From: an uncultured Bacteroidales bacterium
GTDB taxonomy: Bacteria; Bacteroidota; Bacteroidia; Bacteroidales; FEN-979
Length of the DNA: 64,000 nt
Direction: 5' to 3'
Assembly: GCA_903877385.1 (NCBI GenBank)
Contig: CAIRDP010000020.1
Span: 1-64,000, forward strand
Shown: piece by piece, positions 1 to 64,000 of the stretch
How the letters are laid out: each line of letters opens with the position of its first letter
How positions within the stretch are numbered: the stretch's first letter is position 1
The notes under the pieces: model-generated
What the model was told of the DNA's origin: nothing
What the model saw: the letters and a program-made list of their open reading frames with translations, nothing else
Databases searched by the model: none
Position numbers and translations under genes: made by a program

Positions 1-205
1 ATTAACGGTGATGCTGAATTCTATCTGCCCGAATTAGTCAGAGAAAGAATCCAGGCAAGCCATCAACATTGAGTCCCCATATATAGGGCATACCATCATC
101 TTTTTTGGTAAAAGAATTACCCTCATTTATTGAGAGGATACCAAATTTCCAAATAACGTGTAGTAGATCAAGCCAATAGACATGAAGCCCAACGCTCCGA
201 TAATA

Positions 206-3043
206 CTAAGTTTTTCTTTTTCTTACTGACTGCTCTTTTGTAAACAGATCAGCCGTGTATTTATCATATAACTCAAACAAAAATTCGATGCGTTTGGTTT
301 CGTTGGGGAAGGGCTGGGGGCGGTAGCAAAGGTCAACGGCTTTGTCGAGTTCCTGATGGGCTTTGACCAGGGCAGGGGGCATAGTGAGGGGATCGTAGAG
401 ATCGGCCAGGGAAGTAGCGAGGTGGCGAGGTAGCGAAGTCGCGAAATTGGCTTCGCTGCCGGCGGGATGAAGGAAGCTTTCACGGACATCGAGCACTTTT
501 TGGGCGGCATCTTCCACATCCTTTTTCTGCTTTTCCGAAGGGTTTTCGGGCCAGGGGAAGTTGTTGTAGACGATATCATTTGAATAACGAAAGTCACTTT
601 TAATTCTACCGCAAACATATTTAATCCAAGTTTGATGGATTGCGGATGTGAGTATCCCAAAGTGATACAGAGTCGCATTTGGAATGGCATTACAACTATC
701 TGCAACAATGAAATCCTTTGTGAAAAATCCAATCGGGATGTATTTTCTGTTTTCGGAAGAATGACGGGGAATAAGCACATAATCTGAAGATGGCTGCCTG
801 TTTTCAGAGAATAGAGTTGGAAACTCTGCCCATTTCACAGTTGCAACTTTAGTGCTTGCTAATCTCATTTGTCTCACAGCATCAACCCTTTTTAATAGAT
901 CGGGCAAAGTTTTAAGCTCACCTGGGTATATATCCGTAAGCCAAAAGCACCAGCGCATTTCATTATGGAGGAATTCTTTTGCACTTACAAATGGTTTGAT
1001 AAATTTTTCAGATAGTGGTTCTTGACGAATGAACTCTTTTTTTTCATCATTAGTGAGTAATAGATTTCCACCATCTGTAGGTTGACTGCCTTTAAACATT
1101 TCAGGCACATTACAAATCGCATGAGTTCTTGATAGCATAATGAAATCTTTCCCCTCTACCAAATACGGATTGATATTGCCAACTCTTATTTCATGCGGTT
1201 CTCCTGCAATATCCAGGTATTCAAAAATTCGTTTCTCCTTAATATCATCGTTTGAAAACCCAATGATAACAACATGTACCGCAGCTTTCCCCCGGGCTTC
1301 ATTACTCCATTTGAAGGTCCTGTGGGCGAAATGGATCTTGAGATGATACCTGTTGAAGAGTTCATTCCAGAGAACTCCAACCTGTTCTCCCTGGGCAATG
1401 GAATTCGTAGAAACGAAGGCACAACGGGTCAAAGCTTGCTGCAAGGAAGAATCATGCTCGAAGGCAAGATATTTTGCTGCTTTGATGTACCAGGCCGTAA
1501 CAAAATCCAGTACCCCTGCCCCATGAACACCGGCGAACACAACTTCCATATCGGCTTTTTGTTCGGTATTCATCAGGCTTTTCCCCGCAAACGGCGGGTT
1601 CCCATAGATAAAATCGAATCGGGCTTCCTTCTTTTCAAAGGGTATGGGTTCTATCATGCTTTGCCAGTCCATGCGGAGTGCGTTTCCGCAGTGGATGTTG
1701 GGACTTTTGCGAAGGGGGAGGCGAAGGAAATACTGTCCGAAGTCTTCGCTGGCCTTCATGTTCATCTGGTGGTCCATGAGCCACATGGCGACCTGGGCGA
1801 TCTGGGAAGGGAATTCTTCGATCTCTATTCCGTAAAACCTGTCCACGTCGAGCTTCAGCAATTCGTGAATGTCGAATACCTGCTGCCCTTTCTGAAGGGT
1901 CTTGATAATCTCTAATTCGAGCAATCGAAGCTCACGGTAGGAAATAACAAGGAAATTACCACATCCACAGGCAGGATCAAGAAAATGAAGTGAAGCGAGT
2001 TTATCATGAAAGCGGATGAGTTGGTTCCTGTTAACTTTCACCGATTCATACTCCTTCCAGAGCTCATCCAGAAAGAGGGGTTTGATCACTTTCAGGATGT
2101 TCTTCTCGGATGTGTAATGTGCTCCCAGGTTGCGGCGTTCCACTGGATTCATTACACTTTGGAACAAAGAGCCGAAAATAGCCGGTGAGATCTTCCCCCA
2201 GTCGAGAGCGGTACATTCAAACAGTATGGTCCTCATGGCCGTGTCAAAGGAGGCAGGCGGAAGGGTTTCCTCGAACAGTTTTCCGTTTACATAAGGAAAA
2301 GCATTCAGGTCTTCGTCGAGATTGGTCAGGCGCTTATTGGAAGGTGTATTGAGCACATAAAACAGGGTCGAAAGATGATGAGCCAGGTCACTTCCGTCTT
2401 CCCTGGTCTTATTCTCAAGGTAATCGCGGAACTGGTCGCGCTCGAATATGCTGGTGTCTTCGGCAAACAGGCAAAACAGCAATCTCACAAGGTAAAGCTC
2501 CAGGGGATGGCCGGTATAGCCTACTGCTTTCAATCGGTCATGCAGCCTGCCCATGAGCTCGGCGGCCTGAATATTCACGGGGTCCTGTTCCTTGAAAACA
2601 TGCTTTAGGTAACCGGCAATGAAGCCAAATTCCTTCACATTTTTGTACAAATCCTTCAGTTCGAATTCAAGGTGGCTGTCTTCTTCAAGGTTGTACAGCC
2701 TGAACCTCGCAAAATCGGAAACCAGTACGTATTTTGGCAGCTCGTAATCCGCCAGCCCCGGAAAATAATCAAGAGCCTGTTTGTAGGCTTTATCCAGGTC
2801 TTTGCCTTTTGACTTATGCTCGACAAGGATGGTCCCTTTCCAGAGAAAGTCAATATAGCCGGTGCTTTCATCGAGACGATGAACGGGCTTTTCAAAACTG
2901 CCGATCTTGCGGCGGGAGATACCGAACACATCGAAAAACTGGTCCCAGAAGGTTTTAGCTTCGGCTCTTTCGCTTGCTTCTCCTTCCCATTCCTTAGAGA
3001 AACGGATTGCACGATCCTTGATTTCGTTCCAGCTGAGTGCCAT
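206..3043 (-). CDS. Type IIG restriction-modification enzyme / class I SAM-dependent DNA methyltransferase (MmeI/YeeA-like)
   Basis: 945-aa ORF; N-terminal EHKSKGKDLDKAYKQALDY (nuclease-like EhK), SAM motif LDPACGCGNFL, catalytic NPPF (FDFIYGNPPFAGKS), GAHYTSEKNI. Confidence 0.85.
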   Translation of the reverse strand: MALSWNEIKDRAIRFSKEWEGEASERAEAKTFWDQFFDVFGISRRKIGSFEKPVHRLDESTGYIDFLWKGTILVEHKSKGKDLDKAYKQALDYFPGLADYELPKYVLVSDFARFRLYNLEEDSHLEFELKDLYKNVKEFGFIAGYLKHVFKEQDPVNIQAAELMGRLHDRLKAVGYTGHPLELYLVRLLFCLFAEDTSIFERDQFRDYLENKTREDGSDLAHHLSTLFYVLNTPSNKRLTNLDEDLNAFPYVNGKLFEETLPPASFDTAMRTILFECTALDWGKISPAIFGSLFQSVMNPVERRNLGAHYTSEKNILKVIKPLFLDELWKEYESVKVNRNQLIRFHDKLASLHFLDPACGCGNFLVISYRELRLLELEIIKTLQKGQQVFDIHELLKLDVDRFYGIEIEEFPSQIAQVAMWLMDHQMNMKASEDFGQYFLRLPLRKSPNIHCGNALRMDWQSMIEPIPFEKKEARFDFIYGNPPFAGKSLMNTEQKADMEVVFAGVHGAGVLDFVTAWYIKAAKYLAFEHDSSLQQALTRCAFVSTNSIAQGEQVGVLWNELFNRYHLKIHFAHRTFKWSNEARGKAAVHVVIIGFSNDDIKEKRIFEYLDIAGEPHEIRVGNINPYLVEGKDFIMLSRTHAICNVPEMFKGSQPTDGGNLLLTNDEKKEFIRQEPLSEKFIKPFVSAKEFLHNEMRWCFWLTDIYPGELKTLPDLLKRVDAVRQMRLASTKVATVKWAEFPTLFSENRQPSSDYVLIPRHSSENRKYIPIGFFTKDFIVADSCNAIPNATLYHFGILTSAIHQTWIKYVCGRIKSDFRYSNDIVYNNFPWPENPSEKQKKDVEDAAQKVLDVRESFLHPAGSEANFATSLPRHLATSLADLYDPLTMPPALVKAHQELDKAVDLCYRPQPFPNETKRIEFLFELYDKYTADLFTKEQSVRKRKT

Positions 3044-3181
3044 AAGAATGGTATTGATATTTGCTAAATTAGAATATTTTTAAATGACATGAGAATCGTT
3101 GATTTCGATTTCCGATTTTTTTACCTTTACCTATCTGAATTTTTGAAACCTGATTAATGTTCATAGTTTAACACCATTAAT

Positions 3182-6100
3182 ATGGATAAGGGGAGAAAAA
3201 CAACAAGCGAACGAAAAGGAAACGAAGGGGCATTGCAGTCGGAACTTGACTTACTGAAATCCAGATACGAGGAATGCGAGGCAGCTCTCAATAAAACCGG
3301 GTTCCAACTTGGTGAGCGCCTTAAGGAACTTCATTGCCAGAACAGGATGTCGGAGATCTTTGCTGATCTCTCGCTGGAGCTGGATGAAGTTTGTTTACAG
3401 ATTTTGGAACTTATCCCTCCTGCCTGGCAGTTCCCTGAGTGGACCGGGGCTATGATCATTTTGGAAGGCCAGACATTCAGGACAAAGGGGTTTACCGGGA
3501 AAGGCCCTCAGCTGCAACAGGATATCATTGCCGAGGGAGTAAAAGTTGGCGAGGTGAGGATCAGTGTGAAGGTCCCACGCACGAAAACTAATGATGATCC
3601 ATTCCTCCCGGAAGAAAGCGACCTGATTAAGTCAATCGTATTGCGATTGGGAAATGTAGTCGCTTTAAGGAAGAGGGAGATTGCCAGACGTCAAGGTGAA
3701 GCGCTTTATCATTCCATACTCTCTGCTTCTCCCGATGTGATTACAATTACCGACCTGGAAGGAAAGATCAGGTTTTCATCGGAGCGGTCTGTTAAGATGT
3801 TCGGCGCCTCCAGCTCAAATGAGTTTTTAGGACATCCTATGCTTGAATATGTTGATCCTTCGGACCATGAAAAAGCATTGGTTGAGATTGGAAAAATGCT
3901 TTCAGGCCAGCTTTCCGGTGCAGCAGAATATACAGGCGTGAGAGCTGACGGGAGTAAATTTGATATTGAAGTGAATGGCGAATTTTTGCGTGATGAGACT
4001 GGTCAGCCTGTAGAGATGATCTTTGTGACCCGTGATATTACCGACAGGAAGTATGCCGAAAGAAAACTGGCAAAAACAGAAGAAAGGTTCAGGACCATTG
4101 TCGAAAACCTGAATGATGTGGTTTATGAAATCTCGAACGACGGAACCATCAACTATGTGAGTCCCTCGATTGAAAAGTTTCTTGGCTACAGTCCTGAAGA
4201 ACTGATCGGAAAAAACTTCTTCAAATACATGCATGAGGAAGACATACCGATTATTATGAGAAAGCTTAATGAACTGGAAAACAGGAATTATGAGTTCCTC
4301 GAATACCGGTATTACACGAAGAAAGGCCAGGTACGCTGGGTGCGCTCATCGACCAATCCTATGTTCGAGGATGGAATTCTGATAGGGGGGCGTGGCATAC
4401 TCATTGATGTAACAGAACGAAAGGAATCGGAGATCCGGATCAGTCAGAGTGAGCAGAAGTACAAGGCTCTGTTCGAGTATTCTCCCGACGGCTACCTGAT
4501 CTTCCAGGACGGGATCTTTGTTGAATGTAACAAAGCCTCAGAACGGTTGATTGGAGGCAGCAGAGCTGATATAATCGGAAAAAGGCCCGATGAGATCTCT
4601 CCAGAATGCCAGCCCAATGGCAAACGATCCCTTGATTATGTGATCGAGGTGGTAAATAAAGCCTTTGCGACCGGCACGAATGAATTTGAATGGACTCATA
4701 AGAGAGTCGATGGAACCGAGTTTCTGGCTCTTATCCACCTTGCCCCGGTCCACTATGAAGGCCGGGATGCCCTTCTTGTTTCATGGAAGGATGTAACCTT
4801 GCTTAAGGAGGCTGAGAATAAGATCAAAAAGAGTGAGGAGAAATACCGCAGCCTGTTTGATTTTTCACCCGACGGACATCTCATCATTAAGGATGGTGTT
4901 TATGTTGAGTGCAACAAGGCAGCGGAAGTCCTGGCAGGCGGGGATCGTTACATGATCGTTGGAGCTTCTCCCGGTATGCTATCCCCTGAAATTCAACCTG
5001 GAGGCCGCCGGTCTGACGACCTGGCTGCTGAAAAGAACAGGGAAACCATGGAAAAGGGGAAAAATACCTTTGAATGGGTGCATAAACGATTCGACGGCAC
5101 AGAATTCATTGCAATCGTCAACCTCTCTGTAATTGATTATGAAGGTGGTAAAGCCATTCTGGTTACCTGGAAAGATATTACCGCCCTCAGGCAGACCGAA
5201 CTGGCAATAAGAAAAAGTGAAGAAAAGTACCGACTGATGTTTGAAACGATCCGGGATGTATTTTATGAGGCCGATCTCAGCGGGATTATCCTGGAGATAA
5301 GTCCGTCGGTTAGGTTCCTTTCAAAGGGTCAATTCACACGGGAGGAGCTGATTGGTAAGTCTCTCTTTACTTTTTACCAGAACCCTCACGACAGGGACAG
5401 GTTTCTTCAGAAAATGTCAGTTAAAGGAACTGTCGATGATTTTGAAGTGATGCTCAAAAACAAGGATGGATCAATCATCCCGGTTTCCCTGTCCTCTGCA
5501 TTCTTATATGACCAGGATGGGAAACCCGCAAAAATTGCCGGCAGTGTTCGTGATATTACCGAACGAAGGCATGCAGATGAAGAGTTGCGTAAATTCAGGA
5601 CCATCGCCGACAAGGCCAATTATGGGATGGCTATTGCAGAACTCGATGGTACAATGCTCTATTCGAATGATTACTTTGCAAGGATGCACGGATGGGAAGT
5701 AGGCGAGGTCATAGGGAAAAACCTTTCCATGTTTCACAGTGAACAGCAAATGGTCCGTGTGGCTGAGGTTATCGAACTTCTCAGGAAGAACGGGGAATTC
5801 CAGGCTGAAGAGGTCTGGAGGACGAAGAAAAATGGTTCTTCTTTCCCATCACTGATGAATGCTATCGTGGTTTACAGCAACGGAGTGCCCCAATATATGT
5901 CGGCCACGGCACTAGATATTACAGAACTCAAGGAGTCCCAGGAGCAGGTTGTTAAAAGCGAAGAGCAGCTAAACAATGCCCAGGAGATAGCAAATATGGG
6001 TAGCTGGGATCTGTACATAAGGACAGGGGAAACTTCCTGGTCAAAGAATTATTATAGGCTCATTGAAAGGAGTGCCGATACTTTCAAATCTAACCAGGAA

Positions 6101-8341
6101 AATTTCATGAAAGTCGTCCACCCCCAGGACCGTAGTCTGATCAATAACGAGATGAATAAAATCCTGGAAACAAAAGCTCCTGTGAGCATTGATATGAGAC
6201 TTATGATGCCCGATGGGCGCATAAAATGGGTCGTCAACCATGTGGTCCCTGAATTCAGTTCGGGGCAGCTTATTGCGCTTCATGGTGTAAACATAGATAT
6301 CACTGCAAAGAAAGAGCAGGAGAATGAGATTAACAAGCTGAAACTGGCAATAGAGCAAAGTCCTGTTTCTATTGTCATTACTGATCTGGAAGCCAAAATT
6401 CAATATGCAAGTCCGGCATTTTACCATATTACGGGTTATACATTCGAAGAAGTCAAGGGGAAGGATGTCAGATTGCTGCAATCAGGGAAAACGCCTGAAA
6501 CCGTATACAAGGATCTTTGGGAAACGATCACGTCGGGAAAAGATTGGCAGGGTGAATGGGTCAACAGGAGAAAGGATGGCAGCTTGTATTGGGAAAGCAT
6601 TAGTATTACCCCCATTCTGGACGAAAACAATACAATTTCAAGCTACCTGGCGGTCAAGCAAGACATCAGCGAAAGAAAGAAAGCAGAGCAGGAAATCATG
6701 GACCTCAATGCCAACCTGGAAAAGAGAATTGAAGAAAGGACGATTGAACTGGCACTTGTGAATGACGGGCTCACCAGGGAAATAGAGGAAAGGAAACAAA
6801 TTGAGGAAGAGTTGAAACTAAAAACCCTTGAACTTGAGCAGTTCTTCAGTGTCGCTTTGGATTTGCTTTGTATCGCCGATACCTCAGGGAACTTCATCAA
6901 GGTCAATAAAGCATGGGAAAGAATCCTGGGGTATTCTGGTGAGGAACTTGAACATCGCAAATTTCTTGAGTTTGTGCATCCTGACGACCTTCAGCCAACC
7001 CTGGATGCAATGGCTAAACTGGATGCCCAGAATCCTATTTTCAACTTTACGAACCGTTACAGATCCAGTGATGGGACCTACCTTTTCGTTGAGTGGCATA
7101 GTGTTCCTGTCGGACACAGGATCTATGCTGCAGCCAGGGATGTTACCGATAGGATGAAAAATGAGGAGGAACTGAAAAAGGCAAGGCTTGAAGCAGAAGA
7201 AGCTAACCAGGCAAAGAGCGAATTCCTGTCAAGAATGAGTCATGAGCTAAGGACTCCTATGAACTCAATCCTTGGTTTCGCTCAGCTGCTCGAAAGGGGC
7301 GAGCTGAATTCAAGCCAGAAAAAAGGAGTCCATCACATCCTCAGCAGTGGAAGACATCTGCTGGAACTGATCAATGAAGTCCTTGACATTTCACGCATAG
7401 AAGCAGGCAGGATCTCTTTCTCTCCGGAACCCGTACAACTGCAGGGTGTGATAGCCGAGATGATCGATCTTGTTCAGATTATGGCCAACACTCGACAGGT
7501 GCGCCTACAGGTCATCGATTCTGATGCCATCAGACAATTTATCAAGGCAGACCGTCAAAGGCTGAAGCAGATCCTGCTTAACCTGATTAATAATGCCATT
7601 AAATATAACCACGATGGAGGAACTGTTAGGATCAGTGCTGAAAATTTGCCGGAGAGTCCGCTTGGGGCTGAAGCCATCAGGATACTGGTTAAAGATACCG
7701 GAATGGGAATCAGCAAGGAGGATATTCCAAAACTCTTTATTCCTTTCGAGAGAATAGGAGCTGAAAATACAGAAACAGAAGGGACAGGGCTTGGTCTCAC
7801 CGTGGTGAAGAAACTGATTGACCTGATGGGGGGGCTCATGGGTGTGGAAAGTACCCTGGGAGAAGGATCCACTTTCTGGATCATGATGCCTAAGGTTGAC
7901 AACCAGTATGAACAGATCCGGAACGGTAATATTGATCTCGGATCAAAAGTATCGGATCAACCCTGGAAAGGACTCATCCTCTATATCGAAGATAACAAGC
8001 CGAATATAGACCTTGTGCAGGATATCATTGATTCAACAAGGCCGGGGATCAAACTTATCACTACCGCATATGGTAAGCTGGCACACAACATGGCTGCTGA
8101 GTTCAAACCCGACCTGGTGCTGCTTGATCTGAACCTGCCCGATATTCATGGTTCCGAAGTTTTACGCACACTGAAATCTGATGAAGTGACACAAGCAATC
8201 CCGATCGTAATAATCACAGCGGATGCTGTTCCATCACATATCAATCCCTTGTTGAAGTCAGGAGCCATTGATTGTATTACCAAACCACTGGAGATTGATC
8301 ATTTATTGAATATTCTGGACAGGATCTTTAAAAAAGTTTAA
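3182..8341 (+). CDS. Multi-PAS hybrid sensor histidine kinase with C-terminal receiver
   Basis: 1719 aa; repeated PAS/PAC blocks (…ITDRK…, …DITERK…), HisKA motif SRMSHELRTPMNSILGFAQLL, HATPase GTGLGLTVVKKLIDLMGG, receiver LVLLDLNLPDIHG. Confidence 0.92.
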   Translation: MDKGRKTTSERKGNEGALQSELDLLKSRYEECEAALNKTGFQLGERLKELHCQNRMSEIFADLSLELDEVCLQILELIPPAWQFPEWTGAMIILEGQTFRTKGFTGKGPQLQQDIIAEGVKVGEVRISVKVPRTKTNDDPFLPEESDLIKSIVLRLGNVVALRKREIARRQGEALYHSILSASPDVITITDLEGKIRFSSERSVKMFGASSSNEFLGHPMLEYVDPSDHEKALVEIGKMLSGQLSGAAEYTGVRADGSKFDIEVNGEFLRDETGQPVEMIFVTRDITDRKYAERKLAKTEERFRTIVENLNDVVYEISNDGTINYVSPSIEKFLGYSPEELIGKNFFKYMHEEDIPIIMRKLNELENRNYEFLEYRYYTKKGQVRWVRSSTNPMFEDGILIGGRGILIDVTERKESEIRISQSEQKYKALFEYSPDGYLIFQDGIFVECNKASERLIGGSRADIIGKRPDEISPECQPNGKRSLDYVIEVVNKAFATGTNEFEWTHKRVDGTEFLALIHLAPVHYEGRDALLVSWKDVTLLKEAENKIKKSEEKYRSLFDFSPDGHLIIKDGVYVECNKAAEVLAGGDRYMIVGASPGMLSPEIQPGGRRSDDLAAEKNRETMEKGKNTFEWVHKRFDGTEFIAIVNLSVIDYEGGKAILVTWKDITALRQTELAIRKSEEKYRLMFETIRDVFYEADLSGIILEISPSVRFLSKGQFTREELIGKSLFTFYQNPHDRDRFLQKMSVKGTVDDFEVMLKNKDGSIIPVSLSSAFLYDQDGKPAKIAGSVRDITERRHADEELRKFRTIADKANYGMAIAELDGTMLYSNDYFARMHGWEVGEVIGKNLSMFHSEQQMVRVAEVIELLRKNGEFQAEEVWRTKKNGSSFPSLMNAIVVYSNGVPQYMSATALDITELKESQEQVVKSEEQLNNAQEIANMGSWDLYIRTGETSWSKNYYRLIERSADTFKSNQENFMKVVHPQDRSLINNEMNKILETKAPVSIDMRLMMPDGRIKWVVNHVVPEFSSGQLIALHGVNIDITAKKEQENEINKLKLAIEQSPVSIVITDLEAKIQYASPAFYHITGYTFEEVKGKDVRLLQSGKTPETVYKDLWETITSGKDWQGEWVNRRKDGSLYWESISITPILDENNTISSYLAVKQDISERKKAEQEIMDLNANLEKRIEERTIELALVNDGLTREIEERKQIEEELKLKTLELEQFFSVALDLLCIADTSGNFIKVNKAWERILGYSGEELEHRKFLEFVHPDDLQPTLDAMAKLDAQNPIFNFTNRYRSSDGTYLFVEWHSVPVGHRIYAAARDVTDRMKNEEELKKARLEAEEANQAKSEFLSRMSHELRTPMNSILGFAQLLERGELNSSQKKGVHHILSSGRHLLELINEVLDISRIEAGRISFSPEPVQLQGVIAEMIDLVQIMANTRQVRLQVIDSDAIRQFIKADRQRLKQILLNLINNAIKYNHDGGTVRISAENLPESPLGAEAIRILVKDTGMGISKEDIPKLFIPFERIGAENTETEGTGLGLTVVKKLIDLMGGLMGVESTLGEGSTFWIMMPKVDNQYEQIRNGNIDLGSKVSDQPWKGLILYIEDNKPNIDLVQDIIDSTRPGIKLITTAYGKLAHNMAAEFKPDLVLLDLNLPDIHGSEVLRTLKSDEVTQAIPIVIITADAVPSHINPLLKSGAIDCITKPLEIDHLLNILDRIFKKV

Positions 8342-8364
8342 ACCGGTTAATTAATTCAGAACTT

Positions 8365-9984
8365 ATGAATAATGATACGAATCTTAAAACATCGAGAATC
8401 CTTATCGTAGACGACCAGCCTGCAAATATTGATATGCTGGAAGGATTCTTTGAGATGGAGGGTTATACGAATGTAAGCTCCCTTACCGATTCACGCAGGG
8501 TAATGGAATTCCTTGATAAATCCCAACCCGATCTTATCCTGCTCGACCTGATGATGCCCTTTCTGACCGGGTATGAGATAATGGAGCAGCTTAATGAGAG
8601 GATTTCCAGGGATGATTTTCTTCCGGTTCTCGTCCTGACTGCGGATATAACACCTGAAGCCAAGAAGAAAGCCCTGGCCCTGGGCGCCAGTGATTTTCTT
8701 ACAAAACCATTCGATCTTACAGAAGTCGGGCTCAGGGTCAATAACCTACTGCTTGCAAGGTCACTTATGAATCAGTTGAAGGATCAAAACCTGATCCTGG
8801 ATGAAAAAGTGAAACAGAGAACAGCCCAGCTGGAACAGAGTAACATGGATCTGACAATGGCCAGGGACAAGGCCCAGGCCAGCGACCGGCTCAAAACCGC
8901 CTTCATGCAGAATATCTCTCATGAGGTCCGTACTCCTCTTAACGGCATCCTGGGCTTTAGCAAACTTCTGGTAGAACCGGATATTAACTCAGCGGAAAAG
9001 CAGAATTTCCTGATCTTTCTCGAGCTATCAACGAACCGGCTGATCAATACGATCACTGATTACATGGATATCTCCCTGTTAGCCTCGGGCTCCATGGAAG
9101 TCGCCAGAAGGCCTGTTACAATCAATAATTTCATGAGGGAGGTGAAGGATAATTTCAGTAAAGCCTGCCTTAGCAAGTTCATCGCTTTCGATTTCCTTAT
9201 CAATGATTCATTCGAAGCAACTTGTATTAAAACTGATCCTGATCTCCTGCGCAAAATCATTTCACATCTCATCAGTAATGCTGTGAAATTCACTTCAGCC
9301 GGAGCAGTGACTGTAGGTTACTCCTTAACCGAAGAAACTTTTGAATGTTTTGTTAAGGATACAGGTAAAGGTATTTCGGAAGAGGCCAGGGAGAGAATAT
9401 TTGAGCCTTTTATGCAGGAAGATATCTCTGCTTCAAGGGGACATGAGGGGAGCGGACTGGGACTATCCATTGTTATGGGATGCATCAAGCTTCTCAGTGG
9501 TGAGCTCAGGCTAGAATCTAAAAAGGACATTGGTTCAGTGTTTACAGTGATACTTCCTCTTTGTGATGTGAAAAAATCTCTTGAAACATCATCCGGGAAA
9601 CCAACCCATGCAAAAGAGAAAACCCCTGTGCTGCTGGTTGCTGAAGATGACGATGCCAACCGCCTCTTCCTTGAAGTTGTGCTTAAAAAGCTCGTACCCA
9701 CAGTACTCCAGGCAACCAACGGAAAGGAAGCAGTGGAGATATGCCGGGCACATCCCGAGATCACACTGGTGCTCATGGATATCAAGATGCCAGTCATGGA
9801 CGGTTTAGAAGCAACCCGGGAGATTAAAACATTCAGAAAAGACCTGCCTGTCATCGCTATTACAGCCTATGCCATGAGCGGTGATGAACAAAAATTCCTA
9901 ACCTCCGGCTGCGATGATTTCATCCCGAAGCCGGTTACAGTCAATTCCCTGGGGAACAAGCTGAAGGTATACGGAATTAATTGA
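8365..9984 (+). CDS. Hybrid response regulator / histidine kinase (REC-HisKA-HATPase-REC)
   Basis: N-terminal REC (ILIVDDQPANIDML … LILLDLMMPFLTGYE), HisKA QNISHEVRTPLNGILGF, HATPase GSGLGLSIVMGCIKLL, C-terminal REC LVLMDIKMPVMDG. Confidence 0.92.
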   Translation: MNNDTNLKTSRILIVDDQPANIDMLEGFFEMEGYTNVSSLTDSRRVMEFLDKSQPDLILLDLMMPFLTGYEIMEQLNERISRDDFLPVLVLTADITPEAKKKALALGASDFLTKPFDLTEVGLRVNNLLLARSLMNQLKDQNLILDEKVKQRTAQLEQSNMDLTMARDKAQASDRLKTAFMQNISHEVRTPLNGILGFSKLLVEPDINSAEKQNFLIFLELSTNRLINTITDYMDISLLASGSMEVARRPVTINNFMREVKDNFSKACLSKFIAFDFLINDSFEATCIKTDPDLLRKIISHLISNAVKFTSAGAVTVGYSLTEETFECFVKDTGKGISEEARERIFEPFMQEDISASRGHEGSGLGLSIVMGCIKLLSGELRLESKKDIGSVFTVILPLCDVKKSLETSSGKPTHAKEKTPVLLVAEDDDANRLFLEVVLKKLVPTVLQATNGKEAVEICRAHPEITLVLMDIKMPVMDGLEATREIKTFRKDLPVIAITAYAMSGDEQKFLTSGCDDFIPKPVTVNSLGNKLKVYGIN

Positions 9985-10415
9985 GATCTGATTCCTGTAA
10001 ATCCTTGGTTTTTGAGAATGCCGTGGTTGATGTTTTATGTGGATTACATAGTATGAAAACAAATGCTTGTGCAAAGATAAACGTAATAGAATTACAGGAT
10101 AGATATAGGATAGATACAGGATGAAAATATTAAAAACAAAGAAAAATCATTCTTTCATCTGGAGAACTCATACTGCTTCCTCAGCACCTCAAAAAAAAAT
10201 CGCTCCCGCCTTTTAAAGGAATATCATCAGTAAAAATGATGTTGAATGCAAGTTTTCAGAATCCTGTTCGTCTAATCCATAAACACTGAAGTCTAACCAG
10301 ATTAAAACAAGATTATGAAAACAGTAAAAGGAATCTGGTAAGAGAAAGGGGCAGGGAAAAGGGATGAGACACAGGTGGGGACAGAAAACTAATGGCCGGT
10401 GAAGATGCTATCGTT

Positions 10416-10823
10416 CTAAGGTCCTTCCGTATTACTTGAATAGAGAATATCGATCTCTCCCTTTTCAGAAACACATTCCATTAACTTGTTCTTGAGTTTC
10501 CAGCAGGTCATCTGGCGAATGGTCATCTTACGGGCCAATTCATAAGAAGATATAGTGGGTTCATTGCAGACCATATGCATTATTCTGAATGCTTCGGGCA
10601 GATGTATCCTGCAACGATGAAAAATCGTATGGGCTGTAGCAGATTCTTCATGCTTGCATCGGGTACAGCGACGTGAATAAGGTGTTTTACCTTTACAATA
10701 ATTCGTATTTCCGCAATGCCGGCAGGTAAATCCGGAAGCCCACTTTTGATCTGCAATTAATGCCAAACATGCCTCCTCGGTAACTAATGATTTTATTTCA
10801 AGCTTAGCAAAGGGTATTTTCAT
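10416..10823 (-). CDS. IS1595-type transposase N-terminal zinc-ribbon protein, no DDE catalytic domain
   Basis: Two CxxC pairs (CRHCGN…CTRCKHEESATAHTIFHRC) typical of IS1595/ISXO2-family N-termini; the ORF stops after about 135 aa. Track ORF begins with TTG at 10841; ATG at 10823 preferred, with TAATTTTG on the minus strand at 10851-10844. Confidence 0.6.
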   Translation of the reverse strand: MKIPFAKLEIKSLVTEEACLALIADQKWASGFTCRHCGNTNYCKGKTPYSRRCTRCKHEESATAHTIFHRCRIHLPEAFRIMHMVCNEPTISSYELARKMTIRQMTCWKLKNKLMECVSEKGEIDILYSSNTEGP

Positions 10824-10859
10824 TTTAATATTGGTTTTCAATGCAAAATTAAAAAGAAT

Positions 10860-10878
10860 AGTGATAATTAAGCGCTTT
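10860..10878 (-). promoter_or_regulatory. Site 1 of 19-bp redox-island motif (minus strand AAAGCGCTTAATTATCACT)
   Basis: Plus strand AGTGATAATTAAGCGCTTT in the divergent intergenic region between the zinc-ribbon gene and the thioredoxin gene; -7 boxes on both sides (10851-10844 minus; TATCTTTG 10895-10902 plus). Confidence 0.65.
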
Positions 10879-10928
10879 ATTGTAAAATTATTTTTATCTT
10901 TGCAGTGAAATTTAAACTCAAACTCCCT

Positions 10929-11411
10929 ATGAAAAATTTATCTATTATCTCAGCTACTCTTTTACTAATGGTATTTAGCTCATGTAACAGTGTTGGTGGT
11001 AATAACTCCGGAAGTTCGACCTCAGAAATCAAAGAAGGTGTTGTTAATCAAATGAGTACTGAAACCTTCAAAAAACTGGTTTATAACTACCAGAAAAATC
11101 CAAATAACTGGGTATATGAAGGGAATCAGCCCTGTGTCATTGATTTTTACGCTGACTGGTGCAGGCCTTGCAAAATGGTTTCTCCAATCATGGAGGAACT
11201 TGCAAAAGAATATAAGGGGAAAGTGGTATTCTACAGAATCAACACGGACCAGGAAAGGGAACTTTCTCAAACTTTTAACATTAGTTCAATCCCTGCTATT
11301 CTATATGTTCCAAAGAACGGAAAGCCTCAGATGGCTGTAGGTCTTGCAGCCAAAGTAGACTATATTAAACAAATACAATCCCTGCTTTTACAAACGACGG
11401 CAAATAAATAA
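10929..11411 (+). CDS. Thioredoxin-like lipoprotein
   Basis: MKNLSIISATLLLMVFSSCNS lipoprotein signal; WCRPC active site; cis-Pro SIPAIL. Track start (GTG 10905) is only 3 nt after the -7 box, so ATG 10929 is preferred. Confidence 0.85.
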   Translation: MKNLSIISATLLLMVFSSCNSVGGNNSGSSTSEIKEGVVNQMSTETFKKLVYNYQKNPNNWVYEGNQPCVIDFYADWCRPCKMVSPIMEELAKEYKGKVVFYRINTDQERELSQTFNISSIPAILYVPKNGKPQMAVGLAAKVDYIKQIQSLLLQTTANK

Positions 11412-11618
11412 AACGTGAGAAATATCTACGAATGCCCTTTTACGACCATACTCATTATCTTCAGGTTCAGCCTGAAAAATTTATATAGTTGATATGGAAA
11501 GTTTGATCTCCAGAATTTTGTCCCCTTAGTAGGAATAGGTGGATAAAACTCATCCTTATATGCCTTCGATAACTTGTTTTCGCTCATTTTTATCAAAATT
11601 TAAAATGGTAAACCGGGA

Positions 11619-13073
11619 TCATTCAGGCAACAACCACCAGAAAGGATATCCCTTAGCCTTATGCAGGAACATATAATGGAGGAATAACTTTATCCAATGC
11701 CCGGCCAGCCCTATCTCCCCTACTGTTGCATTGATATCGCGCCCCCAGTCGGGATATTTTTCCCAATCAGGAACGACCGGTGAAACCGTCATTGTAGCGC
11801 CAAGACCTTTAGTCATGCTGAAACCGGCGGAAACAATGCATGCTGCCCCCATACGTCCCATATTTGCAAGATGTGGGTGATTGGTTCCACCCTTTTTAAT
11901 GATTTCAGAGATATTTTCGGCAACAATCTTTCCAATTACCCCAGAAGGCATCCCGGTGCGTGGAGGAGAAGGGAATATCTCCGTTCCATTGGGGCTTCTC
12001 ATGGGTTTTGAAATAGAATGAGGAGGAGCAAAAGCAATGCCTGTAGCATAAATATTAGGATAGGCAGGACTTTGATAACGCTCAGGCCAATCCCTGATAC
12101 TCCAGTCTTCAAACGGTTTAGGAGCATAATCAGCATCAACCAGCATGAAGCCGCTGGGCGCAAAAAGCCTGGGAGTAATGTCTTCACCTGTTTTTGCGTA
12201 GGCTTTAATACCCTGACCTGCAAACGCAGGGATCAGCATGGCAAAATCAAATTCAATCGAACTGATCTTTCCATCCAGGGTTTCATAAAGTGCTACGCCA
12301 GGATCCACTTTTGTGATGCCGGCCCGCTTGATCCAACTGATATTATTTTCGGCCAGTACCGATTCGGTAAAAACCTTAGTAGAAGTAATATATCCTCCCC
12401 TTTTAATAAAAGCTCCCCCCATCCCGAAATCCCCGACTTCGTATTCGTTGGATATCCAGGTTATATCGGCAAGATGGCTAAGTTTCCTCCGTTTAAACTC
12501 AAATGCAAGGTTCAGGGCATATTCAAAAGCAGCACCCTGGCAGGTAGCTTTTGGATGGCCGGTTCCGATGAGGAATCTTTGCTTTTTCCCCTGATGCATC
12601 CGATCGATTGCTTTCTGCAATTCATACCATGTATGTTCAGCATGATCACAGGAACAAACCGAAAGCGAATTTTTACCAGGTCCCAAGCCAGGAGTAGCAT
12701 CAAAATTAAGTTTAGGGCCGGTTGCATTAATCAGGAAATCATAGGGAACCTTCTCTTTTTGGCCGGTATTCCCTTCGGATGTGTACTCAATGGAAACGAA
12801 TCCTGATTTGATTTCATCGTCCCCTTCAGGATGTAATGAGATAGCTTTTGCTTGTTTGAATATGATACCCCAGCGTTTATATACCTTTGGAAGTTTAAAC
12901 CTGACCTGATCTACCGTCATTCTACCCACCCCAACCCATATATTTGAAGGTATCCATTGATAATACTGGCTGGGTGAAACAACAATCACTTCATGCTGCC
13001 GGCCTAGTTTTTTCTTGAGAAATGCGGCAGCCGTATGGCCTGAAATTCCTGCGCCAAGTACTACTACTTTCAT
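11619..13073 (-). CDS. FAD/NAD(P)-binding oxidoreductase, sulfide:quinone oxidoreductase-like
   Basis: N-terminal VVVLGAGISGHTAAAFLKK dinucleotide-binding motif; overall SQR-like layout with conserved cysteines (SVCSCDHAEH, GHPKATCQGAAFEY). Confidence 0.75.
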   Translation of the reverse strand: MKVVVLGAGISGHTAAAFLKKKLGRQHEVIVVSPSQYYQWIPSNIWVGVGRMTVDQVRFKLPKVYKRWGIIFKQAKAISLHPEGDDEIKSGFVSIEYTSEGNTGQKEKVPYDFLINATGPKLNFDATPGLGPGKNSLSVCSCDHAEHTWYELQKAIDRMHQGKKQRFLIGTGHPKATCQGAAFEYALNLAFEFKRRKLSHLADITWISNEYEVGDFGMGGAFIKRGGYITSTKVFTESVLAENNISWIKRAGITKVDPGVALYETLDGKISSIEFDFAMLIPAFAGQGIKAYAKTGEDITPRLFAPSGFMLVDADYAPKPFEDWSIRDWPERYQSPAYPNIYATGIAFAPPHSISKPMRSPNGTEIFPSPPRTGMPSGVIGKIVAENISEIIKKGGTNHPHLANMGRMGAACIVSAGFSMTKGLGATMTVSPVVPDWEKYPDWGRDINATVGEIGLAGHWIKLFLHYMFLHKAKGYPFWWLLPE

Positions 13074-13147
13074 ATTTACGTTTTGAGATAAGTTCTTCCG
13101 AGAATTGTATGTAAATTTATGGAAAATACGTTTCTAACCTAACATCT

Positions 13148-13786
13148 ATGAATGAATTTGATTTAAAAGCAAAAGACTGGGACATGAACCCGGTTCATAT
13201 AGAACGATCAAAGGCTATTGCCGAACAAATGATAAGGTTTCTTCCCTTATCAGACAAAATGCGGGCCCTTGAATTCGGCGCGGGTACAGGAGTACTCAGT
13301 TTTTTGCTCAAAGACCGGTTTGCGGAAATCACTTTGATGGATAGTTCAATGGAAATGCTTAAAAAGGCAGAGGAAAAGATTGAGGACAAAGACCGTTCAA
13401 AATTCAAATCCCTGTTATTGAACCTCGAAACCGAAGATTATCCTGGAGAACTTTTCGATATCATTTACACCCAGATGGTTCTGCATCATGTCAAAGATAC
13501 GACCGCCATATTCAGCAAATTTTATTATCTGCTGAAGCCGGGAGGAATACTGGTTATTGCTGATCTTTACCTTGAAGATGGATCGTTTCACGATGGAGAT
13601 ACGAGTGTTCACTTCGGATTTGATCCTGAAAAACTAACAGAAATCGTAAATCAGCAAGGCTTCATAAACCCTGCAATTTCACCCTGTTTTATAATCCGGA
13701 AAGAGATATCCGCAGACCAAAAAAAGGAATACCCGGTGTTTTTACTGACCGCTTTCAAGAAAGATTCTGCAAGGAATCCAGGTTAA
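13148..13786 (+). CDS. Class I SAM-dependent methyltransferase
   Basis: ALEFGAGTGVLSFLL motif I; QMVLHHVKDT; LLKPGGILVIADL. Confidence 0.85.
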   Translation: MNEFDLKAKDWDMNPVHIERSKAIAEQMIRFLPLSDKMRALEFGAGTGVLSFLLKDRFAEITLMDSSMEMLKKAEEKIEDKDRSKFKSLLLNLETEDYPGELFDIIYTQMVLHHVKDTTAIFSKFYYLLKPGGILVIADLYLEDGSFHDGDTSVHFGFDPEKLTEIVNQQGFINPAISPCFIIRKEISADQKKEYPVFLLTAFKKDSARNPG

Positions 13787-13983
13787 CCATCACAAATATC
13801 CTAATTGTTTAAGATGTTTTTGCCTTTTCTGGTATCGAAGGATTCAATTCGGCGATGAGAACTTCAACGGATATGAAATTTGACGACTTCCCCACATTGT
13901 ACAAATGGAGAAATAATTAAACTTACGATTATACTCGTAATTTTTCCATATTTTTCCAGAATTTCCATTATAATCTTACCTTT

Positions 13984-14362
13984 ATGATACTTCGTGAAAG
14001 GTATATCAAAGAATTAGAGCCATTTATAGGAAAACCTGTGATCAAAGTCATTACAGGATATATCAGGAGGGCTTGAGAATATCGTTTTCCTTGAGTTACT
14101 AAGCCGCAGATATACAGTTCATGTAGGGAAACTCAAGGAATTGGAAATTGATTTTATTGCCTCGAGAAATGACGAAAGGATTTACATCCAGATTGCCTAT
14201 CTTCTGCATGATCAGTCCACAATTGACCGTGAATTCGGAGCGTTGGAGAAGATCCCGGATAATTATCCGAAGATGGTGTTATCCATGGACAAGTACTTCT
14301 CTTCCAACAGGAAAGGGATACAATGGTTCAACCTGCTGATGTTTCTGACACAGCAGGATTAG
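13984..14362 (+). pseudogene. Internally deleted remnant of an AAA/DUF4143-type ATPase
   Basis: N-terminal MILRERYIKELEPFIGKPVIKVITGYIRRA* is followed almost at once by C-terminal-like ENIVFLELLSRRYTVHVGKLKELEIDFIASRNDERIYIQIAYLL…; the region containing the P-loop is missing. Confidence 0.65.
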
Positions 14363-14727
14363 CTGTGATGTTTATCATCGCATCCTTCATGCTCATGACA
14401 AGTCTTGTTATTATCGGTAATGTTTCCCTGTAAATACTCGGTAACTACATCCTCGGCAAGGCCGGTACATCCTCTTACAACTTCGATACCATTGGTATAC
14501 AGATGCTGAATTGCCCCTGCGCCGATGTTTCCTGCAAGCATGATCGTGACTCCATGGGTAGCGAGCACTTCAGCGATACCTGAACGACATCCGCAACCCT
14601 CGTTGGCTTTAACGGTTTCGGTATGTATTATCTTGTTATCCTGTGATAAAGAGAAGACTGAATATGTATCTGAATGACCGAAATGGTCATTTACAAATCC
14701 GTTGTGAACGGGAACAGCAATTTTCAT
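14359..14727 (-). CDS. NifX/NifB-like dinitrogenase iron-molybdenum cofactor domain protein with Cys/His tail
   Basis: MKIAVPVHNGFVNDHFGHSDTYSVF…; C-terminal CHEHEGCDDKHHS. Confidence 0.8.
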   Translation of the reverse strand: MKIAVPVHNGFVNDHFGHSDTYSVFSLSQDNKIIHTETVKANEGCGCRSGIAEVLATHGVTIMLAGNIGAGAIQHLYTNGIEVVRGCTGLAEDVVTEYLQGNITDNNKTCHEHEGCDDKHHS

Positions 14728-15054
14728 TTAGTTGTTTTTATGGTTTAATAATTCTATCAGTTCTGAAACTGAAATCCGGGTATCCGGGTGAATGATCATC
14801 TGAATCTTGTTTTTGTTAAGCAGCTGTTGAACTTTTGTACCAAAATCACCTGCAATCACACGTTTAACATTTTTTGCAATTAGCTCATCTACAACAATGT
14901 CCCCTTTGCATCCTTTTATTCCTTGTGCAGGGTTATTTATTACCTCGGTAGTATGGCTTATATCATCATAAATATGAAAATGAGAACATTTACCGAAATG
15001 CTTATCTATCAATGTTTCTGAGCTTGAGTTTTGAGCTGCAATTGCTGTTTTCAT
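14728..15054 (-). CDS. NifX/NifB-like dinitrogenase iron-molybdenum cofactor domain protein
   Basis: DKHFGKCSHFHIYD; abuts the downstream paralogue with no gap. Confidence 0.8.
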   Translation of the reverse strand: MKTAIAAQNSSSETLIDKHFGKCSHFHIYDDISHTTEVINNPAQGIKGCKGDIVVDELIAKNVKRVIAGDFGTKVQQLLNKNKIQMIIHPDTRISVSELIELLNHKNN

Positions 15055-15055
15055 T

Positions 15056-15469
15056 TCAATTTGTAGTTATTTCTTCAAGATTTTTAGATTGGCAGAGAGG
15101 ACACCTGATAGATGATAATTCCATCTCAGGGGCAGTAAAGAAAATATTACAGGCACGGCAATTATACCAGTCATTGCTAAAATACGCCCTGCCTTTTTCA
15201 ACTTCAATCGGACGGGCTTCAGCGAGAGCTAATGCGATTTTTCGCCGGGCGCTTTCATAAAGACGCGTAAAGGTAGGCCTCGAAATATTCATGACCTGGG
15301 AAGCCTGGGATTGTGTCATTAATTCATAATCACACAACTTCAAAGCCGAATATTCCTCAAAAAGAAGAAAAACCGGTTCATTCTCTCCTGCATAATAGCC
15401 GAATGGCTTATAGCCCTTGAATTTTGGAGGGTCAAATACAGTACGGTTATTTTTTGGACGTGGGGACAT
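15056..15469 (-). CDS. DUF134-family putative regulator
   Basis: MSPRPKNNRTV N-terminus, HTH MTQSQASQVMNISRPTFTRLYESARRKIA, C-terminal CRAC…CPLC zinc-ribbon; ATG 15469 preferred over track start. Confidence 0.8.
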   Translation of the reverse strand: MSPRPKNNRTVFDPPKFKGYKPFGYYAGENEPVFLLFEEYSALKLCDYELMTQSQASQVMNISRPTFTRLYESARRKIALALAEARPIEVEKGRAYFSNDWYNCRACNIFFTAPEMELSSIRCPLCQSKNLEEITTN

Positions 15470-15511
15470 AATGCATTTTCTGATCACAAAGGTACAAAAT
15501 ATTTTGCTATT

Positions 15512-15527
15512 ATGAACAAATGTTCAT
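15512..15527. promoter_or_regulatory. 16-bp inverted repeat ATGAACA-AA-TGTTCAT abutting the -7 element TATTTTTG (15528-15535)
   Basis: Perfect 7-2-7 inverted repeat in the divergent DUF134/Mrp intergenic region; identical copy at 18580-18595. Confidence 0.75.
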
Positions 15528-15573
15528 TATTTTTGTAAAAAATATCTTTGAACAAAAATAAAATCAAACAGAT

Positions 15574-16365
15574 ATGAGTGAGCTATTTGAAAAGATCCCC
15601 ATGGAAGGGGTTAATAATATTATTGTCATTGCATCCGGAAAAGGAGGTGTTGGCAAATCAACTGTTGCAGCCAACCTTGCCATAGCTTTTGCAAGAAACG
15701 GGCTGAGAACTGCATTGGTCGATGCAGATATATATGGCCCTTCTATTCCAAAGATGTTTGGTTTGGAAAACGAAAGACCTGATGTAAGTGCGATTGGAGA
15801 TAAAGAGATGATGTTCCCTATAGAAAAATTCGGGGTAAAGATCATGTCGATCGGATTCTTTGTTGCGCCAAACCAGTCATTGATCTGGCGTGGCCCGATG
15901 GCGTCAAATGCCATGACCCAGTTATTTGAAAACACCCAATGGGGAGATATTGATTATATGTTCGTGGATTTTCCTCCCGGCACCGGAGATATTCAACTTA
16001 CTACTGTACAAAAACTCAACCTGAAGGGGGCAGTCATCGTGACAACTCCACAGGGAATAGCCCTGAACGATGTACGCAAAGCCGCATCCATGTTTGACAA
16101 CCCGGATATTAAGGTTCCAATCCTTGGTGTTATTGAAAATATGTCATGGTTTACACCCGGAAAACACCTTGATGAAAAATATTTCATTTTTGGGAAAGGG
16201 GGCGGTCAAAAAATTGCATCCGAATATAACACTGAATTACTCGGGCAGGTACCACTTGTAATGGAAGTAGGCGAAGCCGCAGAACATGGGAAAAGCGTTT
16301 TCAACCAAAGTAATAAAGAGGTTGTAACTGTGTTTGAATGCATTGCTGTGAAATTAATTGATTAA
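15574..16365 (+). CDS. Mrp/NBP35-family ATP-binding protein
   Basis: GKGGVGKSTVAANLAIAFA deviant Walker A; FVDFPPGTGDIQLT; GVIENMSWF. Confidence 0.92.
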   Translation: MSELFEKIPMEGVNNIIVIASGKGGVGKSTVAANLAIAFARNGLRTALVDADIYGPSIPKMFGLENERPDVSAIGDKEMMFPIEKFGVKIMSIGFFVAPNQSLIWRGPMASNAMTQLFENTQWGDIDYMFVDFPPGTGDIQLTTVQKLNLKGAVIVTTPQGIALNDVRKAASMFDNPDIKVPILGVIENMSWFTPGKHLDEKYFIFGKGGGQKIASEYNTELLGQVPLVMEVGEAAEHGKSVFNQSNKEVVTVFECIAVKLID

Positions 16366-16441
16366 TGGAGCAGTAGATGGAAAAAAACTGACATTTGAAT
16401 GGAGATCTGAAGAAAATGAAATTTGTAATCCCAGGATTTTA

Positions 16442-17074
16442 ATGGAAACTGTAGTTCAACAGGTTTTAACAGATATCCGTTTTCAGGAAGGACTGAAAGC
16501 CTGTATCAGTTGCGGTACCTGCACTGCGATATGTCCGGCTGCCCAGGTGTCGGATTATGACCCCCGGATGCTTGTAGAAATGGTTCAAAGCCGCAATGAA
16601 GAAGTTTTATTGGAATTGCTGAGCGGAGATACCATCTGGCGCTGCGGTGAATGTTTATCGTGTAAAACAAGGTGTCCGCGGGGAAATACGCCCGGTTATA
16701 TCATACAGGCATTACGCGCATTGTCCATTAAAACGGGCTTATTTGCCGGTTCAAGACAAGGAAATCTGCAATTGGAAATAAAACGATCAGTAGGTGAACA
16801 TATCCTGAAATACGGTTACTGCGTGCACATTGATGAGATTGATACAGGTAAATATCCTGAACAGGGTCCGGTCTGGGAATGGTACAGGGAAAACCGGGAA
16901 TCTGTTCTTGCACGATTAGGGGCAAATTACAATCATGAAGGTGCCGGAACGCTGAGAAAAATTTCGGATCGTTCGCTGGAGGATCTACAAGCGATTTTTT
17001 TTGAAACCGGAGCAATGGAAAGATTTCAGCAGATTGAATCCGGAACTGCTAAAAAAGCAAACGATGAAAAATAA
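16442..17074 (+). CDS. Heterodisulfide reductase subunit C-like 4Fe-4S protein
   Basis: CISCGTCTAICP and CGECLSCKTRCPRG ferredoxin-type motifs; track start 16358, ATG 16442 preferred. Confidence 0.8.
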   Translation: METVVQQVLTDIRFQEGLKACISCGTCTAICPAAQVSDYDPRMLVEMVQSRNEEVLLELLSGDTIWRCGECLSCKTRCPRGNTPGYIIQALRALSIKTGLFAGSRQGNLQLEIKRSVGEHILKYGYCVHIDEIDTGKYPEQGPVWEWYRENRESVLARLGANYNHEGAGTLRKISDRSLEDLQAIFFETGAMERFQQIESGTAKKANDEK

Positions 17075-18128
17075 GAACCAGCGTTGGTTGTCCTATCAGA
17101 AAGAAATTGCCGATGACCACTATTATTTCGCCCGCTCCTGCATTCGCCAGAATTTTTTCCCGGCTTCAGAAACGATTTTCCTTAAAATACTTAAGGAAGA
17201 ACTTGGGAAAGATATCTTTGATGATCCGGAACAGACCACATGTACCGGGATTGCTTACCATTCGGGCATCATTCCCCTTGAAACGACCATGACTGTCGTG
17301 GCAAGACAATTCGCGCTGATGACCAGGGCCGGATATGAAAATTTTGTGTGTTCCTGTGTGACATCCTTTGGCATTTATACTGAAGTGCTGGAAATGTGGA
17401 AGCATTTTCCTGAAGAAGAAAAAAAAACCAGGGCAGCTTTATTGAAATCAACCGGCCTTGAATTCAAAATCCCTGCAAACCTGGTTCATACCAGTGATAT
17501 CATATACAAATTCAGGGATCAGATTGCTGAAAAGGCCAGGTTAAGACTGGTTAACTCTACGGATGGGAATCCTCTGAAAATTGTTGACCATGTTGGCTGT
17601 CATTATGCCAAAATATTCCCAGACAAAGGGATAGGAGGCGCTGAGTATCCTTATGTTCTAGCAGGTCTGATCGATGCCTGGGGTGGTGAGCAGGTAGATT
17701 ATCCTGAACGCAGACATTGCTGTGGGTTCGGATTCAGACAATACCTGATCAAAGAAAACCGTGGATACTCTGTTACCAATTCAAAAATCAAGTTTGAATC
17801 CATGAAACCCTATCATCCAGATATGATCATAGCCAATTGTCCGGGTTGCACATTTTTTCTTGATCGCTGGCAATACGTGATCAGTGAGATGGAAAATAAA
17901 ACCTATGATAATGAAGGTTACGGGATCCCGGTATTAACTTACGAAGAATTGGCCGGACTGGTCCTGGGGTATAATCCCTGGGATCTTGGCTTGCAACTGC
18001 ACCAGGTAGATGTGGAACCGCTTTTAATTAAATTAGGAGTGAGCTATTCACAAGAAGATAAATTTAAAGGTATGAATGGTGAGGAATTAGGAAAACCGGT
18101 GAAACCCCAATTTTTAAAAACTCTCTAA
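17064..18128 (+). CDS. Heterodisulfide reductase subunit B-like (CCG-domain) protein
   Basis: HVGCHYAKIFP … HCCGFGFRQY … NCPGCTFFLD; ATG 17064 overlaps the end of the HdrC-like gene. Confidence 0.8.
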   Translation: MKNKNQRWLSYQKEIADDHYYFARSCIRQNFFPASETIFLKILKEELGKDIFDDPEQTTCTGIAYHSGIIPLETTMTVVARQFALMTRAGYENFVCSCVTSFGIYTEVLEMWKHFPEEEKKTRAALLKSTGLEFKIPANLVHTSDIIYKFRDQIAEKARLRLVNSTDGNPLKIVDHVGCHYAKIFPDKGIGGAEYPYVLAGLIDAWGGEQVDYPERRHCCGFGFRQYLIKENRGYSVTNSKIKFESMKPYHPDMIIANCPGCTFFLDRWQYVISEMENKTYDNEGYGIPVLTYEELAGLVLGYNPWDLGLQLHQVDVEPLLIKLGVSYSQEDKFKGMNGEELGKPVKPQFLKTL

Positions 18129-18523
18129 GCTCTCCGTGCACTAATTAGCCTTACAGGTTTGCCTGCATCGTCAACGGCAGCAAAGATGAACTTACCTTCA
18201 ACCGCTTTTAAACAGCAAGGTTCTTTGTTAACATCCAACCATATTTCAGTATTAATAACCAATTTGGCCGGACCAGCTGAAAGAATTTCAGCCTTTACTT
18301 TCACAATAGAACCCAGAGGAATAGCGAGTAAATATTTTACTCTTTCTACAGAAACTGTAACCATTCGCTGGCGTGAATAACGGGTGGCTGCTATATATGC
18401 AACCTCATCCATCCACTTTAGTGCATTTCCACCAAAAAGGTTGCCATGATCGTTAACAAATTCGTGAAATACAAACCTCTCTTGCCTGACTTCAAATGAT
18501 GAATAATCCTTATTTATACTCAT
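18125..18523 (-). CDS. Hotdog-fold acyl-CoA thioesterase
   Basis: HEFVNDHGNLFGGNALKWMDEVAYIAATRYS; convergent 4-nt overlap with HdrB-like stop. Confidence 0.85.
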   Translation of the reverse strand: MSINKDYSSFEVRQERFVFHEFVNDHGNLFGGNALKWMDEVAYIAATRYSRQRMVTVSVERVKYLLAIPLGSIVKVKAEILSAGPAKLVINTEIWLDVNKEPCCLKAVEGKFIFAAVDDAGKPVRLISARRA

Positions 18524-18579
18524 AACTCATAACCTGAATTTTCACTTACTCGCAATAATTTTTCAAAAGTAAACAAATT

Positions 18580-18595
18580 ATGAACAAATGTTCAT
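18580..18595. promoter_or_regulatory. Second copy of 16-bp inverted repeat ATGAACAAATGTTCAT, abutting -7 element TACATTTG (18596-18603)
   Basis: Identical sequence and identical geometry to 15512-15527. Confidence 0.75.
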
Positions 18596-18636
18596 TACAT
18601 TTGCAATCTTTATCATTATAGCTCAAAATAAAGTCT

Positions 18637-19815
18637 ATGAAAGAAGAGAAATCCGGTTTTAACACCAAACTTATCCATTCAGGCGGCATCGAAGATCAAT
18701 TTCATTCAGCAACCGTTCCCATTTATCAAACATCTACTTTTTCCTTTGATAGTGCCGATGAAGGGGCACGCTGTTTCGCTGGTGAAAGTGACGGTTATAT
18801 ATACACACGCATCGGGAATCCTACGATCAATGCACTTGAAAAACAACTCGCCATTCTTGAGAATGGATATGGAGGTATTGCTGTGAGCTCTGGGATGGCA
18901 GCAGCAACTACTATTTATCTGGGGCTAATGAGCCAGGGAGATCATATTATCAGTACTGATGCCATCTATGGTCCCGCCAGGGGTGTCATGGAAAAACAGT
19001 TTACACGTTTTGGGTTTCAATCAACCTACATCAACACAACAGATGCTGCGCAGATTGAAAAAGCAATTAAACCCAATTCTAAAATTTTATACATAGAAAC
19101 TCCGGCAAATCCAACGATGGACATAACCGACCTGGTTGCATGCGCCGAGATTGCCCATAAACATAACTTGTTGCTGGTAGTTGATAATACGTTTTGCAGC
19201 CCATACTTACAAAATCCATTAGAATTGGGCGCCGACATAGTATTTCATTCGATGACCAAATTCATTAACGGCCATGCCGATATTGTCGCTGGTATCATCA
19301 TCCCCAAAGAAAAAGCGATGTATGATAAACTGAAGAATATGATGATCAACCTGGGTTGTAATATGGATCCACACCAGGCCTATATGGTGCTGCGAGGATT
19401 AAAAACCCTTGGCATCAGGATCGACAGGGCACAACAGAGTGCACTTGAAGTCGCAAAATTCCTTGAATCTCATCCGCAAGTGGCATGGATCAGGTATCCC
19501 GGGCTTCAATCACATCCCCAGTTTGAACTTGCAAATCAACAGATGAAAGGTAGTGGTTCAATGATCAGTTTCGGCCTTAAAGGAGGTTATGCGGCTGCAA
19601 AAAAATTACTCGACAATGTTAAGCTTGCACTTTTGGCCGTATCCCTGGGAGGCGTTGAAACTTTGATACAGCACCCGGCTTCAATGACACATTCCAAAGT
19701 TTCGGCAGAAGATAAAGAAAAAGCAGGTATTACTGATGACCTTATACGGCTGGCTATAGGGATAGAAGACGTTGAGGATATTATTCAAGACCTGAACAAT
19801 GCTTTATCACAATGA
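18637..19815 (+). CDS. Trans-sulfuration PLP enzyme (methionine gamma-lyase / cystathionine gamma-lyase-like)
   Basis: Cys/Met metabolism PLP family: FNTKLIHSGG, SSGMAAATTIYLGL, VVDNTFCSPYLQNPLELGADIVFHSMTKFINGHAD, LGGVETLIQHPASMTHS. Confidence 0.88.
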   Translation: MKEEKSGFNTKLIHSGGIEDQFHSATVPIYQTSTFSFDSADEGARCFAGESDGYIYTRIGNPTINALEKQLAILENGYGGIAVSSGMAAATTIYLGLMSQGDHIISTDAIYGPARGVMEKQFTRFGFQSTYINTTDAAQIEKAIKPNSKILYIETPANPTMDITDLVACAEIAHKHNLLLVVDNTFCSPYLQNPLELGADIVFHSMTKFINGHADIVAGIIIPKEKAMYDKLKNMMINLGCNMDPHQAYMVLRGLKTLGIRIDRAQQSALEVAKFLESHPQVAWIRYPGLQSHPQFELANQQMKGSGSMISFGLKGGYAAAKKLLDNVKLALLAVSLGGVETLIQHPASMTHSKVSAEDKEKAGITDDLIRLAIGIEDVEDIIQDLNNALSQ

Positions 19816-19896
19816 TCTGAGTTTAATCAACCCCCATTCATGCTTTGAAGTCACAGTTTAAAGTGACAATGATCACCTGACTTATATTTTTTCTTT

Positions 19897-19915
19897 AAAG
19901 CACATAATTATCACT
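19897..19915 (+). promoter_or_regulatory. Site 2 of 19-bp motif (AAAGCACATAATTATCACT), 9 nt before -7 TATTTTTG (19925-19932)
   Basis: Upstream of the ArsM-like/RiPP operon. Confidence 0.65.
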
Positions 19916-19941
19916 ATAATTTATTATTTTTGCCGTCGGCT

Positions 19942-19960
19942 GGTGATACTTATGCGATTT
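19942..19960 (-). promoter_or_regulatory. Site 3 of 19-bp motif (minus strand AAATCGCATAAGTATCACC), followed by -7 TAATTTTG (19976-19983)
   Basis: Opposite orientation, 26 bp after site 2 in the same promoter region. Confidence 0.55.
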
Positions 19961-20042
19961 AAAGATAAAATTGTGTAATTTTGCAGCTTTTAAAAAAGGG
20001 GTTTAAGACTTAGTAAAATTCAGCCTTGTAATTGATATAAAA

Positions 20043-20687
20043 ATGGAAGTAAAAGAGATAAACAACAGGTATAGTGAACTCGCTGAATCGGAATGCTGCC
20101 TTTCCTGCGGTGGAGCAATAAATTATGCTGAACCGAAAACCGGTGAGGTGTGCGTTGACCTGGGGAGCGGTCGTGGGACCGATGTATTGCGTATGGCTGA
20201 ATCGGTAGGAGAAACAGGATTTGTTTATGGTATTGATATTTCGGATGGGATGCTTGAAAAAGCCCGCCGGAATGCAGAAAAATTTGGTGTAGCCAATGTA
20301 AGATTTGTCCAAAGTGAACTTGAAAAACTTAATCTTCCTGATAAGGTAGCAGACCTGGTTATCTCTAATTGCACCCTAAACCATGCCGGTGATAAACAGG
20401 CTGTATGGAACGAGATATACCGTATCCTGAAAAAAGGAGGAAGGTTCGTGATCAGCGATATTTATGCAACTAAACCTATTGCCGAAGAGTACAGAAACGA
20501 TCCTGTAGCAGTTGCCGAATGCTGGGCAGGTTCTGTAACAAGGCCGGAATATATGCAGCAGTTGGAAAAAGCAGGGTTTACCTCAGTTGAAATTATTGAG
20601 GAATCGGCTCCCTATAAAAAAGGAAATGCTGAAGTTGCCAGTTTTACCATTGCAGGAAAAAAGGATGCCTGTGAATGCGGGCATTGA
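20043..20687 (+). CDS. ArsM-like SAM-dependent methyltransferase
   Basis: CVDLGSGRGTDVL motif I; ArsM-type VISNCTLNHAGDKQAVWNEIYRILKKGGRFVISDI and AECWAGS; N-terminal ECCLSCGG and C-terminal CECGH cysteines. Confidence 0.82.
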   Translation: MEVKEINNRYSELAESECCLSCGGAINYAEPKTGEVCVDLGSGRGTDVLRMAESVGETGFVYGIDISDGMLEKARRNAEKFGVANVRFVQSELEKLNLPDKVADLVISNCTLNHAGDKQAVWNEIYRILKKGGRFVISDIYATKPIAEEYRNDPVAVAECWAGSVTRPEYMQQLEKAGFTSVEIIEESAPYKKGNAEVASFTIAGKKDACECGH

Positions 20688-20762
20688 TAAGATCTGAGGA
20701 TGATCACTTCTTCAGACCTCATATAAAGTAAAATAATCATTAACAAATCAAAAAACAGAACA

Positions 20763-20882
20763 ATGAAAAATCTTATTAAAAAGAAGATTGAAGTCAAAAC
20801 CCAGGTTAAAAAAGCTAATACAAAAAAAGTTGCACAGTGCTGTGCAAAAACATCCAAGACCATTGTGGGTTGCCATGATTAA
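20763..20882 (+). CDS. Putative RiPP precursor peptide (39 aa)
   Basis: Manual translation MKNLIKKKIEVKTQVKKANTKKVAQCCAKTSKTIVGCHD*; Lys-rich leader-like N-terminus, CC-X9-C core; ends 14 nt before a SPASM radical-SAM gene; not in supplied ORF track. Confidence 0.7.
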   Translation: MKNLIKKKIEVKTQVKKANTKKVAQCCAKTSKTIVGCHD

Positions 20883-20896
20883 AAAATGCCGATCAG

Positions 20897-22225
20897 ATGG
20901 TTTATTCAAAACACAATATTTTTTCAAGGATTACCGGGTCGGAAAACTTTTTCTTAGTTAATCTGCTTAGCGGCAGTGCCGATATTTTGAATCCACAAGA
21001 AGGGCATATGGTTCATGATCTTCTTAATGGAAACATGACTGCGGATGACTTTCGTGAAAGCCTTATACAAAAAGGGTACCTTGTGGATGAAAAAGAGGAA
21101 ACGAAGCTGTATCGAAGCAAGTATCTCGATTTCATCGACACCCGTGATAACGATGAGGTGCAGCTGTTTTTTGTGCCCAACTACAGTTGCAATTTTGCTT
21201 GCACTTATTGTTACCAGGATGAGTATGCCCCGGCCAAGCAGGAGCTGACTACTGAAATAATTGATGCATTCTTCAGGTATATCAGCCATGAATTTGCAGG
21301 GCGCAAAAAATACCTTACGGTTTTTGGTGGTGAGCCATTGCTCAGTTCTGCTAAACAAAAAGAGCTGATCGCATACCTGCTTCAACAGGCCAATCAATCA
21401 AATCTTGAAGTCTGCCTTGTAACAAACGGATATTCACTTAGCGGGTATATCGACATCCTGAAAACAGCAAAAATCAGGGAAATCCAGGTTACGCTTGACG
21501 GCGTTGGCAATGTTCATGATGCCCGTCGTTTCCTTAAAGGAGGGGGAGCGACCTTTGAAAAGATCGTAGAAGGGATAGATGCCTGTCTCGACAGCCAATT
21601 GCCGGTAAACCTGAGAATGGTGATCGATAAGGAGAATATTGACGACCTTCCTGAAATGGCGCAATTTGCAATTGATAAAGGCTGGACAAAAAATGAGCTT
21701 TTTAAAACACAGCTCGGCCGTAATTATGAGTTGCATCATTGCCAGGTGACTTCCGAAAAACTTTTTAGCCGTATCTCGCTTTACGAAACAATATATCAAC
21801 AGGTAAAGCAACATCCGCATATTCTTGAATTTTATAAGCCAGCCTACTCCATATCAAAATTCCTTTTTGAAAACGGCAGCCTTCCCGATCCATTGTTCGA
21901 TGCATGCCCTGCCTGTAAAACGGAATGGGCTTTTGATTATACCGGTCATATCTTCTCATGTACCGCTACAGTTGGGAAGGCTGATGAATCTCTGGGTACC
22001 TTCTACCCTGACGTATCACGCAAGGATGAAATGATCGCGGTTTGGGAAAACCGTGATGTTACTGCTATATCAGAATGCTTCACCTGCAGCATGCAACTGG
22101 CATGCGGAGGAGGATGCGGATCAGTTGCCAAAAACAGGACCGGCGATGTATGCTCCACCGATTGCCGCCCGGTAAAGGAATTGCTGGAACTGGGATTTTC
22201 GGCTTATTTTGAGAATACTAAATAA
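20897..22225 (+). CDS. Radical SAM/SPASM peptide maturase-like protein
   Basis: CNFACTYC (CX3CX2C); FGGEPLL; SPASM-like cysteines CPACKTEWAFDYTGHIFSC…CFTCSMQLACGGGCGS…CSTDC. Confidence 0.88.
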   Translation: MVYSKHNIFSRITGSENFFLVNLLSGSADILNPQEGHMVHDLLNGNMTADDFRESLIQKGYLVDEKEETKLYRSKYLDFIDTRDNDEVQLFFVPNYSCNFACTYCYQDEYAPAKQELTTEIIDAFFRYISHEFAGRKKYLTVFGGEPLLSSAKQKELIAYLLQQANQSNLEVCLVTNGYSLSGYIDILKTAKIREIQVTLDGVGNVHDARRFLKGGGATFEKIVEGIDACLDSQLPVNLRMVIDKENIDDLPEMAQFAIDKGWTKNELFKTQLGRNYELHHCQVTSEKLFSRISLYETIYQQVKQHPHILEFYKPAYSISKFLFENGSLPDPLFDACPACKTEWAFDYTGHIFSCTATVGKADESLGTFYPDVSRKDEMIAVWENRDVTAISECFTCSMQLACGGGCGSVAKNRTGDVCSTDCRPVKELLELGFSAYFENTK

Positions 22226-22306
22226 AATCATACACCACAACATTAATAGTAAAAGACAGGGTTCACGATCATCATCCAATTGACGCATTAAAAAATTAAA
22301 AAAAGA

Positions 22307-23575
22307 ATGAAAGAAATCACATCATCCGAATTCGAAACAGAAGTTCTTAAAGGTGGAAAAGTTGCACTTGATTTTTATTCCACCGAATGCCCTCCATGTG
22401 AGGCTTTGGCCCCCAAGTTTGAAGGACTGGCCTCACTTTACGGCAAAGACATAAAGTTCTTTAAAATGTTCCGTCAGCAAAACAAGCCGTTGGCCGAGAG
22501 CCTGGGAGTAAGATCCTCCCCCACTCTGCTGTTTTTTGATAACGGAGTGCAATCCCCGGTCACACTCACTGGGGGCATTAAAAGGAGCGACATTATTCAT
22601 GAACTCGACAGCATGTTATCCGCAGAAAGAGTTCAGGAGATAAAGAAAGAAATAAAACCGACTGTTTCTGAATTCGACGTTCTTATTCTTGGCGCAGGTC
22701 CGGGTGGACTTACTGCAGGATTGTACCTTTGCCAGGCGAAAGTGAATACCGTTTTGATTGATATTGCACTTCCCGGCGGACAGGTTTCAACCACGCATGA
22801 AGTATCGAATTACCCCGGCTTCATCGATCCCCAGCCAGGTTATATGCTCTCTCACAACATGTCGGAGCAAACCAGACTATGCGGAACCATTTATAAGGTG
22901 GCTGTTGATGTAACAAAAGTTGACCTGGAGAAGAAAGAAGTAATCATTGATGAATTTGAGACCATCAGGGCAAAAAAGATCATCATTGCAACCGGAACAT
23001 CTCCCAACCTGATGGGCATACCAGGAGAGAAAGAACTGAAGGGAAAAGGAATTTCCTATTGTGCCACCTGCGACGCCAAGTATTATGGCGACAAGGAAGT
23101 AGTTGTGATCGGAGGCGGGAATTCGGCCGTGGAAGAAGCAGACTTTATCAGCAGGTTTGCAAGTAAAATCACCATGGTTCACCAGTTTGACGCCCTTACT
23201 GCCAATAAGCTGGCGCAGGAGAAATTGTTTGCAAATGAAAAGATCAAGGTTCTTTTCTCACACGAGCCAAGGTCTTTTGTACGCGATGGAGATAAAATGA
23301 TAACGGAAGTTGAAGATTTAAAAACCAAAACTGTATCCAGACTGCACAGCGATGGCGTATTCGTTTTTATAGGCATGAAGCCCAATATTGATCTATTCAG
23401 GGATAAACTGGAACTTGATAAGTGGGGTTATATAAAGACAGATGAAGATATGCACACAAGTATGCCCGGAATCTTTGCAGTTGGCGACGTCATCAGTAAA
23501 AAATACAGGCAAATTACGACGGCTGTTGCCGATGGAACCATTGCGGCCATTGCCATCGCAAAAGAATTGAATTAA
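22307..23575 (+). CDS. Thioredoxin–thioredoxin reductase fusion protein
   Basis: N-terminal Trx domain with ECPPCEAL; C-terminal TrxR with LGAGPGGLTAGLYL, CATCDAKYY and FAVGDV. Confidence 0.88.
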   Translation: MKEITSSEFETEVLKGGKVALDFYSTECPPCEALAPKFEGLASLYGKDIKFFKMFRQQNKPLAESLGVRSSPTLLFFDNGVQSPVTLTGGIKRSDIIHELDSMLSAERVQEIKKEIKPTVSEFDVLILGAGPGGLTAGLYLCQAKVNTVLIDIALPGGQVSTTHEVSNYPGFIDPQPGYMLSHNMSEQTRLCGTIYKVAVDVTKVDLEKKEVIIDEFETIRAKKIIIATGTSPNLMGIPGEKELKGKGISYCATCDAKYYGDKEVVVIGGGNSAVEEADFISRFASKITMVHQFDALTANKLAQEKLFANEKIKVLFSHEPRSFVRDGDKMITEVEDLKTKTVSRLHSDGVFVFIGMKPNIDLFRDKLELDKWGYIKTDEDMHTSMPGIFAVGDVISKKYRQITTAVADGTIAAIAIAKELN

Positions 23576-23594
23576 TCACATAAACCTAAGTGAT

Positions 23595-24002
23595 ATGAGT
23601 ACAAACCAATTGATCATCGAGCATGTAAGTCCTTTTAACGTACCCGTTACTGTTGAAAAGCTTAAAGAAGTTGCAAAACTCAAAGGATGGCAGAATCCTG
23701 CTGTACACAATCTTCAGCAATCACTTGCTAAATCAGGTAAAGAAGTTCTGCCCGTTGAGGTTGTAGAAATCTGCAAACCGGAATATTCAGGTAGTATGCT
23801 TGAAAAAAACGATGAGCGGATTGTTTCGGTTTTAATGCCTTGCCGGATTTCGGTTTACGAAAAAAATGACGGTAAAACTTACGTTGCATTATTGGACATG
23901 TCGCAATTGACAGATGGGATGACACAAACAGCGACAAAAGCTGTACAAGCTGCATCTGATGAATCCTTTGAGATCGTTAAAGCGGTCGTAGGAGCGTTCT
24001 GA
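23595..24002 (+). CDS. DUF302-family protein
   Basis: 135 aa, SPFNVPVTVEKLKEVAKLKGW … EICKPEYSGSMLEKNDERIVSVLMPCRISVYE. Confidence 0.75.
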   Translation: MSTNQLIIEHVSPFNVPVTVEKLKEVAKLKGWQNPAVHNLQQSLAKSGKEVLPVEVVEICKPEYSGSMLEKNDERIVSVLMPCRISVYEKNDGKTYVALLDMSQLTDGMTQTATKAVQAASDESFEIVKAVVGAF

Positions 24003-24006
24003 CAAG

Positions 24007-25173
24007 ATGAAAAAAGTTCTTGTTCTCGGAGGCGGATTTGCGGGTTTACAAACAGCTATTGAATTACAGAAAAAAGGCGGCTTTGATATTACCCTGGTTT
24101 CTGATCGGGACTACTTATACTTGTTCCCAATTTCCATCTGGGTTCCGGTTCGACTGAAGGCTTTCGAAGATGTAAAAGTACCTTTAGCTAAAATCCGGAA
24201 GAAATATCCTTTTAAGCTTATTTTGGATAAAGTCACTGAAATTCACGCGGCAGACAAAAAGGTGGTTTGTGAAAATCGGACGTTGAACTATGATTATCTG
24301 GTTGTAGCTTTCGGGGCAGAAAAATTGCAACATAAGGGAATAAATCACACCCTCTCGATTTGCGGTAAGCCGGAGATGGCGATGGAAATCCGCAACAAAA
24401 TTGATGCCCTGGTTCAAAAAGGCAGCGGTAAAATCGCGATCGGTTTTGGGGGAAATCCAAAGGATAAATCGGCTGTTCGCGGTGGCCCCGCTTTTGAACT
24501 GATCTTCAACATCCACAATTATTTGAAATCCAAAAAACTGAGGGATAAATTTGAACTGACGTTTTTTGCACCTATGGACGAGCCGGGAGCCAGGATGGGA
24601 AAAGGCGCCCTGGCCATGATGGATAAAATGTTTACTCAATATGGCATAGGTAAACGATTTGGGAAAAAGATCGCAGAGTTTGTAAGTGATGGCGTGATCT
24701 TTGAAGATAATTCAAAACTTAGTTCCGATTTTACGATGTTCATTTCAGCCGGGACCGGGCCTGCAATACTGAAAAATTCAGATCTTCCTCTTTCGGAAGC
24801 CGGGTTTGTAAAAATTGACAATTCCGGTCAGGTTCAAGGATATCCTGATGTTTATGCAATTGGTGATATCGCTGCTCTTGAAGGCCCTGAATGGATTGCG
24901 AAACAAGGCCATATTGCCGAACTCATGGGACGAAATGCTGCCTATAATATTATTCAGGCAGATAAAGGAAGCAGTAAACGAAAAGGTTACCAGGAACATC
25001 TGAACATTCTTTGTGTGATGGATACCGGTAACGGAGCTGCTTTTGTTTTCAGGAATGGCAAGAAAGCAGTTATGATCCCCATGCCCCTTGTAGGACATTG
25101 GTTGAAAAATGGATGGGGTATTTATTCGAGACTGTCAAAGATCGGAAAGTTCCCAAGATTGCCTGGAATATGA
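24007..25173 (+). CDS. FAD-dependent pyridine nucleotide-disulfide oxidoreductase, SQR/NDH-2-like
   Basis: VLVLGGGFAGLQTAIELQK; AIGDIAAL; LVGHWLKNGWG. Confidence 0.82.
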   Translation: MKKVLVLGGGFAGLQTAIELQKKGGFDITLVSDRDYLYLFPISIWVPVRLKAFEDVKVPLAKIRKKYPFKLILDKVTEIHAADKKVVCENRTLNYDYLVVAFGAEKLQHKGINHTLSICGKPEMAMEIRNKIDALVQKGSGKIAIGFGGNPKDKSAVRGGPAFELIFNIHNYLKSKKLRDKFELTFFAPMDEPGARMGKGALAMMDKMFTQYGIGKRFGKKIAEFVSDGVIFEDNSKLSSDFTMFISAGTGPAILKNSDLPLSEAGFVKIDNSGQVQGYPDVYAIGDIAALEGPEWIAKQGHIAELMGRNAAYNIIQADKGSSKRKGYQEHLNILCVMDTGNGAAFVFRNGKKAVMIPMPLVGHWLKNGWGIYSRLSKIGKFPRLPGI

Positions 25174-25787
25174 GATTCCTGATTCTTATTGCCCTTTGGT
25201 CTGCATTCTGCTTCCTTCATAGCTTCATGATCACTCCTTTTTTCATTGATTTTGTGAAGAAGAATACAGGAACCTCATACCGCTATTATCGCTTGTTCTA
25301 TAACATTTTCTCAACTCTTATCCTGGTTCCGGTGGTAATCTACTCATACTCCGTCATGCAAAAGCCTTTTTTCACCTGGCATGGATATCTTCTGGCGGTA
25401 AAGTATTTTATGCTGATGGCTGGCTTGGGGATTTTATACGCGGGTTCAAGGCATTACAATATGAGGACATTCCTTGGAATAAACCAGATACATGCAGGTG
25501 TAAACCATGGGTTGATCAATACCAGCGGTACGATTGAAAAGCGAGGCATCATGGGAGTTGTAAGGCATCCGTTTTATTCCGGTTCATTCCTGCTGATCTG
25601 GGCCGGAAATCTCGATACTACACGATTGATCATAAACATTATCCTGAGCCTGTACCTTGTTGTGGGGACAATGCTCGAAGAACGAAAACTGCTGTCAGAA
25701 TTGGGAGATGTTTACAGAGATTACCAGAAAGAAGTATCCATGCTTTTCCCATGGAAATATATAAAAAGGCAGCTCAAATCCAATTAA
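25170..25787 (+). CDS. ICMT/NnrU-like integral membrane methyltransferase-family protein
   Basis: Several TM segments; VVRHPFYSGSFLLIWAG … EERKLLSELGDVYRDYQKEV. ATGA overlap with upstream stop at 25170-25173 preferred over track start 25098. Confidence 0.75.
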   Translation: MRFLILIALWSAFCFLHSFMITPFFIDFVKKNTGTSYRYYRLFYNIFSTLILVPVVIYSYSVMQKPFFTWHGYLLAVKYFMLMAGLGILYAGSRHYNMRTFLGINQIHAGVNHGLINTSGTIEKRGIMGVVRHPFYSGSFLLIWAGNLDTTRLIINIILSLYLVVGTMLEERKLLSELGDVYRDYQKEVSMLFPWKYIKRQLKSN

Positions 25788-25791
25788 GGAA

Positions 25792-26178
25792 TTAATCGAC
25801 AACCCCGGCCTGCTTTGAGAAAATCAAACGGAGTGCAGTAAGCAGAAGGAATATGCCGAATATCTTCTTCATGAGATTCTCCGGTAATTTTAAAGCGATC
25901 ATCGAGCCAAAATACCCGCCTATCATAAATGTGACTGCAATAATTACAGCATACCAAATATTTACCTGGCCTGCTTTGTAATAATTATATGCTGCAAAAA
26001 GTCCGATTGGCGGCAACATAACAGCTAAGCTTGTCCCCTGGGCAGTATGCTGGTCAACTCCTAGAAAATAAACCAGGGCCGGAATCATTATTACTGCACC
26101 TCCTACCCCAAACATCCCACCAAAAACCCCTGCCATCAGACCAATGACAATAAGGGTGAACACTGTTGAAATACTCAT
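25792..26178 (-). CDS. TauE/SafE (TSUP)-family half-size membrane protein
   Basis: GVFGGMFGVGGAVIMIPALVYFLGVDQHTAQGTSLAVMLPP; only 128 aa. Confidence 0.8.
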   Translation of the reverse strand: MSISTVFTLIVIGLMAGVFGGMFGVGGAVIMIPALVYFLGVDQHTAQGTSLAVMLPPIGLFAAYNYYKAGQVNIWYAVIIAVTFMIGGYFGSMIALKLPENLMKKIFGIFLLLTALRLIFSKQAGVVD

Positions 26179-26392
26179 AATTCCTGATCTGTTAAATTTC
26201 GAATTGCTTTTTATTGATCAAAGATACCAAGCGTCCAAATTACGGTAAAAAATCCTTTATCAGGTGTCATATCATGTATCATTAGTATAACTTTGATCTA
26301 TGCTTTAAAAACTATACAAACCAGGAATTAAACTGTAAAAATTCTAATTCGAAATTAATGGTATGAACCCCGGTGGAAGCCCCGGACCCAGA

Positions 26393-26413
26393 TTCCGCAA
26401 CAAGCTGCGGGAA
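26393..26413. repeat. Intergenic hairpin TTCCGCA-acaagc-TGCGGGAA in GC-rich spacer
   Basis: CCGCA/TGCGG perfect 5-bp stem (26395-26410), extended with one bulge. Confidence 0.35.
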
Positions 26414-26520
26414 ATTTACCGGGAAAGATTAAACCGGTATTTGACCCGGGGCATAGCCCAGGACCCTGGTTCCGCCCCAGATGCGTGAAAATTAAGGGCA
26501 GTTAATAAATATTTATCAGT

Positions 26521-27354
26521 ATGATCCAGGAAATTTTTCCCCACCGCTTCAATAATCATTTTCTTGCAAATAAAAATATCGGAGTGAGGGATTTTGTGCT
26601 TCATTATCAGGGAAATTCATTGTTACTGAAGACCAATGGCAATGAATTCGAAATACCTCGAAAAAGCGATTTTTCGGAAATATCGGATAAAACACAACAT
26701 ACATTTCTATTTAGTCTTGATGATGTTCCTTGTTTTCTTATCTGGGATGAGCTAAAGACAGATAAGCCACAGTTTATTTACAAGGAAATCAATTTCTTCA
26801 GACTGATCAGTCAGCAGGAAATAGCATGGATCAGTATTGCAGGATTCCAACTGAAGAACTGGTACTTTCAAAATAGATTTTGCGGAAAATGCGGGACCAG
26901 GACGCAACAAAAGCCTGATGAAAGGGCCATAGCATGCCCGGATTGTAATACTGTTGTTTTTCCAAAAATTTCTCCGGCAGTTATAGTAGCAATAATATCC
27001 AATAATAAAATACTGCTGGCCCGCAATTACAATTTTACCGGAGACTGGTATTCATTAATTGCAGGGTATGTTGATGTTGGCGAATCGCTCGAGGAGACTT
27101 TAACCCGTGAGGTTAAAGAAGAAGTGGGATTGGATATTAAAAATATCCGGTATTATAAAAGTCAACCCTGGCCTTTATCAGGTTCGATGATGGTTGGCTT
27201 TATTGCTGAAGCTGATGAAACTCAGCCAATTTCCGTAGATAACAAAGAAATTGCAGAGGCCGCCTGGTTCAGCAGGGAAAATCTTCCAAAACATTCTTTG
27301 AATATTAGCATCGCCGGCGAAATGATCGAAAAGTTCGAGAAAGGGGAACTATGA
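26521..27354 (+). CDS. nudC: NUDIX hydrolase, NADH pyrophosphatase (NudC)-like
   Basis: Zinc ribbon CGKCGTRTQQKPDERAIACPDC; Nudix box GYVDVGESLEETLTREVKEEVGL; SQPWPLSGSMMVGF. Confidence 0.9.
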   Translation: MIQEIFPHRFNNHFLANKNIGVRDFVLHYQGNSLLLKTNGNEFEIPRKSDFSEISDKTQHTFLFSLDDVPCFLIWDELKTDKPQFIYKEINFFRLISQQEIAWISIAGFQLKNWYFQNRFCGKCGTRTQQKPDERAIACPDCNTVVFPKISPAVIVAIISNNKILLARNYNFTGDWYSLIAGYVDVGESLEETLTREVKEEVGLDIKNIRYYKSQPWPLSGSMMVGFIAEADETQPISVDNKEIAEAAWFSRENLPKHSLNISIAGEMIEKFEKGEL

Positions 27355-27458
27355 GACAACAGCGTACACTATTTACCTTAACAGTTTAAAACCTAAACTG
27401 AATTTCAGTCATTGTGCATAAAAATCAATACTTCTAAAAACTGCTCAAATGAATAAAT

Positions 27459-27695
27459 TCAGCAGGCACAGGGACGATTGACTATAAAGTACCCGAGAAA
27501 ACCTCCGAAAGCAATACTGGCATAAGGATTACTGGTGATCGCACAGGTTCCTGAGGCGCAGCCTACGAAATGGTAATATAAAAAACCACCAAGTCCGCCC
27601 AAAGCAGCAAAAGTGATGGACTTCCAGAAGTCCCAGGTTTTAAGTCTTTCCTTAAATGGAAGCGGCTCTTTCTTAGTTTCGCATGAATCTGACAT
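27459..27695 (-). CDS. DUF6132-like small membrane protein
   Basis: 78 aa; GGLGGFLYYHFVGCASGTCAITSNPYASIAFGGFLGY. Confidence 0.7.
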   Translation of the reverse strand: MSDSCETKKEPLPFKERLKTWDFWKSITFAALGGLGGFLYYHFVGCASGTCAITSNPYASIAFGGFLGYFIVNRPCAC

Positions 27696-27736
27696 CTTGA
27701 AAATATTTGTGCAAAATTACGAATAAAATTTCAATT

Positions 27737-27755
27737 AGTGATATTTATGCGCTTT
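27737..27755 (-). promoter_or_regulatory. Site 4 of 19-bp motif (minus strand AAAGCGCATAAATATCACT), 17 nt before minus-strand -7 TAATTTTG (27719-27712)
   Basis: Upstream of DUF6132-like gene. Confidence 0.65.
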
Positions 27756-27981
27756 ATTTAAAATATTTAATTAAGGTATCGGATAACCGGCCTCATTTTG
27801 CAGGAATGGGGCAGAAATGCAAACATGAAGATCCCGAATCGAGGGAAAAGGTCCGGGCACCGGAAAAATTCGGGGGTCTGGAGAATCTTGATAAATTATA
27901 ACAAATTAAAGAATAATTTGCATTTAATACGATTATTTCGTAACTTTGTTTATCTAATTATCGGGTTAAAACATAATTTTC

Positions 27982-29307
27982 ATGTTCAGACGCATTATTA
28001 CAGGTCAGATCCGCGATCATCTGGGCAAGAAGGAAATAACACTTATCAGCGGTCCCCGCCAGGTTGGAAAGACTACGCTGATGAACATACTGATCAATGA
28101 TCTCATAGCAGCAGGCAAACCGGTGCTGTTTCTCAGCTTTGATTATGAATCCGACCTGCCCTTCCTTTGCACCCAGGAAGCCTTGATAAGCAAAATAAAA
28201 CTTGAATTCGGTACGCAAAAGGGCTTTGTGTTTATTGATGAAATCCAAAGGAAAGAAAATGCCGGTCTTTTTCTTAAAGGTCTTTACGATATGCAGCTTC
28301 CCTGTAAGTTTATAATTTCAGGTTCGGGAAGCATTGAACTTAAAGAAAAGATCTCAGAATCACTGGCTGGTCGTAAACGCATTTTCGAAGTTTCTCCTTT
28401 AAGTTTTCACGAGTTCCTCGACTACCGCACGTCTTATAAATATTCTGACAGGCTGTCGGCTTATATTAATCTGAATTTCCCTAATGTAATGAGCTTGTTC
28501 AACGAATATCTAAACTTCGGAGGGTATCCCCGGGTGGTAACAGAAACATCGGCCCGCGAAAAACTTCAGGTTATAAATGAAATATACCAATCCTATATTG
28601 ACAGGGATATACGCTTGTTTTTACAGGGTGACCGTCCCGAATCCTATGCAAAGCTTATTAAATTGCTTGCAGCCCAAACCGGCCAGATCATGAATCTTAA
28701 CAACCTGGCTAATGATGCGATGCTCAGTGTACCCACCATCAGGAAATATCTCTGGTATGCCGAAAAAACATATTTTGTACGCCTGGTTACGCCCTATTTT
28801 AGCAATGCAATCAAGGAAATAACCAAATCTCCTGTCGTATATTTCAATGACCATGGCATGAGAAACCTGGTTCTTTCTTCTTTTGGCAACCTTCAACGTT
28901 TGCAGGATCAGGGTTTCGTATTTCAAAATATTGTCGGGAATCTCCTCTTGCACGAATTAAAGGTATCGCAATACCCTGTCCATTTCTGGCGTACCACTGA
29001 TAAAGCTGAAGTTGACTTTGTAATTGACCGTGGCAAGGACCCGATTGGTGTTGAAGTTAAATTCAGTGTTTTGAAAAAACCCCTGATGACCCGTTCACTC
29101 AGGAATTTCATCGAAAAATACCAGCCCACCGAAGCCTGGGTAGTGAATCTTTCCTTAGATGATGAATTGAGTGTAGGTAAGACAAGGGTCAGGTTTGTCC
29201 CATTATTCAGCTTGCATGATTTTCTCAAAGATCTCATCAGTTCGTTCGAAACCAATTACCAGGTACAGGAAAGGAAATTCGCATACAGGTTTCTACGAAA
29301 CAAGTAA
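27982..29307 (+). CDS. AAA ATPase with DUF4143-type C-terminal domain
   Basis: Walker A SGPRQVGKTTLM; VFIDEIQR Walker B; C-terminal KAEVDFVIDRGKDPIGVEVKFS. Confidence 0.9.
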   Translation: MFRRIITGQIRDHLGKKEITLISGPRQVGKTTLMNILINDLIAAGKPVLFLSFDYESDLPFLCTQEALISKIKLEFGTQKGFVFIDEIQRKENAGLFLKGLYDMQLPCKFIISGSGSIELKEKISESLAGRKRIFEVSPLSFHEFLDYRTSYKYSDRLSAYINLNFPNVMSLFNEYLNFGGYPRVVTETSAREKLQVINEIYQSYIDRDIRLFLQGDRPESYAKLIKLLAAQTGQIMNLNNLANDAMLSVPTIRKYLWYAEKTYFVRLVTPYFSNAIKEITKSPVVYFNDHGMRNLVLSSFGNLQRLQDQGFVFQNIVGNLLLHELKVSQYPVHFWRTTDKAEVDFVIDRGKDPIGVEVKFSVLKKPLMTRSLRNFIEKYQPTEAWVVNLSLDDELSVGKTRVRFVPLFSLHDFLKDLISSFETNYQVQERKFAYRFLRNK

Positions 29308-29445
29308 ATCCTGATTAAGGTAAAATAAACAAATCGATGCTAACCCTGACAGTAAGCGATCCGTTTCAGCAACAATTCCCCGATGAAACGGAAAGAATTC
29401 ATACGTCTTGCAGAACTGTCGCACGAATATTCAAGTGCGCCTGTT

Positions 29446-30099
29446 TTAAATCAAAGCAATACCATACGACATAGGAATTGAAAAATTCGTATTGCCTTGA
29501 AAACCTGTTATCCTGCTGATTGAAACCTCTCCCTGCGCTTTCACTTTTTGATAGAGTTCTTCATAATCATGAAAAAACTGAACAGTATCGAATTTCTGAA
29601 TTTTCTTTACTGGAAATAACTCAAGCGCTTTCCAGCTTTTAACAATTTTTTGATCTTCATCCCCAAAAAACGCCCATTCCGAATCAGGCCAATGATCCAA
29701 TATTATAATCTCAGTCGCCATGGTCAATGCATGTTTTAATGCAATCTCCGGGTCCTCCATCTCATGAAGACAGAATTCAAACATCACCACATCACCTTGA
29801 ACAACCGAAAGATTAAAATCAGAATGAATAAGTTCAAATTTATCTTCAAGGCCCGATTTTATCAGATTTACTTTTAGTTTATCCAGGGCTTCCCTGTCAT
29901 AGTCAAGGGCTATAACATATTTTGAAACCCGCCCGTATTCAATAAGTTGTCCGCCCCCCGCGCCAACAGTGACAATGGTCCTATTGTTAAATTCATAGAA
30001 CCCGAGGAGGTTTGATATGATTTTATTTATATCGGTAGCCATATTGGGTTCTCGCAGGAATTCATTCAGCTTGAGGCCATGGAGAATTTTCATCTGCAA
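29446..30099 (-). CDS. Class I SAM-dependent methyltransferase-like protein
   Basis: TIVTVGAGGGQLIEYG motif I; VIALDYDREAL; FEFCLHEMEDPEIAL. Confidence 0.75.
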   Translation of the reverse strand: MQMKILHGLKLNEFLREPNMATDINKIISNLLGFYEFNNRTIVTVGAGGGQLIEYGRVSKYVIALDYDREALDKLKVNLIKSGLEDKFELIHSDFNLSVVQGDVVMFEFCLHEMEDPEIALKHALTMATEIIILDHWPDSEWAFFGDEDQKIVKSWKALELFPVKKIQKFDTVQFFHDYEELYQKVKAQGEVSISRITGFQGNTNFSIPMSYGIALI

Positions 30100-30141
30100 G
30101 GCTAAGATAATTTTTTTTATGAATCAAATTAAATGTATTTT

Positions 30142-30160
30142 GAATCGCTTTATTATCACT
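30142..30160 (+). promoter_or_regulatory. Site 5 of 19-bp motif (GAATCGCTTTATTATCACT), 17 nt before -7 TACCTTTG (30178-30185)
   Basis: Upstream of membrane thioredoxin/ArsF-like operon. Confidence 0.65.
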
Positions 30161-30205
30161 AATTGGATTTATATTCTTACCTTTGCTGCCTAAATTTTAA
30201 GTTGT

Positions 30206-30631
30206 ATGTGGATTACGGTAATGGTACTTGCAGCCCTGGTGGCTCTTATCGGGCTGTTTATTTTTAATACCAGGCAGAAAATGAAAAGCCTGAAGGATGT
30301 CAAAGACAGTGAGAAAATTAAAATTCTTACCGATCAGAATTTCCAGAATAAAATTAAAACCGGTACTTTCCTGGTAGATTTCTGGGCTTCCTGGTGCATG
30401 CCCTGCAAAATGATGGCTCCTGTTCTCAATGAAGTTGCCGAGGAGGCGGGTGACAAAGTAACCATTGCGAAGCTTAATGTGGATGAACAAAAGGCTACGG
30501 CCGCCCGGTTCAGCGTACGCAGCATCCCTACGATGATACTGTTTCAGAATGGGAAAGAAGTAAAACGGATTGTCGGGGTTAAATCAAAAGACTATTTGTT
30601 AAAGGAACTGGATCGCAATGCAATTGCATAA
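30206..30631 (+). CDS. Membrane-anchored thioredoxin
   Basis: N-terminal TM (MWITVMVLAALVALIGLFIF); FWASWCMPCKMMAP; RSIPTMILF. Confidence 0.92.
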   Translation: MWITVMVLAALVALIGLFIFNTRQKMKSLKDVKDSEKIKILTDQNFQNKIKTGTFLVDFWASWCMPCKMMAPVLNEVAEEAGDKVTIAKLNVDEQKATAARFSVRSIPTMILFQNGKEVKRIVGVKSKDYLLKELDRNAIA

Positions 30632-30634
30632 ACA

Positions 30635-31057
30635 ATGGAAAAAGCATATGTCATCTTATCCGTACTGCTGGTATTCGGTGGATTTAGAGACGGATTTGGC
30701 CAGGGTAAAACTGTGGTTTCAACACCAAAGCTTGAAGTTTACTACTTCCATCCAACTGAGCGCTGCCCTATAGACCAGTCCATTGAACAGAACCTGCTCA
30801 AACTTATGCAAAGCAGCTTTGCCAAGGAAATAAAAGATGGAAAGATAAAATTCCAGGTCATTAATACGGATGACAAATCCCAGGCTAAAACCGTGGCAAG
30901 ATTCGATATCAATGCCCAGGCTTTATACATTGTAAGCCGTAAAAACGGTAAGGAAATTAAAAATGATCTTACCCGTTTTGCCTTCGATTACGGACAGAGC
31001 AACCCCGACCGCTTCAGATCGGGGCTAAAGGTTGAAATCGACAACTCATTGAAGTAA
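30635..31057 (+). CDS. ArsF-like (nitroreductase subunit-annotated) thioredoxin-fold protein with degenerate CxxC
   Basis: LEVYYFHPTERCPIDQSIEQNL; signal peptide; 3 nt after thioredoxin gene. Confidence 0.6.
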   Translation: MEKAYVILSVLLVFGGFRDGFGQGKTVVSTPKLEVYYFHPTERCPIDQSIEQNLLKLMQSSFAKEIKDGKIKFQVINTDDKSQAKTVARFDINAQALYIVSRKNGKEIKNDLTRFAFDYGQSNPDRFRSGLKVEIDNSLK

Positions 31058-31062
31058 ATAAT

Positions 31063-31164
31063 TCAGTGCTGCCGTTCAGATTTTCTTACCATGACCCGGG
31101 TAAAATACCATGCAGCAAGAATGAATACCGGCCAGGCAAAAAGCCAAAGGATTTGTTGTATCAT
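31063..31164 (-). CDS. Putative CydX-like small membrane subunit (33 aa)
   Basis: Manual translation MIQQILWLFAWPVFILAAWYFTRVMVRKSERQH*; single TM; begins 12 nt after the cydB stop on the same strand; below ORF-track length cutoff. Confidence 0.6.
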   Translation of the reverse strand: MIQQILWLFAWPVFILAAWYFTRVMVRKSERQH

Positions 31165-31176
31165 GGGTCAGGTTCA

Positions 31177-32349
31177 TTAATAAATATGTGACTCGGACTG
31201 CAGTTCCTCTGTGCTTATCTTCTTTTTATCGATGGCTCTCCATACATACCAGATATAGGCCAGAACAAAAGGTACAAGGAGTGACACATAGCTCATAGCC
31301 GTGAGGGTGTAATGGCTTGACGAGCTGTTTTCAATGGTAAGGGAGCTTTGAAGGTCCCAGTTTGACGGATAAAACGCAGTATGGTTAAAACCAGCGAGCA
31401 ATAATAACGCCCAAACTGTCAGCACCGTGCCTGTCCCGCTCAACCATATCCCCTTTGTATGGCATTTCTCAAAGCAGGCAACTGATCTTATAATTCCTAA
31501 TAATACCCCGGCAACACCAAGTACAAAAAGAATTGCAACGACAGGCAGGGCGATCAGGTTGTGCAGGTATTTATATGGTTCCATGCTTACAATACCTGTT
31601 TTGGGATCTACTGCAAAACCGCTTGAAAGAAGGAGCCATCCGGCGAATGCAAGAAAAAAGACCAGGAAGGGAATGGCATTGTAAAGGAGCTGTTTTTTCA
31701 GCCTTTCCATTATTGCTGCATGATCTAAACGGTTCATGAAGTAAAGGATCGCAAGCACCCTTGAAAGGAAAAAAACAGCGAGTCCCAGTGAAAGGTTCAC
31801 CGGGCTAAGCGCAGCTTCAAGCCCGTGTGCAGGTCCTTTCCATTCTGAAATAACCGGCATGTTCCCTGAGGTAAGATCCAAAAGATTCATTTTATTCACA
31901 GAAAACGCAGAGCCGGTAAAAAAGGTTGCCACTGCGGTTCCCAGGAGTAATGTCCCAAGAAGTCCATTAAACATGAGAAATATTTCAAAGGTCTTCTGGC
32001 CCAGGAAATTCCCTGGTTTTTTTCGGTATTCGTATGAAACAGCCTGTATGACGAAAGCTATGAGAATAGCCATCCAGACCCAGTAAGCTCCTCCGAAACT
32101 TGTTGAATAAAACAATGGGAAAGATGCAAAAAAAGCACCACCGAAAGTGACGAGTGTGGTAAAAGTCAACTCCCATTTTCGACCCAGGAGATTGACCAGC
32201 AGGGTTCTCTCCTCTTCCGATTTTCCAAGAGTAAAAATTAATGTTTGTCCTCCCTGGACAAACATCAGGAAAACCAATAATGCTCCCAGAAGGGAAACTA
32301 TAAGCCACCAGTATTGTTGCAGGCTTAACAGGGATAATGATTCAAACAT
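31177..32349 (-). CDS. cydB: Cytochrome bd ubiquinol oxidase subunit II
   Basis: 390 aa polytopic membrane protein with CydB-type layout (FVQGGQTL, LGRKWELTFTTLVTFGGAFFASFPLFYSTSFGGAYWVW). Confidence 0.9.
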   Translation of the reverse strand: MFESLSLLSLQQYWWLIVSLLGALLVFLMFVQGGQTLIFTLGKSEEERTLLVNLLGRKWELTFTTLVTFGGAFFASFPLFYSTSFGGAYWVWMAILIAFVIQAVSYEYRKKPGNFLGQKTFEIFLMFNGLLGTLLLGTAVATFFTGSAFSVNKMNLLDLTSGNMPVISEWKGPAHGLEAALSPVNLSLGLAVFFLSRVLAILYFMNRLDHAAIMERLKKQLLYNAIPFLVFFLAFAGWLLLSSGFAVDPKTGIVSMEPYKYLHNLIALPVVAILFVLGVAGVLLGIIRSVACFEKCHTKGIWLSGTGTVLTVWALLLLAGFNHTAFYPSNWDLQSSLTIENSSSSHYTLTAMSYVSLLVPFVLAYIWYVWRAIDKKKISTEELQSESHIY

Positions 32350-32380
32350 GGTATCTTGGATTTGTTATGACATGAAAAAA

Positions 32381-33919
32381 TTAAGCGGTAAAACCTTTTC
32401 CGATCTGCTTTACGATAATGCCGATCTCGGCAATCAGCAAAGCCGTGAAGAAAACAGCAAACACCCAGAAGGTCAGCTGAACCGATGAAGCTTTCAACTG
32501 GGATACGGCGGCGATGGTGGGCAGGATATCCTGGATTACCCAGGGCTGACGCCCAACTTCAGCAACAATCCAGCCCAGCATCGAAGCGATATAGGCAAGC
32601 GGGATAGTCCAGAGAGCCGTGTAAAGGATGACCTTTTTATTTTCAATCCTGTTTTTCACAGTAAGGATCAAAACGACCAGGATCAGGGCAAAAAAATGCA
32701 AGCCCAGGAATACCATGATACGGAATGAATAAAAACTCATAGTGATGTTGGGAATGAGTTCATGGACCTCGCGGTTTGCATAATACCCGTAACCGAAATT
32801 GTTATAATTTTTTTCAAAAGTACCCAGCATGGCATTGGCCAGGCTGTCATTCCCCGCCAGTTTTGCTCTTTTATAGGCAGCCAGGGCATTAATGGCGATT
32901 TCCCCTTTCGTAATCCGTTCATTATATGAAGGAACACCATGATCCGCATTCCCGTGGACCAGGTCATAGATGCCCGGCACATAGGCATTAGGGTTTAGGA
33001 AGGCCATATATGAAAGAACATCGGGGATCTCAACAAGGTAGCTGAAATTCATTTTTTTATGATCTGTTGCATTGGGATCCTGCTTCAGGATGCCGAAAGC
33101 CACAAGAGGCGCATTCTGCTGGCCCATGTACAGATTTTCCATGGCTGCGAATTTCATGGGCTGGTGATGGGCCACGGCACGTGCCGATCCGTCGCCTGTA
33201 AACATTATGAATATCGAAGCCAGTAAGCCAAAACTTGCAGCCACTACAATACTTCGTTTCGCATACACCACATCTCGTTTTTTCAAAAGGTACCATGAAC
33301 TTATACCGATAACGAAGAGAGCGGCCAATACATAACCTGAAGAAACAGTATGCAGGAATTTATTGACGGCTATGGGCGAAAAAAGAATTTTCCAGAAATC
33401 CACCATTTCATTCCTGGCCGTATCAGGGTTGAATTTCATTCCCACCGGCAACTGCATCCAGCCATTGGCCACCAATATCCATAAAGCGGAAAGGTTACTG
33501 CCTATAGCCACCAGCCAGGTAGCCAGCAGGTGGAATTTCTTTCCCACCTTGTTCCATCCGAAGAACATGACCGCAATAAATGTCGATTCCAGAAAGAACG
33601 CCATGATGCCTTCGATGGCTAAGGGCGCTCCGAATATATCGCCTACAAACCAGGAATAGTTCGACCAGTTTGTGCCGAATTCAAATTCAAGGATAAGACC
33701 GGTTGCAATGCCGATTGCAAAATTGATCCCGAAAATGGTCATCCAGAATTTCGTCAGTCGCTTCCATTCTTCATTCCCGGTTTTCACGTAAATCGTCTCC
33801 ATGAAGGCAATAATGAATGACAACCCTAAAGTTAAAGGGACGAAAAGCCAGTGGTAGCATGCGGTCAACGCGAACTGTGCCCTTGACCAGTCTACAAGTG
33901 AAAAGTCAATATGAGTCAT
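32381..33919 (-). CDS. cydA: Cytochrome bd ubiquinol oxidase subunit I
   Basis: DWSRAQFALTACYHWLFVPLTLGLSF; EGIMAFFLESTF; GRQPW motif. Confidence 0.95.
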   Translation of the reverse strand: MTHIDFSLVDWSRAQFALTACYHWLFVPLTLGLSFIIAFMETIYVKTGNEEWKRLTKFWMTIFGINFAIGIATGLILEFEFGTNWSNYSWFVGDIFGAPLAIEGIMAFFLESTFIAVMFFGWNKVGKKFHLLATWLVAIGSNLSALWILVANGWMQLPVGMKFNPDTARNEMVDFWKILFSPIAVNKFLHTVSSGYVLAALFVIGISSWYLLKKRDVVYAKRSIVVAASFGLLASIFIMFTGDGSARAVAHHQPMKFAAMENLYMGQQNAPLVAFGILKQDPNATDHKKMNFSYLVEIPDVLSYMAFLNPNAYVPGIYDLVHGNADHGVPSYNERITKGEIAINALAAYKRAKLAGNDSLANAMLGTFEKNYNNFGYGYYANREVHELIPNITMSFYSFRIMVFLGLHFFALILVVLILTVKNRIENKKVILYTALWTIPLAYIASMLGWIVAEVGRQPWVIQDILPTIAAVSQLKASSVQLTFWVFAVFFTALLIAEIGIIVKQIGKGFTA

Positions 33920-34093
33920 AAATTATATTTTGATTTGTGATAATTGAAGAACCCTGCCTTTAGCGCCTGGGAATATGGTCGGGAGGGTTCAATGTGCTAA
34001 TATAAGAAAATATCCCGTAATGTGGTCAAGGGTTTAAATTATATTGTAACTACTTGATTTTCATACTTGTAAAGGCTTGTTCCGCCCGGGATC

Positions 34094-35029
34094 CTACAGT
34101 ATGCTGTGAACGATCACGAATAAGGAACTCACCGAAATCAAGGCCCAGAGGAAAACTCCAAGTAACATTGGCCTGAAACTCACGGTTTTCAATGCTTCCC
34201 TTGTAAGTCCCGCTCCAATAAGGAATAAGGTCAGGGTGAGGCCCCGTTTGGCCAGGATCACAATAATCTGATCGGCCGAATGCAAAAAGGGGAAAAAGGT
34301 ATTGGCCATCATCGCTATCACAAAGAAGAGTATGAACCAGGGTATCTTTACCTTGTTTTTGCTGCTTTTAAAAGCTAAGGCCATAATAAAAGAAACGGGG
34401 ATTATCCACAGCGCCCTTTCAAGTTTCACCGTGGTGGCGATCTGCAAGGCTTCTGCCCCGAATTTATGCGCTGCGCCCACCACCGAACTGGTATCATGGA
34501 TAGCGATCGCCGCCCATAATCCGAACTGGGACTGGCTTAAATGAAGCCAGGTCCCTATCATTGGAAAAAGTATAAGCGCAACGGAATTCAGGATAAATAC
34601 GGTTGCAAGTGAAACTGATATCTCATTCTCTTTGGCTCCGATCACCGGTGCAACGGCAGCAATCGCGCTGCCTCCGCAGATGGCTGTACCGCTTGAAATA
34701 AGTACAGAGGTTTTTTTATTTACATGCATTAAACTGCCTGCAATCAGCCCGGCAATTAAGGTCAGGCTTATCGAGGCCACTGTAAAAAGTATACCCTGTT
34801 TCCCGGCTTTTGCAGCCTCGAAGGCATTCATTCCGAAACCCAGTCCTACCACCGAAATCTTTAACAGTAAACCCGTGGCCTTATTATTCTGTTTTTCGTA
34901 CGGATGGCCCATTACCTGCGACAAAACAATTCCCAGGAACAAGGCTGCAGGAGGTTCTATCCAGGGCGAGAGGCAGGCTGCCCCGGCTAATAAAAACATC
35001 AGTTTCTTCAGTAAATCTGTTCTGTCCAT
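34094..35029 (-). CDS. YeiH-family putative sulfate exporter
   Basis: KISVVGLGFGMN; SSGTAICGGSAIAAVAPVI; AIHDTSSVVGA; ATG 35029 preferred over track start 35095. Confidence 0.85.
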   Translation of the reverse strand: MDRTDLLKKLMFLLAGAACLSPWIEPPAALFLGIVLSQVMGHPYEKQNNKATGLLLKISVVGLGFGMNAFEAAKAGKQGILFTVASISLTLIAGLIAGSLMHVNKKTSVLISSGTAICGGSAIAAVAPVIGAKENEISVSLATVFILNSVALILFPMIGTWLHLSQSQFGLWAAIAIHDTSSVVGAAHKFGAEALQIATTVKLERALWIIPVSFIMALAFKSSKNKVKIPWFILFFVIAMMANTFFPFLHSADQIIVILAKRGLTLTLFLIGAGLTREALKTVSFRPMLLGVFLWALISVSSLFVIVHSIL

Positions 35030-35109
35030 CTGCAGTTCTTTTAAAATAAAATCCCTGCAAATGTCGGTACATCGGCTGGCCCTACCCAGATGCAAAAACT
35101 TATCCTGAA

Positions 35110-36006
35110 TTACTTTTGGTTATAATTCCTCAGCGCGAAATGGATGAATGTATCGGCCAGCCCGTCTGATTTTCCGTGAAGGTGGACAAAATAAAATGTG
35201 CGCGGTATATCCAGGCCGGGGATGTCGAGGATTTTAAACTCCCCGTTTGCTATTTCCTTTGAAACAGCGGCAATGGAGATAAATCCCAGGCAATTGGTAT
35301 TGGCTAAAAAAGACTTGATGCTTTCGGTGCTTCCAAGGTACATGGCTACATTGAGATCCGACAACTGAATCTTATGCATCCCCAGTTCATGCTCAATAAC
35401 CTCGAGGCTGCCCGAACCTCTTTCCCTGAAAACGATAGGGATCTTTTTTAATTCGGGTAATTCCAGTTGGTTCAGTTTTGCCAGGGCCTGGCTGGTATGG
35501 ACAAGCGGGACCAGCTCATCCTTAATGAATGGAATATATTTCAGCTCCTTGTTCTTCGTCCTGCCCTCAACCATTCCAAGCTGTATCCTCTGGTCCAGCA
35601 AAGCGGCTTCTATCTTTTCGGTGTTATCGTTGATCAGCGAAAGTTTGATCTGGGGAAACCTCTGGTAAAATTTAGCCAGCACAGGCGGCAGCACATATTG
35701 CCCTATAGTAGTGCTGGCTCCGAGCTGCAGGCTCCCCGAGAATTTCTTCTTCAGTACGCCGAAATCAAAATCAATCTGTTTGTAAACACCTATGATCTGC
35801 TGGGTGTAGTTCAGCAGGATACGGCCGGCAGGAGCCAAAACGATCTTATTACCTTTACGCTCGAATAAACGGATGTCAAACTCTTTTTCGAGCTCCTGTA
35901 TATTCCTGGTGACTGCCGGCTGGGTTATAAAAAGCTCTGCAGCGGCTTTCGTAAAGCTCAGATGAGTTGCAACGGAATGAAAAACCTGAAGTCTGAAATC
36001 GGGCAT
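35110..36006 (-). CDS. LysR-family transcriptional regulator
   Basis: N-terminal HTH LQVFHSVATHLSFTKAAAELFITQPAVTRNIQELEKEFDIRLFER. Confidence 0.92.
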   Translation of the reverse strand: MPDFRLQVFHSVATHLSFTKAAAELFITQPAVTRNIQELEKEFDIRLFERKGNKIVLAPAGRILLNYTQQIIGVYKQIDFDFGVLKKKFSGSLQLGASTTIGQYVLPPVLAKFYQRFPQIKLSLINDNTEKIEAALLDQRIQLGMVEGRTKNKELKYIPFIKDELVPLVHTSQALAKLNQLELPELKKIPIVFRERGSGSLEVIEHELGMHKIQLSDLNVAMYLGSTESIKSFLANTNCLGFISIAAVSKEIANGEFKILDIPGLDIPRTFYFVHLHGKSDGLADTFIHFALRNYNQK

Positions 36007-36110
36007 TGTCCTTTTACTTAGTGAACCTTATGCAAACAAAGGTACTCATGAAACCTCTTTGGGTCCTCCCTAACTATAACTCCTGCTGTTCTTTTGCAAA
36101 AATAACAAAT

Positions 36111-36129
36111 AAATCGCTTAATTATCACT
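36111..36129 (+). promoter_or_regulatory. Site 6 of 19-bp motif (AAATCGCTTAATTATCACT), 9 nt before -7 TATCTTTG (36139-36146)
   Basis: Divergent intergenic region between LysR gene and DUF2892/OsmC pair. Confidence 0.65.
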
Positions 36130-36177
36130 AATTATTTTTATCTTTGCATTAAGTATTAACCCTAAAACCGAAATATC

Positions 36178-36381
36178 ATGAAAAAGAACATGGGAACTAT
36201 TGATATTACAATCAGGATCCTGGTTGCTGTTTTGGTAGCAGTATTATTTTTCACCAAAGTCATAACAGGTGTGCTCGGTATCGTCCTGCTGGTTTTTGCC
36301 GGTATTTTCATACTCACAAGCATCATAGGATTCTGCCCCTTGTATATGCCCTTTAAGATCAATACAAAGAAAAAAGAGTAA
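36178..36381 (+). CDS. DUF2892 (YgaP-like) inner membrane protein
   Basis: 67 aa; MKKNMGTIDITIRILVAVLV … TSIIGFCPLYMPFKI. Confidence 0.8.
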   Translation: MKKNMGTIDITIRILVAVLVAVLFFTKVITGVLGIVLLVFAGIFILTSIIGFCPLYMPFKINTKKKE

Positions 36382-36382
36382 A

Positions 36383-36802
36383 ATGTCAAGCCAGAAAACA
36401 AGTGTAGAGTGGCAGTCGGAAATGACTTTTAAAGCAAAAGTCAACGGGCATGAGATTATTCTGGATGCTGATATACAGGTGGGCGGAAAAGATCTTGGTC
36501 CCCGGCCTAAACCCCTTATTCTTGTGGCTCTTGCCGGCTGCACCGGGATGGATGTGATCGCTATCCTGAAGAAAATGAAGGTCAGTCCCGATTATTTCAA
36601 TGTGGATGTGGAAGGTGAACTAACCGAGGAACATCCGAAGCAATTTTCGAGCATTCACATTGTTTATAAATTCAGGGGGAAAGACCTTCCTTTAGACAAA
36701 CTTCAGAAAGCCATCGACCTTTCACAGGAGAGATATTGCGGCGTATCGGCCATGCTAAAAAAAGCCCTGCCCATCACTTCCGAGATCAGGATCCTGGACT
36801 AA
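36383..36802 (+). CDS. OsmC-family protein
   Basis: PKPLILVALAGCTGMDVIAILKKMKV; C-terminal RYCGVSAMLKKALPI. Confidence 0.9.
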   Translation: MSSQKTSVEWQSEMTFKAKVNGHEIILDADIQVGGKDLGPRPKPLILVALAGCTGMDVIAILKKMKVSPDYFNVDVEGELTEEHPKQFSSIHIVYKFRGKDLPLDKLQKAIDLSQERYCGVSAMLKKALPITSEIRILD

Positions 36803-36814
36803 CTTCTCATCCCG

Positions 36815-36852
36815 CATCGGCGCGAAGCGCTACCATCGGCGCGCAGCGCTAT
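36815..36852. repeat. Two-copy 19-nt tandem repeat CATCGGCGCGMAGCGCTAY
   Basis: catcggcgcgaagcgctac / catcggcgcgcagcgctat between convergent OsmC and RND genes. Confidence 0.7.
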
Positions 36853-39800
36853 CATCCTGACTTGTGATAAATAAGCCTCAGCAGAGATGGAAAAACGAAC
36901 AGCAGCAGCGGCATGGCCACGATAAATCCCCCGATCACGGCTATGGCCAGTGGTTGTTGCATCTGGGCCCCAACCCCTATTCCCAGGGCCAGGGGGGTTA
37001 AAGCAAGTATGGCTCCTATGGCAGTCATCAGTTTTGGCCTGATTCGCATGGATATCGCGTAACGTATCGATGCATCAACATCCCCCGAACTGGATTTCAT
37101 GGTCACCATGAACTGGTTTACGGTGAAAATGGCATTTTCGGCTATGATCCCCACTATCATGATGATACCGGTATAACTGCCCACGTTAAGCTGTATGCCT
37201 GTGATATACAATGCCCACACACAGCCTGCAGTTCCCAGTACCGAAATAAAGATCACAAGCAGGGGGATCCTCAGGTCCCTGAAAAGGAAGAGCAGGATGG
37301 TGAATACAAGCACTATCGCTGCAAGCAATATCATCAGGAGTTCATTGAATGAGGATTGCTGCTGGGCATAAATCCCTCCATACACTACATAATAACCCGG
37401 GGGCATGATAAGATTGCCGGCCAGGCTGCTTTTGATTTCATTCATTGCGCTGCCCAGGTCACGGTTCTCGAGCCGGGCCGTGATTACTATATTCGATTTC
37501 AGGTCTTCCCTGGTGACATCGGGGAAGCCCTTTGAAAGCTCGGCCCTGGCAAAATATTTAAGAGGGCGGAATGAACCGTCGGGTGAGAAGATCGGCTGCT
37601 CCAGTATCTTGTCCAGATAATTTTCCCTGAAATCGGTAAACCTCAGCAGTATCCTCAGCATCTGCTCCCCGCTCTGCACTTCCCCTACTGTAACTCCCTC
37701 GTTATGGGACTGCAGCTGGGTCTGGAGGTCTGAGGCATTAAGGTGAAACTGGGCCAGCCTGGCTTCATCAGGAATGATGCTGATCGAAGGGCCTTCCACG
37801 ATGATGCCGTCCTTAAGGTCGGCTATGCCTTTTACTTTCTGAAGCAGGCCCTGGGCCTTTACTGCCAGAAGCTCAAGCTGGGCCCGGTCATCTCCAAAGA
37901 TCTTAATTTCTATGGGCTCGGGACGTCCGATAAGGTCGCCCAGAAGGTCGGCTATCCTCTGGCCGAACTCTATGGTGAGTGCAGGTTCCTGGGCCGAAAC
38001 CCTTTGCCTTAATTCTGATATTACATCTTCGGTCGACCGGTTTATCCCGGGCTTTAACTGGATCAGGTAATCGCCTTCGTTCGGGGGTATCACCCCGCTG
38101 GCCATGCTGATGCTGGAGCTCATATTAGTCCCCAGCCGGCGCATATAGGTTGATACATCCTTATGATGCAGCACAACGGTATCGACCCTGCGCATAATGG
38201 CGTCAGAGGCATCGAGGGCAGTGCCCGGGGGAGTGAGATAGTCAAATACTATGGTCCCCTCATCCAGGATAGGCAGGAAACCAGTATTCAGTTTCGGGAT
38301 AATGAACATGGCGCTGGCGACCAGGATCACGATAAAGCCAAGCGCGAAAGCCGGCTTGTCGAAAAACCATATCAGCCAGCCTAAAGAATGCGTACCGGCT
38401 GTATGCCCCTGGTCACTTCCAGTGGATTTCTTGCGGTGCTTGTAGCCCAAAGCCAGGTGTAAAGCAGGCAGTCCCAGCCAGGTCGTGATAAAGCTGCATA
38501 CCAGGGTGATCTCCATGGTGGCTGTGAGTTCCCTGAAAAAACTCCCGGCAACCCCGCTCATCAGAACAAAAGGAAAAAAGATAACGATAGTGCTCAGTGA
38601 AGAGCCGACCATCGCGGGGAACAGCATCTTTATTGTTTCACTCACCACCGAAGGCAGGTCTTTATCGGGGTTCTCTTCATGAACCCGGTGGATCTGCTCG
38701 ATCACAACTATGGCATCATCGATGATAAGCCCGATGGAGGCTGCAATGGCGCCCAGCGACATGATGTTGAGCGTGATACCGGCCAGGTAAAGTACGGTCA
38801 AGGTAAGCGCCAGCGTTACAGGTATGATAATGATTACATTGAGGCTGGCTCTGAAAGATCTCAGGAATAAAACCACCACCAGCAACGCCAGTATGAGTCC
38901 TTCGTAAATGGCCCTCAGCACGCTGTTGATCGAATCGGTTACAAATACACTCTGGTTGTAATAGGTCTTAAGCACCATTCCTTTGGGCAGCTGTTTCTGG
39001 ATCTCCCTGGCCTTTTCCTGGACTCTTTCTACAAAATCAAGAAGATTGCTCCCTTTCTGCTTCACGATATCGAGGATCACAGCTTCACGGCCGTTTGCAT
39101 TGATGCGGATGAATTCCTGCTGTTCCTGGAACTCGACAATGGCAAGGTCGCCCAGCCTGATGATCCTGTTGCCGTCGTTTCGGATAACCAGGTTTTTCAG
39201 CTCATCCAGGGTATTTATCCGGCTGTCGGTTACCGAAAGGTACAGCCGGCGGTAATCGGAAAGAAGCCCGTTGGACTCGATGAAATTGGTCCTGCCCAAA
39301 ACATCGATGAGATTCTGGGGGTTCAGGCCGAACTGCACCATTTTCATGGGATCGGGCTTGATCACGAATTCCTTGGTCTTCCCTCCCCTTACAAATACGT
39401 TGGATATCCCCTGCACTTCCGAGAAACGCGGCTTGGCAAAGAACATCGCCACATTCTTCATTTCGACCTGCCCGTATTTTTCACTTTCGAGGGTGTACCC
39501 TATCACCGGGTAGATATTCTGGCTCATGGCCTCGATCACCAGGTTTGTCGTGGGAGGCAGGGTGTTCTTGATCTCGTTTATCCTGGCCTCTAGCTGCATC
39601 CTGGCCACGTTGATATCGGCATTCCATTGAAAAAAGGCCTCGATTGTACAGCTTCCACGGTTGGTTGAACTGCGAACGGATTCAATCCCGTTCACCCTCT
39701 TGATGGCAATCTCAAGCGGACGGGTCACCGTGATCAGCATTTTATCGATTGGCTGTTCCCCGTTATCGGCTATGATCCTGATCTTCGGAAAGACTACATC

Positions 39801-39914
39801 GGGAAAAAGCAGGGTTTCCATCTTCCGATATGCAAACCCGCCAAGGATAAGCATTACAAGCAAAACAAATATTGTCGGCTTGGTGTATCTCCGGTAATAA
39901 TCCTGGTTTAACAT
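36852..39914 (-). CDS. RND-family efflux transporter permease
   Basis: 1020 aa AcrB/CusA-type; VRSSTNRGSCTIEAFFQWNADI, IIDDAIVVIEQIHRVHEENP, IMIVGIIAENAIFTVNQFM. Confidence 0.92.
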   Translation of the reverse strand: MLNQDYYRRYTKPTIFVLLVMLILGGFAYRKMETLLFPDVVFPKIRIIADNGEQPIDKMLITVTRPLEIAIKRVNGIESVRSSTNRGSCTIEAFFQWNADINVARMQLEARINEIKNTLPPTTNLVIEAMSQNIYPVIGYTLESEKYGQVEMKNVAMFFAKPRFSEVQGISNVFVRGGKTKEFVIKPDPMKMVQFGLNPQNLIDVLGRTNFIESNGLLSDYRRLYLSVTDSRINTLDELKNLVIRNDGNRIIRLGDLAIVEFQEQQEFIRINANGREAVILDIVKQKGSNLLDFVERVQEKAREIQKQLPKGMVLKTYYNQSVFVTDSINSVLRAIYEGLILALLVVVLFLRSFRASLNVIIIIPVTLALTLTVLYLAGITLNIMSLGAIAASIGLIIDDAIVVIEQIHRVHEENPDKDLPSVVSETIKMLFPAMVGSSLSTIVIFFPFVLMSGVAGSFFRELTATMEITLVCSFITTWLGLPALHLALGYKHRKKSTGSDQGHTAGTHSLGWLIWFFDKPAFALGFIVILVASAMFIIPKLNTGFLPILDEGTIVFDYLTPPGTALDASDAIMRRVDTVVLHHKDVSTYMRRLGTNMSSSISMASGVIPPNEGDYLIQLKPGINRSTEDVISELRQRVSAQEPALTIEFGQRIADLLGDLIGRPEPIEIKIFGDDRAQLELLAVKAQGLLQKVKGIADLKDGIIVEGPSISIIPDEARLAQFHLNASDLQTQLQSHNEGVTVGEVQSGEQMLRILLRFTDFRENYLDKILEQPIFSPDGSFRPLKYFARAELSKGFPDVTREDLKSNIVITARLENRDLGSAMNEIKSSLAGNLIMPPGYYVVYGGIYAQQQSSFNELLMILLAAIVLVFTILLFLFRDLRIPLLVIFISVLGTAGCVWALYITGIQLNVGSYTGIIMIVGIIAENAIFTVNQFMVTMKSSSGDVDASIRYAISMRIRPKLMTAIGAILALTPLALGIGVGAQMQQPLAIAVIGGFIVAMPLLLFVFPSLLRLIYHKSG

Positions 39915-39915
39915 C

Positions 39916-40833
39916 TTATTTTATTATCCTGATTATTGCCGTATCCCCCAGTCCGTAATTGCCGCTTGAGAGAAACCGATCGGAAGCGGAAAAAGCAGGG
40001 GAAATCACTTCTATGCTGTCGGCGCCCGCGATACCGGTTTTAACGGCAACTTTCACCGCCATGGTGTCGTTTACCAGCTTCATCACCCAGAAATTCTTCA
40101 TCACCTCATCGCTGAGAACCGAAGACTTCGGAAGGATAAGGACATGATTTTTTAGTGAGCGGATGATTTTCACCTTTGCCATAAGGTTCTCGGGCAATGG
40201 CATAGTTCGGCGCGGCTCCAGGATAACCCGGATTGTTTGTGAGGAGCCCGTCATTGCAGGTAATACGGCATGGATGGAAGCGCTCAGTTTTTCATCGTCG
40301 GGCAGAAGAAGCACGCATTCATTTCCCAGCCTGATGTAATCTTTGAGTTCATAAGGCAGCTCCAGTATAAAAACAAGGCTCTGCGGAAGGACCAGCGTAC
40401 AAAGCGGTTCGCCTTCCTGTATGAAATCTCCTTTGGGGTGGTTGATGACAGTCACAAGCCCTTCTATAGAGGCCCTTACCTGGATAAGCCCCGTAATGCC
40501 CAGCGCATGCACGCTGTCCTGGTACAATACAGTCGCTTCCTTGGTCCTTAATTCAAACAAAAGTTCGTTTTTGGTAGCCCGGTCCCCTGCCGATACAAAA
40601 CATTTTTCAACGTAACCTGTGATGGGTGATTTGATAACCGCTTTCTCAAGAAAAGAGGAAGTGGCAGGAAATTCAGCGTACTCTGTCATAGTGCCGGTCC
40701 TTGTACCGGTGACGGTCACCGGGACTATGGCCCTTACCGCTTTTTCTTCAGACCCCTGGTTGGACCTGCATGAATTCATAAGAAGAAGGCCTAGCAAGCC
40801 CGTCAGGAACAGCATTATCGTCCTTTGTTTCAT
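39916..40833 (-). CDS. RND periplasmic adaptor (membrane fusion) lipoprotein
   Basis: LLMNSCRS lipobox; SPITGYVEKCFVSAGDRATKNELLFEL; operon with permease. Confidence 0.85.
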   Translation of the reverse strand: MKQRTIMLFLTGLLGLLLMNSCRSNQGSEEKAVRAIVPVTVTGTRTGTMTEYAEFPATSSFLEKAVIKSPITGYVEKCFVSAGDRATKNELLFELRTKEATVLYQDSVHALGITGLIQVRASIEGLVTVINHPKGDFIQEGEPLCTLVLPQSLVFILELPYELKDYIRLGNECVLLLPDDEKLSASIHAVLPAMTGSSQTIRVILEPRRTMPLPENLMAKVKIIRSLKNHVLILPKSSVLSDEVMKNFWVMKLVNDTMAVKVAVKTGIAGADSIEVISPAFSASDRFLSSGNYGLGDTAIIRIIK

Positions 40834-42077
40834 TGTTTCCAGAAGTTAATTTCGTTCAGAATGTATTGTGCCCTGATCTGGTACTGTACCCCTTCATGCA
40901 AGGCCTCAATCAGGTTCTTTAAGGCCAGGATGTAATCAGTAATGGTTAGCGTTCCGCTGTTCAGTTCGGCCCTTTCCTGGGCCACCAGCATTTTCACCAC
41001 CTCAACCTGCCTGTCGTTGTCAACAGCCTGCAAACGTACATTGTCAAGTTCCTCTTTAAGCTGCTTAAGCTGTGCATCATACTGGGCCCTGAAAAAATCC
41101 CTGTAATTTCTCCTTGTCTCTTCCTGTATCCTCAGCTTGCTGTAATTGTACTTCCTCTGGTTACCGTCATACACCGGAAGGCTTAGGCTCATGCCGAAAC
41201 TGATCCCGAAGTTCTGGTAAAGGTAAGCCGGCTCATTGTTGATCAGCCCCCCGTCGGAAAACCAGTTCACAACAGGCTTGTATTTACGGTCGATGAGCAG
41301 CTTCTCGGTCTGGATTTTCAAACTGTCGATGGCGAACTTTTTGAAAAAAAGAGAATTTCCGGGCGATTGTTTCAGAATTTCTTCAATCGATGGCAGGCTC
41401 AGCCTGATATGCGCAGTGTCGGTCAAACCGCAGATCACGTTAAGGTTCGAAAATTCCTTCCTGTACAACAGCTCGAGATTTCTGATATTCCTTTCAAGTT
41501 GTATGATCTCAACCTTTACCGTGAGATAATCGGTTTGCCTGTAGGTGCCTTTCTGAACCCACATCTTTAAAACCAGCTCTTCCTCTTTGAGTGTCGACAG
41601 TATCTCCAGCTGATATTGTGACTCCTGCAGGGCCGAATAAGCCGAAAGGTACTGGGCCGTGATTGCTTTTTTAAGTTCATTCACGTTAAGGTCCCGGGAA
41701 TTCTCGAGGCTCAGGTTTTCCAGTCCTATCTTTTGGTAATTTATTTCCCTGGTTTTTTTATTGAATATCTGCTGGTTCACATTCAGTGTACCGGCGAGCT
41801 GCTGCCCGTTGGTGATCACATCACTGTATCCCCATCCGTTGACCACCGGTGCATACATCATCATCGCGTTAAAGTTGACCTGGGGAAGGTAGGAAGCCCT
41901 CGTAATAAGGCTGTCGTACTGGTTTGACTTTATCTGGTTTGACAGATCCTTAAGCAGCGGGTTGTTTGCCACACCTGCCGAGATGTAGTATTGAAGGGAG
42001 TGATCCTGTGCAAATGAAAAACGGCAGCCAAGCAGTATGAAAAGAAATAAAATGGATTTTTTAGTAAAAACTGTCAC
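40830..42077 (-). CDS. TolC-family outer membrane efflux protein
   Basis: Signal peptide; VNQQIFNKKTREINYQKIGLENL; coiled-coil OMF layout; 4-nt overlap with adaptor. Confidence 0.88.
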   Translation of the reverse strand: MTVFTKKSILFLFILLGCRFSFAQDHSLQYYISAGVANNPLLKDLSNQIKSNQYDSLITRASYLPQVNFNAMMMYAPVVNGWGYSDVITNGQQLAGTLNVNQQIFNKKTREINYQKIGLENLSLENSRDLNVNELKKAITAQYLSAYSALQESQYQLEILSTLKEEELVLKMWVQKGTYRQTDYLTVKVEIIQLERNIRNLELLYRKEFSNLNVICGLTDTAHIRLSLPSIEEILKQSPGNSLFFKKFAIDSLKIQTEKLLIDRKYKPVVNWFSDGGLINNEPAYLYQNFGISFGMSLSLPVYDGNQRKYNYSKLRIQEETRRNYRDFFRAQYDAQLKQLKEELDNVRLQAVDNDRQVEVVKMLVAQERAELNSGTLTITDYILALKNLIEALHEGVQYQIRAQYILNEINFWKQ

Positions 42078-42141
42078 TTTCGTTCAAATGAGATTTCAAA
42101 TTTACAAGACATTTTTTAAATTTCACTACTTTTGCGGGCAT

Positions 42142-42981
42142 ATGATAGGAATTCCGGGTTTCAGTAAGAAAAACAAGGATGGCGACGAAATGAGCTTCTG
42201 GGAGCACCTCGACGTGCTCCGGGGAACGATCTGGCGCTCGGCACTTGTTGCTTTCCTGCTATCGCTGGTAGCATTTGCCTTCAAAGACATTCTCTTCGAC
42301 ACCATACTTCTCGGTCCGAAATCAAAGACATTTATCACTTACCGCCTCCTTTGCAAACTTGGAGGCATGCTGTCGATGCCCTCTCTTTGTGTTGATCCCT
42401 CGAAATTCGAACTGATCAACATCACCCTTGCAGGGCAGTTCGTGGCCCATATGAACATATCGCTTATTGCAGGGCTCATCCTTGCCCTACCTTATATATT
42501 ATGGGAACTTTGGAGGTTCATCAAGCCGGGGCTCACCGAAAAGGAAATCAGGGCGTCAAGAGGATCCATCTATGTTGTTTTCCTGCTTTTCGTTACCGGT
42601 GTTCTTTTTTCATATTTTATCGTTGCCCCCCTGATGATAAACTTTCTGGGAGGGTACACAGTGAGCGATACCGTTAAAAACCAGATTGCACTCACATCCT
42701 ATGTCAGCAATATCACCCTTCTGACTCTGCTGATGGGCCTTGTTTTTGAACTCCCCGTACTGATATTGCTTCTTACCAAAATAGGCATCCTCACCCCGAT
42801 GATGCTTAAAAAATACAGGAAACACACCCTGGTGGTCATTCTCATCGTAGCCGGTGTAATTACTCCCAGCCCCGATGTTTTCAGCCAGCTTATTGTATTT
42901 GTTCCCCTTTACGGACTCTTCGAACTGAGCGTTCTTCTCTCTTCCCGCATGTACAGGAGGAAAATGAAGCCGGCCGGCTGA
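42142..42981 (+). CDS. tatC: Sec-independent protein translocase TatC
   Basis: MSFWEHLDVLRGTIWRS; polytopic; FELPVLILLLTKIGILTPMMLKKYRKH; GVITPSPDVFSQLIVFVPLYGLFELS. -7 TACTTTTG at 42127-42134 argues against track start 42037. Confidence 0.9.
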   Translation: MIGIPGFSKKNKDGDEMSFWEHLDVLRGTIWRSALVAFLLSLVAFAFKDILFDTILLGPKSKTFITYRLLCKLGGMLSMPSLCVDPSKFELINITLAGQFVAHMNISLIAGLILALPYILWELWRFIKPGLTEKEIRASRGSIYVVFLLFVTGVLFSYFIVAPLMINFLGGYTVSDTVKNQIALTSYVSNITLLTLLMGLVFELPVLILLLTKIGILTPMMLKKYRKHTLVVILIVAGVITPSPDVFSQLIVFVPLYGLFELSVLLSSRMYRRKMKPAG

Positions 42982-43030
42982 TTCTGTAACCTTGTTCGGG
43001 CGATAACGTCTAAGCTTTCATCTAAATCAA

Positions 43031-43579
43031 ATGAAAATGGAACCTAAACGTTTATACCGTAGCCTCACCGACCGCAAAATTGCTGGTGTCGCCGGAGGCC
43101 TTGCTGATTATTTCGATACCGATCCCCTCTTGCTCCGCCTGGCTTTTGTTGTTCTTGCACTTGCAGGCGGCGGCGGTGTGCTCATCTATATCATACTGTG
43201 GATTGTCACCCCTGAAAAACCCGTGATGTTCGAACAGTTTAACGCTAACACTGCTGCACAGGCCGACCCTTCTTCTGCTTCAAACCCTGCTCCTGCTTCA
43301 GATCCTGCTTCCTCATCCCCCCAGGACCCGTTCAAACCACAGGATCCTTTCAAACCACAGGACCCGTTCAAACCACAGGATCCTTTCAAAACCCCGAACC
43401 CGGATTCAGTTTCCAAAGGCAAAGGAAGCCTCATTGGCGGACTTGTCCTGATTACACTGGGCGCTCTCTTCCTCGTGAACCAACTCGTTCCGAATATCGA
43501 TTTCGGCGACCTCTGGCCCATACTTCTCGTGGTCATTGGCGCAGGACTGCTTATCAATGCCGTTACAGGAAGAAAATAA
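43031..43579 (+). CDS. PspC-domain membrane protein with QDPFKP repeats
   Basis: KRLYRSLTDRKIAGVAGGLADYFDTDPLLLRLAFV; C-terminal two-TM region. Confidence 0.9.
   Translation: MKMEPKRLYRSLTDRKIAGVAGGLADYFDTDPLLLRLAFVVLALAGGGGVLIYIILWIVTPEKPVMFEQFNANTAAQADPSSASNPAPASDPASSSPQDPFKPQDPFKPQDPFKPQDPFKTPNPDSVSKGKGSLIGGLVLITLGALFLVNQLVPNIDFGDLWPILLVVIGAGLLINAVTGRK
43322..43393 (+). repeat. Four in-frame 18-nt repeats encoding QDPFK(P/T)
   Basis: CAGGAYCCKTTCAAAMCM units with alternating synonymous codons. Confidence 0.9.
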
Positions 43580-43603
43580 ACTTCACCCCTTAATAAAAAC
43601 CAT

Positions 43604-44539
43604 ATGAAATTCAGACATGTATTCTGGCCCGTCATCCTGATCGCCCTCGGACTCCTGATCCTTCTGAGCAACCTTGGATACGTCGACTCCGGATGGCGTA
43701 TCATCTGGAACCTCTGGCCCCTTATCCTTGTATTCTGGGGAATCGCAGTTCTTCCTATCAAGGATCTTTACAAGATAATCGCAGTCATCATTATCCTCGC
43801 TTTTACAGTTACTTTTTTCAACCGTCTTACCGAACACACTCCCTGGTGGGGAGGATTCAATCACGGGTGGCAGCATCATTATGACTGGAGCGACGATGAT
43901 AATAACGGCAGTGGGAACTATTCTGAACAGGATCTCAGCGTACCTCCCGACTCCCTTACAAAACGCGGTATTCTTGACCTTGACGCAGCCGCCGGTTCAT
44001 TTACCATCGAAGGCCTCACCTCCGATTTCTTAAGCTTCAAAAAAACCGGCGATATCGGCAACTATTCACTCACCTCGAAAGACACCCTGGGCGTGAAAAC
44101 AATCAACCTCTCGCTCGAAAAAGACCATGTGAGAAGTTCGGTGCACAGCAACAAGGTCGATATCAAGCTGAACGAAAAACCTGCATGGAAAATGATCTTT
44201 GATATCGGGGCGGCCGAAATGAACCTCGACCTCACCAATTATATTATAGATACCATAAGCGTTGATGCAGGCGCATCATCCATTAAAATGAAACTGGGAG
44301 ATAAAAGCCCCTGCACACGCGTAATGCTGAATGCGGGAGCATCCTCGATAAAAGTCGAGGTTCCCGAAGGTACAGGCTGCCAGATCAACTCTGAGTCGTT
44401 TATGATCAGCCGTAACTTCAAAGGATTCGATAAAAAAGCTGACCGGATGTATCAGACTTCAAATTTCAACAGCAGTATTAAAAAAATCTACATAACCATA
44501 GAAACCGCTGTTTCCAGTATTGAAGTAAATCGTTACTGA
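43604..44539 (+). CDS. LiaF/toast-rack-like transmembrane protein
   Basis: N-terminal VFWPVILIALGLLILLSNLGY…WPLILVFWGIAVL; C-terminal beta-repeat region. Confidence 0.75.
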   Translation: MKFRHVFWPVILIALGLLILLSNLGYVDSGWRIIWNLWPLILVFWGIAVLPIKDLYKIIAVIIILAFTVTFFNRLTEHTPWWGGFNHGWQHHYDWSDDDNNGSGNYSEQDLSVPPDSLTKRGILDLDAAAGSFTIEGLTSDFLSFKKTGDIGNYSLTSKDTLGVKTINLSLEKDHVRSSVHSNKVDIKLNEKPAWKMIFDIGAAEMNLDLTNYIIDTISVDAGASSIKMKLGDKSPCTRVMLNAGASSIKVEVPEGTGCQINSESFMISRNFKGFDKKADRMYQTSNFNSSIKKIYITIETAVSSIEVNRY

Positions 44540-45303
44540 TCCAGAAAAGCCCTCAGGGCTTCCAGGAATTCCCCGGGAAAATCTGCGTGAACCCAATGTC
44601 CGGCCCCCGGAATGGTCTTCACCTCCGCCCCGGGGAATTTGTTTTTCAGTTCTTTGATATCCTCTTCCCGAATATAATCTGAACTCCCGCCCCGTATGAA
44701 TAATGCAGGCCCGGTGTACTCACCGCTTACTTCCACCCCCTCGAAAACATTTAAAAGATTTTCATTGATGGCTTGAAGGTTAAGCCTCCAGTCAAGCGTT
44801 CGCTTGTCGCGCCAGTAAACGTTTTTCAGAAGGAACTGCCGCAATCTCTTGCTGTGAACCCTGGTTTCAAGCTGTCGTTCAACATCAGAACGAGCCGAAA
44901 CCCCTGTAAAATGAACTCCCAGCATCGCATCTATCAGCATCTGGTGCTCGGTATTTACAGGGGCCTTGCGCAAACTGATATCCACTATGACCAGCTTTTT
45001 TATCGACTGAGGATGATGGAGCGCGAAATACATGGCCGTCTTCCCGCCAAGCGAATGGCCCATCAGTACAATGTTTTTCAGAGCGTATTCCTCGGTAAGC
45101 TCAAGCAGATCATCCTCCAGAACCGCAAAGTCGAATACCGCACTATGCGGTGACTGCCCGTGATTGCGAAGATCGGGAACGTAAACAGCATACTGTTCGC
45201 CAAGTGTACGTGCCAGACTTACCCAATTGTCAGAAGTACCAAACAGTCCGTGAAGGATGACCATGGGCGGACCGCTTCCAAATTGCCTGCAGAACAGCTT
45301 CAT
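44533..45303 (-). CDS. Alpha/beta hydrolase
   Basis: VILHGLFGTSDNW; GHSLGGKTAM nucleophile elbow; GAGHWVHADFP. Confidence 0.9.
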   Translation of the reverse strand: MKLFCRQFGSGPPMVILHGLFGTSDNWVSLARTLGEQYAVYVPDLRNHGQSPHSAVFDFAVLEDDLLELTEEYALKNIVLMGHSLGGKTAMYFALHHPQSIKKLVIVDISLRKAPVNTEHQMLIDAMLGVHFTGVSARSDVERQLETRVHSKRLRQFLLKNVYWRDKRTLDWRLNLQAINENLLNVFEGVEVSGEYTGPALFIRGGSSDYIREEDIKELKNKFPGAEVKTIPGAGHWVHADFPGEFLEALRAFLDQ

Positions 45304-45528
45304 TTAGAGGAAGTTTATTAACAAATCACTGTTAACAAAATTTATTATAATAATCAAAAATAAATAAAAATTCAGCTGAATAAGGATGTATTTTTGTACG
45401 CGAAAAAAAACAGGAATAATGTTTATTTATTCTTTACATACTAATCTGAAATTTCAACGTTTATTTATCCGCTTTAACTCAAAAGGTCATCATTAAATTA
45501 ATATCAACAAAACATTCAAAAAAAAGCA

Positions 45529-46797
45529 ATGGAAAAATCACCCAACGAGAAGCTGGCCATTACTCGTCCTGAACTCCCCGAAGACGAAGAGCCTCCAAGT
45601 AAATCATCCTTCATTGACGAAGCCTCTCTCCTAGACGAATACCTCAAGTCGCGCAACGATCGCGACAAATCCCTGACCTCTGAACGTTCACTTGCCTTTC
45701 TGCAGGAATTTTTTCCTGAAGCAAGCCTTAAAGATTGGAATAACTGGCATTGGCAGATCAAAAACAGTGCACGCTCAATTCAACAGCTTTCAAGGTTCAT
45801 CAGTTTATCCGATAACGAAGTAAAACCTGACGGCAATAATCACTCGCTTCCCCTGAGGATTACCCCATATTATATCAGCCTGCTCGACAGGATGAACGCC
45901 GACCACCCGCTTCGCAGGAGCGTGGTCCCGGTGTTCGACGAATTCATTGTTCACCCGGGTGAAAACGCCGACCCCCTGTCGGAAGAACACGACAGCCCGG
46001 TCGAAAATATAGTTCACCGTTATCCCGACCGTGTGCTCTTTCTGGTTACAGGTTTCTGTTCAACCTATTGCAGGTACTGCACCCGTACAAGGATGGTGGC
46101 TAAGGATAAATGCCATGTTGGAGTTAAAGCCTGGGAAGCCGGGCTCAACTATATCCAGGAACATAAGGAAATAAGGGATGTGCTGGTCTCAGGCGGTGAC
46201 CCTTTCACCATGCCCGACCTTCACCTCGAATACCTGCTTTCGCGCCTGCGCAGCATCCCCCATGTCGAGATCATCCGCATAGGCACGAAAGTCCCGGTGG
46301 TGCTGCCCCAGCGAATAACACGCCCCCTGGTGAACATGCTTAAAAAATACCATCCCCTCTTCCTCAGCATACATTTTACCCATGCCGACGAGCTCACTCC
46401 CGAAGTTAAGGAAGCATGTGAAAAGCTCGCCAATGCAGGGATCCCCTTGGGAAGCCAGACGGTGCTGCTGAAAGGCATCAATGACCAGGTACCGGTGATG
46501 ACCAACCTGATGCATGCATTGCTGCGCGCAAGGGTTAAACCCTACTATATTTACCAGTGCGATCCGGTTCTCGGTTCAGGCCATTTCAGGACCAGCATCA
46601 AAAAAGGCCTTGAAATCATGGAAGGCCTAAGGGGCCATACCAGCGGGTACGCCGTTCCAACCTACGTGGTGGATGCACCCGGCGGTGGCGGCAAGATCCC
46701 CCTTCTCCCCGATTATTTCTTAGGCCATGGCGAAGACGGTTATGCAAAACTCAGGAATTTCGAGAACAAGGAATTCCAGTATCCCGATTTCTCCTGA
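45529..46797 (+). CDS. KamA-family radical SAM aminomutase (predicted lysine 2,3-aminomutase type)
   Basis: CSTYCRYC; VVDAPGGGGKIP (PLP Lys); YIYQCDPVLGSGHFRT; two Asp residues spaced as D293/D330 of Clostridium LAM. Confidence 0.88.
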   Translation: MEKSPNEKLAITRPELPEDEEPPSKSSFIDEASLLDEYLKSRNDRDKSLTSERSLAFLQEFFPEASLKDWNNWHWQIKNSARSIQQLSRFISLSDNEVKPDGNNHSLPLRITPYYISLLDRMNADHPLRRSVVPVFDEFIVHPGENADPLSEEHDSPVENIVHRYPDRVLFLVTGFCSTYCRYCTRTRMVAKDKCHVGVKAWEAGLNYIQEHKEIRDVLVSGGDPFTMPDLHLEYLLSRLRSIPHVEIIRIGTKVPVVLPQRITRPLVNMLKKYHPLFLSIHFTHADELTPEVKEACEKLANAGIPLGSQTVLLKGINDQVPVMTNLMHALLRARVKPYYIYQCDPVLGSGHFRTSIKKGLEIMEGLRGHTSGYAVPTYVVDAPGGGGKIPLLPDYFLGHGEDGYAKLRNFENKEFQYPDFS

Positions 46798-46800
46798 CCT

Positions 46801-47778
46801 ATGGTAGTCGGCCTTACGTATGACCTGCGGTCAGATTATCTGAAGGAAGGTTTTTCTGAAGAAGAAACAGCAGAATTTGATAAAGAAGAAACCGTAGCAG
46901 CCATTGAAACTGCTTTGCAGGAGCTCGGCTATTCCACAGACCGCATCGGTCATGTACGCCAGCTTGTGAAAAGGCTTGCAAAAGGCGATCGCTGGGACAT
47001 GGTGTTCAATATCTGCGAAGGCATGTACGGGATAGGGCGCGAAGCCCAGGTCCCCGCCCTGCTCGACGCATATAACATCCCCTATACGTTTTCCGACACC
47101 CTCATCCTGGCCCTTACCCTTCATAAGGGACTTACCAAAAACGTTGTGAGGGATTGCGGTGTTCCCACACCCGATTTTACCGTGGTTTCAAGCAAGAAAG
47201 ACATAGCTTCGGTAAGTCTTCCTTACCCTCTGTTCATAAAACCGGTGGCCGAAGGCACAGGCAAAGGGATCAACGCCAAAAGCAAGGTCGACAACCCGGC
47301 TGAACTGGAAAAGGTTTGCCTGGAACTCCTGCCAAACTATTCCCAGGGCCTCATCATCGAAACCTACCTTCCCGGCAGGGAATTTACTGTTGCCATCGTT
47401 GGCACAGGCGAAGACGCTCGCAGCCTTGGCACCATGGAAGTCATATTCAACCAGAATGCCGAAGCACACGGTTATTCCTACCTGAACAAGGAATTCTATG
47501 AAGACCGTGTTACCTACCGCATCGTGGATGAACCCGTTGCCAGGGCCTGCGAAGACGTGGCCCTTTCGGCATGGAGGGTGCTCAGTTGCAGGGACGGGGG
47601 AAGAGTCGACCTTCGTCTTGACCGGGATGGAGTTCCCGGGTTCATGGAGGTTAATCCCCTGGCCGGACTTAATCCCGTCCGTTCAGATTTGCCTATCATT
47701 TGCAGGCTGCAGGGAATAAATTTCAAAGAACTGATCGGCATGATCATGGTATCGGCACAAAAACGGATGAAAACATAG
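46801..47778 (+). CDS. ATP-grasp protein, D-Ala-D-Ala ligase-like
   Basis: FNICEGMYGIGREAQVPALLDAYNIPYTFSD; LFIKPVAEGTGKGI; VNPLAGLNP. Confidence 0.85.
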   Translation: MVVGLTYDLRSDYLKEGFSEEETAEFDKEETVAAIETALQELGYSTDRIGHVRQLVKRLAKGDRWDMVFNICEGMYGIGREAQVPALLDAYNIPYTFSDTLILALTLHKGLTKNVVRDCGVPTPDFTVVSSKKDIASVSLPYPLFIKPVAEGTGKGINAKSKVDNPAELEKVCLELLPNYSQGLIIETYLPGREFTVAIVGTGEDARSLGTMEVIFNQNAEAHGYSYLNKEFYEDRVTYRIVDEPVARACEDVALSAWRVLSCRDGGRVDLRLDRDGVPGFMEVNPLAGLNPVRSDLPIICRLQGINFKELIGMIMVSAQKRMKT

Positions 47779-47795
47779 CCATATAAACCCCCTGC

Positions 47796-48797
47796 ATGAA
47801 AGAAACCGCTTTAATCCTTTACAACAAGCTTTCCGAAAAACCCACAGAAGATGAACTTGACGTTCTCGAACAGGTCGAAATTGTAAAGACGGCCCTGGAA
47901 GAACTGAATTTCACCGTCCTTACCGACCAGGTGGACCTGAACCTCCAGAAGACACTCGACACTATCAAAAAAATAAAACCCTGTTTCATTTTCAACCTGG
48001 TTGAAACTATCCTCAACCGGGGTGAATTCGTGTATTTCCCGGCAGCCGTATATAATTTCCTGGATATACCGTTTACCGGTTCACCATTGGTTCCCCTCTT
48101 CTTTGCCGCCAATAAACTAAGGGCCAAGATCGAAATGAAAAGGCTGGGCATTCCCACCCCTCCCTGGATGGACCTCAACGAGCTGAAGAAATTTGACAGT
48201 GAAAAAAAATACATCCTTAAACCTATATGGGAAGAGGGCTCCCTGGGTCTTGATGAGGAAAACGTGTTCAGGGGCAATGATAAAGAGTTCATAAAGTCGC
48301 TGAGCCAAAAGAATGCAGATTACTATTTCATAGAGGAATTTATTGAAGGCAGGGAATTTAATATTTCAATCATAGGGGGGAAGAAAGGGCCCGAAGTACT
48401 GCCGTTTGCAGAGATGAATTTTTTGAATTTCCCCGAAGGCAAGCCAAAGATCATGGGATATTCGGCAAAATGGAAGGAAGACTCTTTTGAATACCTGAAT
48501 ACCTGCCGCACTTTCGATGTTCAGAACCTCGACAGTTCGGTTCTCCTTAAGATGAAAAAGATCTGTAAAAAAACCTGGAATAAACTGGGACTGAAAGGTT
48601 ATGTGCGTCTCGACTTCAGGATCGACAGCAACTCAAATCCATACGTGATTGATATAAACGCAAACCCCTGCCTTTCGGGTTCCGGCGGCTTCATGGCTGC
48701 ATCGGAAATGGCCGGGATGAACCATACTGAGGCCATCAGGCGGATAGTAGAAAATGCCCTGGGGAATCAACATCGTGTCAGATTACCTCTTCCTTAA
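47796..48797 (+). CDS. ATP-grasp protein, D-Ala-D-Ala ligase-like
   Basis: FNLVETILNRGEFVYFPAAVYNFLDIPFTGS; YILKPIWEEGSLGLDEENV; YVRLDFRIDSNSNPYVIDINANPCLS. Confidence 0.85.
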   Translation: MKETALILYNKLSEKPTEDELDVLEQVEIVKTALEELNFTVLTDQVDLNLQKTLDTIKKIKPCFIFNLVETILNRGEFVYFPAAVYNFLDIPFTGSPLVPLFFAANKLRAKIEMKRLGIPTPPWMDLNELKKFDSEKKYILKPIWEEGSLGLDEENVFRGNDKEFIKSLSQKNADYYFIEEFIEGREFNISIIGGKKGPEVLPFAEMNFLNFPEGKPKIMGYSAKWKEDSFEYLNTCRTFDVQNLDSSVLLKMKKICKKTWNKLGLKGYVRLDFRIDSNSNPYVIDINANPCLSGSGGFMAASEMAGMNHTEAIRRIVENALGNQHRVRLPLP

Positions 48798-49644
48798 GCC
48801 GGTGATCAAGTTCCCTCACCGAAGAATAGCTTTCCATCAATCCCGGCAGGTACTCGGCCGACGAAATAAAGGTCCACAAATAGGCTACTATGGAATAAAT
48901 GTTACCGGTTGAAAACCTGTCAACATCCACGCATATAAACAATACGACGATAAAAATCCCCATCAGTATGAGTTTCAGAACCCCGTAATTGATGGAATTC
49001 CACCTCGCAATCTGGAACTGGGGACCTACCATGCTACGGTAAAATTCATGGATCGCTTTTGTGCCCTTATATTCCACCACCTTGTAAAGGTCCTCCTGGG
49101 TGTTACGGATGTTCCTCTGAAGGGCAAGCACATTCTTTTTGTAAACCTGCGAAAACACAAATAAAGGGCCCACGACCACCAGGCAAACTGCGGCGATGCG
49201 CCAGTCGTAGAAGAACATGGCAATGATGGCGCCGAAAGTTGCGCAGAACTGCCAGGTCACTTCGGGCAGCCTTTCTTTAAAAAAGACAACATACTCTTTT
49301 GTAAGCTCAGCCCTGATCAGGGTTTTGGATACAGGGTCGAATTTATTCCGGGATAAGATGATGACTTTTTCGGCAACATCGGCAAACATCTTAGAATAAA
49401 TGCGCCCGCTAAGGTAGCGGCTCAGGGTCCCTCCCACTATGTTCAGAAGGTAAATGAAAATCCATACAAAGAGGGGACCCAGGTAATTGACTTTCTCGTG
49501 GTCGTAAAAGTAGTCGATGAGCCTGTCGAGAAGCATCCCGAAATAACCGGGCTCGATGATCCAGGAAATATTTTCAAGAAGTACGAAAACAAGTACAATA
49601 CCTATCTTGAAGCGGAATTCATATGCGAGCTTTTGTATAGTCAT
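48778..49644 (-). CDS. ABC transporter six-transmembrane domain protein lacking an ATPase domain
   Basis: ABC_membrane-like; about 290 aa, no Walker A; ATG 49644 preferred over track start 49668. Confidence 0.7.
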   Translation of the reverse strand: MTIQKLAYEFRFKIGIVLVFVLLENISWIIEPGYFGMLLDRLIDYFYDHEKVNYLGPLFVWIFIYLLNIVGGTLSRYLSGRIYSKMFADVAEKVIILSRNKFDPVSKTLIRAELTKEYVVFFKERLPEVTWQFCATFGAIIAMFFYDWRIAAVCLVVVGPLFVFSQVYKKNVLALQRNIRNTQEDLYKVVEYKGTKAIHEFYRSMVGPQFQIARWNSINYGVLKLILMGIFIVVLFICVDVDRFSTGNIYSIVAYLWTFISSAEYLPGLMESYSSVRELDHRLKEEVI

Positions 49645-49774
49645 CAGTATAGCCGGGGTAGAATGCAAAGGTACTCATTCCCGTTCAAAATTACTATTGG
49701 CTGTCTCCCTGTCCTCAATTCCTCCTCTCATCCAAGGGAATTATTTCTAAATTTGCATAATTCGAACAACGTAT

Positions 49775-50263
49775 ATGGAAACACCTAAACTTACCTACCG
49801 CCGGCATGTGCTGCCTGGCGACGTGAAAGCAGTTAAAGAAATGGCAGAATCCACCGGCTTCTTCTATGATTTTGAAATACCGGTTGCCCTGGAACTTGTT
49901 GAAGATGCACTGATGGACGGGGAACATAGTTCCTATAAATTCCTCTTCGCCGAAATCGGCGGGAAACCCGTTTCCTATACCTGTTACGGACAGATCGGGG
50001 GCACCGAAGCCGGTTATGACCTTTACTGGATCATTACACATAACGACTACCGCGGACAAGGTATCGGCAAGATCATCATTGAAGAAACCCACAGGATCAT
50101 ACAGGAGCTGGGCGGCAAATATGTGATTGCCGAGACTTCAGGCCTGGAAAAATATGCCCCTACCCGAAAATTTTATCTTAATTTAGGTTATAAACTGGAA
50201 GCAGAGATCAGGGACTACTACAAGGAGGGGGATACGAAGTTGATTTATATTTACAGGTTCTGA
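49775..50263 (+). CDS. GNAT-family N-acetyltransferase
   Basis: YDLYWIITHNDYRGQGIGKIIIEETHRII; NLGYKLEAEIRDYYKEGDTKLIYIYRF. Confidence 0.9.
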   Translation: METPKLTYRRHVLPGDVKAVKEMAESTGFFYDFEIPVALELVEDALMDGEHSSYKFLFAEIGGKPVSYTCYGQIGGTEAGYDLYWIITHNDYRGQGIGKIIIEETHRIIQELGGKYVIAETSGLEKYAPTRKFYLNLGYKLEAEIRDYYKEGDTKLIYIYRF

Positions 50264-50293
50264 AAAATCCCATATCCTGCATCCTGATATTGA

Positions 50294-51475
50294 TCATCTT
50301 CCCTCGTACTTGATGGCCATCATGGTAATATCATCACTTGGAGGTATGCCCGAAGCGTACTCGGCAACAGAAGTTATTATGGTTTTTATTAGCTGCTTGT
50401 GATCTGCGCCCAGGTTGGCCGAAAGCAGGGCTTCGAGCCGGTCGTCGCCGAATAATTCACCCAGGCGGTTGAAAGCTTCGGTCACCCCGTCGGTATAAAG
50501 ATACAGTATGTCGCCAGGCTCCATTTGCAGTTTCAGGGATTTATAATTGAAATGCTCTATCCCGCCCAGTACGGTTCCACGGGTGAGCTCAACGATCTTA
50601 AACCCTGAGGAATTCAGGATGTAAGGAGGATTATGCCCCGCGTTAACATAATCCAGCTCACCGCTGGCCGTATTAAGGATACCATAGAACACCGTCACGA
50701 ACATGGATGAAACGCTCTCGCTGCAAAGCAGGTTGTTCACGTAATTCATGCATTCATCCGTAGGCATGCCCTTGAGGCCCGTGGCACGGATAATGGTGCG
50801 GCTAACCGCCATAAAAATGGCCGCCGGCACTCCCTTTCCCGAAACATCACCGATCACGAAGCCTATCCTGTCGTTATCGATCATGAAAAAATCGTAAAAA
50901 TCACCGCCCACCTCCTTGGCTGCATTCATGGCAGCGAAAATGTCGAAATCCTTACGGTCGGGAAAAGGAGGGAAAAACTTGGGAAGTATGGCCTGCTGTA
51001 TCTCCCTGGCGGTCTGCAGATCCTGCTGTATAGAAACCAGCTGGTCATGCTCTTCCAGGCCCCGCCTGATCTGCATGATCTCTTCAAGGGTTTTGTTGAT
51101 GGTAATCTCGAGATCTTCAAAATTGATAGGCTTTGTAAGGAAGTCGAAAGCCCCTCGGTTCATGGCCGTGCGGATATTGTCCATGTCGCCGTATGCGCTT
51201 ACGACCACCGTTTTAAGCCCGGGGTTCTTAAGCTCCTTCAGCTTCATCAGTAAGGTAAGCCCGTCCATCTCGGGCATGTTTATATCGGAGAGGATGATCC
51301 CTATTTCGGGAAATTCAATCAGCTTGGCAAGAGCCTCCAGACCGTTATGCGCAAAAACAAAATCATACACCCCGTCCCTGATCTGCCTTCTGAATTTCTG
51401 TTTAACAAGGGGTTCGAGATCGACTTCATCGTCAACCACCATTATTTTCACGTTTTTAACCTGGTCTTCACTCAT
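50294..51475 (-). CDS. Response regulator fused to SpoIIE/PP2C serine phosphatase
   Basis: REC MVVDDEVDLEPLV…ILSDINMPEMDG; RsbU-like AKEVGGDFYDFF, GDVSGKGVPAAIFMA, YTDGVTEA. Confidence 0.92.
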   Translation of the reverse strand: MSEDQVKNVKIMVVDDEVDLEPLVKQKFRRQIRDGVYDFVFAHNGLEALAKLIEFPEIGIILSDINMPEMDGLTLLMKLKELKNPGLKTVVVSAYGDMDNIRTAMNRGAFDFLTKPINFEDLEITINKTLEEIMQIRRGLEEHDQLVSIQQDLQTAREIQQAILPKFFPPFPDRKDFDIFAAMNAAKEVGGDFYDFFMIDNDRIGFVIGDVSGKGVPAAIFMAVSRTIIRATGLKGMPTDECMNYVNNLLCSESVSSMFVTVFYGILNTASGELDYVNAGHNPPYILNSSGFKIVELTRGTVLGGIEHFNYKSLKLQMEPGDILYLYTDGVTEAFNRLGELFGDDRLEALLSANLGADHKQLIKTIITSVAEYASGIPPSDDITMMAIKYEGR

Positions 51476-51505
51476 AGGAAATCATTTTCATAGTATAGCA
51501 TTTTA

Positions 51506-53635
51506 TTAAACCGTTTTCGGAATGGTGATCACGAATTCGGCGTATTCGCCCTCTTTCGAATCAACCGCAATCTGCCCCTGGTGTTCCTGTACAATGATGT
51601 CGAAGCTTATCGACAAACCGAGCCCGGTGCCCTGGCCTGCAGGCTTGGTGGTATAAAAGGGATTGAACACCTTCTCAATCACAGCCCTGGGCATTCCTTT
51701 TCCGTTATCCCAAATCCTGAATTCAGCCTTATCACCAAGGTCTTTGGTCGAGATTTTCAGGATAGGGAAATAAGCGTCCTTGAACTCTTTCTTTTTCTGG
51801 TGGGTCGAATAACAGGCATTGTTGATCATGTTGAGGAAGACCCTGCTGAGATCTTGGGGAATCACATTAAGCAGGGGCATGTCCTTGTCATAATCAGTTT
51901 CAATTTTAATGTTGAAGGATGAGTCAGTGGCCCTCATTCCATGGTAGCCCAGGTTGACATACTCGGCCAGGAGCGCGTTGACGTCGGTAGGCATGCGTTC
52001 GCCCGACTTGCCGCACGAATGGAGCAGCATACCTCGAACAATGCTATCCGCCCTCTTACCATGGTCATGAATTTTCTGAACATTGCCTTCAATATCCTGC
52101 AGTATTCCTTTGATATAATCGGCTTCTTTTTCGCCAAGGGCCGAAGTCAGCTTATCCGATTCGGCCAGGATCTCCTGAACCAGCTCGACCGAAAGCTCGG
52201 AGAAATTATTGATGAAATTCAGGGGGTTCTTGATTTCATGGGCAATACCGGCGGTAAGAGCACCCAGCGACGCCATCTTTTCTGATTGCACCAACTGTGC
52301 CTGGGCTGCTTTCAAACGGTTAAACGCGGCATCGAGTTCATCGTTCTTTGACCTTAATTCGGCAGTGCGCTCATCCACTTTCTGCTCCAGGGTCCTGTTG
52401 TATTCCTCAAGCTGTTCATGGGAGATCCTGAGTTCTTCTGAAGCTTTCTGAAGATCATGGATGGTCTTGGCCAGGGTCTCCTGCATGTAAATAAAGGAAT
52501 TGTTCAGCCTGCCTATCTCATCCTTTGACCTTATGGGCGGAAGGGAGACATTAAAATCACCTTCGGCAAATTTCTCGGCAGCCCCGGTCAAACGCCTCAG
52601 CGAACCTGTGATGGAGCGGGAAATCAGGAAAATAACGAGGAAAATCAGGGCCAGCCCGACAACTGCAAGTTCAACAAGGTTGCGGTAGAGCTTATTTTCA
52701 TCGGCCATGAATTCATCCACGGGAAAAATCACCGCAACAGACCATCCGTTGGCGGGCACAGGGGCATATGCCATCCAGCTCTTCTTACCGCTAACCAGGT
52801 TCATATAGGGAATCTCCTCAAACCCTGTTTTGCCGGCTATCATCTTGCGCCCGATCTCCCTGAGCTGCGGCAGGTTTTTATTATCGGCCAGGGAGAATAT
52901 CGATTCATTCATGATCTCCGACTTCCGCTTATGCGTCACCACGGTTCCAATCCTTGAAATCATATACCCGTAACCTGTCTGGTACACCTTGATGGCATTG
53001 ACTATCTGCTGGAGGTAGGTGAGTGAGACATCCACGGTAAGTATTCCCACGAAGGTTTTCTTACCATCCTTTGCCACATACAGGGGGATGGAATAGGTCG
53101 ACATCAGGATATTGCCCCCTCCTTCATCATAATAGGGCTCGCACCACTGCGATTTCCCAAGTTCCCTGGGGATCTGGTACCAGTCCATGGTGAAATAATC
53201 ATAATTAGCGTTGCCGAGGTATACGAATTTCAGCTTCCCATGGTCTTTGCAATAATAAAATGAATAGTATTTGTCGAGGGCCGATTTGTAATAGGGTTCA
53301 AAAGCCAGGGCGGCGCCGAAAATGTCCCTGTTATTCTCAACCATTTGCCTTAACAGGTATTTCATCTTTTCTTCATTACCCAGCTCCGACACTATAAGAG
53401 GCGAATAATTCATGGGAATTGCCTGGATGTTCGAAAGGACCTTATCAATCTTCAAAACCGTGTTTTCGGTTATCTTGTTGGCCTCGCTTTTCAGGTTGGT
53501 AACCACAATTTTCTTGGTAACATTGTAGTTGTATGCAAGGATCAGGACCATGATGGCGGCTATGGCCAGGAAGATGAGGAGGATCATTTTGAAGGCCAGG
53601 CTGTGCCAGATTTTTTTGCTGTTGTTCGTTGCCAT
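51506..53635 (-). CDS. dCache-HAMP sensor histidine kinase
   Basis: Extracellular Cache-like region, HAMP, GIAHEIKNPLNFINNFSELS, GTGLGLSISFDIIVQEHQG. Confidence 0.9.
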   Translation of the reverse strand: MATNNSKKIWHSLAFKMILLIFLAIAAIMVLILAYNYNVTKKIVVTNLKSEANKITENTVLKIDKVLSNIQAIPMNYSPLIVSELGNEEKMKYLLRQMVENNRDIFGAALAFEPYYKSALDKYYSFYYCKDHGKLKFVYLGNANYDYFTMDWYQIPRELGKSQWCEPYYDEGGGNILMSTYSIPLYVAKDGKKTFVGILTVDVSLTYLQQIVNAIKVYQTGYGYMISRIGTVVTHKRKSEIMNESIFSLADNKNLPQLREIGRKMIAGKTGFEEIPYMNLVSGKKSWMAYAPVPANGWSVAVIFPVDEFMADENKLYRNLVELAVVGLALIFLVIFLISRSITGSLRRLTGAAEKFAEGDFNVSLPPIRSKDEIGRLNNSFIYMQETLAKTIHDLQKASEELRISHEQLEEYNRTLEQKVDERTAELRSKNDELDAAFNRLKAAQAQLVQSEKMASLGALTAGIAHEIKNPLNFINNFSELSVELVQEILAESDKLTSALGEKEADYIKGILQDIEGNVQKIHDHGKRADSIVRGMLLHSCGKSGERMPTDVNALLAEYVNLGYHGMRATDSSFNIKIETDYDKDMPLLNVIPQDLSRVFLNMINNACYSTHQKKKEFKDAYFPILKISTKDLGDKAEFRIWDNGKGMPRAVIEKVFNPFYTTKPAGQGTGLGLSISFDIIVQEHQGQIAVDSKEGEYAEFVITIPKTV

Positions 53636-53641
53636 AATCCC

Positions 53642-54709
53642 TTATTTTTCAGAGGATTTGTGAAGTAAGCCGGTGTAAGGCCTGTAAAACTCCCTGAACG
53701 GGGGGATGGAGCTTATCTCTTTACTTTGCAGCAGGATACGGGCATTTGACAGGTAGTCGGTTTCGGAGAGCGAAGTATTGAGGTTGGTTTTACCTTTGGG
53801 CAGGTATAGGTCCTGGTAACGCTCTATCATCCATTTCTGGTGTGAGCGGTTCGCCGTTTTATTCATATTCCTCAGGGTGCGTACTACGACTGCCACGCTG
53901 GTATCAGGGTTGTTCAATGCATACACCCATGACTCCATGCTTGCTTTGACAAACTCCACGCAGGTCACAGGGTCTTCTTTTAATTTATCCTCCAGGCAGT
54001 ACAGACCATCTTCCAGGAAATTCAGCCCGTAATCAGCAAAAAAGAATTTCACAAGTTCGTCCTCATTATAACCACTGTTGATAATGGCATGATATTCATC
54101 AAACCAGTTGGCATTGGTCGCATCCACGCCTCCCTGGAGAAAGAGGTTGTTCGTGCTGCCGATGGGTACGATATTCGCGTTCAGCTTGTATTTTGCAAAC
54201 AATGCCCTTGGCTGAAGGTCATAGCCATCCCAGATCCCTACCCGCTTCCCGTTAAGGTCCTGGATTGTTTTAATCCCGCTGGATTTCTTGGCCAGCAACA
54301 TCAGTGAAGAACGCGTTGAAAACTGGGCTATGTTTACAATATTGATCCCGCTGCTTCTTAACTGTATGGCGTTGACCAGCCAGAGGATCGCGAAATCGGC
54401 CTGTTTTTGTTTGATGATATCGTTGGTTGTCACAAAGGGTTTGTACTCCATGATCTCAAGGTCGATACCGTGCTTTTTAAATATCCCCTTTTCTTTTCCT
54501 ACATAAAATCCGGCAAACTGGCAGGTGGTAACCCAGTATGGGTAAACAGTAATTTTCTTCAGGCTGCCTTTGGGCTTCCTTACCTCTTCCCCGGTTGTTC
54601 TGGCCGTTTTATTCCCCTCTCCTTTCTGCCTGCAGGAGGGCAGGAAAAGTAATGCCTGGAGCGTAAAAAAAATCAATGCTGAACTGAATGGGAGTAATTT
54701 TAATCGCAT
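53642..54709 (-). CDS. NMT1/THI5-like substrate-binding lipoprotein
   Basis: LLFLPSCRQ lipobox; YWVTTCQFAGFYVGKEKGIFKKHGIDLEI; VGIWDGYDLQPRALF. Confidence 0.85.
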   Translation of the reverse strand: MRLKLLPFSSALIFFTLQALLFLPSCRQKGEGNKTARTTGEEVRKPKGSLKKITVYPYWVTTCQFAGFYVGKEKGIFKKHGIDLEIMEYKPFVTTNDIIKQKQADFAILWLVNAIQLRSSGINIVNIAQFSTRSSLMLLAKKSSGIKTIQDLNGKRVGIWDGYDLQPRALFAKYKLNANIVPIGSTNNLFLQGGVDATNANWFDEYHAIINSGYNEDELVKFFFADYGLNFLEDGLYCLEDKLKEDPVTCVEFVKASMESWVYALNNPDTSVAVVVRTLRNMNKTANRSHQKWMIERYQDLYLPKGKTNLNTSLSETDYLSNARILLQSKEISSIPPFREFYRPYTGLLHKSSEK

Positions 54710-54774
54710 GCAGCTTTAAAAATTTGCTTTAGTAAATGTAAAATTAAACTATTTTCGTTATTCAAATCAATTAA

Positions 54775-55734
54775 TTGAACATGCAGGCCCTGTTTTTCGA
54801 GAACGAACTGATTATTAAAAACATACCCATACCTGAACCCGAGCCGGGAGAGGTCCTGGTCAAGGTCCTCTATTCGGCTATCTGCAATACCGACCTTGAA
54901 ATCATCAAAGGTTACATGGGTTTCAGGGGAGTGCTGGGGCATGAATTTACAGGCCGTGTTATTTCAGATAAGCATCCCCTGGAGGGGAAGACAGTTGTGG
55001 GTGAGATAAACTGTTCCTGCGGTCGTTGCTATCTTTGCCTCAGTGGCCGCCGTACGCATTGTACAGGCAGGACGGTATTGGGGATAGCAGGGCACCAGGG
55101 GGTTTTTGCCGATTTCATTTCCCTTCCGGCCGAGAATCTCCATATAGTGCCCGATACTCTTGAAGGGCCTCTGGCCGTTTTCACGGAACCCCTTGCAGCA
55201 GCTGTAGAAATTTTTGAACAGCTGCATATGAAACCATCGAAACCTGTTTTCATTTTCGGAGCCGGCAAGCTCGGCTTGCTTGTTTCAATGGTTGCCCGCC
55301 TGCAGGGTTTCGATTACACTACCTTCGACATTAGTGATGAGAAGGCTTCATTCGCTTCGGGCCTTGGCCTGAATGCAAAGCCCTTGTCTGAACTTGAACC
55401 CGGCGAAAAAGCGGAAGTTTGCATCGACTGTACCGGGAGTTCCGCAGGCCTTGAACTGGCCCTTTCGCATCTGTGGCCGGGAGGGACCCTGGTATTGAAA
55501 ACAACAGTTGCCGAACCTGCCAAGCCTGACCTTAACAGCATCGTGATCAACGAGTTCACCATACTTGGCTCGCGTTGCGGATTGTTCAAACCCGCACTCA
55601 GGCTGCTTGAACGAAAGCTGGTTGATCCTTCTCCCCTGATCTCGGAAAAATTTGCCTTTAATGATATCATTAAAGCCTTCGAATGTGCACAAAAACCATC
55701 TTCCCATAAAATCATCATTGAACATAATGCCTGA
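54775..55734 (+). CDS. Zinc-type alcohol dehydrogenase (MDR family)
   Basis: GVLGHEFTGRVI; INCSCGRCYLCLSGRRTHC structural Zn motif; FGAGKLGLLVSMVARLQG. Confidence 0.9.
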   Translation: MNMQALFFENELIIKNIPIPEPEPGEVLVKVLYSAICNTDLEIIKGYMGFRGVLGHEFTGRVISDKHPLEGKTVVGEINCSCGRCYLCLSGRRTHCTGRTVLGIAGHQGVFADFISLPAENLHIVPDTLEGPLAVFTEPLAAAVEIFEQLHMKPSKPVFIFGAGKLGLLVSMVARLQGFDYTTFDISDEKASFASGLGLNAKPLSELEPGEKAEVCIDCTGSSAGLELALSHLWPGGTLVLKTTVAEPAKPDLNSIVINEFTILGSRCGLFKPALRLLERKLVDPSPLISEKFAFNDIIKAFECAQKPSSHKIIIEHNA

Positions 55735-55800
55735 ATGTTTTTTTAAACAAGGCTGTGACATTAAAAAAAATCTAGTAAATTCGCTAATCCATTCAGAAAC

Positions 55801-56658
55801 ATGAAACACATGAAAGCATTCAGAACAATTCTTGCGGGCCTTTTCCTCACACTCATTGCAATTACTGTAATGACTTCCTGCAATAACACGGGTAAACAGG
55901 ATAAACAGGCCAATCAGGCAGCTGCCGATACCATTAAAAAAGATGTTACCCTTTCACCTGAAAACAAGAATCTGCTTTACCAGTTCCCTACTCCGTTTGA
56001 AGTAACCATGATGCTTCAAAGGGCCAAGGCAGGATTCATTTTCAACATCACCAACTCTCCGGCCAATGTGACCAAGTATTCCACAGAGAAAGCAAAAGCC
56101 CTTAACCTGGGTGTTTACAGCGCCGACCTGTCGTATGCCGCAACATACAATTATGTTGACGAAACGAATAAGTTCCTGGCATGCACTGGCAAGCTCGCAA
56201 ATGACCTGGGTATCGCCGGCGTTTACGATCCGGGCCTTGTTGATAAAGTCAAGAAATTCAACAACAATAAAGACTCCCTGGTAAATATGGTCACCAGGAT
56301 CTTTGGTAAAACCAACGACTTCCTGAGTAAAAACAACCGCAACCAGATCGCTGTGCTTGTGGCTACAGGCACCTTTGTCGAAGCCCTCTACCTCGCTTCA
56401 GCCCTTAACCAGGTTGCAGCCGACAACAAGGCCATCTCGACCGTTATTTTCAGGCAGAAAGACAACCTCGACAAGCTGGTGACCCTCCTTACAGCCTATA
56501 ATATGGACTCCGAACTTAAACCCATTGGTGACGAGGTAAGCAAGCTTAAAGTCATTTACTCAAATTACGGACTTGAAGCAGACAAGAAACTGCCTCAGCA
56601 AAAAGCTGCCGAGATCGGTGATCTGACCCAGAGTGTCAGAGACTCCTTCATCAAATGA
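55801..56658 (+). CDS. Conserved lipoprotein of unknown function
   Basis: Lipobox TVMTSCNN; 4-nt overlap with downstream ABC gene. Confidence 0.7.
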   Translation: MKHMKAFRTILAGLFLTLIAITVMTSCNNTGKQDKQANQAAADTIKKDVTLSPENKNLLYQFPTPFEVTMMLQRAKAGFIFNITNSPANVTKYSTEKAKALNLGVYSADLSYAATYNYVDETNKFLACTGKLANDLGIAGVYDPGLVDKVKKFNNNKDSLVNMVTRIFGKTNDFLSKNNRNQIAVLVATGTFVEALYLASALNQVAADNKAISTVIFRQKDNLDKLVTLLTAYNMDSELKPIGDEVSKLKVIYSNYGLEADKKLPQQKAAEIGDLTQSVRDSFIK

Positions 56659-59600
56659 CCGAACCGATTCTGATGGCCCTGGTCCAGCTGTTTGCCATTG
56701 TAGCGGCAACAGCAAGAAAACAGGCCTCTGAAAATTCCAGGCTTATCCTGGAGTCGTACCTTCGTGAACAGCTGAACAGCCAGGAACTTGAAGAGTACCT
56801 GAAACTTTTCGACGAATTGCTTTCATTCCACCAGCCCCTGGAGGAGCCTTCCGATACAAATCCCCCGGATGTATCCCCCAGTATATCGGCCATCTGCCAG
56901 AAGATCGCAAAAGACCTCGCTTTTCTCGACAGGCTGATCGTGTTTATCAAATTCACCGAGTTTGTCGAGGAGATCTCCAGGAACGAAACCGGGAAGGGAT
57001 TGAAGGAAAGCAGCCGGCTTAGAGCTTATACCGCCCTGCTCAAAACGGCATTCAACATTGCCGCCAACGAATACAACAATGCCCTCAATTTTGTGCTTGA
57101 CCCCTTTGGGGGCGAGATCGAAGCCCAGAACATACTGCTCATCGACGGTCAGGCCGAAAGCCCTGAGGGGAAACATATTAAAAGGGATCTGCTCGACGGC
57201 TGCATACTGGTCCTTTATTTCCCCAGCATACGCCGTTTTTTCGCACGCTACCTCGGCAAGGACACCTTGTATCTTAACGGCCATAATATCCAGCCTTACC
57301 GTTCATTCTTCCTTGCCAACGGGGCTATACTGAACAACCTGAAGATATCCCCGGTTTATTATACCGACATCGCCTCGAAATTCCTGCACGGGGATGAGAC
57401 CATACAGATAGAATTTACGGCAAAGGAAATCGAATACCGTTTCAAAAACAGCACGAACGGTATACATCCATTCAGTTTTACCGCCCGTTCGGGCGAACTT
57501 ATAGGCATCATGGGCGGAAGCGGTGTGGGTAAATCAACCCTTCTGAATGTATTCAACGGAAGCCTTTGCCTCAACAGCGGTGAGATCCTGATCAACGGTT
57601 ACAAACTTGGAAGCGATAACGACAAGCTCGAAGGGGTGATAGGTTTCGTTCCCCAGGATGACCTCCTGGTTGAAGAACTCACTGTTTTTGAGAACCTGTA
57701 CTTCAATGCCAAACTATGTTTCAGGGATTTCAGCCGTAAACAGTTCATGAGAGCGGTTCTGAAAGTATTGAAGGATATCGGCCTCATCGGAATCAAAGAC
57801 CTCAGGGTGGGTGATCCCCTGAACAAATTCATCAGCGGGGGGCAGAGGAAAAGGCTGAACATAGCCCTGGAACTGATCCGCGAACCCTCGGTGCTTTTTG
57901 TGGATGAACCCACTTCGGGCCTTTCATCCATGGATTCAGAACTGGTGATGCTTCTGTTAAAGGAACAAACGCTCAAAGGCAGGCTGGTTGTGGTGAACAT
58001 CCATCAGCCATCATCTGATATTTATAAGCTTTTCGACATACTGCTGGTCATGGATAAAGGGGGATATCCTATTTATTACGGGAACCCAATCGATGCCCTC
58101 ACCTACTTTAAAACCCTCAGCAATTATGTGAATCCCACCGAAAGGGAATGCCAGAACTGCGGGTATGTCAACCCTGAGCTTATACTGCAGATCACCGAGG
58201 CCAAAACCGTGAGCGAATACGGCAAACTCACCGTAAACCGTAAAGTAAGCCCCGGGGAATGGTACGCTCATTTCAAAAAAAGCATACAGCCCGGTCTGGA
58301 AGTCTCGGACGAAAAGAAAGAGCTTCCCCTGAACTATTTCAAGGTGCCCGGCCGATGGAAGCAGTTCGGCATTTTCGGGATCCGTAATCTGCTTACAAAA
58401 ATCACAAACAGGCAGTACCTGGTTATCAATTTATTCGAGGCTCCTTTCCTTGCAGGCCTTCTTGCTTATCTCACCAGGTATTACAGCGGAGACCACTATT
58501 TCTTCGGAGGAAACAAAAACCTTGTGGCCTATATGTTTATGAGCGTGGTGGTTGCCCTCTTCCTGGGGATGATGGTGAGCGCCGAAGAGATCTTCAGGGA
58601 CCGCAGGATACTGAAGCGTGAAGCCTTCCTCCACCTCAGCCGCACCAGTTACCTCAATTCGAAGATCATCCTGCTTTTCGTGCTTTCGGCCATACAAACG
58701 CTTTTATATGTGCTGGTGGGGAACTGGATACTGGATATCAGGGGGATGGCCCTTGCCTACTGGCTCATATTGTTCAGCGCATCCTGCTTTGCAAATATGG
58801 CAGGCCTTAATATTTCATCGGGGCTTGACTCCATCGTAGCCATCTATATTATCATCCCTTTCATCATCGTGCCCCAACTGCTGCTCAGCGGCACCATAGT
58901 GCCTTTCGACAACCTAAATCCCGCCATCAGCTCAAGGGAAAATGTGCCTTTCGTTGGCGATATGATGGCTTCACGCTGGAGTTTTGAGGCCATGGCGGTT
59001 GAACAATTCAGGGACAACCGCTACGAAAAGCAGTTCTATTCAAGCGAAAAGGAAATTTCGGGGTATTCCTATATCACGGCTTTGCAGATCCCGGCCCTGC
59101 AGGAAGTCCTGAACGAGTCGAGAATGAATATTGTGCATGGGAAAAACCGGGAAAAAACCCGGCAATACCTGGCCATCATCCGGAACGAGATCGACGGGCT
59201 TGAAAAAGAAGCCGGATTTAAAACACTGGCCCTGGTCCAGAACCTGGACCCGGCAAACCTTACCGATGCGGTGAGCATGCAGCTGAGGTCATACCTTGAT
59301 TCGCTTAGCCTTGTCTTCTCGGCCCGGCTCACCAGGGCCAATAACCGCCACGATGCAATATACCAGAAGCTTGTAAATGAAGAAGGACAGGATGCGGTGT
59401 ATGCCCTCAAACAGGATTTTTATAATGAAAATCTTGCCGACCTGGTTTTGAATTCGGCTTCAACCGACAAGATACTGCAGGGAAAAGGAAAGCTGATCAG
59501 GAAAAAAGACCCGGTATTTATGGACCCGGAATCAAAAGCCGGGAGGGGGCACTTTTACACTCCCGTGAAGTACGTAGGGTCCATGGCAATAGATACTTTC

Positions 59601-59726
59601 TGGTTCAATATTGCTGCCTTATGGCTGATGTCGGTACTGCTTTATATAACGCTTCAGCATAATACCATTCGTAAAACCATTGAATATTTCGGGGCTTTGA
59701 AGAAAGCCCGCAAGTCAAAAGGATAA
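56655..59726 (+). CDS. ABCG-like fused ABC transporter (ATPase + permease) with extended N-terminus
   Basis: GIMGGSGVGKSTLLNVFNGS; SGGQRKRLNIALELIREPSVLFVDEPTSGLSS; C-terminal TM domain; about 280-aa N-terminal extension. Confidence 0.88.
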   Translation: MTEPILMALVQLFAIVAATARKQASENSRLILESYLREQLNSQELEEYLKLFDELLSFHQPLEEPSDTNPPDVSPSISAICQKIAKDLAFLDRLIVFIKFTEFVEEISRNETGKGLKESSRLRAYTALLKTAFNIAANEYNNALNFVLDPFGGEIEAQNILLIDGQAESPEGKHIKRDLLDGCILVLYFPSIRRFFARYLGKDTLYLNGHNIQPYRSFFLANGAILNNLKISPVYYTDIASKFLHGDETIQIEFTAKEIEYRFKNSTNGIHPFSFTARSGELIGIMGGSGVGKSTLLNVFNGSLCLNSGEILINGYKLGSDNDKLEGVIGFVPQDDLLVEELTVFENLYFNAKLCFRDFSRKQFMRAVLKVLKDIGLIGIKDLRVGDPLNKFISGGQRKRLNIALELIREPSVLFVDEPTSGLSSMDSELVMLLLKEQTLKGRLVVVNIHQPSSDIYKLFDILLVMDKGGYPIYYGNPIDALTYFKTLSNYVNPTERECQNCGYVNPELILQITEAKTVSEYGKLTVNRKVSPGEWYAHFKKSIQPGLEVSDEKKELPLNYFKVPGRWKQFGIFGIRNLLTKITNRQYLVINLFEAPFLAGLLAYLTRYYSGDHYFFGGNKNLVAYMFMSVVVALFLGMMVSAEEIFRDRRILKREAFLHLSRTSYLNSKIILLFVLSAIQTLLYVLVGNWILDIRGMALAYWLILFSASCFANMAGLNISSGLDSIVAIYIIIPFIIVPQLLLSGTIVPFDNLNPAISSRENVPFVGDMMASRWSFEAMAVEQFRDNRYEKQFYSSEKEISGYSYITALQIPALQEVLNESRMNIVHGKNREKTRQYLAIIRNEIDGLEKEAGFKTLALVQNLDPANLTDAVSMQLRSYLDSLSLVFSARLTRANNRHDAIYQKLVNEEGQDAVYALKQDFYNENLADLVLNSASTDKILQGKGKLIRKKDPVFMDPESKAGRGHFYTPVKYVGSMAIDTFWFNIAALWLMSVLLYITLQHNTIRKTIEYFGALKKARKSKG

Positions 59727-59805
59727 TTATCTTTTTTCCTTAAATGGCGTAAAGTCAAAAGCAGCAGCTCTCAGGCTCAGCCTGGTTTCTTTGGCCTCCC
59801 CCCCT

Positions 59806-60750
59806 TTAGCTCATCCCGTTAAGCCTGATGGTTTCAAGCTCTGCCGGGCTGAACAATCCGCTCCGGTAAAGCCTCAGGAACTGCTCTGAAACACCGGCCC
59901 TGAAAAGCAGGGCATCATCCGTATTAACGGTAACTTTTACTCCATGGTCGAAAAGTATCCTTATGGGATGTGTCTTATAGGACTTTACCCTCCTGAGCCT
60001 GATATTGCTTTCGGGGCATACGTTGAGCCTGATCCCGTTGTTTGCAAGCCAGCGCATCACCTCGGGCGAACTTGCAGCTCCTATGCCGTGCTGCACCTCA
60101 TCCAGCTCAAGAACCTCAACTGCTTTCCTTACCGAATCGGCATCTCCGAATTCCCCGGCATGGGCTTTAAGCTTAAGGCCGGCCTTACGGGTAAAACGGT
60201 AGAGTTCCCTGAAATTCTCAAGCGGCTGTGCGTTCTCATCATCATACAGGTCGATGCTCCTGAAATAATCAAAGGCAAGGAAAGGCTCGATCAGTTTCAG
60301 TATGGTCCTTAAGGGTAATGTCTTCGGGAAGCCCAGTTCGGGCCTGAAATCAATCCCGGGCACAAGCAGGGCATGATACTGTTTCAGCACATTTACCATC
60401 CTTTCAACCGGCACATTGAACAGGGTCCCGAAAAAGCCATCCATGCTCATTTCAAGGACTTTGATCCCGTCGTATGTTGCCTGTATGAATGCAGCCTCAA
60501 CCGCCTTCTCAAATGCCCCCGGCCTTTCCATATATGGCTTGTAAACCTCTGTGATCCAGTTGTTGAGCGGCTCAATACCCATCTTTTCGGCTTTGAAGGG
60601 TTTCAGCTTTTCCCCGTAAAACCTGTTGATCACCGAGGCTTTGCCCCCCAGCATGCAGTGGTTGTGAAGGTCCGACTTCGGGACCAGGCGGATGGCTTTC
60701 AGATTGCCATCCTGAAGCGCTTTCAAAAAAGAAACTTTGTTTTCAGGCAT
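59806..60750 (-). CDS. Adenosine deaminase-family protein
   Basis: [40 protein letters not shown]. Confidence 0.88.
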
Positions 60751-61471
60751 GCTCAGGGTTTTTTATTTGCCTCAGGTACATCTGTATCGTATTCTCAAGA
60801 CCGTAATAAAGCGCATCGCAAATCAGCGCATGCCCTATGGAAACCTCGAGGAGGTAAGGAACATTCTGCTGAAAATATTTCAGGTTCACAAGGCTGAGAT
60901 CATGGCCGGCGTTAAGGCCCAATCCCGAATCATGGGCAACAAGGGCTGCCTCGCGAAAAGGCCTTACCGCTGCAACAGGGTTTGCAGTGTACTCCCTGGC
61001 ATACGACTCGGTATACAATTCCACCCGGTCGGCCCCGGTAAGGGCGGCATGGCGTATCATTTTTTCATCTGTTTCTATGAATACGGATGTCCGTATCTCC
61101 AGGGCCTTAAACCCGTTTATCACTTCGGTAAGAAAATCCATGTTTTTTATCGTATCCCATCCTGCATTGGAGGTAAGAACCCCCGGGGGATCAGGCACAA
61201 GGGTCACCTGAGCGGGCCTGACTTTTTTAACCAGGGCAATGAAATCAGCCGACGGATATCCTTCTATATTGAACTCGGTATTTAAAACCGGTTTTAAGTC
61301 AAGCACATCCCGGTAACGCACATGCCGTTCATCGGGCCTGGGATGCACCGTAATCCCTTCAGCCCCGAAACGTTCACAATCCAGGGCCGTTGCAAGCAGA
61401 TTGGGCATGTTGCCACCCCTTGCATTGCGTAAGGTGGCTATCTTGTTGATATTAACACTTAGTTTGGTCAT
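60743..61471 (-). CDS. pdxJ: Pyridoxine 5'-phosphate synthase
   Basis: [48 protein letters not shown]. Confidence 0.95.
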
Positions 61472-61539
61472 CCCGGGAATTTTTGCAAAGCTAATACTTC
61501 AGTGCGAATTGACGCAAAAATCCGGTAAATTTGCATGGT

Positions 61540-61992
61540 ATGCGCACCGTAATCCAGAGAGTTTTATCATCTTCCGTAACTGTTGAAGGAAAAGTCACAG
61601 CTTCTACAGGTCGTGGCATTATGGTTTTGCTTGGTATTGAAGAAGACGATAAGCCGGATGATGTGGAATGGCTTTGCGGCAAGATTTCCAAACTCAGGAT
61701 ATTCAACGACAAACAGGGCGTAATGAACCTTTCGGTGACAGAGACCGGGGGGGAGATTCTCGTGGTGAGCCAGTTTACTCTTCATGCATCAACTAAAAAA
61801 GGCAACCGTCCTTCATATATCCGGGCTGCCCGGCCCGAAAAAGCGATACCTCTTTATGAAGCCTTCATCAAAATCTTGTCCAGGGAAACCGGATCAGTTG
61901 TAAAGACAGGCACTTTTGGTGCCATGATGGATGTGGAACTGGTCAACAGCGGGCCTGTGACTATCGTGATGGATTCAAAAAACAAAGAGTAA
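61540..61992 (+). CDS. dtd: D-aminoacyl-tRNA deacylase
   Basis: MRTVIQRVLSSSVTVEGKV; VSQFTLHASTKKGNRPSYIRAA; NSGPVTIVMDS; ATG 61540 preferred over track TTG 61531. Confidence 0.95.
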   Translation: MRTVIQRVLSSSVTVEGKVTASTGRGIMVLLGIEEDDKPDDVEWLCGKISKLRIFNDKQGVMNLSVTETGGEILVVSQFTLHASTKKGNRPSYIRAARPEKAIPLYEAFIKILSRETGSVVKTGTFGAMMDVELVNSGPVTIVMDSKNKE

Positions 61993-62053
61993 ACATACTG
62001 TTAAAGTTAAGGTAAAGTTTGGTTATTTTAAAACCATTGAGTATATTTGTCAC

Positions 62054-64000
62054 GTGAAGAAGATCCTTGTAATCGAAGATGACCGGCTTATACTTGAAAC
62101 GACCTCCGATTTTCTTGCCACCTCAGGCTACGAAGTATTGAAAGCCGCCAACGGAGGCGAAGGTATATCCCTTGCCAAAGTTCAGTCACCCGACCTTATT
62201 CTGTGTGATATCCTGATGCCGGGGATTGACGGGCATGAGGTATACAGGATACTCCACAATGACATTACCACTGCTGATATTCCCTTTATTTTTCTTTCAT
62301 CTCTTTCCGACAAGCAGGATATAAGGCTTGGTATGCAGATGGGGGCCGACGATTATGTGACCAAACCTGCCGATCCGGCCGAACTTTTAAAAACCGTTGA
62401 AACCAGGCTGGAGAAATTTGACAGGCTGCTGAAGCATAAGGAATTACGGTATCACGCTCTTTTTGAACTGGCTTCTGAAGCCATACTGATGATCAAGCCC
62501 GGTGAGGGGGAGATCGTTGATGCAAACCAGTCCACCCTCGATCTGCTGGGTTATTCCAAGAATGAGATCATAAAGCTATGCGCAACCGACATACTGCCCC
62601 CGGGAACATGGGAAAATATAGTCAAGCTGTTAAATTCAAATACGGGGAACAAAAAGTTTCCGCGACAGGAATCCCGCTGGAAACGTAAAGATCTTGCTGA
62701 ATTCCCGGTTCTTCTCAACGGCCAGGCTGTAGAGATCCAGGGTTTGCAATACTTCCTGCTGATAGCCAGGGATATGTCGGATATCCGGTTCAAGGAAAAA
62801 GCCCTTAAAGACAGTGAAGAACGGTATAAGGAACTTGTTGAAAATATCGGTGAAGGAATTGGTGTCGTTGATCTGAATGAACGTTTTACTTATGTAAATC
62901 CTGCAGCTGCCGAGATCTTCGGCCTCTCTCCTGCCCAGCTTAACGGACAAAAACTCCTGAATTTCATCCATCCATCCTCACATAACGAGATCTTACGGCA
63001 AACCCAGAGCCGTTTACTGGGGCAGAAAAGCATCTACGAGGTGGAGGTGCTGAGGCTCGACGGCCAACGAAGGTGGATCATTGTCACTGCCACCCCCCAG
63101 TACGATACAAACGGTAAATTTTCAGGCACTTTCGGGATCTTCCGCGATATTACGAAGAATAAGCTGGCCGAGGCCCGTATCAAGGAAAGCGAAGAAAGGC
63201 TGAGCGCTATCGTCGATCTTACCAACGATTATATTTGGGAGATAGATGCCCAGTGGAAATATACTTACGTCAGTTCCAAGGTATACGATATCCTCGGGTA
63301 CCGTCCCGAAGAACTCTTAAGCAAATCACCTTTTGCTTTCATGCTTCCCGAGGATGCCGAAAAGGTGCTTGAATCGATCAGGGTTTTTGTACATGATTAC
63401 AAACCCATCAACCTTATCACAAACCGCGCCATTCACCGTGACGGGCATATTGTTTACCTCGAATCTTCAGGTATTCCCGTGTTCGATCCGGGCGGGAAGT
63501 ATAAAGGCTACCGGGGCGCCGACAGGGACATTACCCTTAGGAAGTCATTTGAGAACCAGCTTATTATTGCAAAGGAAAAAGCCGAAGATTCAGACCGTCT
63601 TAAATCCTCCATTCTGGCCAATGTAAGCCATGAACTGAGAACTCCCCTGAACGGTATTCTCGGGTTTGCCGAGATCCTTAAAAATGAGATGAAGGATACC
63701 GAACACGAGATGATGGCCGACAATATTCATTCATCGGGGAGGAGGCTTATGGGGACACTTAACTCCCTGATCACCTTATCGCAACTGGTTGCCGGGAAAG
63801 TTTCCCTTACCTTCAGGCCTGTCCTTATAAAGGATATCATTGGCTCTGTTATTAAATCATTTGAACCCTTTGCAAAGGAAAAGGGCCTCAGCCTCACGTT
63901 CAATACCGATCCTTCTCTTATAATCAATACGGATGAACAGCTCCTGAAACAGATTATCCGCCAGATCCTTGACAATGCCATAAAATTTACCGAAAAGGGT
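62054..64000 (+). CDS. Response regulator–multi-PAS–histidine kinase hybrid, truncated by window end
   Basis: Manual translation VKKILVIEDDRLILETTSDFLATSGYEV…LILCDILMPGIDG…PAS…ANVSHELRTPLNGILGF…; GTG start; no stop before 64000 so absent from ORF track. Confidence 0.9.
   Translation, partial: MKKILVIEDDRLILETTSDFLATSGYEVLKAANGGEGISLAKVQSPDLILCDILMPGIDGHEVYRILHNDITTADIPFIFLSSLSDKQDIRLGMQMGADDYVTKPADPAELLKTVETRLEKFDRLLKHKELRYHALFELASEAILMIKPGEGEIVDANQSTLDLLGYSKNEIIKLCATDILPPGTWENIVKLLNSNTGNKKFPRQESRWKRKDLAEFPVLLNGQAVEIQGLQYFLLIARDMSDIRFKEKALKDSEERYKELVENIGEGIGVVDLNERFTYVNPAAAEIFGLSPAQLNGQKLLNFIHPSSHNEILRQTQSRLLGQKSIYEVEVLRLDGQRRWIIVTATPQYDTNGKFSGTFGIFRDITKNKLAEARIKESEERLSAIVDLTNDYIWEIDAQWKYTYVSSKVYDILGYRPEELLSKSPFAFMLPEDAEKVLESIRVFVHDYKPINLITNRAIHRDGHIVYLESSGIPVFDPGGKYKGYRGADRDITLRKSFENQLIIAKEKAEDSDRLKSSILANVSHELRTPLNGILGFAEILKNEMKDTEHEMMADNIHSSGRRLMGTLNSLITLSQLVAGKVSLTFRPVLIKDIIGSVIKSFEPFAKEKGLSLTFNTDPSLIINTDEQLLKQIIRQILDNAIKFTEKG

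Follow-up and report, generated by a model that had tools for sequence, protein, structure and literature searches.

The analysis gives good support to an undescribed, conserved pair of a short precursor peptide and a radical SAM (rSAM)/SPASM maturase, which is embedded in a four-gene thiol cassette. The peptide family and its pairing with the enzyme are highly probable, and we infer the chemistry and function of the peptide. The constant unit consists of genes for an ArsM-like methyltransferase, the peptide, the maturase, and a thioredoxin–thioredoxin reductase (Trx-TrxR) fusion. It lies on the forward strand of the window (the whole analyzed stretch of 64,000 nucleotides), which belongs to a Bacteroidota genome of 4.3 Mb that is 98% complete.

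A short peptide gene is conserved beside the maturase gene

The peptide is encoded at 20763–20882 by an ORF of 39 codons that runs from ATG to TAA and stops 14 nt before the start of the rSAM gene at 20897, in position and sequence as the original prediction had it. It consists of a leader (MKNLIKKK...), a variable Lys-rich middle, and the conserved core AQCCAKTSKTIVGCHD. The DNA of the conserved tail, QCCAK-x6-GCHD-stop, lies at 20835–20882 on the same strand.

When 85,462 species genomes were scanned, this rSAM protein turned up at 80 loci (58–95% identity), mainly in Bacteroidales MAGs and some in Ignavibacteria and Kapaibacteria. The analysis used the 77 loci at which the match to the maturase extends to its start or very close to it. 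A peptide of 31–39 residues with the tail AQCCAKxSxxxxGCHD is carried by all 72 testable loci or their genomes, testable loci being those with more than 600 nt upstream of the rSAM gene, and in 70 of these it adjoins the maturase. In the other two (L045 and L051), the peptide sits beside the methyltransferase elsewhere in the genome, on a separate contig in L045 and, in L051, on the contig of the maturase some 9.6 kb farther upstream, so that the loss of both genes is apparent only and reflects rearrangement. L038 likewise has the peptide, and L052 and L076 have copies cut by contig ends. The proposal of a RiPP-type precursor beside a SPASM maturase is supported.

In the relatives, the peptide is encoded upstream of the maturase, starts with MK(S/N)L(V/I)KKK, and ends with AQCCAK-x-S-x4-GCHD (three shorter lengths in the extraction list are an effect of the start-choice rule). 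Ten of the 16 core residues (A, C, C, A, K, S, G, C, H, and D, including three cysteines) are invariant in all 74 extracted peptides and the Q is present in 73, and the ten stay fixed while rSAM identity drops to 58%. Mean codon entropies in the core are 0.24, 0.35, and 1.32 bits at positions 1, 2, and 3, and the dN/dS of 0.038 in close pairs indicates strongly purifying selection on a coding sequence. Both checks attached to the original prediction, for conservation beside homologous SPASM genes and for a coding substitution pattern, therefore came out in its favor.

Among 396 genomes of the phylum, a degenerate DNA version of the tail pattern matches in six, against none for a reversed control. 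The maturase profile recovers the same six (E < 1e-190) and, beyond them, two far weaker relatives; neither a peptide without maturase nor a maturase without peptide was seen at high score in this set. The 39-residue ORF is a real gene: conservation, dN/dS, the controlled pattern scan, and co-occurrence with the rSAM gene rule out a chance ORF. At the class level, the distribution is patchy (3/388 genomes). Most host Bacteroidota are known through metagenomes of environmental samples, whose site names (Lac Pavin, boreal lakes, groundwater, and a sulfur cave) give the impression of anoxic waters. A phage origin was rejected, as the tail pattern has no match in 2.9 million viral contigs, and so was a plasmid-borne family, since plasmids hold only distant rSAM relatives, the best ones below 30% identity. 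No Rfam RNA element was matched in the window.

Some distant rSAM relatives fall outside the family. Those of G716 and G426 (E ~1e-60) belong to another family without such a peptide. L100 (5579–7196, reverse strand) and L101 (5361–6752, reverse strand) encode members of a more distant rSAM/SPASM family (E ~1e-60), and in L100 a 52-residue ORF (...EWCEFCDPIFCAPVKPTE) about 50 nt downstream may be another precursor.

The maturase scores far below all named families

The maturase gene (20897–22225, forward strand) had been noted for a CNFACTYC motif and SPASM-like cysteines. These form a complete pattern, with the CX3CX2C motif at residues 98–105 followed by seven SPASM cysteines (C340-x9-G350-x4-C355, C394-x2-C397-x5-C403-x3-C407, and C423), which is invariant in all 30 homologues aligned. 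An N-terminal RRE is predicted at about residues 7–83. In the AlphaFold model (mean pLDDT 79, with a weaker SPASM part), this region folds into three strands followed by three helices, an arrangement that RRE domains share, and the RRE-bearing CteB aligns to the maturase from residue 29 on.

Of the solved structures, the ranthipeptide maturase CteB of the SCIFF system (PDB 5WGG, 5WHY) comes closest in both profile (3.4e-18) and fold (E 4e-16) comparisons. The two have in common the rSAM and SPASM architecture, with an RRE that is predicted in our enzyme, and a short Cys-rich substrate, but are only 17% identical. CteB has an RRE, and one of its auxiliary clusters takes up a substrate cysteine; the link in CteA/Tte1186a joins Cys32 and Thr37 (PMC8172795). 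The invariant Cys(-14)-x4-Ser(-9) of our peptide has the same spacing as this Cys-x4-Thr link. However, the SCIFF/ranthipeptide model TIGR03974 scores 78.2 bits against a cut-off of 425, and SCIFF peptides have six cysteines in about 45 residues, compared with three invariant ones here. SCIFF hosts are Clostridia rather than Bacteroidota, and the methyltransferase and Trx-TrxR partners further set the cassette apart. CefB, the maturase of Cys-every-fifth peptides (NF038107), is the top NCBIfam match and aligns over the full length (1–440), but its 150.9 bits fall below the cut-off of 600, and the peptide lacks the cysteine-every-fifth pattern. PapB, the SPASM maturase of the Cys-containing ranthipeptide freyrasin, matches with 118.5 bits (cut-off 340), and its Cys-x3-Asp acceptor motif (PMC8172795) is absent from the peptide, which has C-x-D only.

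No named NCBIfam maturase model thus comes near its cut-off, and no Pfam or NCBIfam model exceeds its cut-off for the peptide. None of the papers covered by the literature search names the motif or brings these partners together, and a survey of Bacteroidales RiPPs mentions neither the motif nor a thioredoxin partner. The original assessment of the peptide as belonging to no named family holds.

The core is rich in potential ligands (Cys, Cys, Cys, His, and Asp) and its modification is a prediction, as would suit a small metal- or redox-active protein that the rSAM enzyme leaves unmodified while acting on another substrate. We consider this improbable in view of the one-to-one co-occurrence of peptide and rSAM protein, the RRE-like domain together with the precursor-leader layout, and the fold match with peptide maturases.

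Four genes form the constant unit

The first gene of the cassette (20043–20687, forward strand) encodes an ArsM-like SAM methyltransferase of 214 residues and is present upstream in 64 of 66 loci. The Trx-TrxR fusion (22307–23575, forward strand), with a CPPC motif in the thioredoxin and CATC in the reductase part, follows downstream in all 71 testable loci. The proposed redox/thiol operon is supported. The maturase, the methyltransferase, and Trx-TrxR show correlated pairwise distances (0.85–0.89); shared host ancestry accounts for part of this correlation, since the comparison had no unlinked control gene.

The operon had been drawn wider, to include three further forward-strand genes. Pfam and NCBIfam agree with the initial assignments of the methyltransferase, the rSAM protein, the Trx-TrxR fusion, and two of these three, a DUF302 protein (23595–24002) and an SQR-family flavoprotein (24007–25173). 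Across the loci, DUF302 is a frequent neighbor (40/77 within 8 kb) and the SQR-like protein an occasional one (14 loci within 8 kb); like the last gene of the row, they stand outside the constant four. This last gene (25170–25787), initially called ICMT/NnrU-like, encodes a membrane methyltransferase-like protein. The assignment is retained as a weak MddA/ICMT match (65 bits against a cut-off of 270 for the methanethiol S-methyltransferase MddA), and its start is corrected from TTG 25098 to a probable ATG at 25170, which overlaps the stop of the SQR-like gene and corresponds to the first Met of the homologue in L008. On the reverse strand, the row is flanked by a TauE/SafE sulfite-exporter-type protein (25792–26178) and followed by a DUF6132-like small membrane protein (27459–27695), whose gene in many relatives immediately precedes that of the methyltransferase and shares the strand of the cassette. 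The commonest neighbors are DUF302, DUF6132, and thioredoxins; DUF1847, a YgaP-type membrane protein, an SQR-like flavoprotein, a 4Fe-4S membrane protein, OsmC, and rhodanese also recur.

SPASM-modified Cys peptides have general precedents, and an ORF of precursor size with a leader is what an exported RiPP natural product, such as a bacteriocin or signal, would require, with the redox neighbors being incidental. We consider such a product unlikely. The core is near-invariant from Bacteroidales to Ignavibacteria and Kapaibacteria, whereas antibiotic RiPPs have variable cores; the operons of related loci have no recurrent gene for a peptide exporter, a peptidase, or immunity; and the Trx-TrxR fusion is never missing from the testable ones.

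Other genes were observed in the surroundings. A protein of 140–150 residues that consists only of the zinc ribbon of IS1595-type transposases is encoded in the window about 10 kb from the cassette (10416–10841, reverse strand), in L067 (1231–1683, reverse), in L116 (1324–1758, reverse), and in L117 (6706–7149, forward). Its cluster occurs in 22 loci, and in many relatives the gene lies divergently, just upstream of the DUF6132, methyltransferase, and peptide genes; it is perhaps a transposase domain turned regulator. A TonB-dependent receptor and a lipoprotein-like gene are found near the cassette in L025, L029, L043, and L055.

Sulfur and arsenic in the genomic setting

The methyltransferase residues C22, C110, and C160 align with Cys72, Cys174, and Cys224 of CmArsM, which are its As ligands (PMC3877260). 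Across 64 sequences, C110 and C160 never change, and 97% retain C22. The modified peptide could be a metalloid scaffold that binds As(III) (or Se, Te, or Sb) through CC...CHD and passes it to the methyltransferase, with Trx-TrxR supplying reducing equivalents. This possibility, which we regard as doubtful, is favored by the three cysteines and by the fact that the methyltransferase stays with the peptide even where both are apart from the maturase. It is also favored by Acr3, which is present in 35 of 36 carriers and 23 of 43 non-carrier class relatives (p = 6e-6, without correction for phylogeny or habitat). However, the cassette enzyme shares the fold of ArsM but lacks its C-terminal domain and scores 195.7 bits against a cut-off of 263 in the ArsM model NF008823. 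On another contig, the genome contains a separate, complete ars operon (ArsR-like, canonical ArsM, Acr3, and ArsC-like), whose ArsM is about 40% identical to the cassette enzyme. The latter is therefore probably not the general arsenite methylase of the host. Moreover, ArsR, Acr3, and ArsC were not seen to recur beside the cassette.

The sulfur setting suspected at the outset is supported by neighboring genes, which include an octaheme cytochrome, Sulf_transp, SQR-like, rhodanese, YgaP, and DUF302 proteins. In L116, genes for NifX-like, DUF1847, octaheme cytochrome, cytochrome b, two Sulf_transp, and DUF134 proteins lie between peptide and maturase, and a third Sulf_transp gene follows Trx-TrxR. 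The cytochrome belongs to the octaheme tetrathionate-reductase family (557.6 bits, cut-off 375), which occurs together with YeeE/YedE transporters in two loci. In L117, an SQR-like flavoprotein directly follows the peptide. At many loci, the cassette has no sulfur gene next to it. Genome-wide, Sulf_transp is found in 25 of 36 carriers and 14 of 43 non-carriers (p = 0.0015, again uncorrected for phylogeny or habitat), and is absent from the genome of the window; DUF302 is common in both sets, and a nifH control is not enriched (5/36 and 4/43). In these comparisons, most carriers came from the rSAM scan and the non-carriers from the class sample. As the enrichment of Acr3 exceeds that of Sulf_transp, the true context could be arsenic, or habitat could lie behind both enrichments. 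The genome-wide comparisons support both readings, and our moderate preference for sulfur over a metalloid is based on the gene neighbors.

The window contains further genes of related types. A second SQR-like flavoprotein of 484 residues (11619–13073, reverse strand) is 72% identical to the peptide neighbor in L117, which has no Pfam match at 1e-5. A gene pair resembling the heterodisulfide reductase subunits HdrC/HdrB (16358–18128) is followed, upstream of the cassette, by a methionine gamma-lyase-type enzyme (18637–19815). The row at 31177–36802 encodes cytochrome bd subunit II, a likely subunit I, a YeiH-type putative sulfate exporter, a LysR-type regulator, and an OsmC-like protein; some relatives have homologues of these next to the cassette. 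Cytochrome bd has a known role in sulfide tolerance.

Discussion

The locus would give rise to a ribosomally made, post-translationally modified thiol peptide, for which an intracellular thiol carrier or cofactor is the most likely reading. The leader MK(S/N)L(V/I)KKK would be read by the RRE of the maturase, as its predicted fold suggests, and the enzyme would act on the core AQCCAKxSxxxxGCHD. The most likely reaction is formation of a radical thioether of the ranthipeptide or sactipeptide type from one cysteine, which we propose because the Cys-x4-Ser spacing equals that of the Cys-x4-Thr link in CteA. SPASM enzymes also carry out non-thioether chemistry. At least one thiol might be left free and held reduced by the Trx-TrxR fusion, and the ArsM-like enzyme may methylate either the peptide or a soft element carried by it. 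Given how little the core varies, and that neither an exporter nor a peptidase recurs, the product probably stays in the cell as a carrier or cofactor.

Judged by its neighborhood, the cassette may serve the handling of sulfane sulfur, thiosulfate, or sulfide; a metalloid role comes a close second. Taken as a whole, a maturase-modified and probably intracellular thiol peptide that is kept reduced by its own Trx-TrxR and serves such sulfur handling has about an even chance of being correct. PQQ and mycofactocin are peptide-derived cofactors made by SPASM enzymes, and the cassette, whose function is a prediction, resembles their systems in its constant core, dedicated redox enzymes, and lack of an exporter, but differs in the peptide and in the partner enzymes. 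More tentatively, the peptide may represent a new class of ribosomal thiol cofactor, a near-constant, rSAM-modified intracellular carrier of sulfane sulfur or a metalloid with a Trx-TrxR of its own for recycling.

Small constant peptide cofactors made by SPASM enzymes are few. If the cassette yields one, its dedicated thioredoxin reductase and ArsM-like partner would make it a thiol carrier of a new type. With only four genes, the unit is compact and lends itself to direct tests, and it could tie the radical chemistry of RiPPs to the way in which bacteria of anoxic waters tolerate sulfide, polysulfide, or arsenic.
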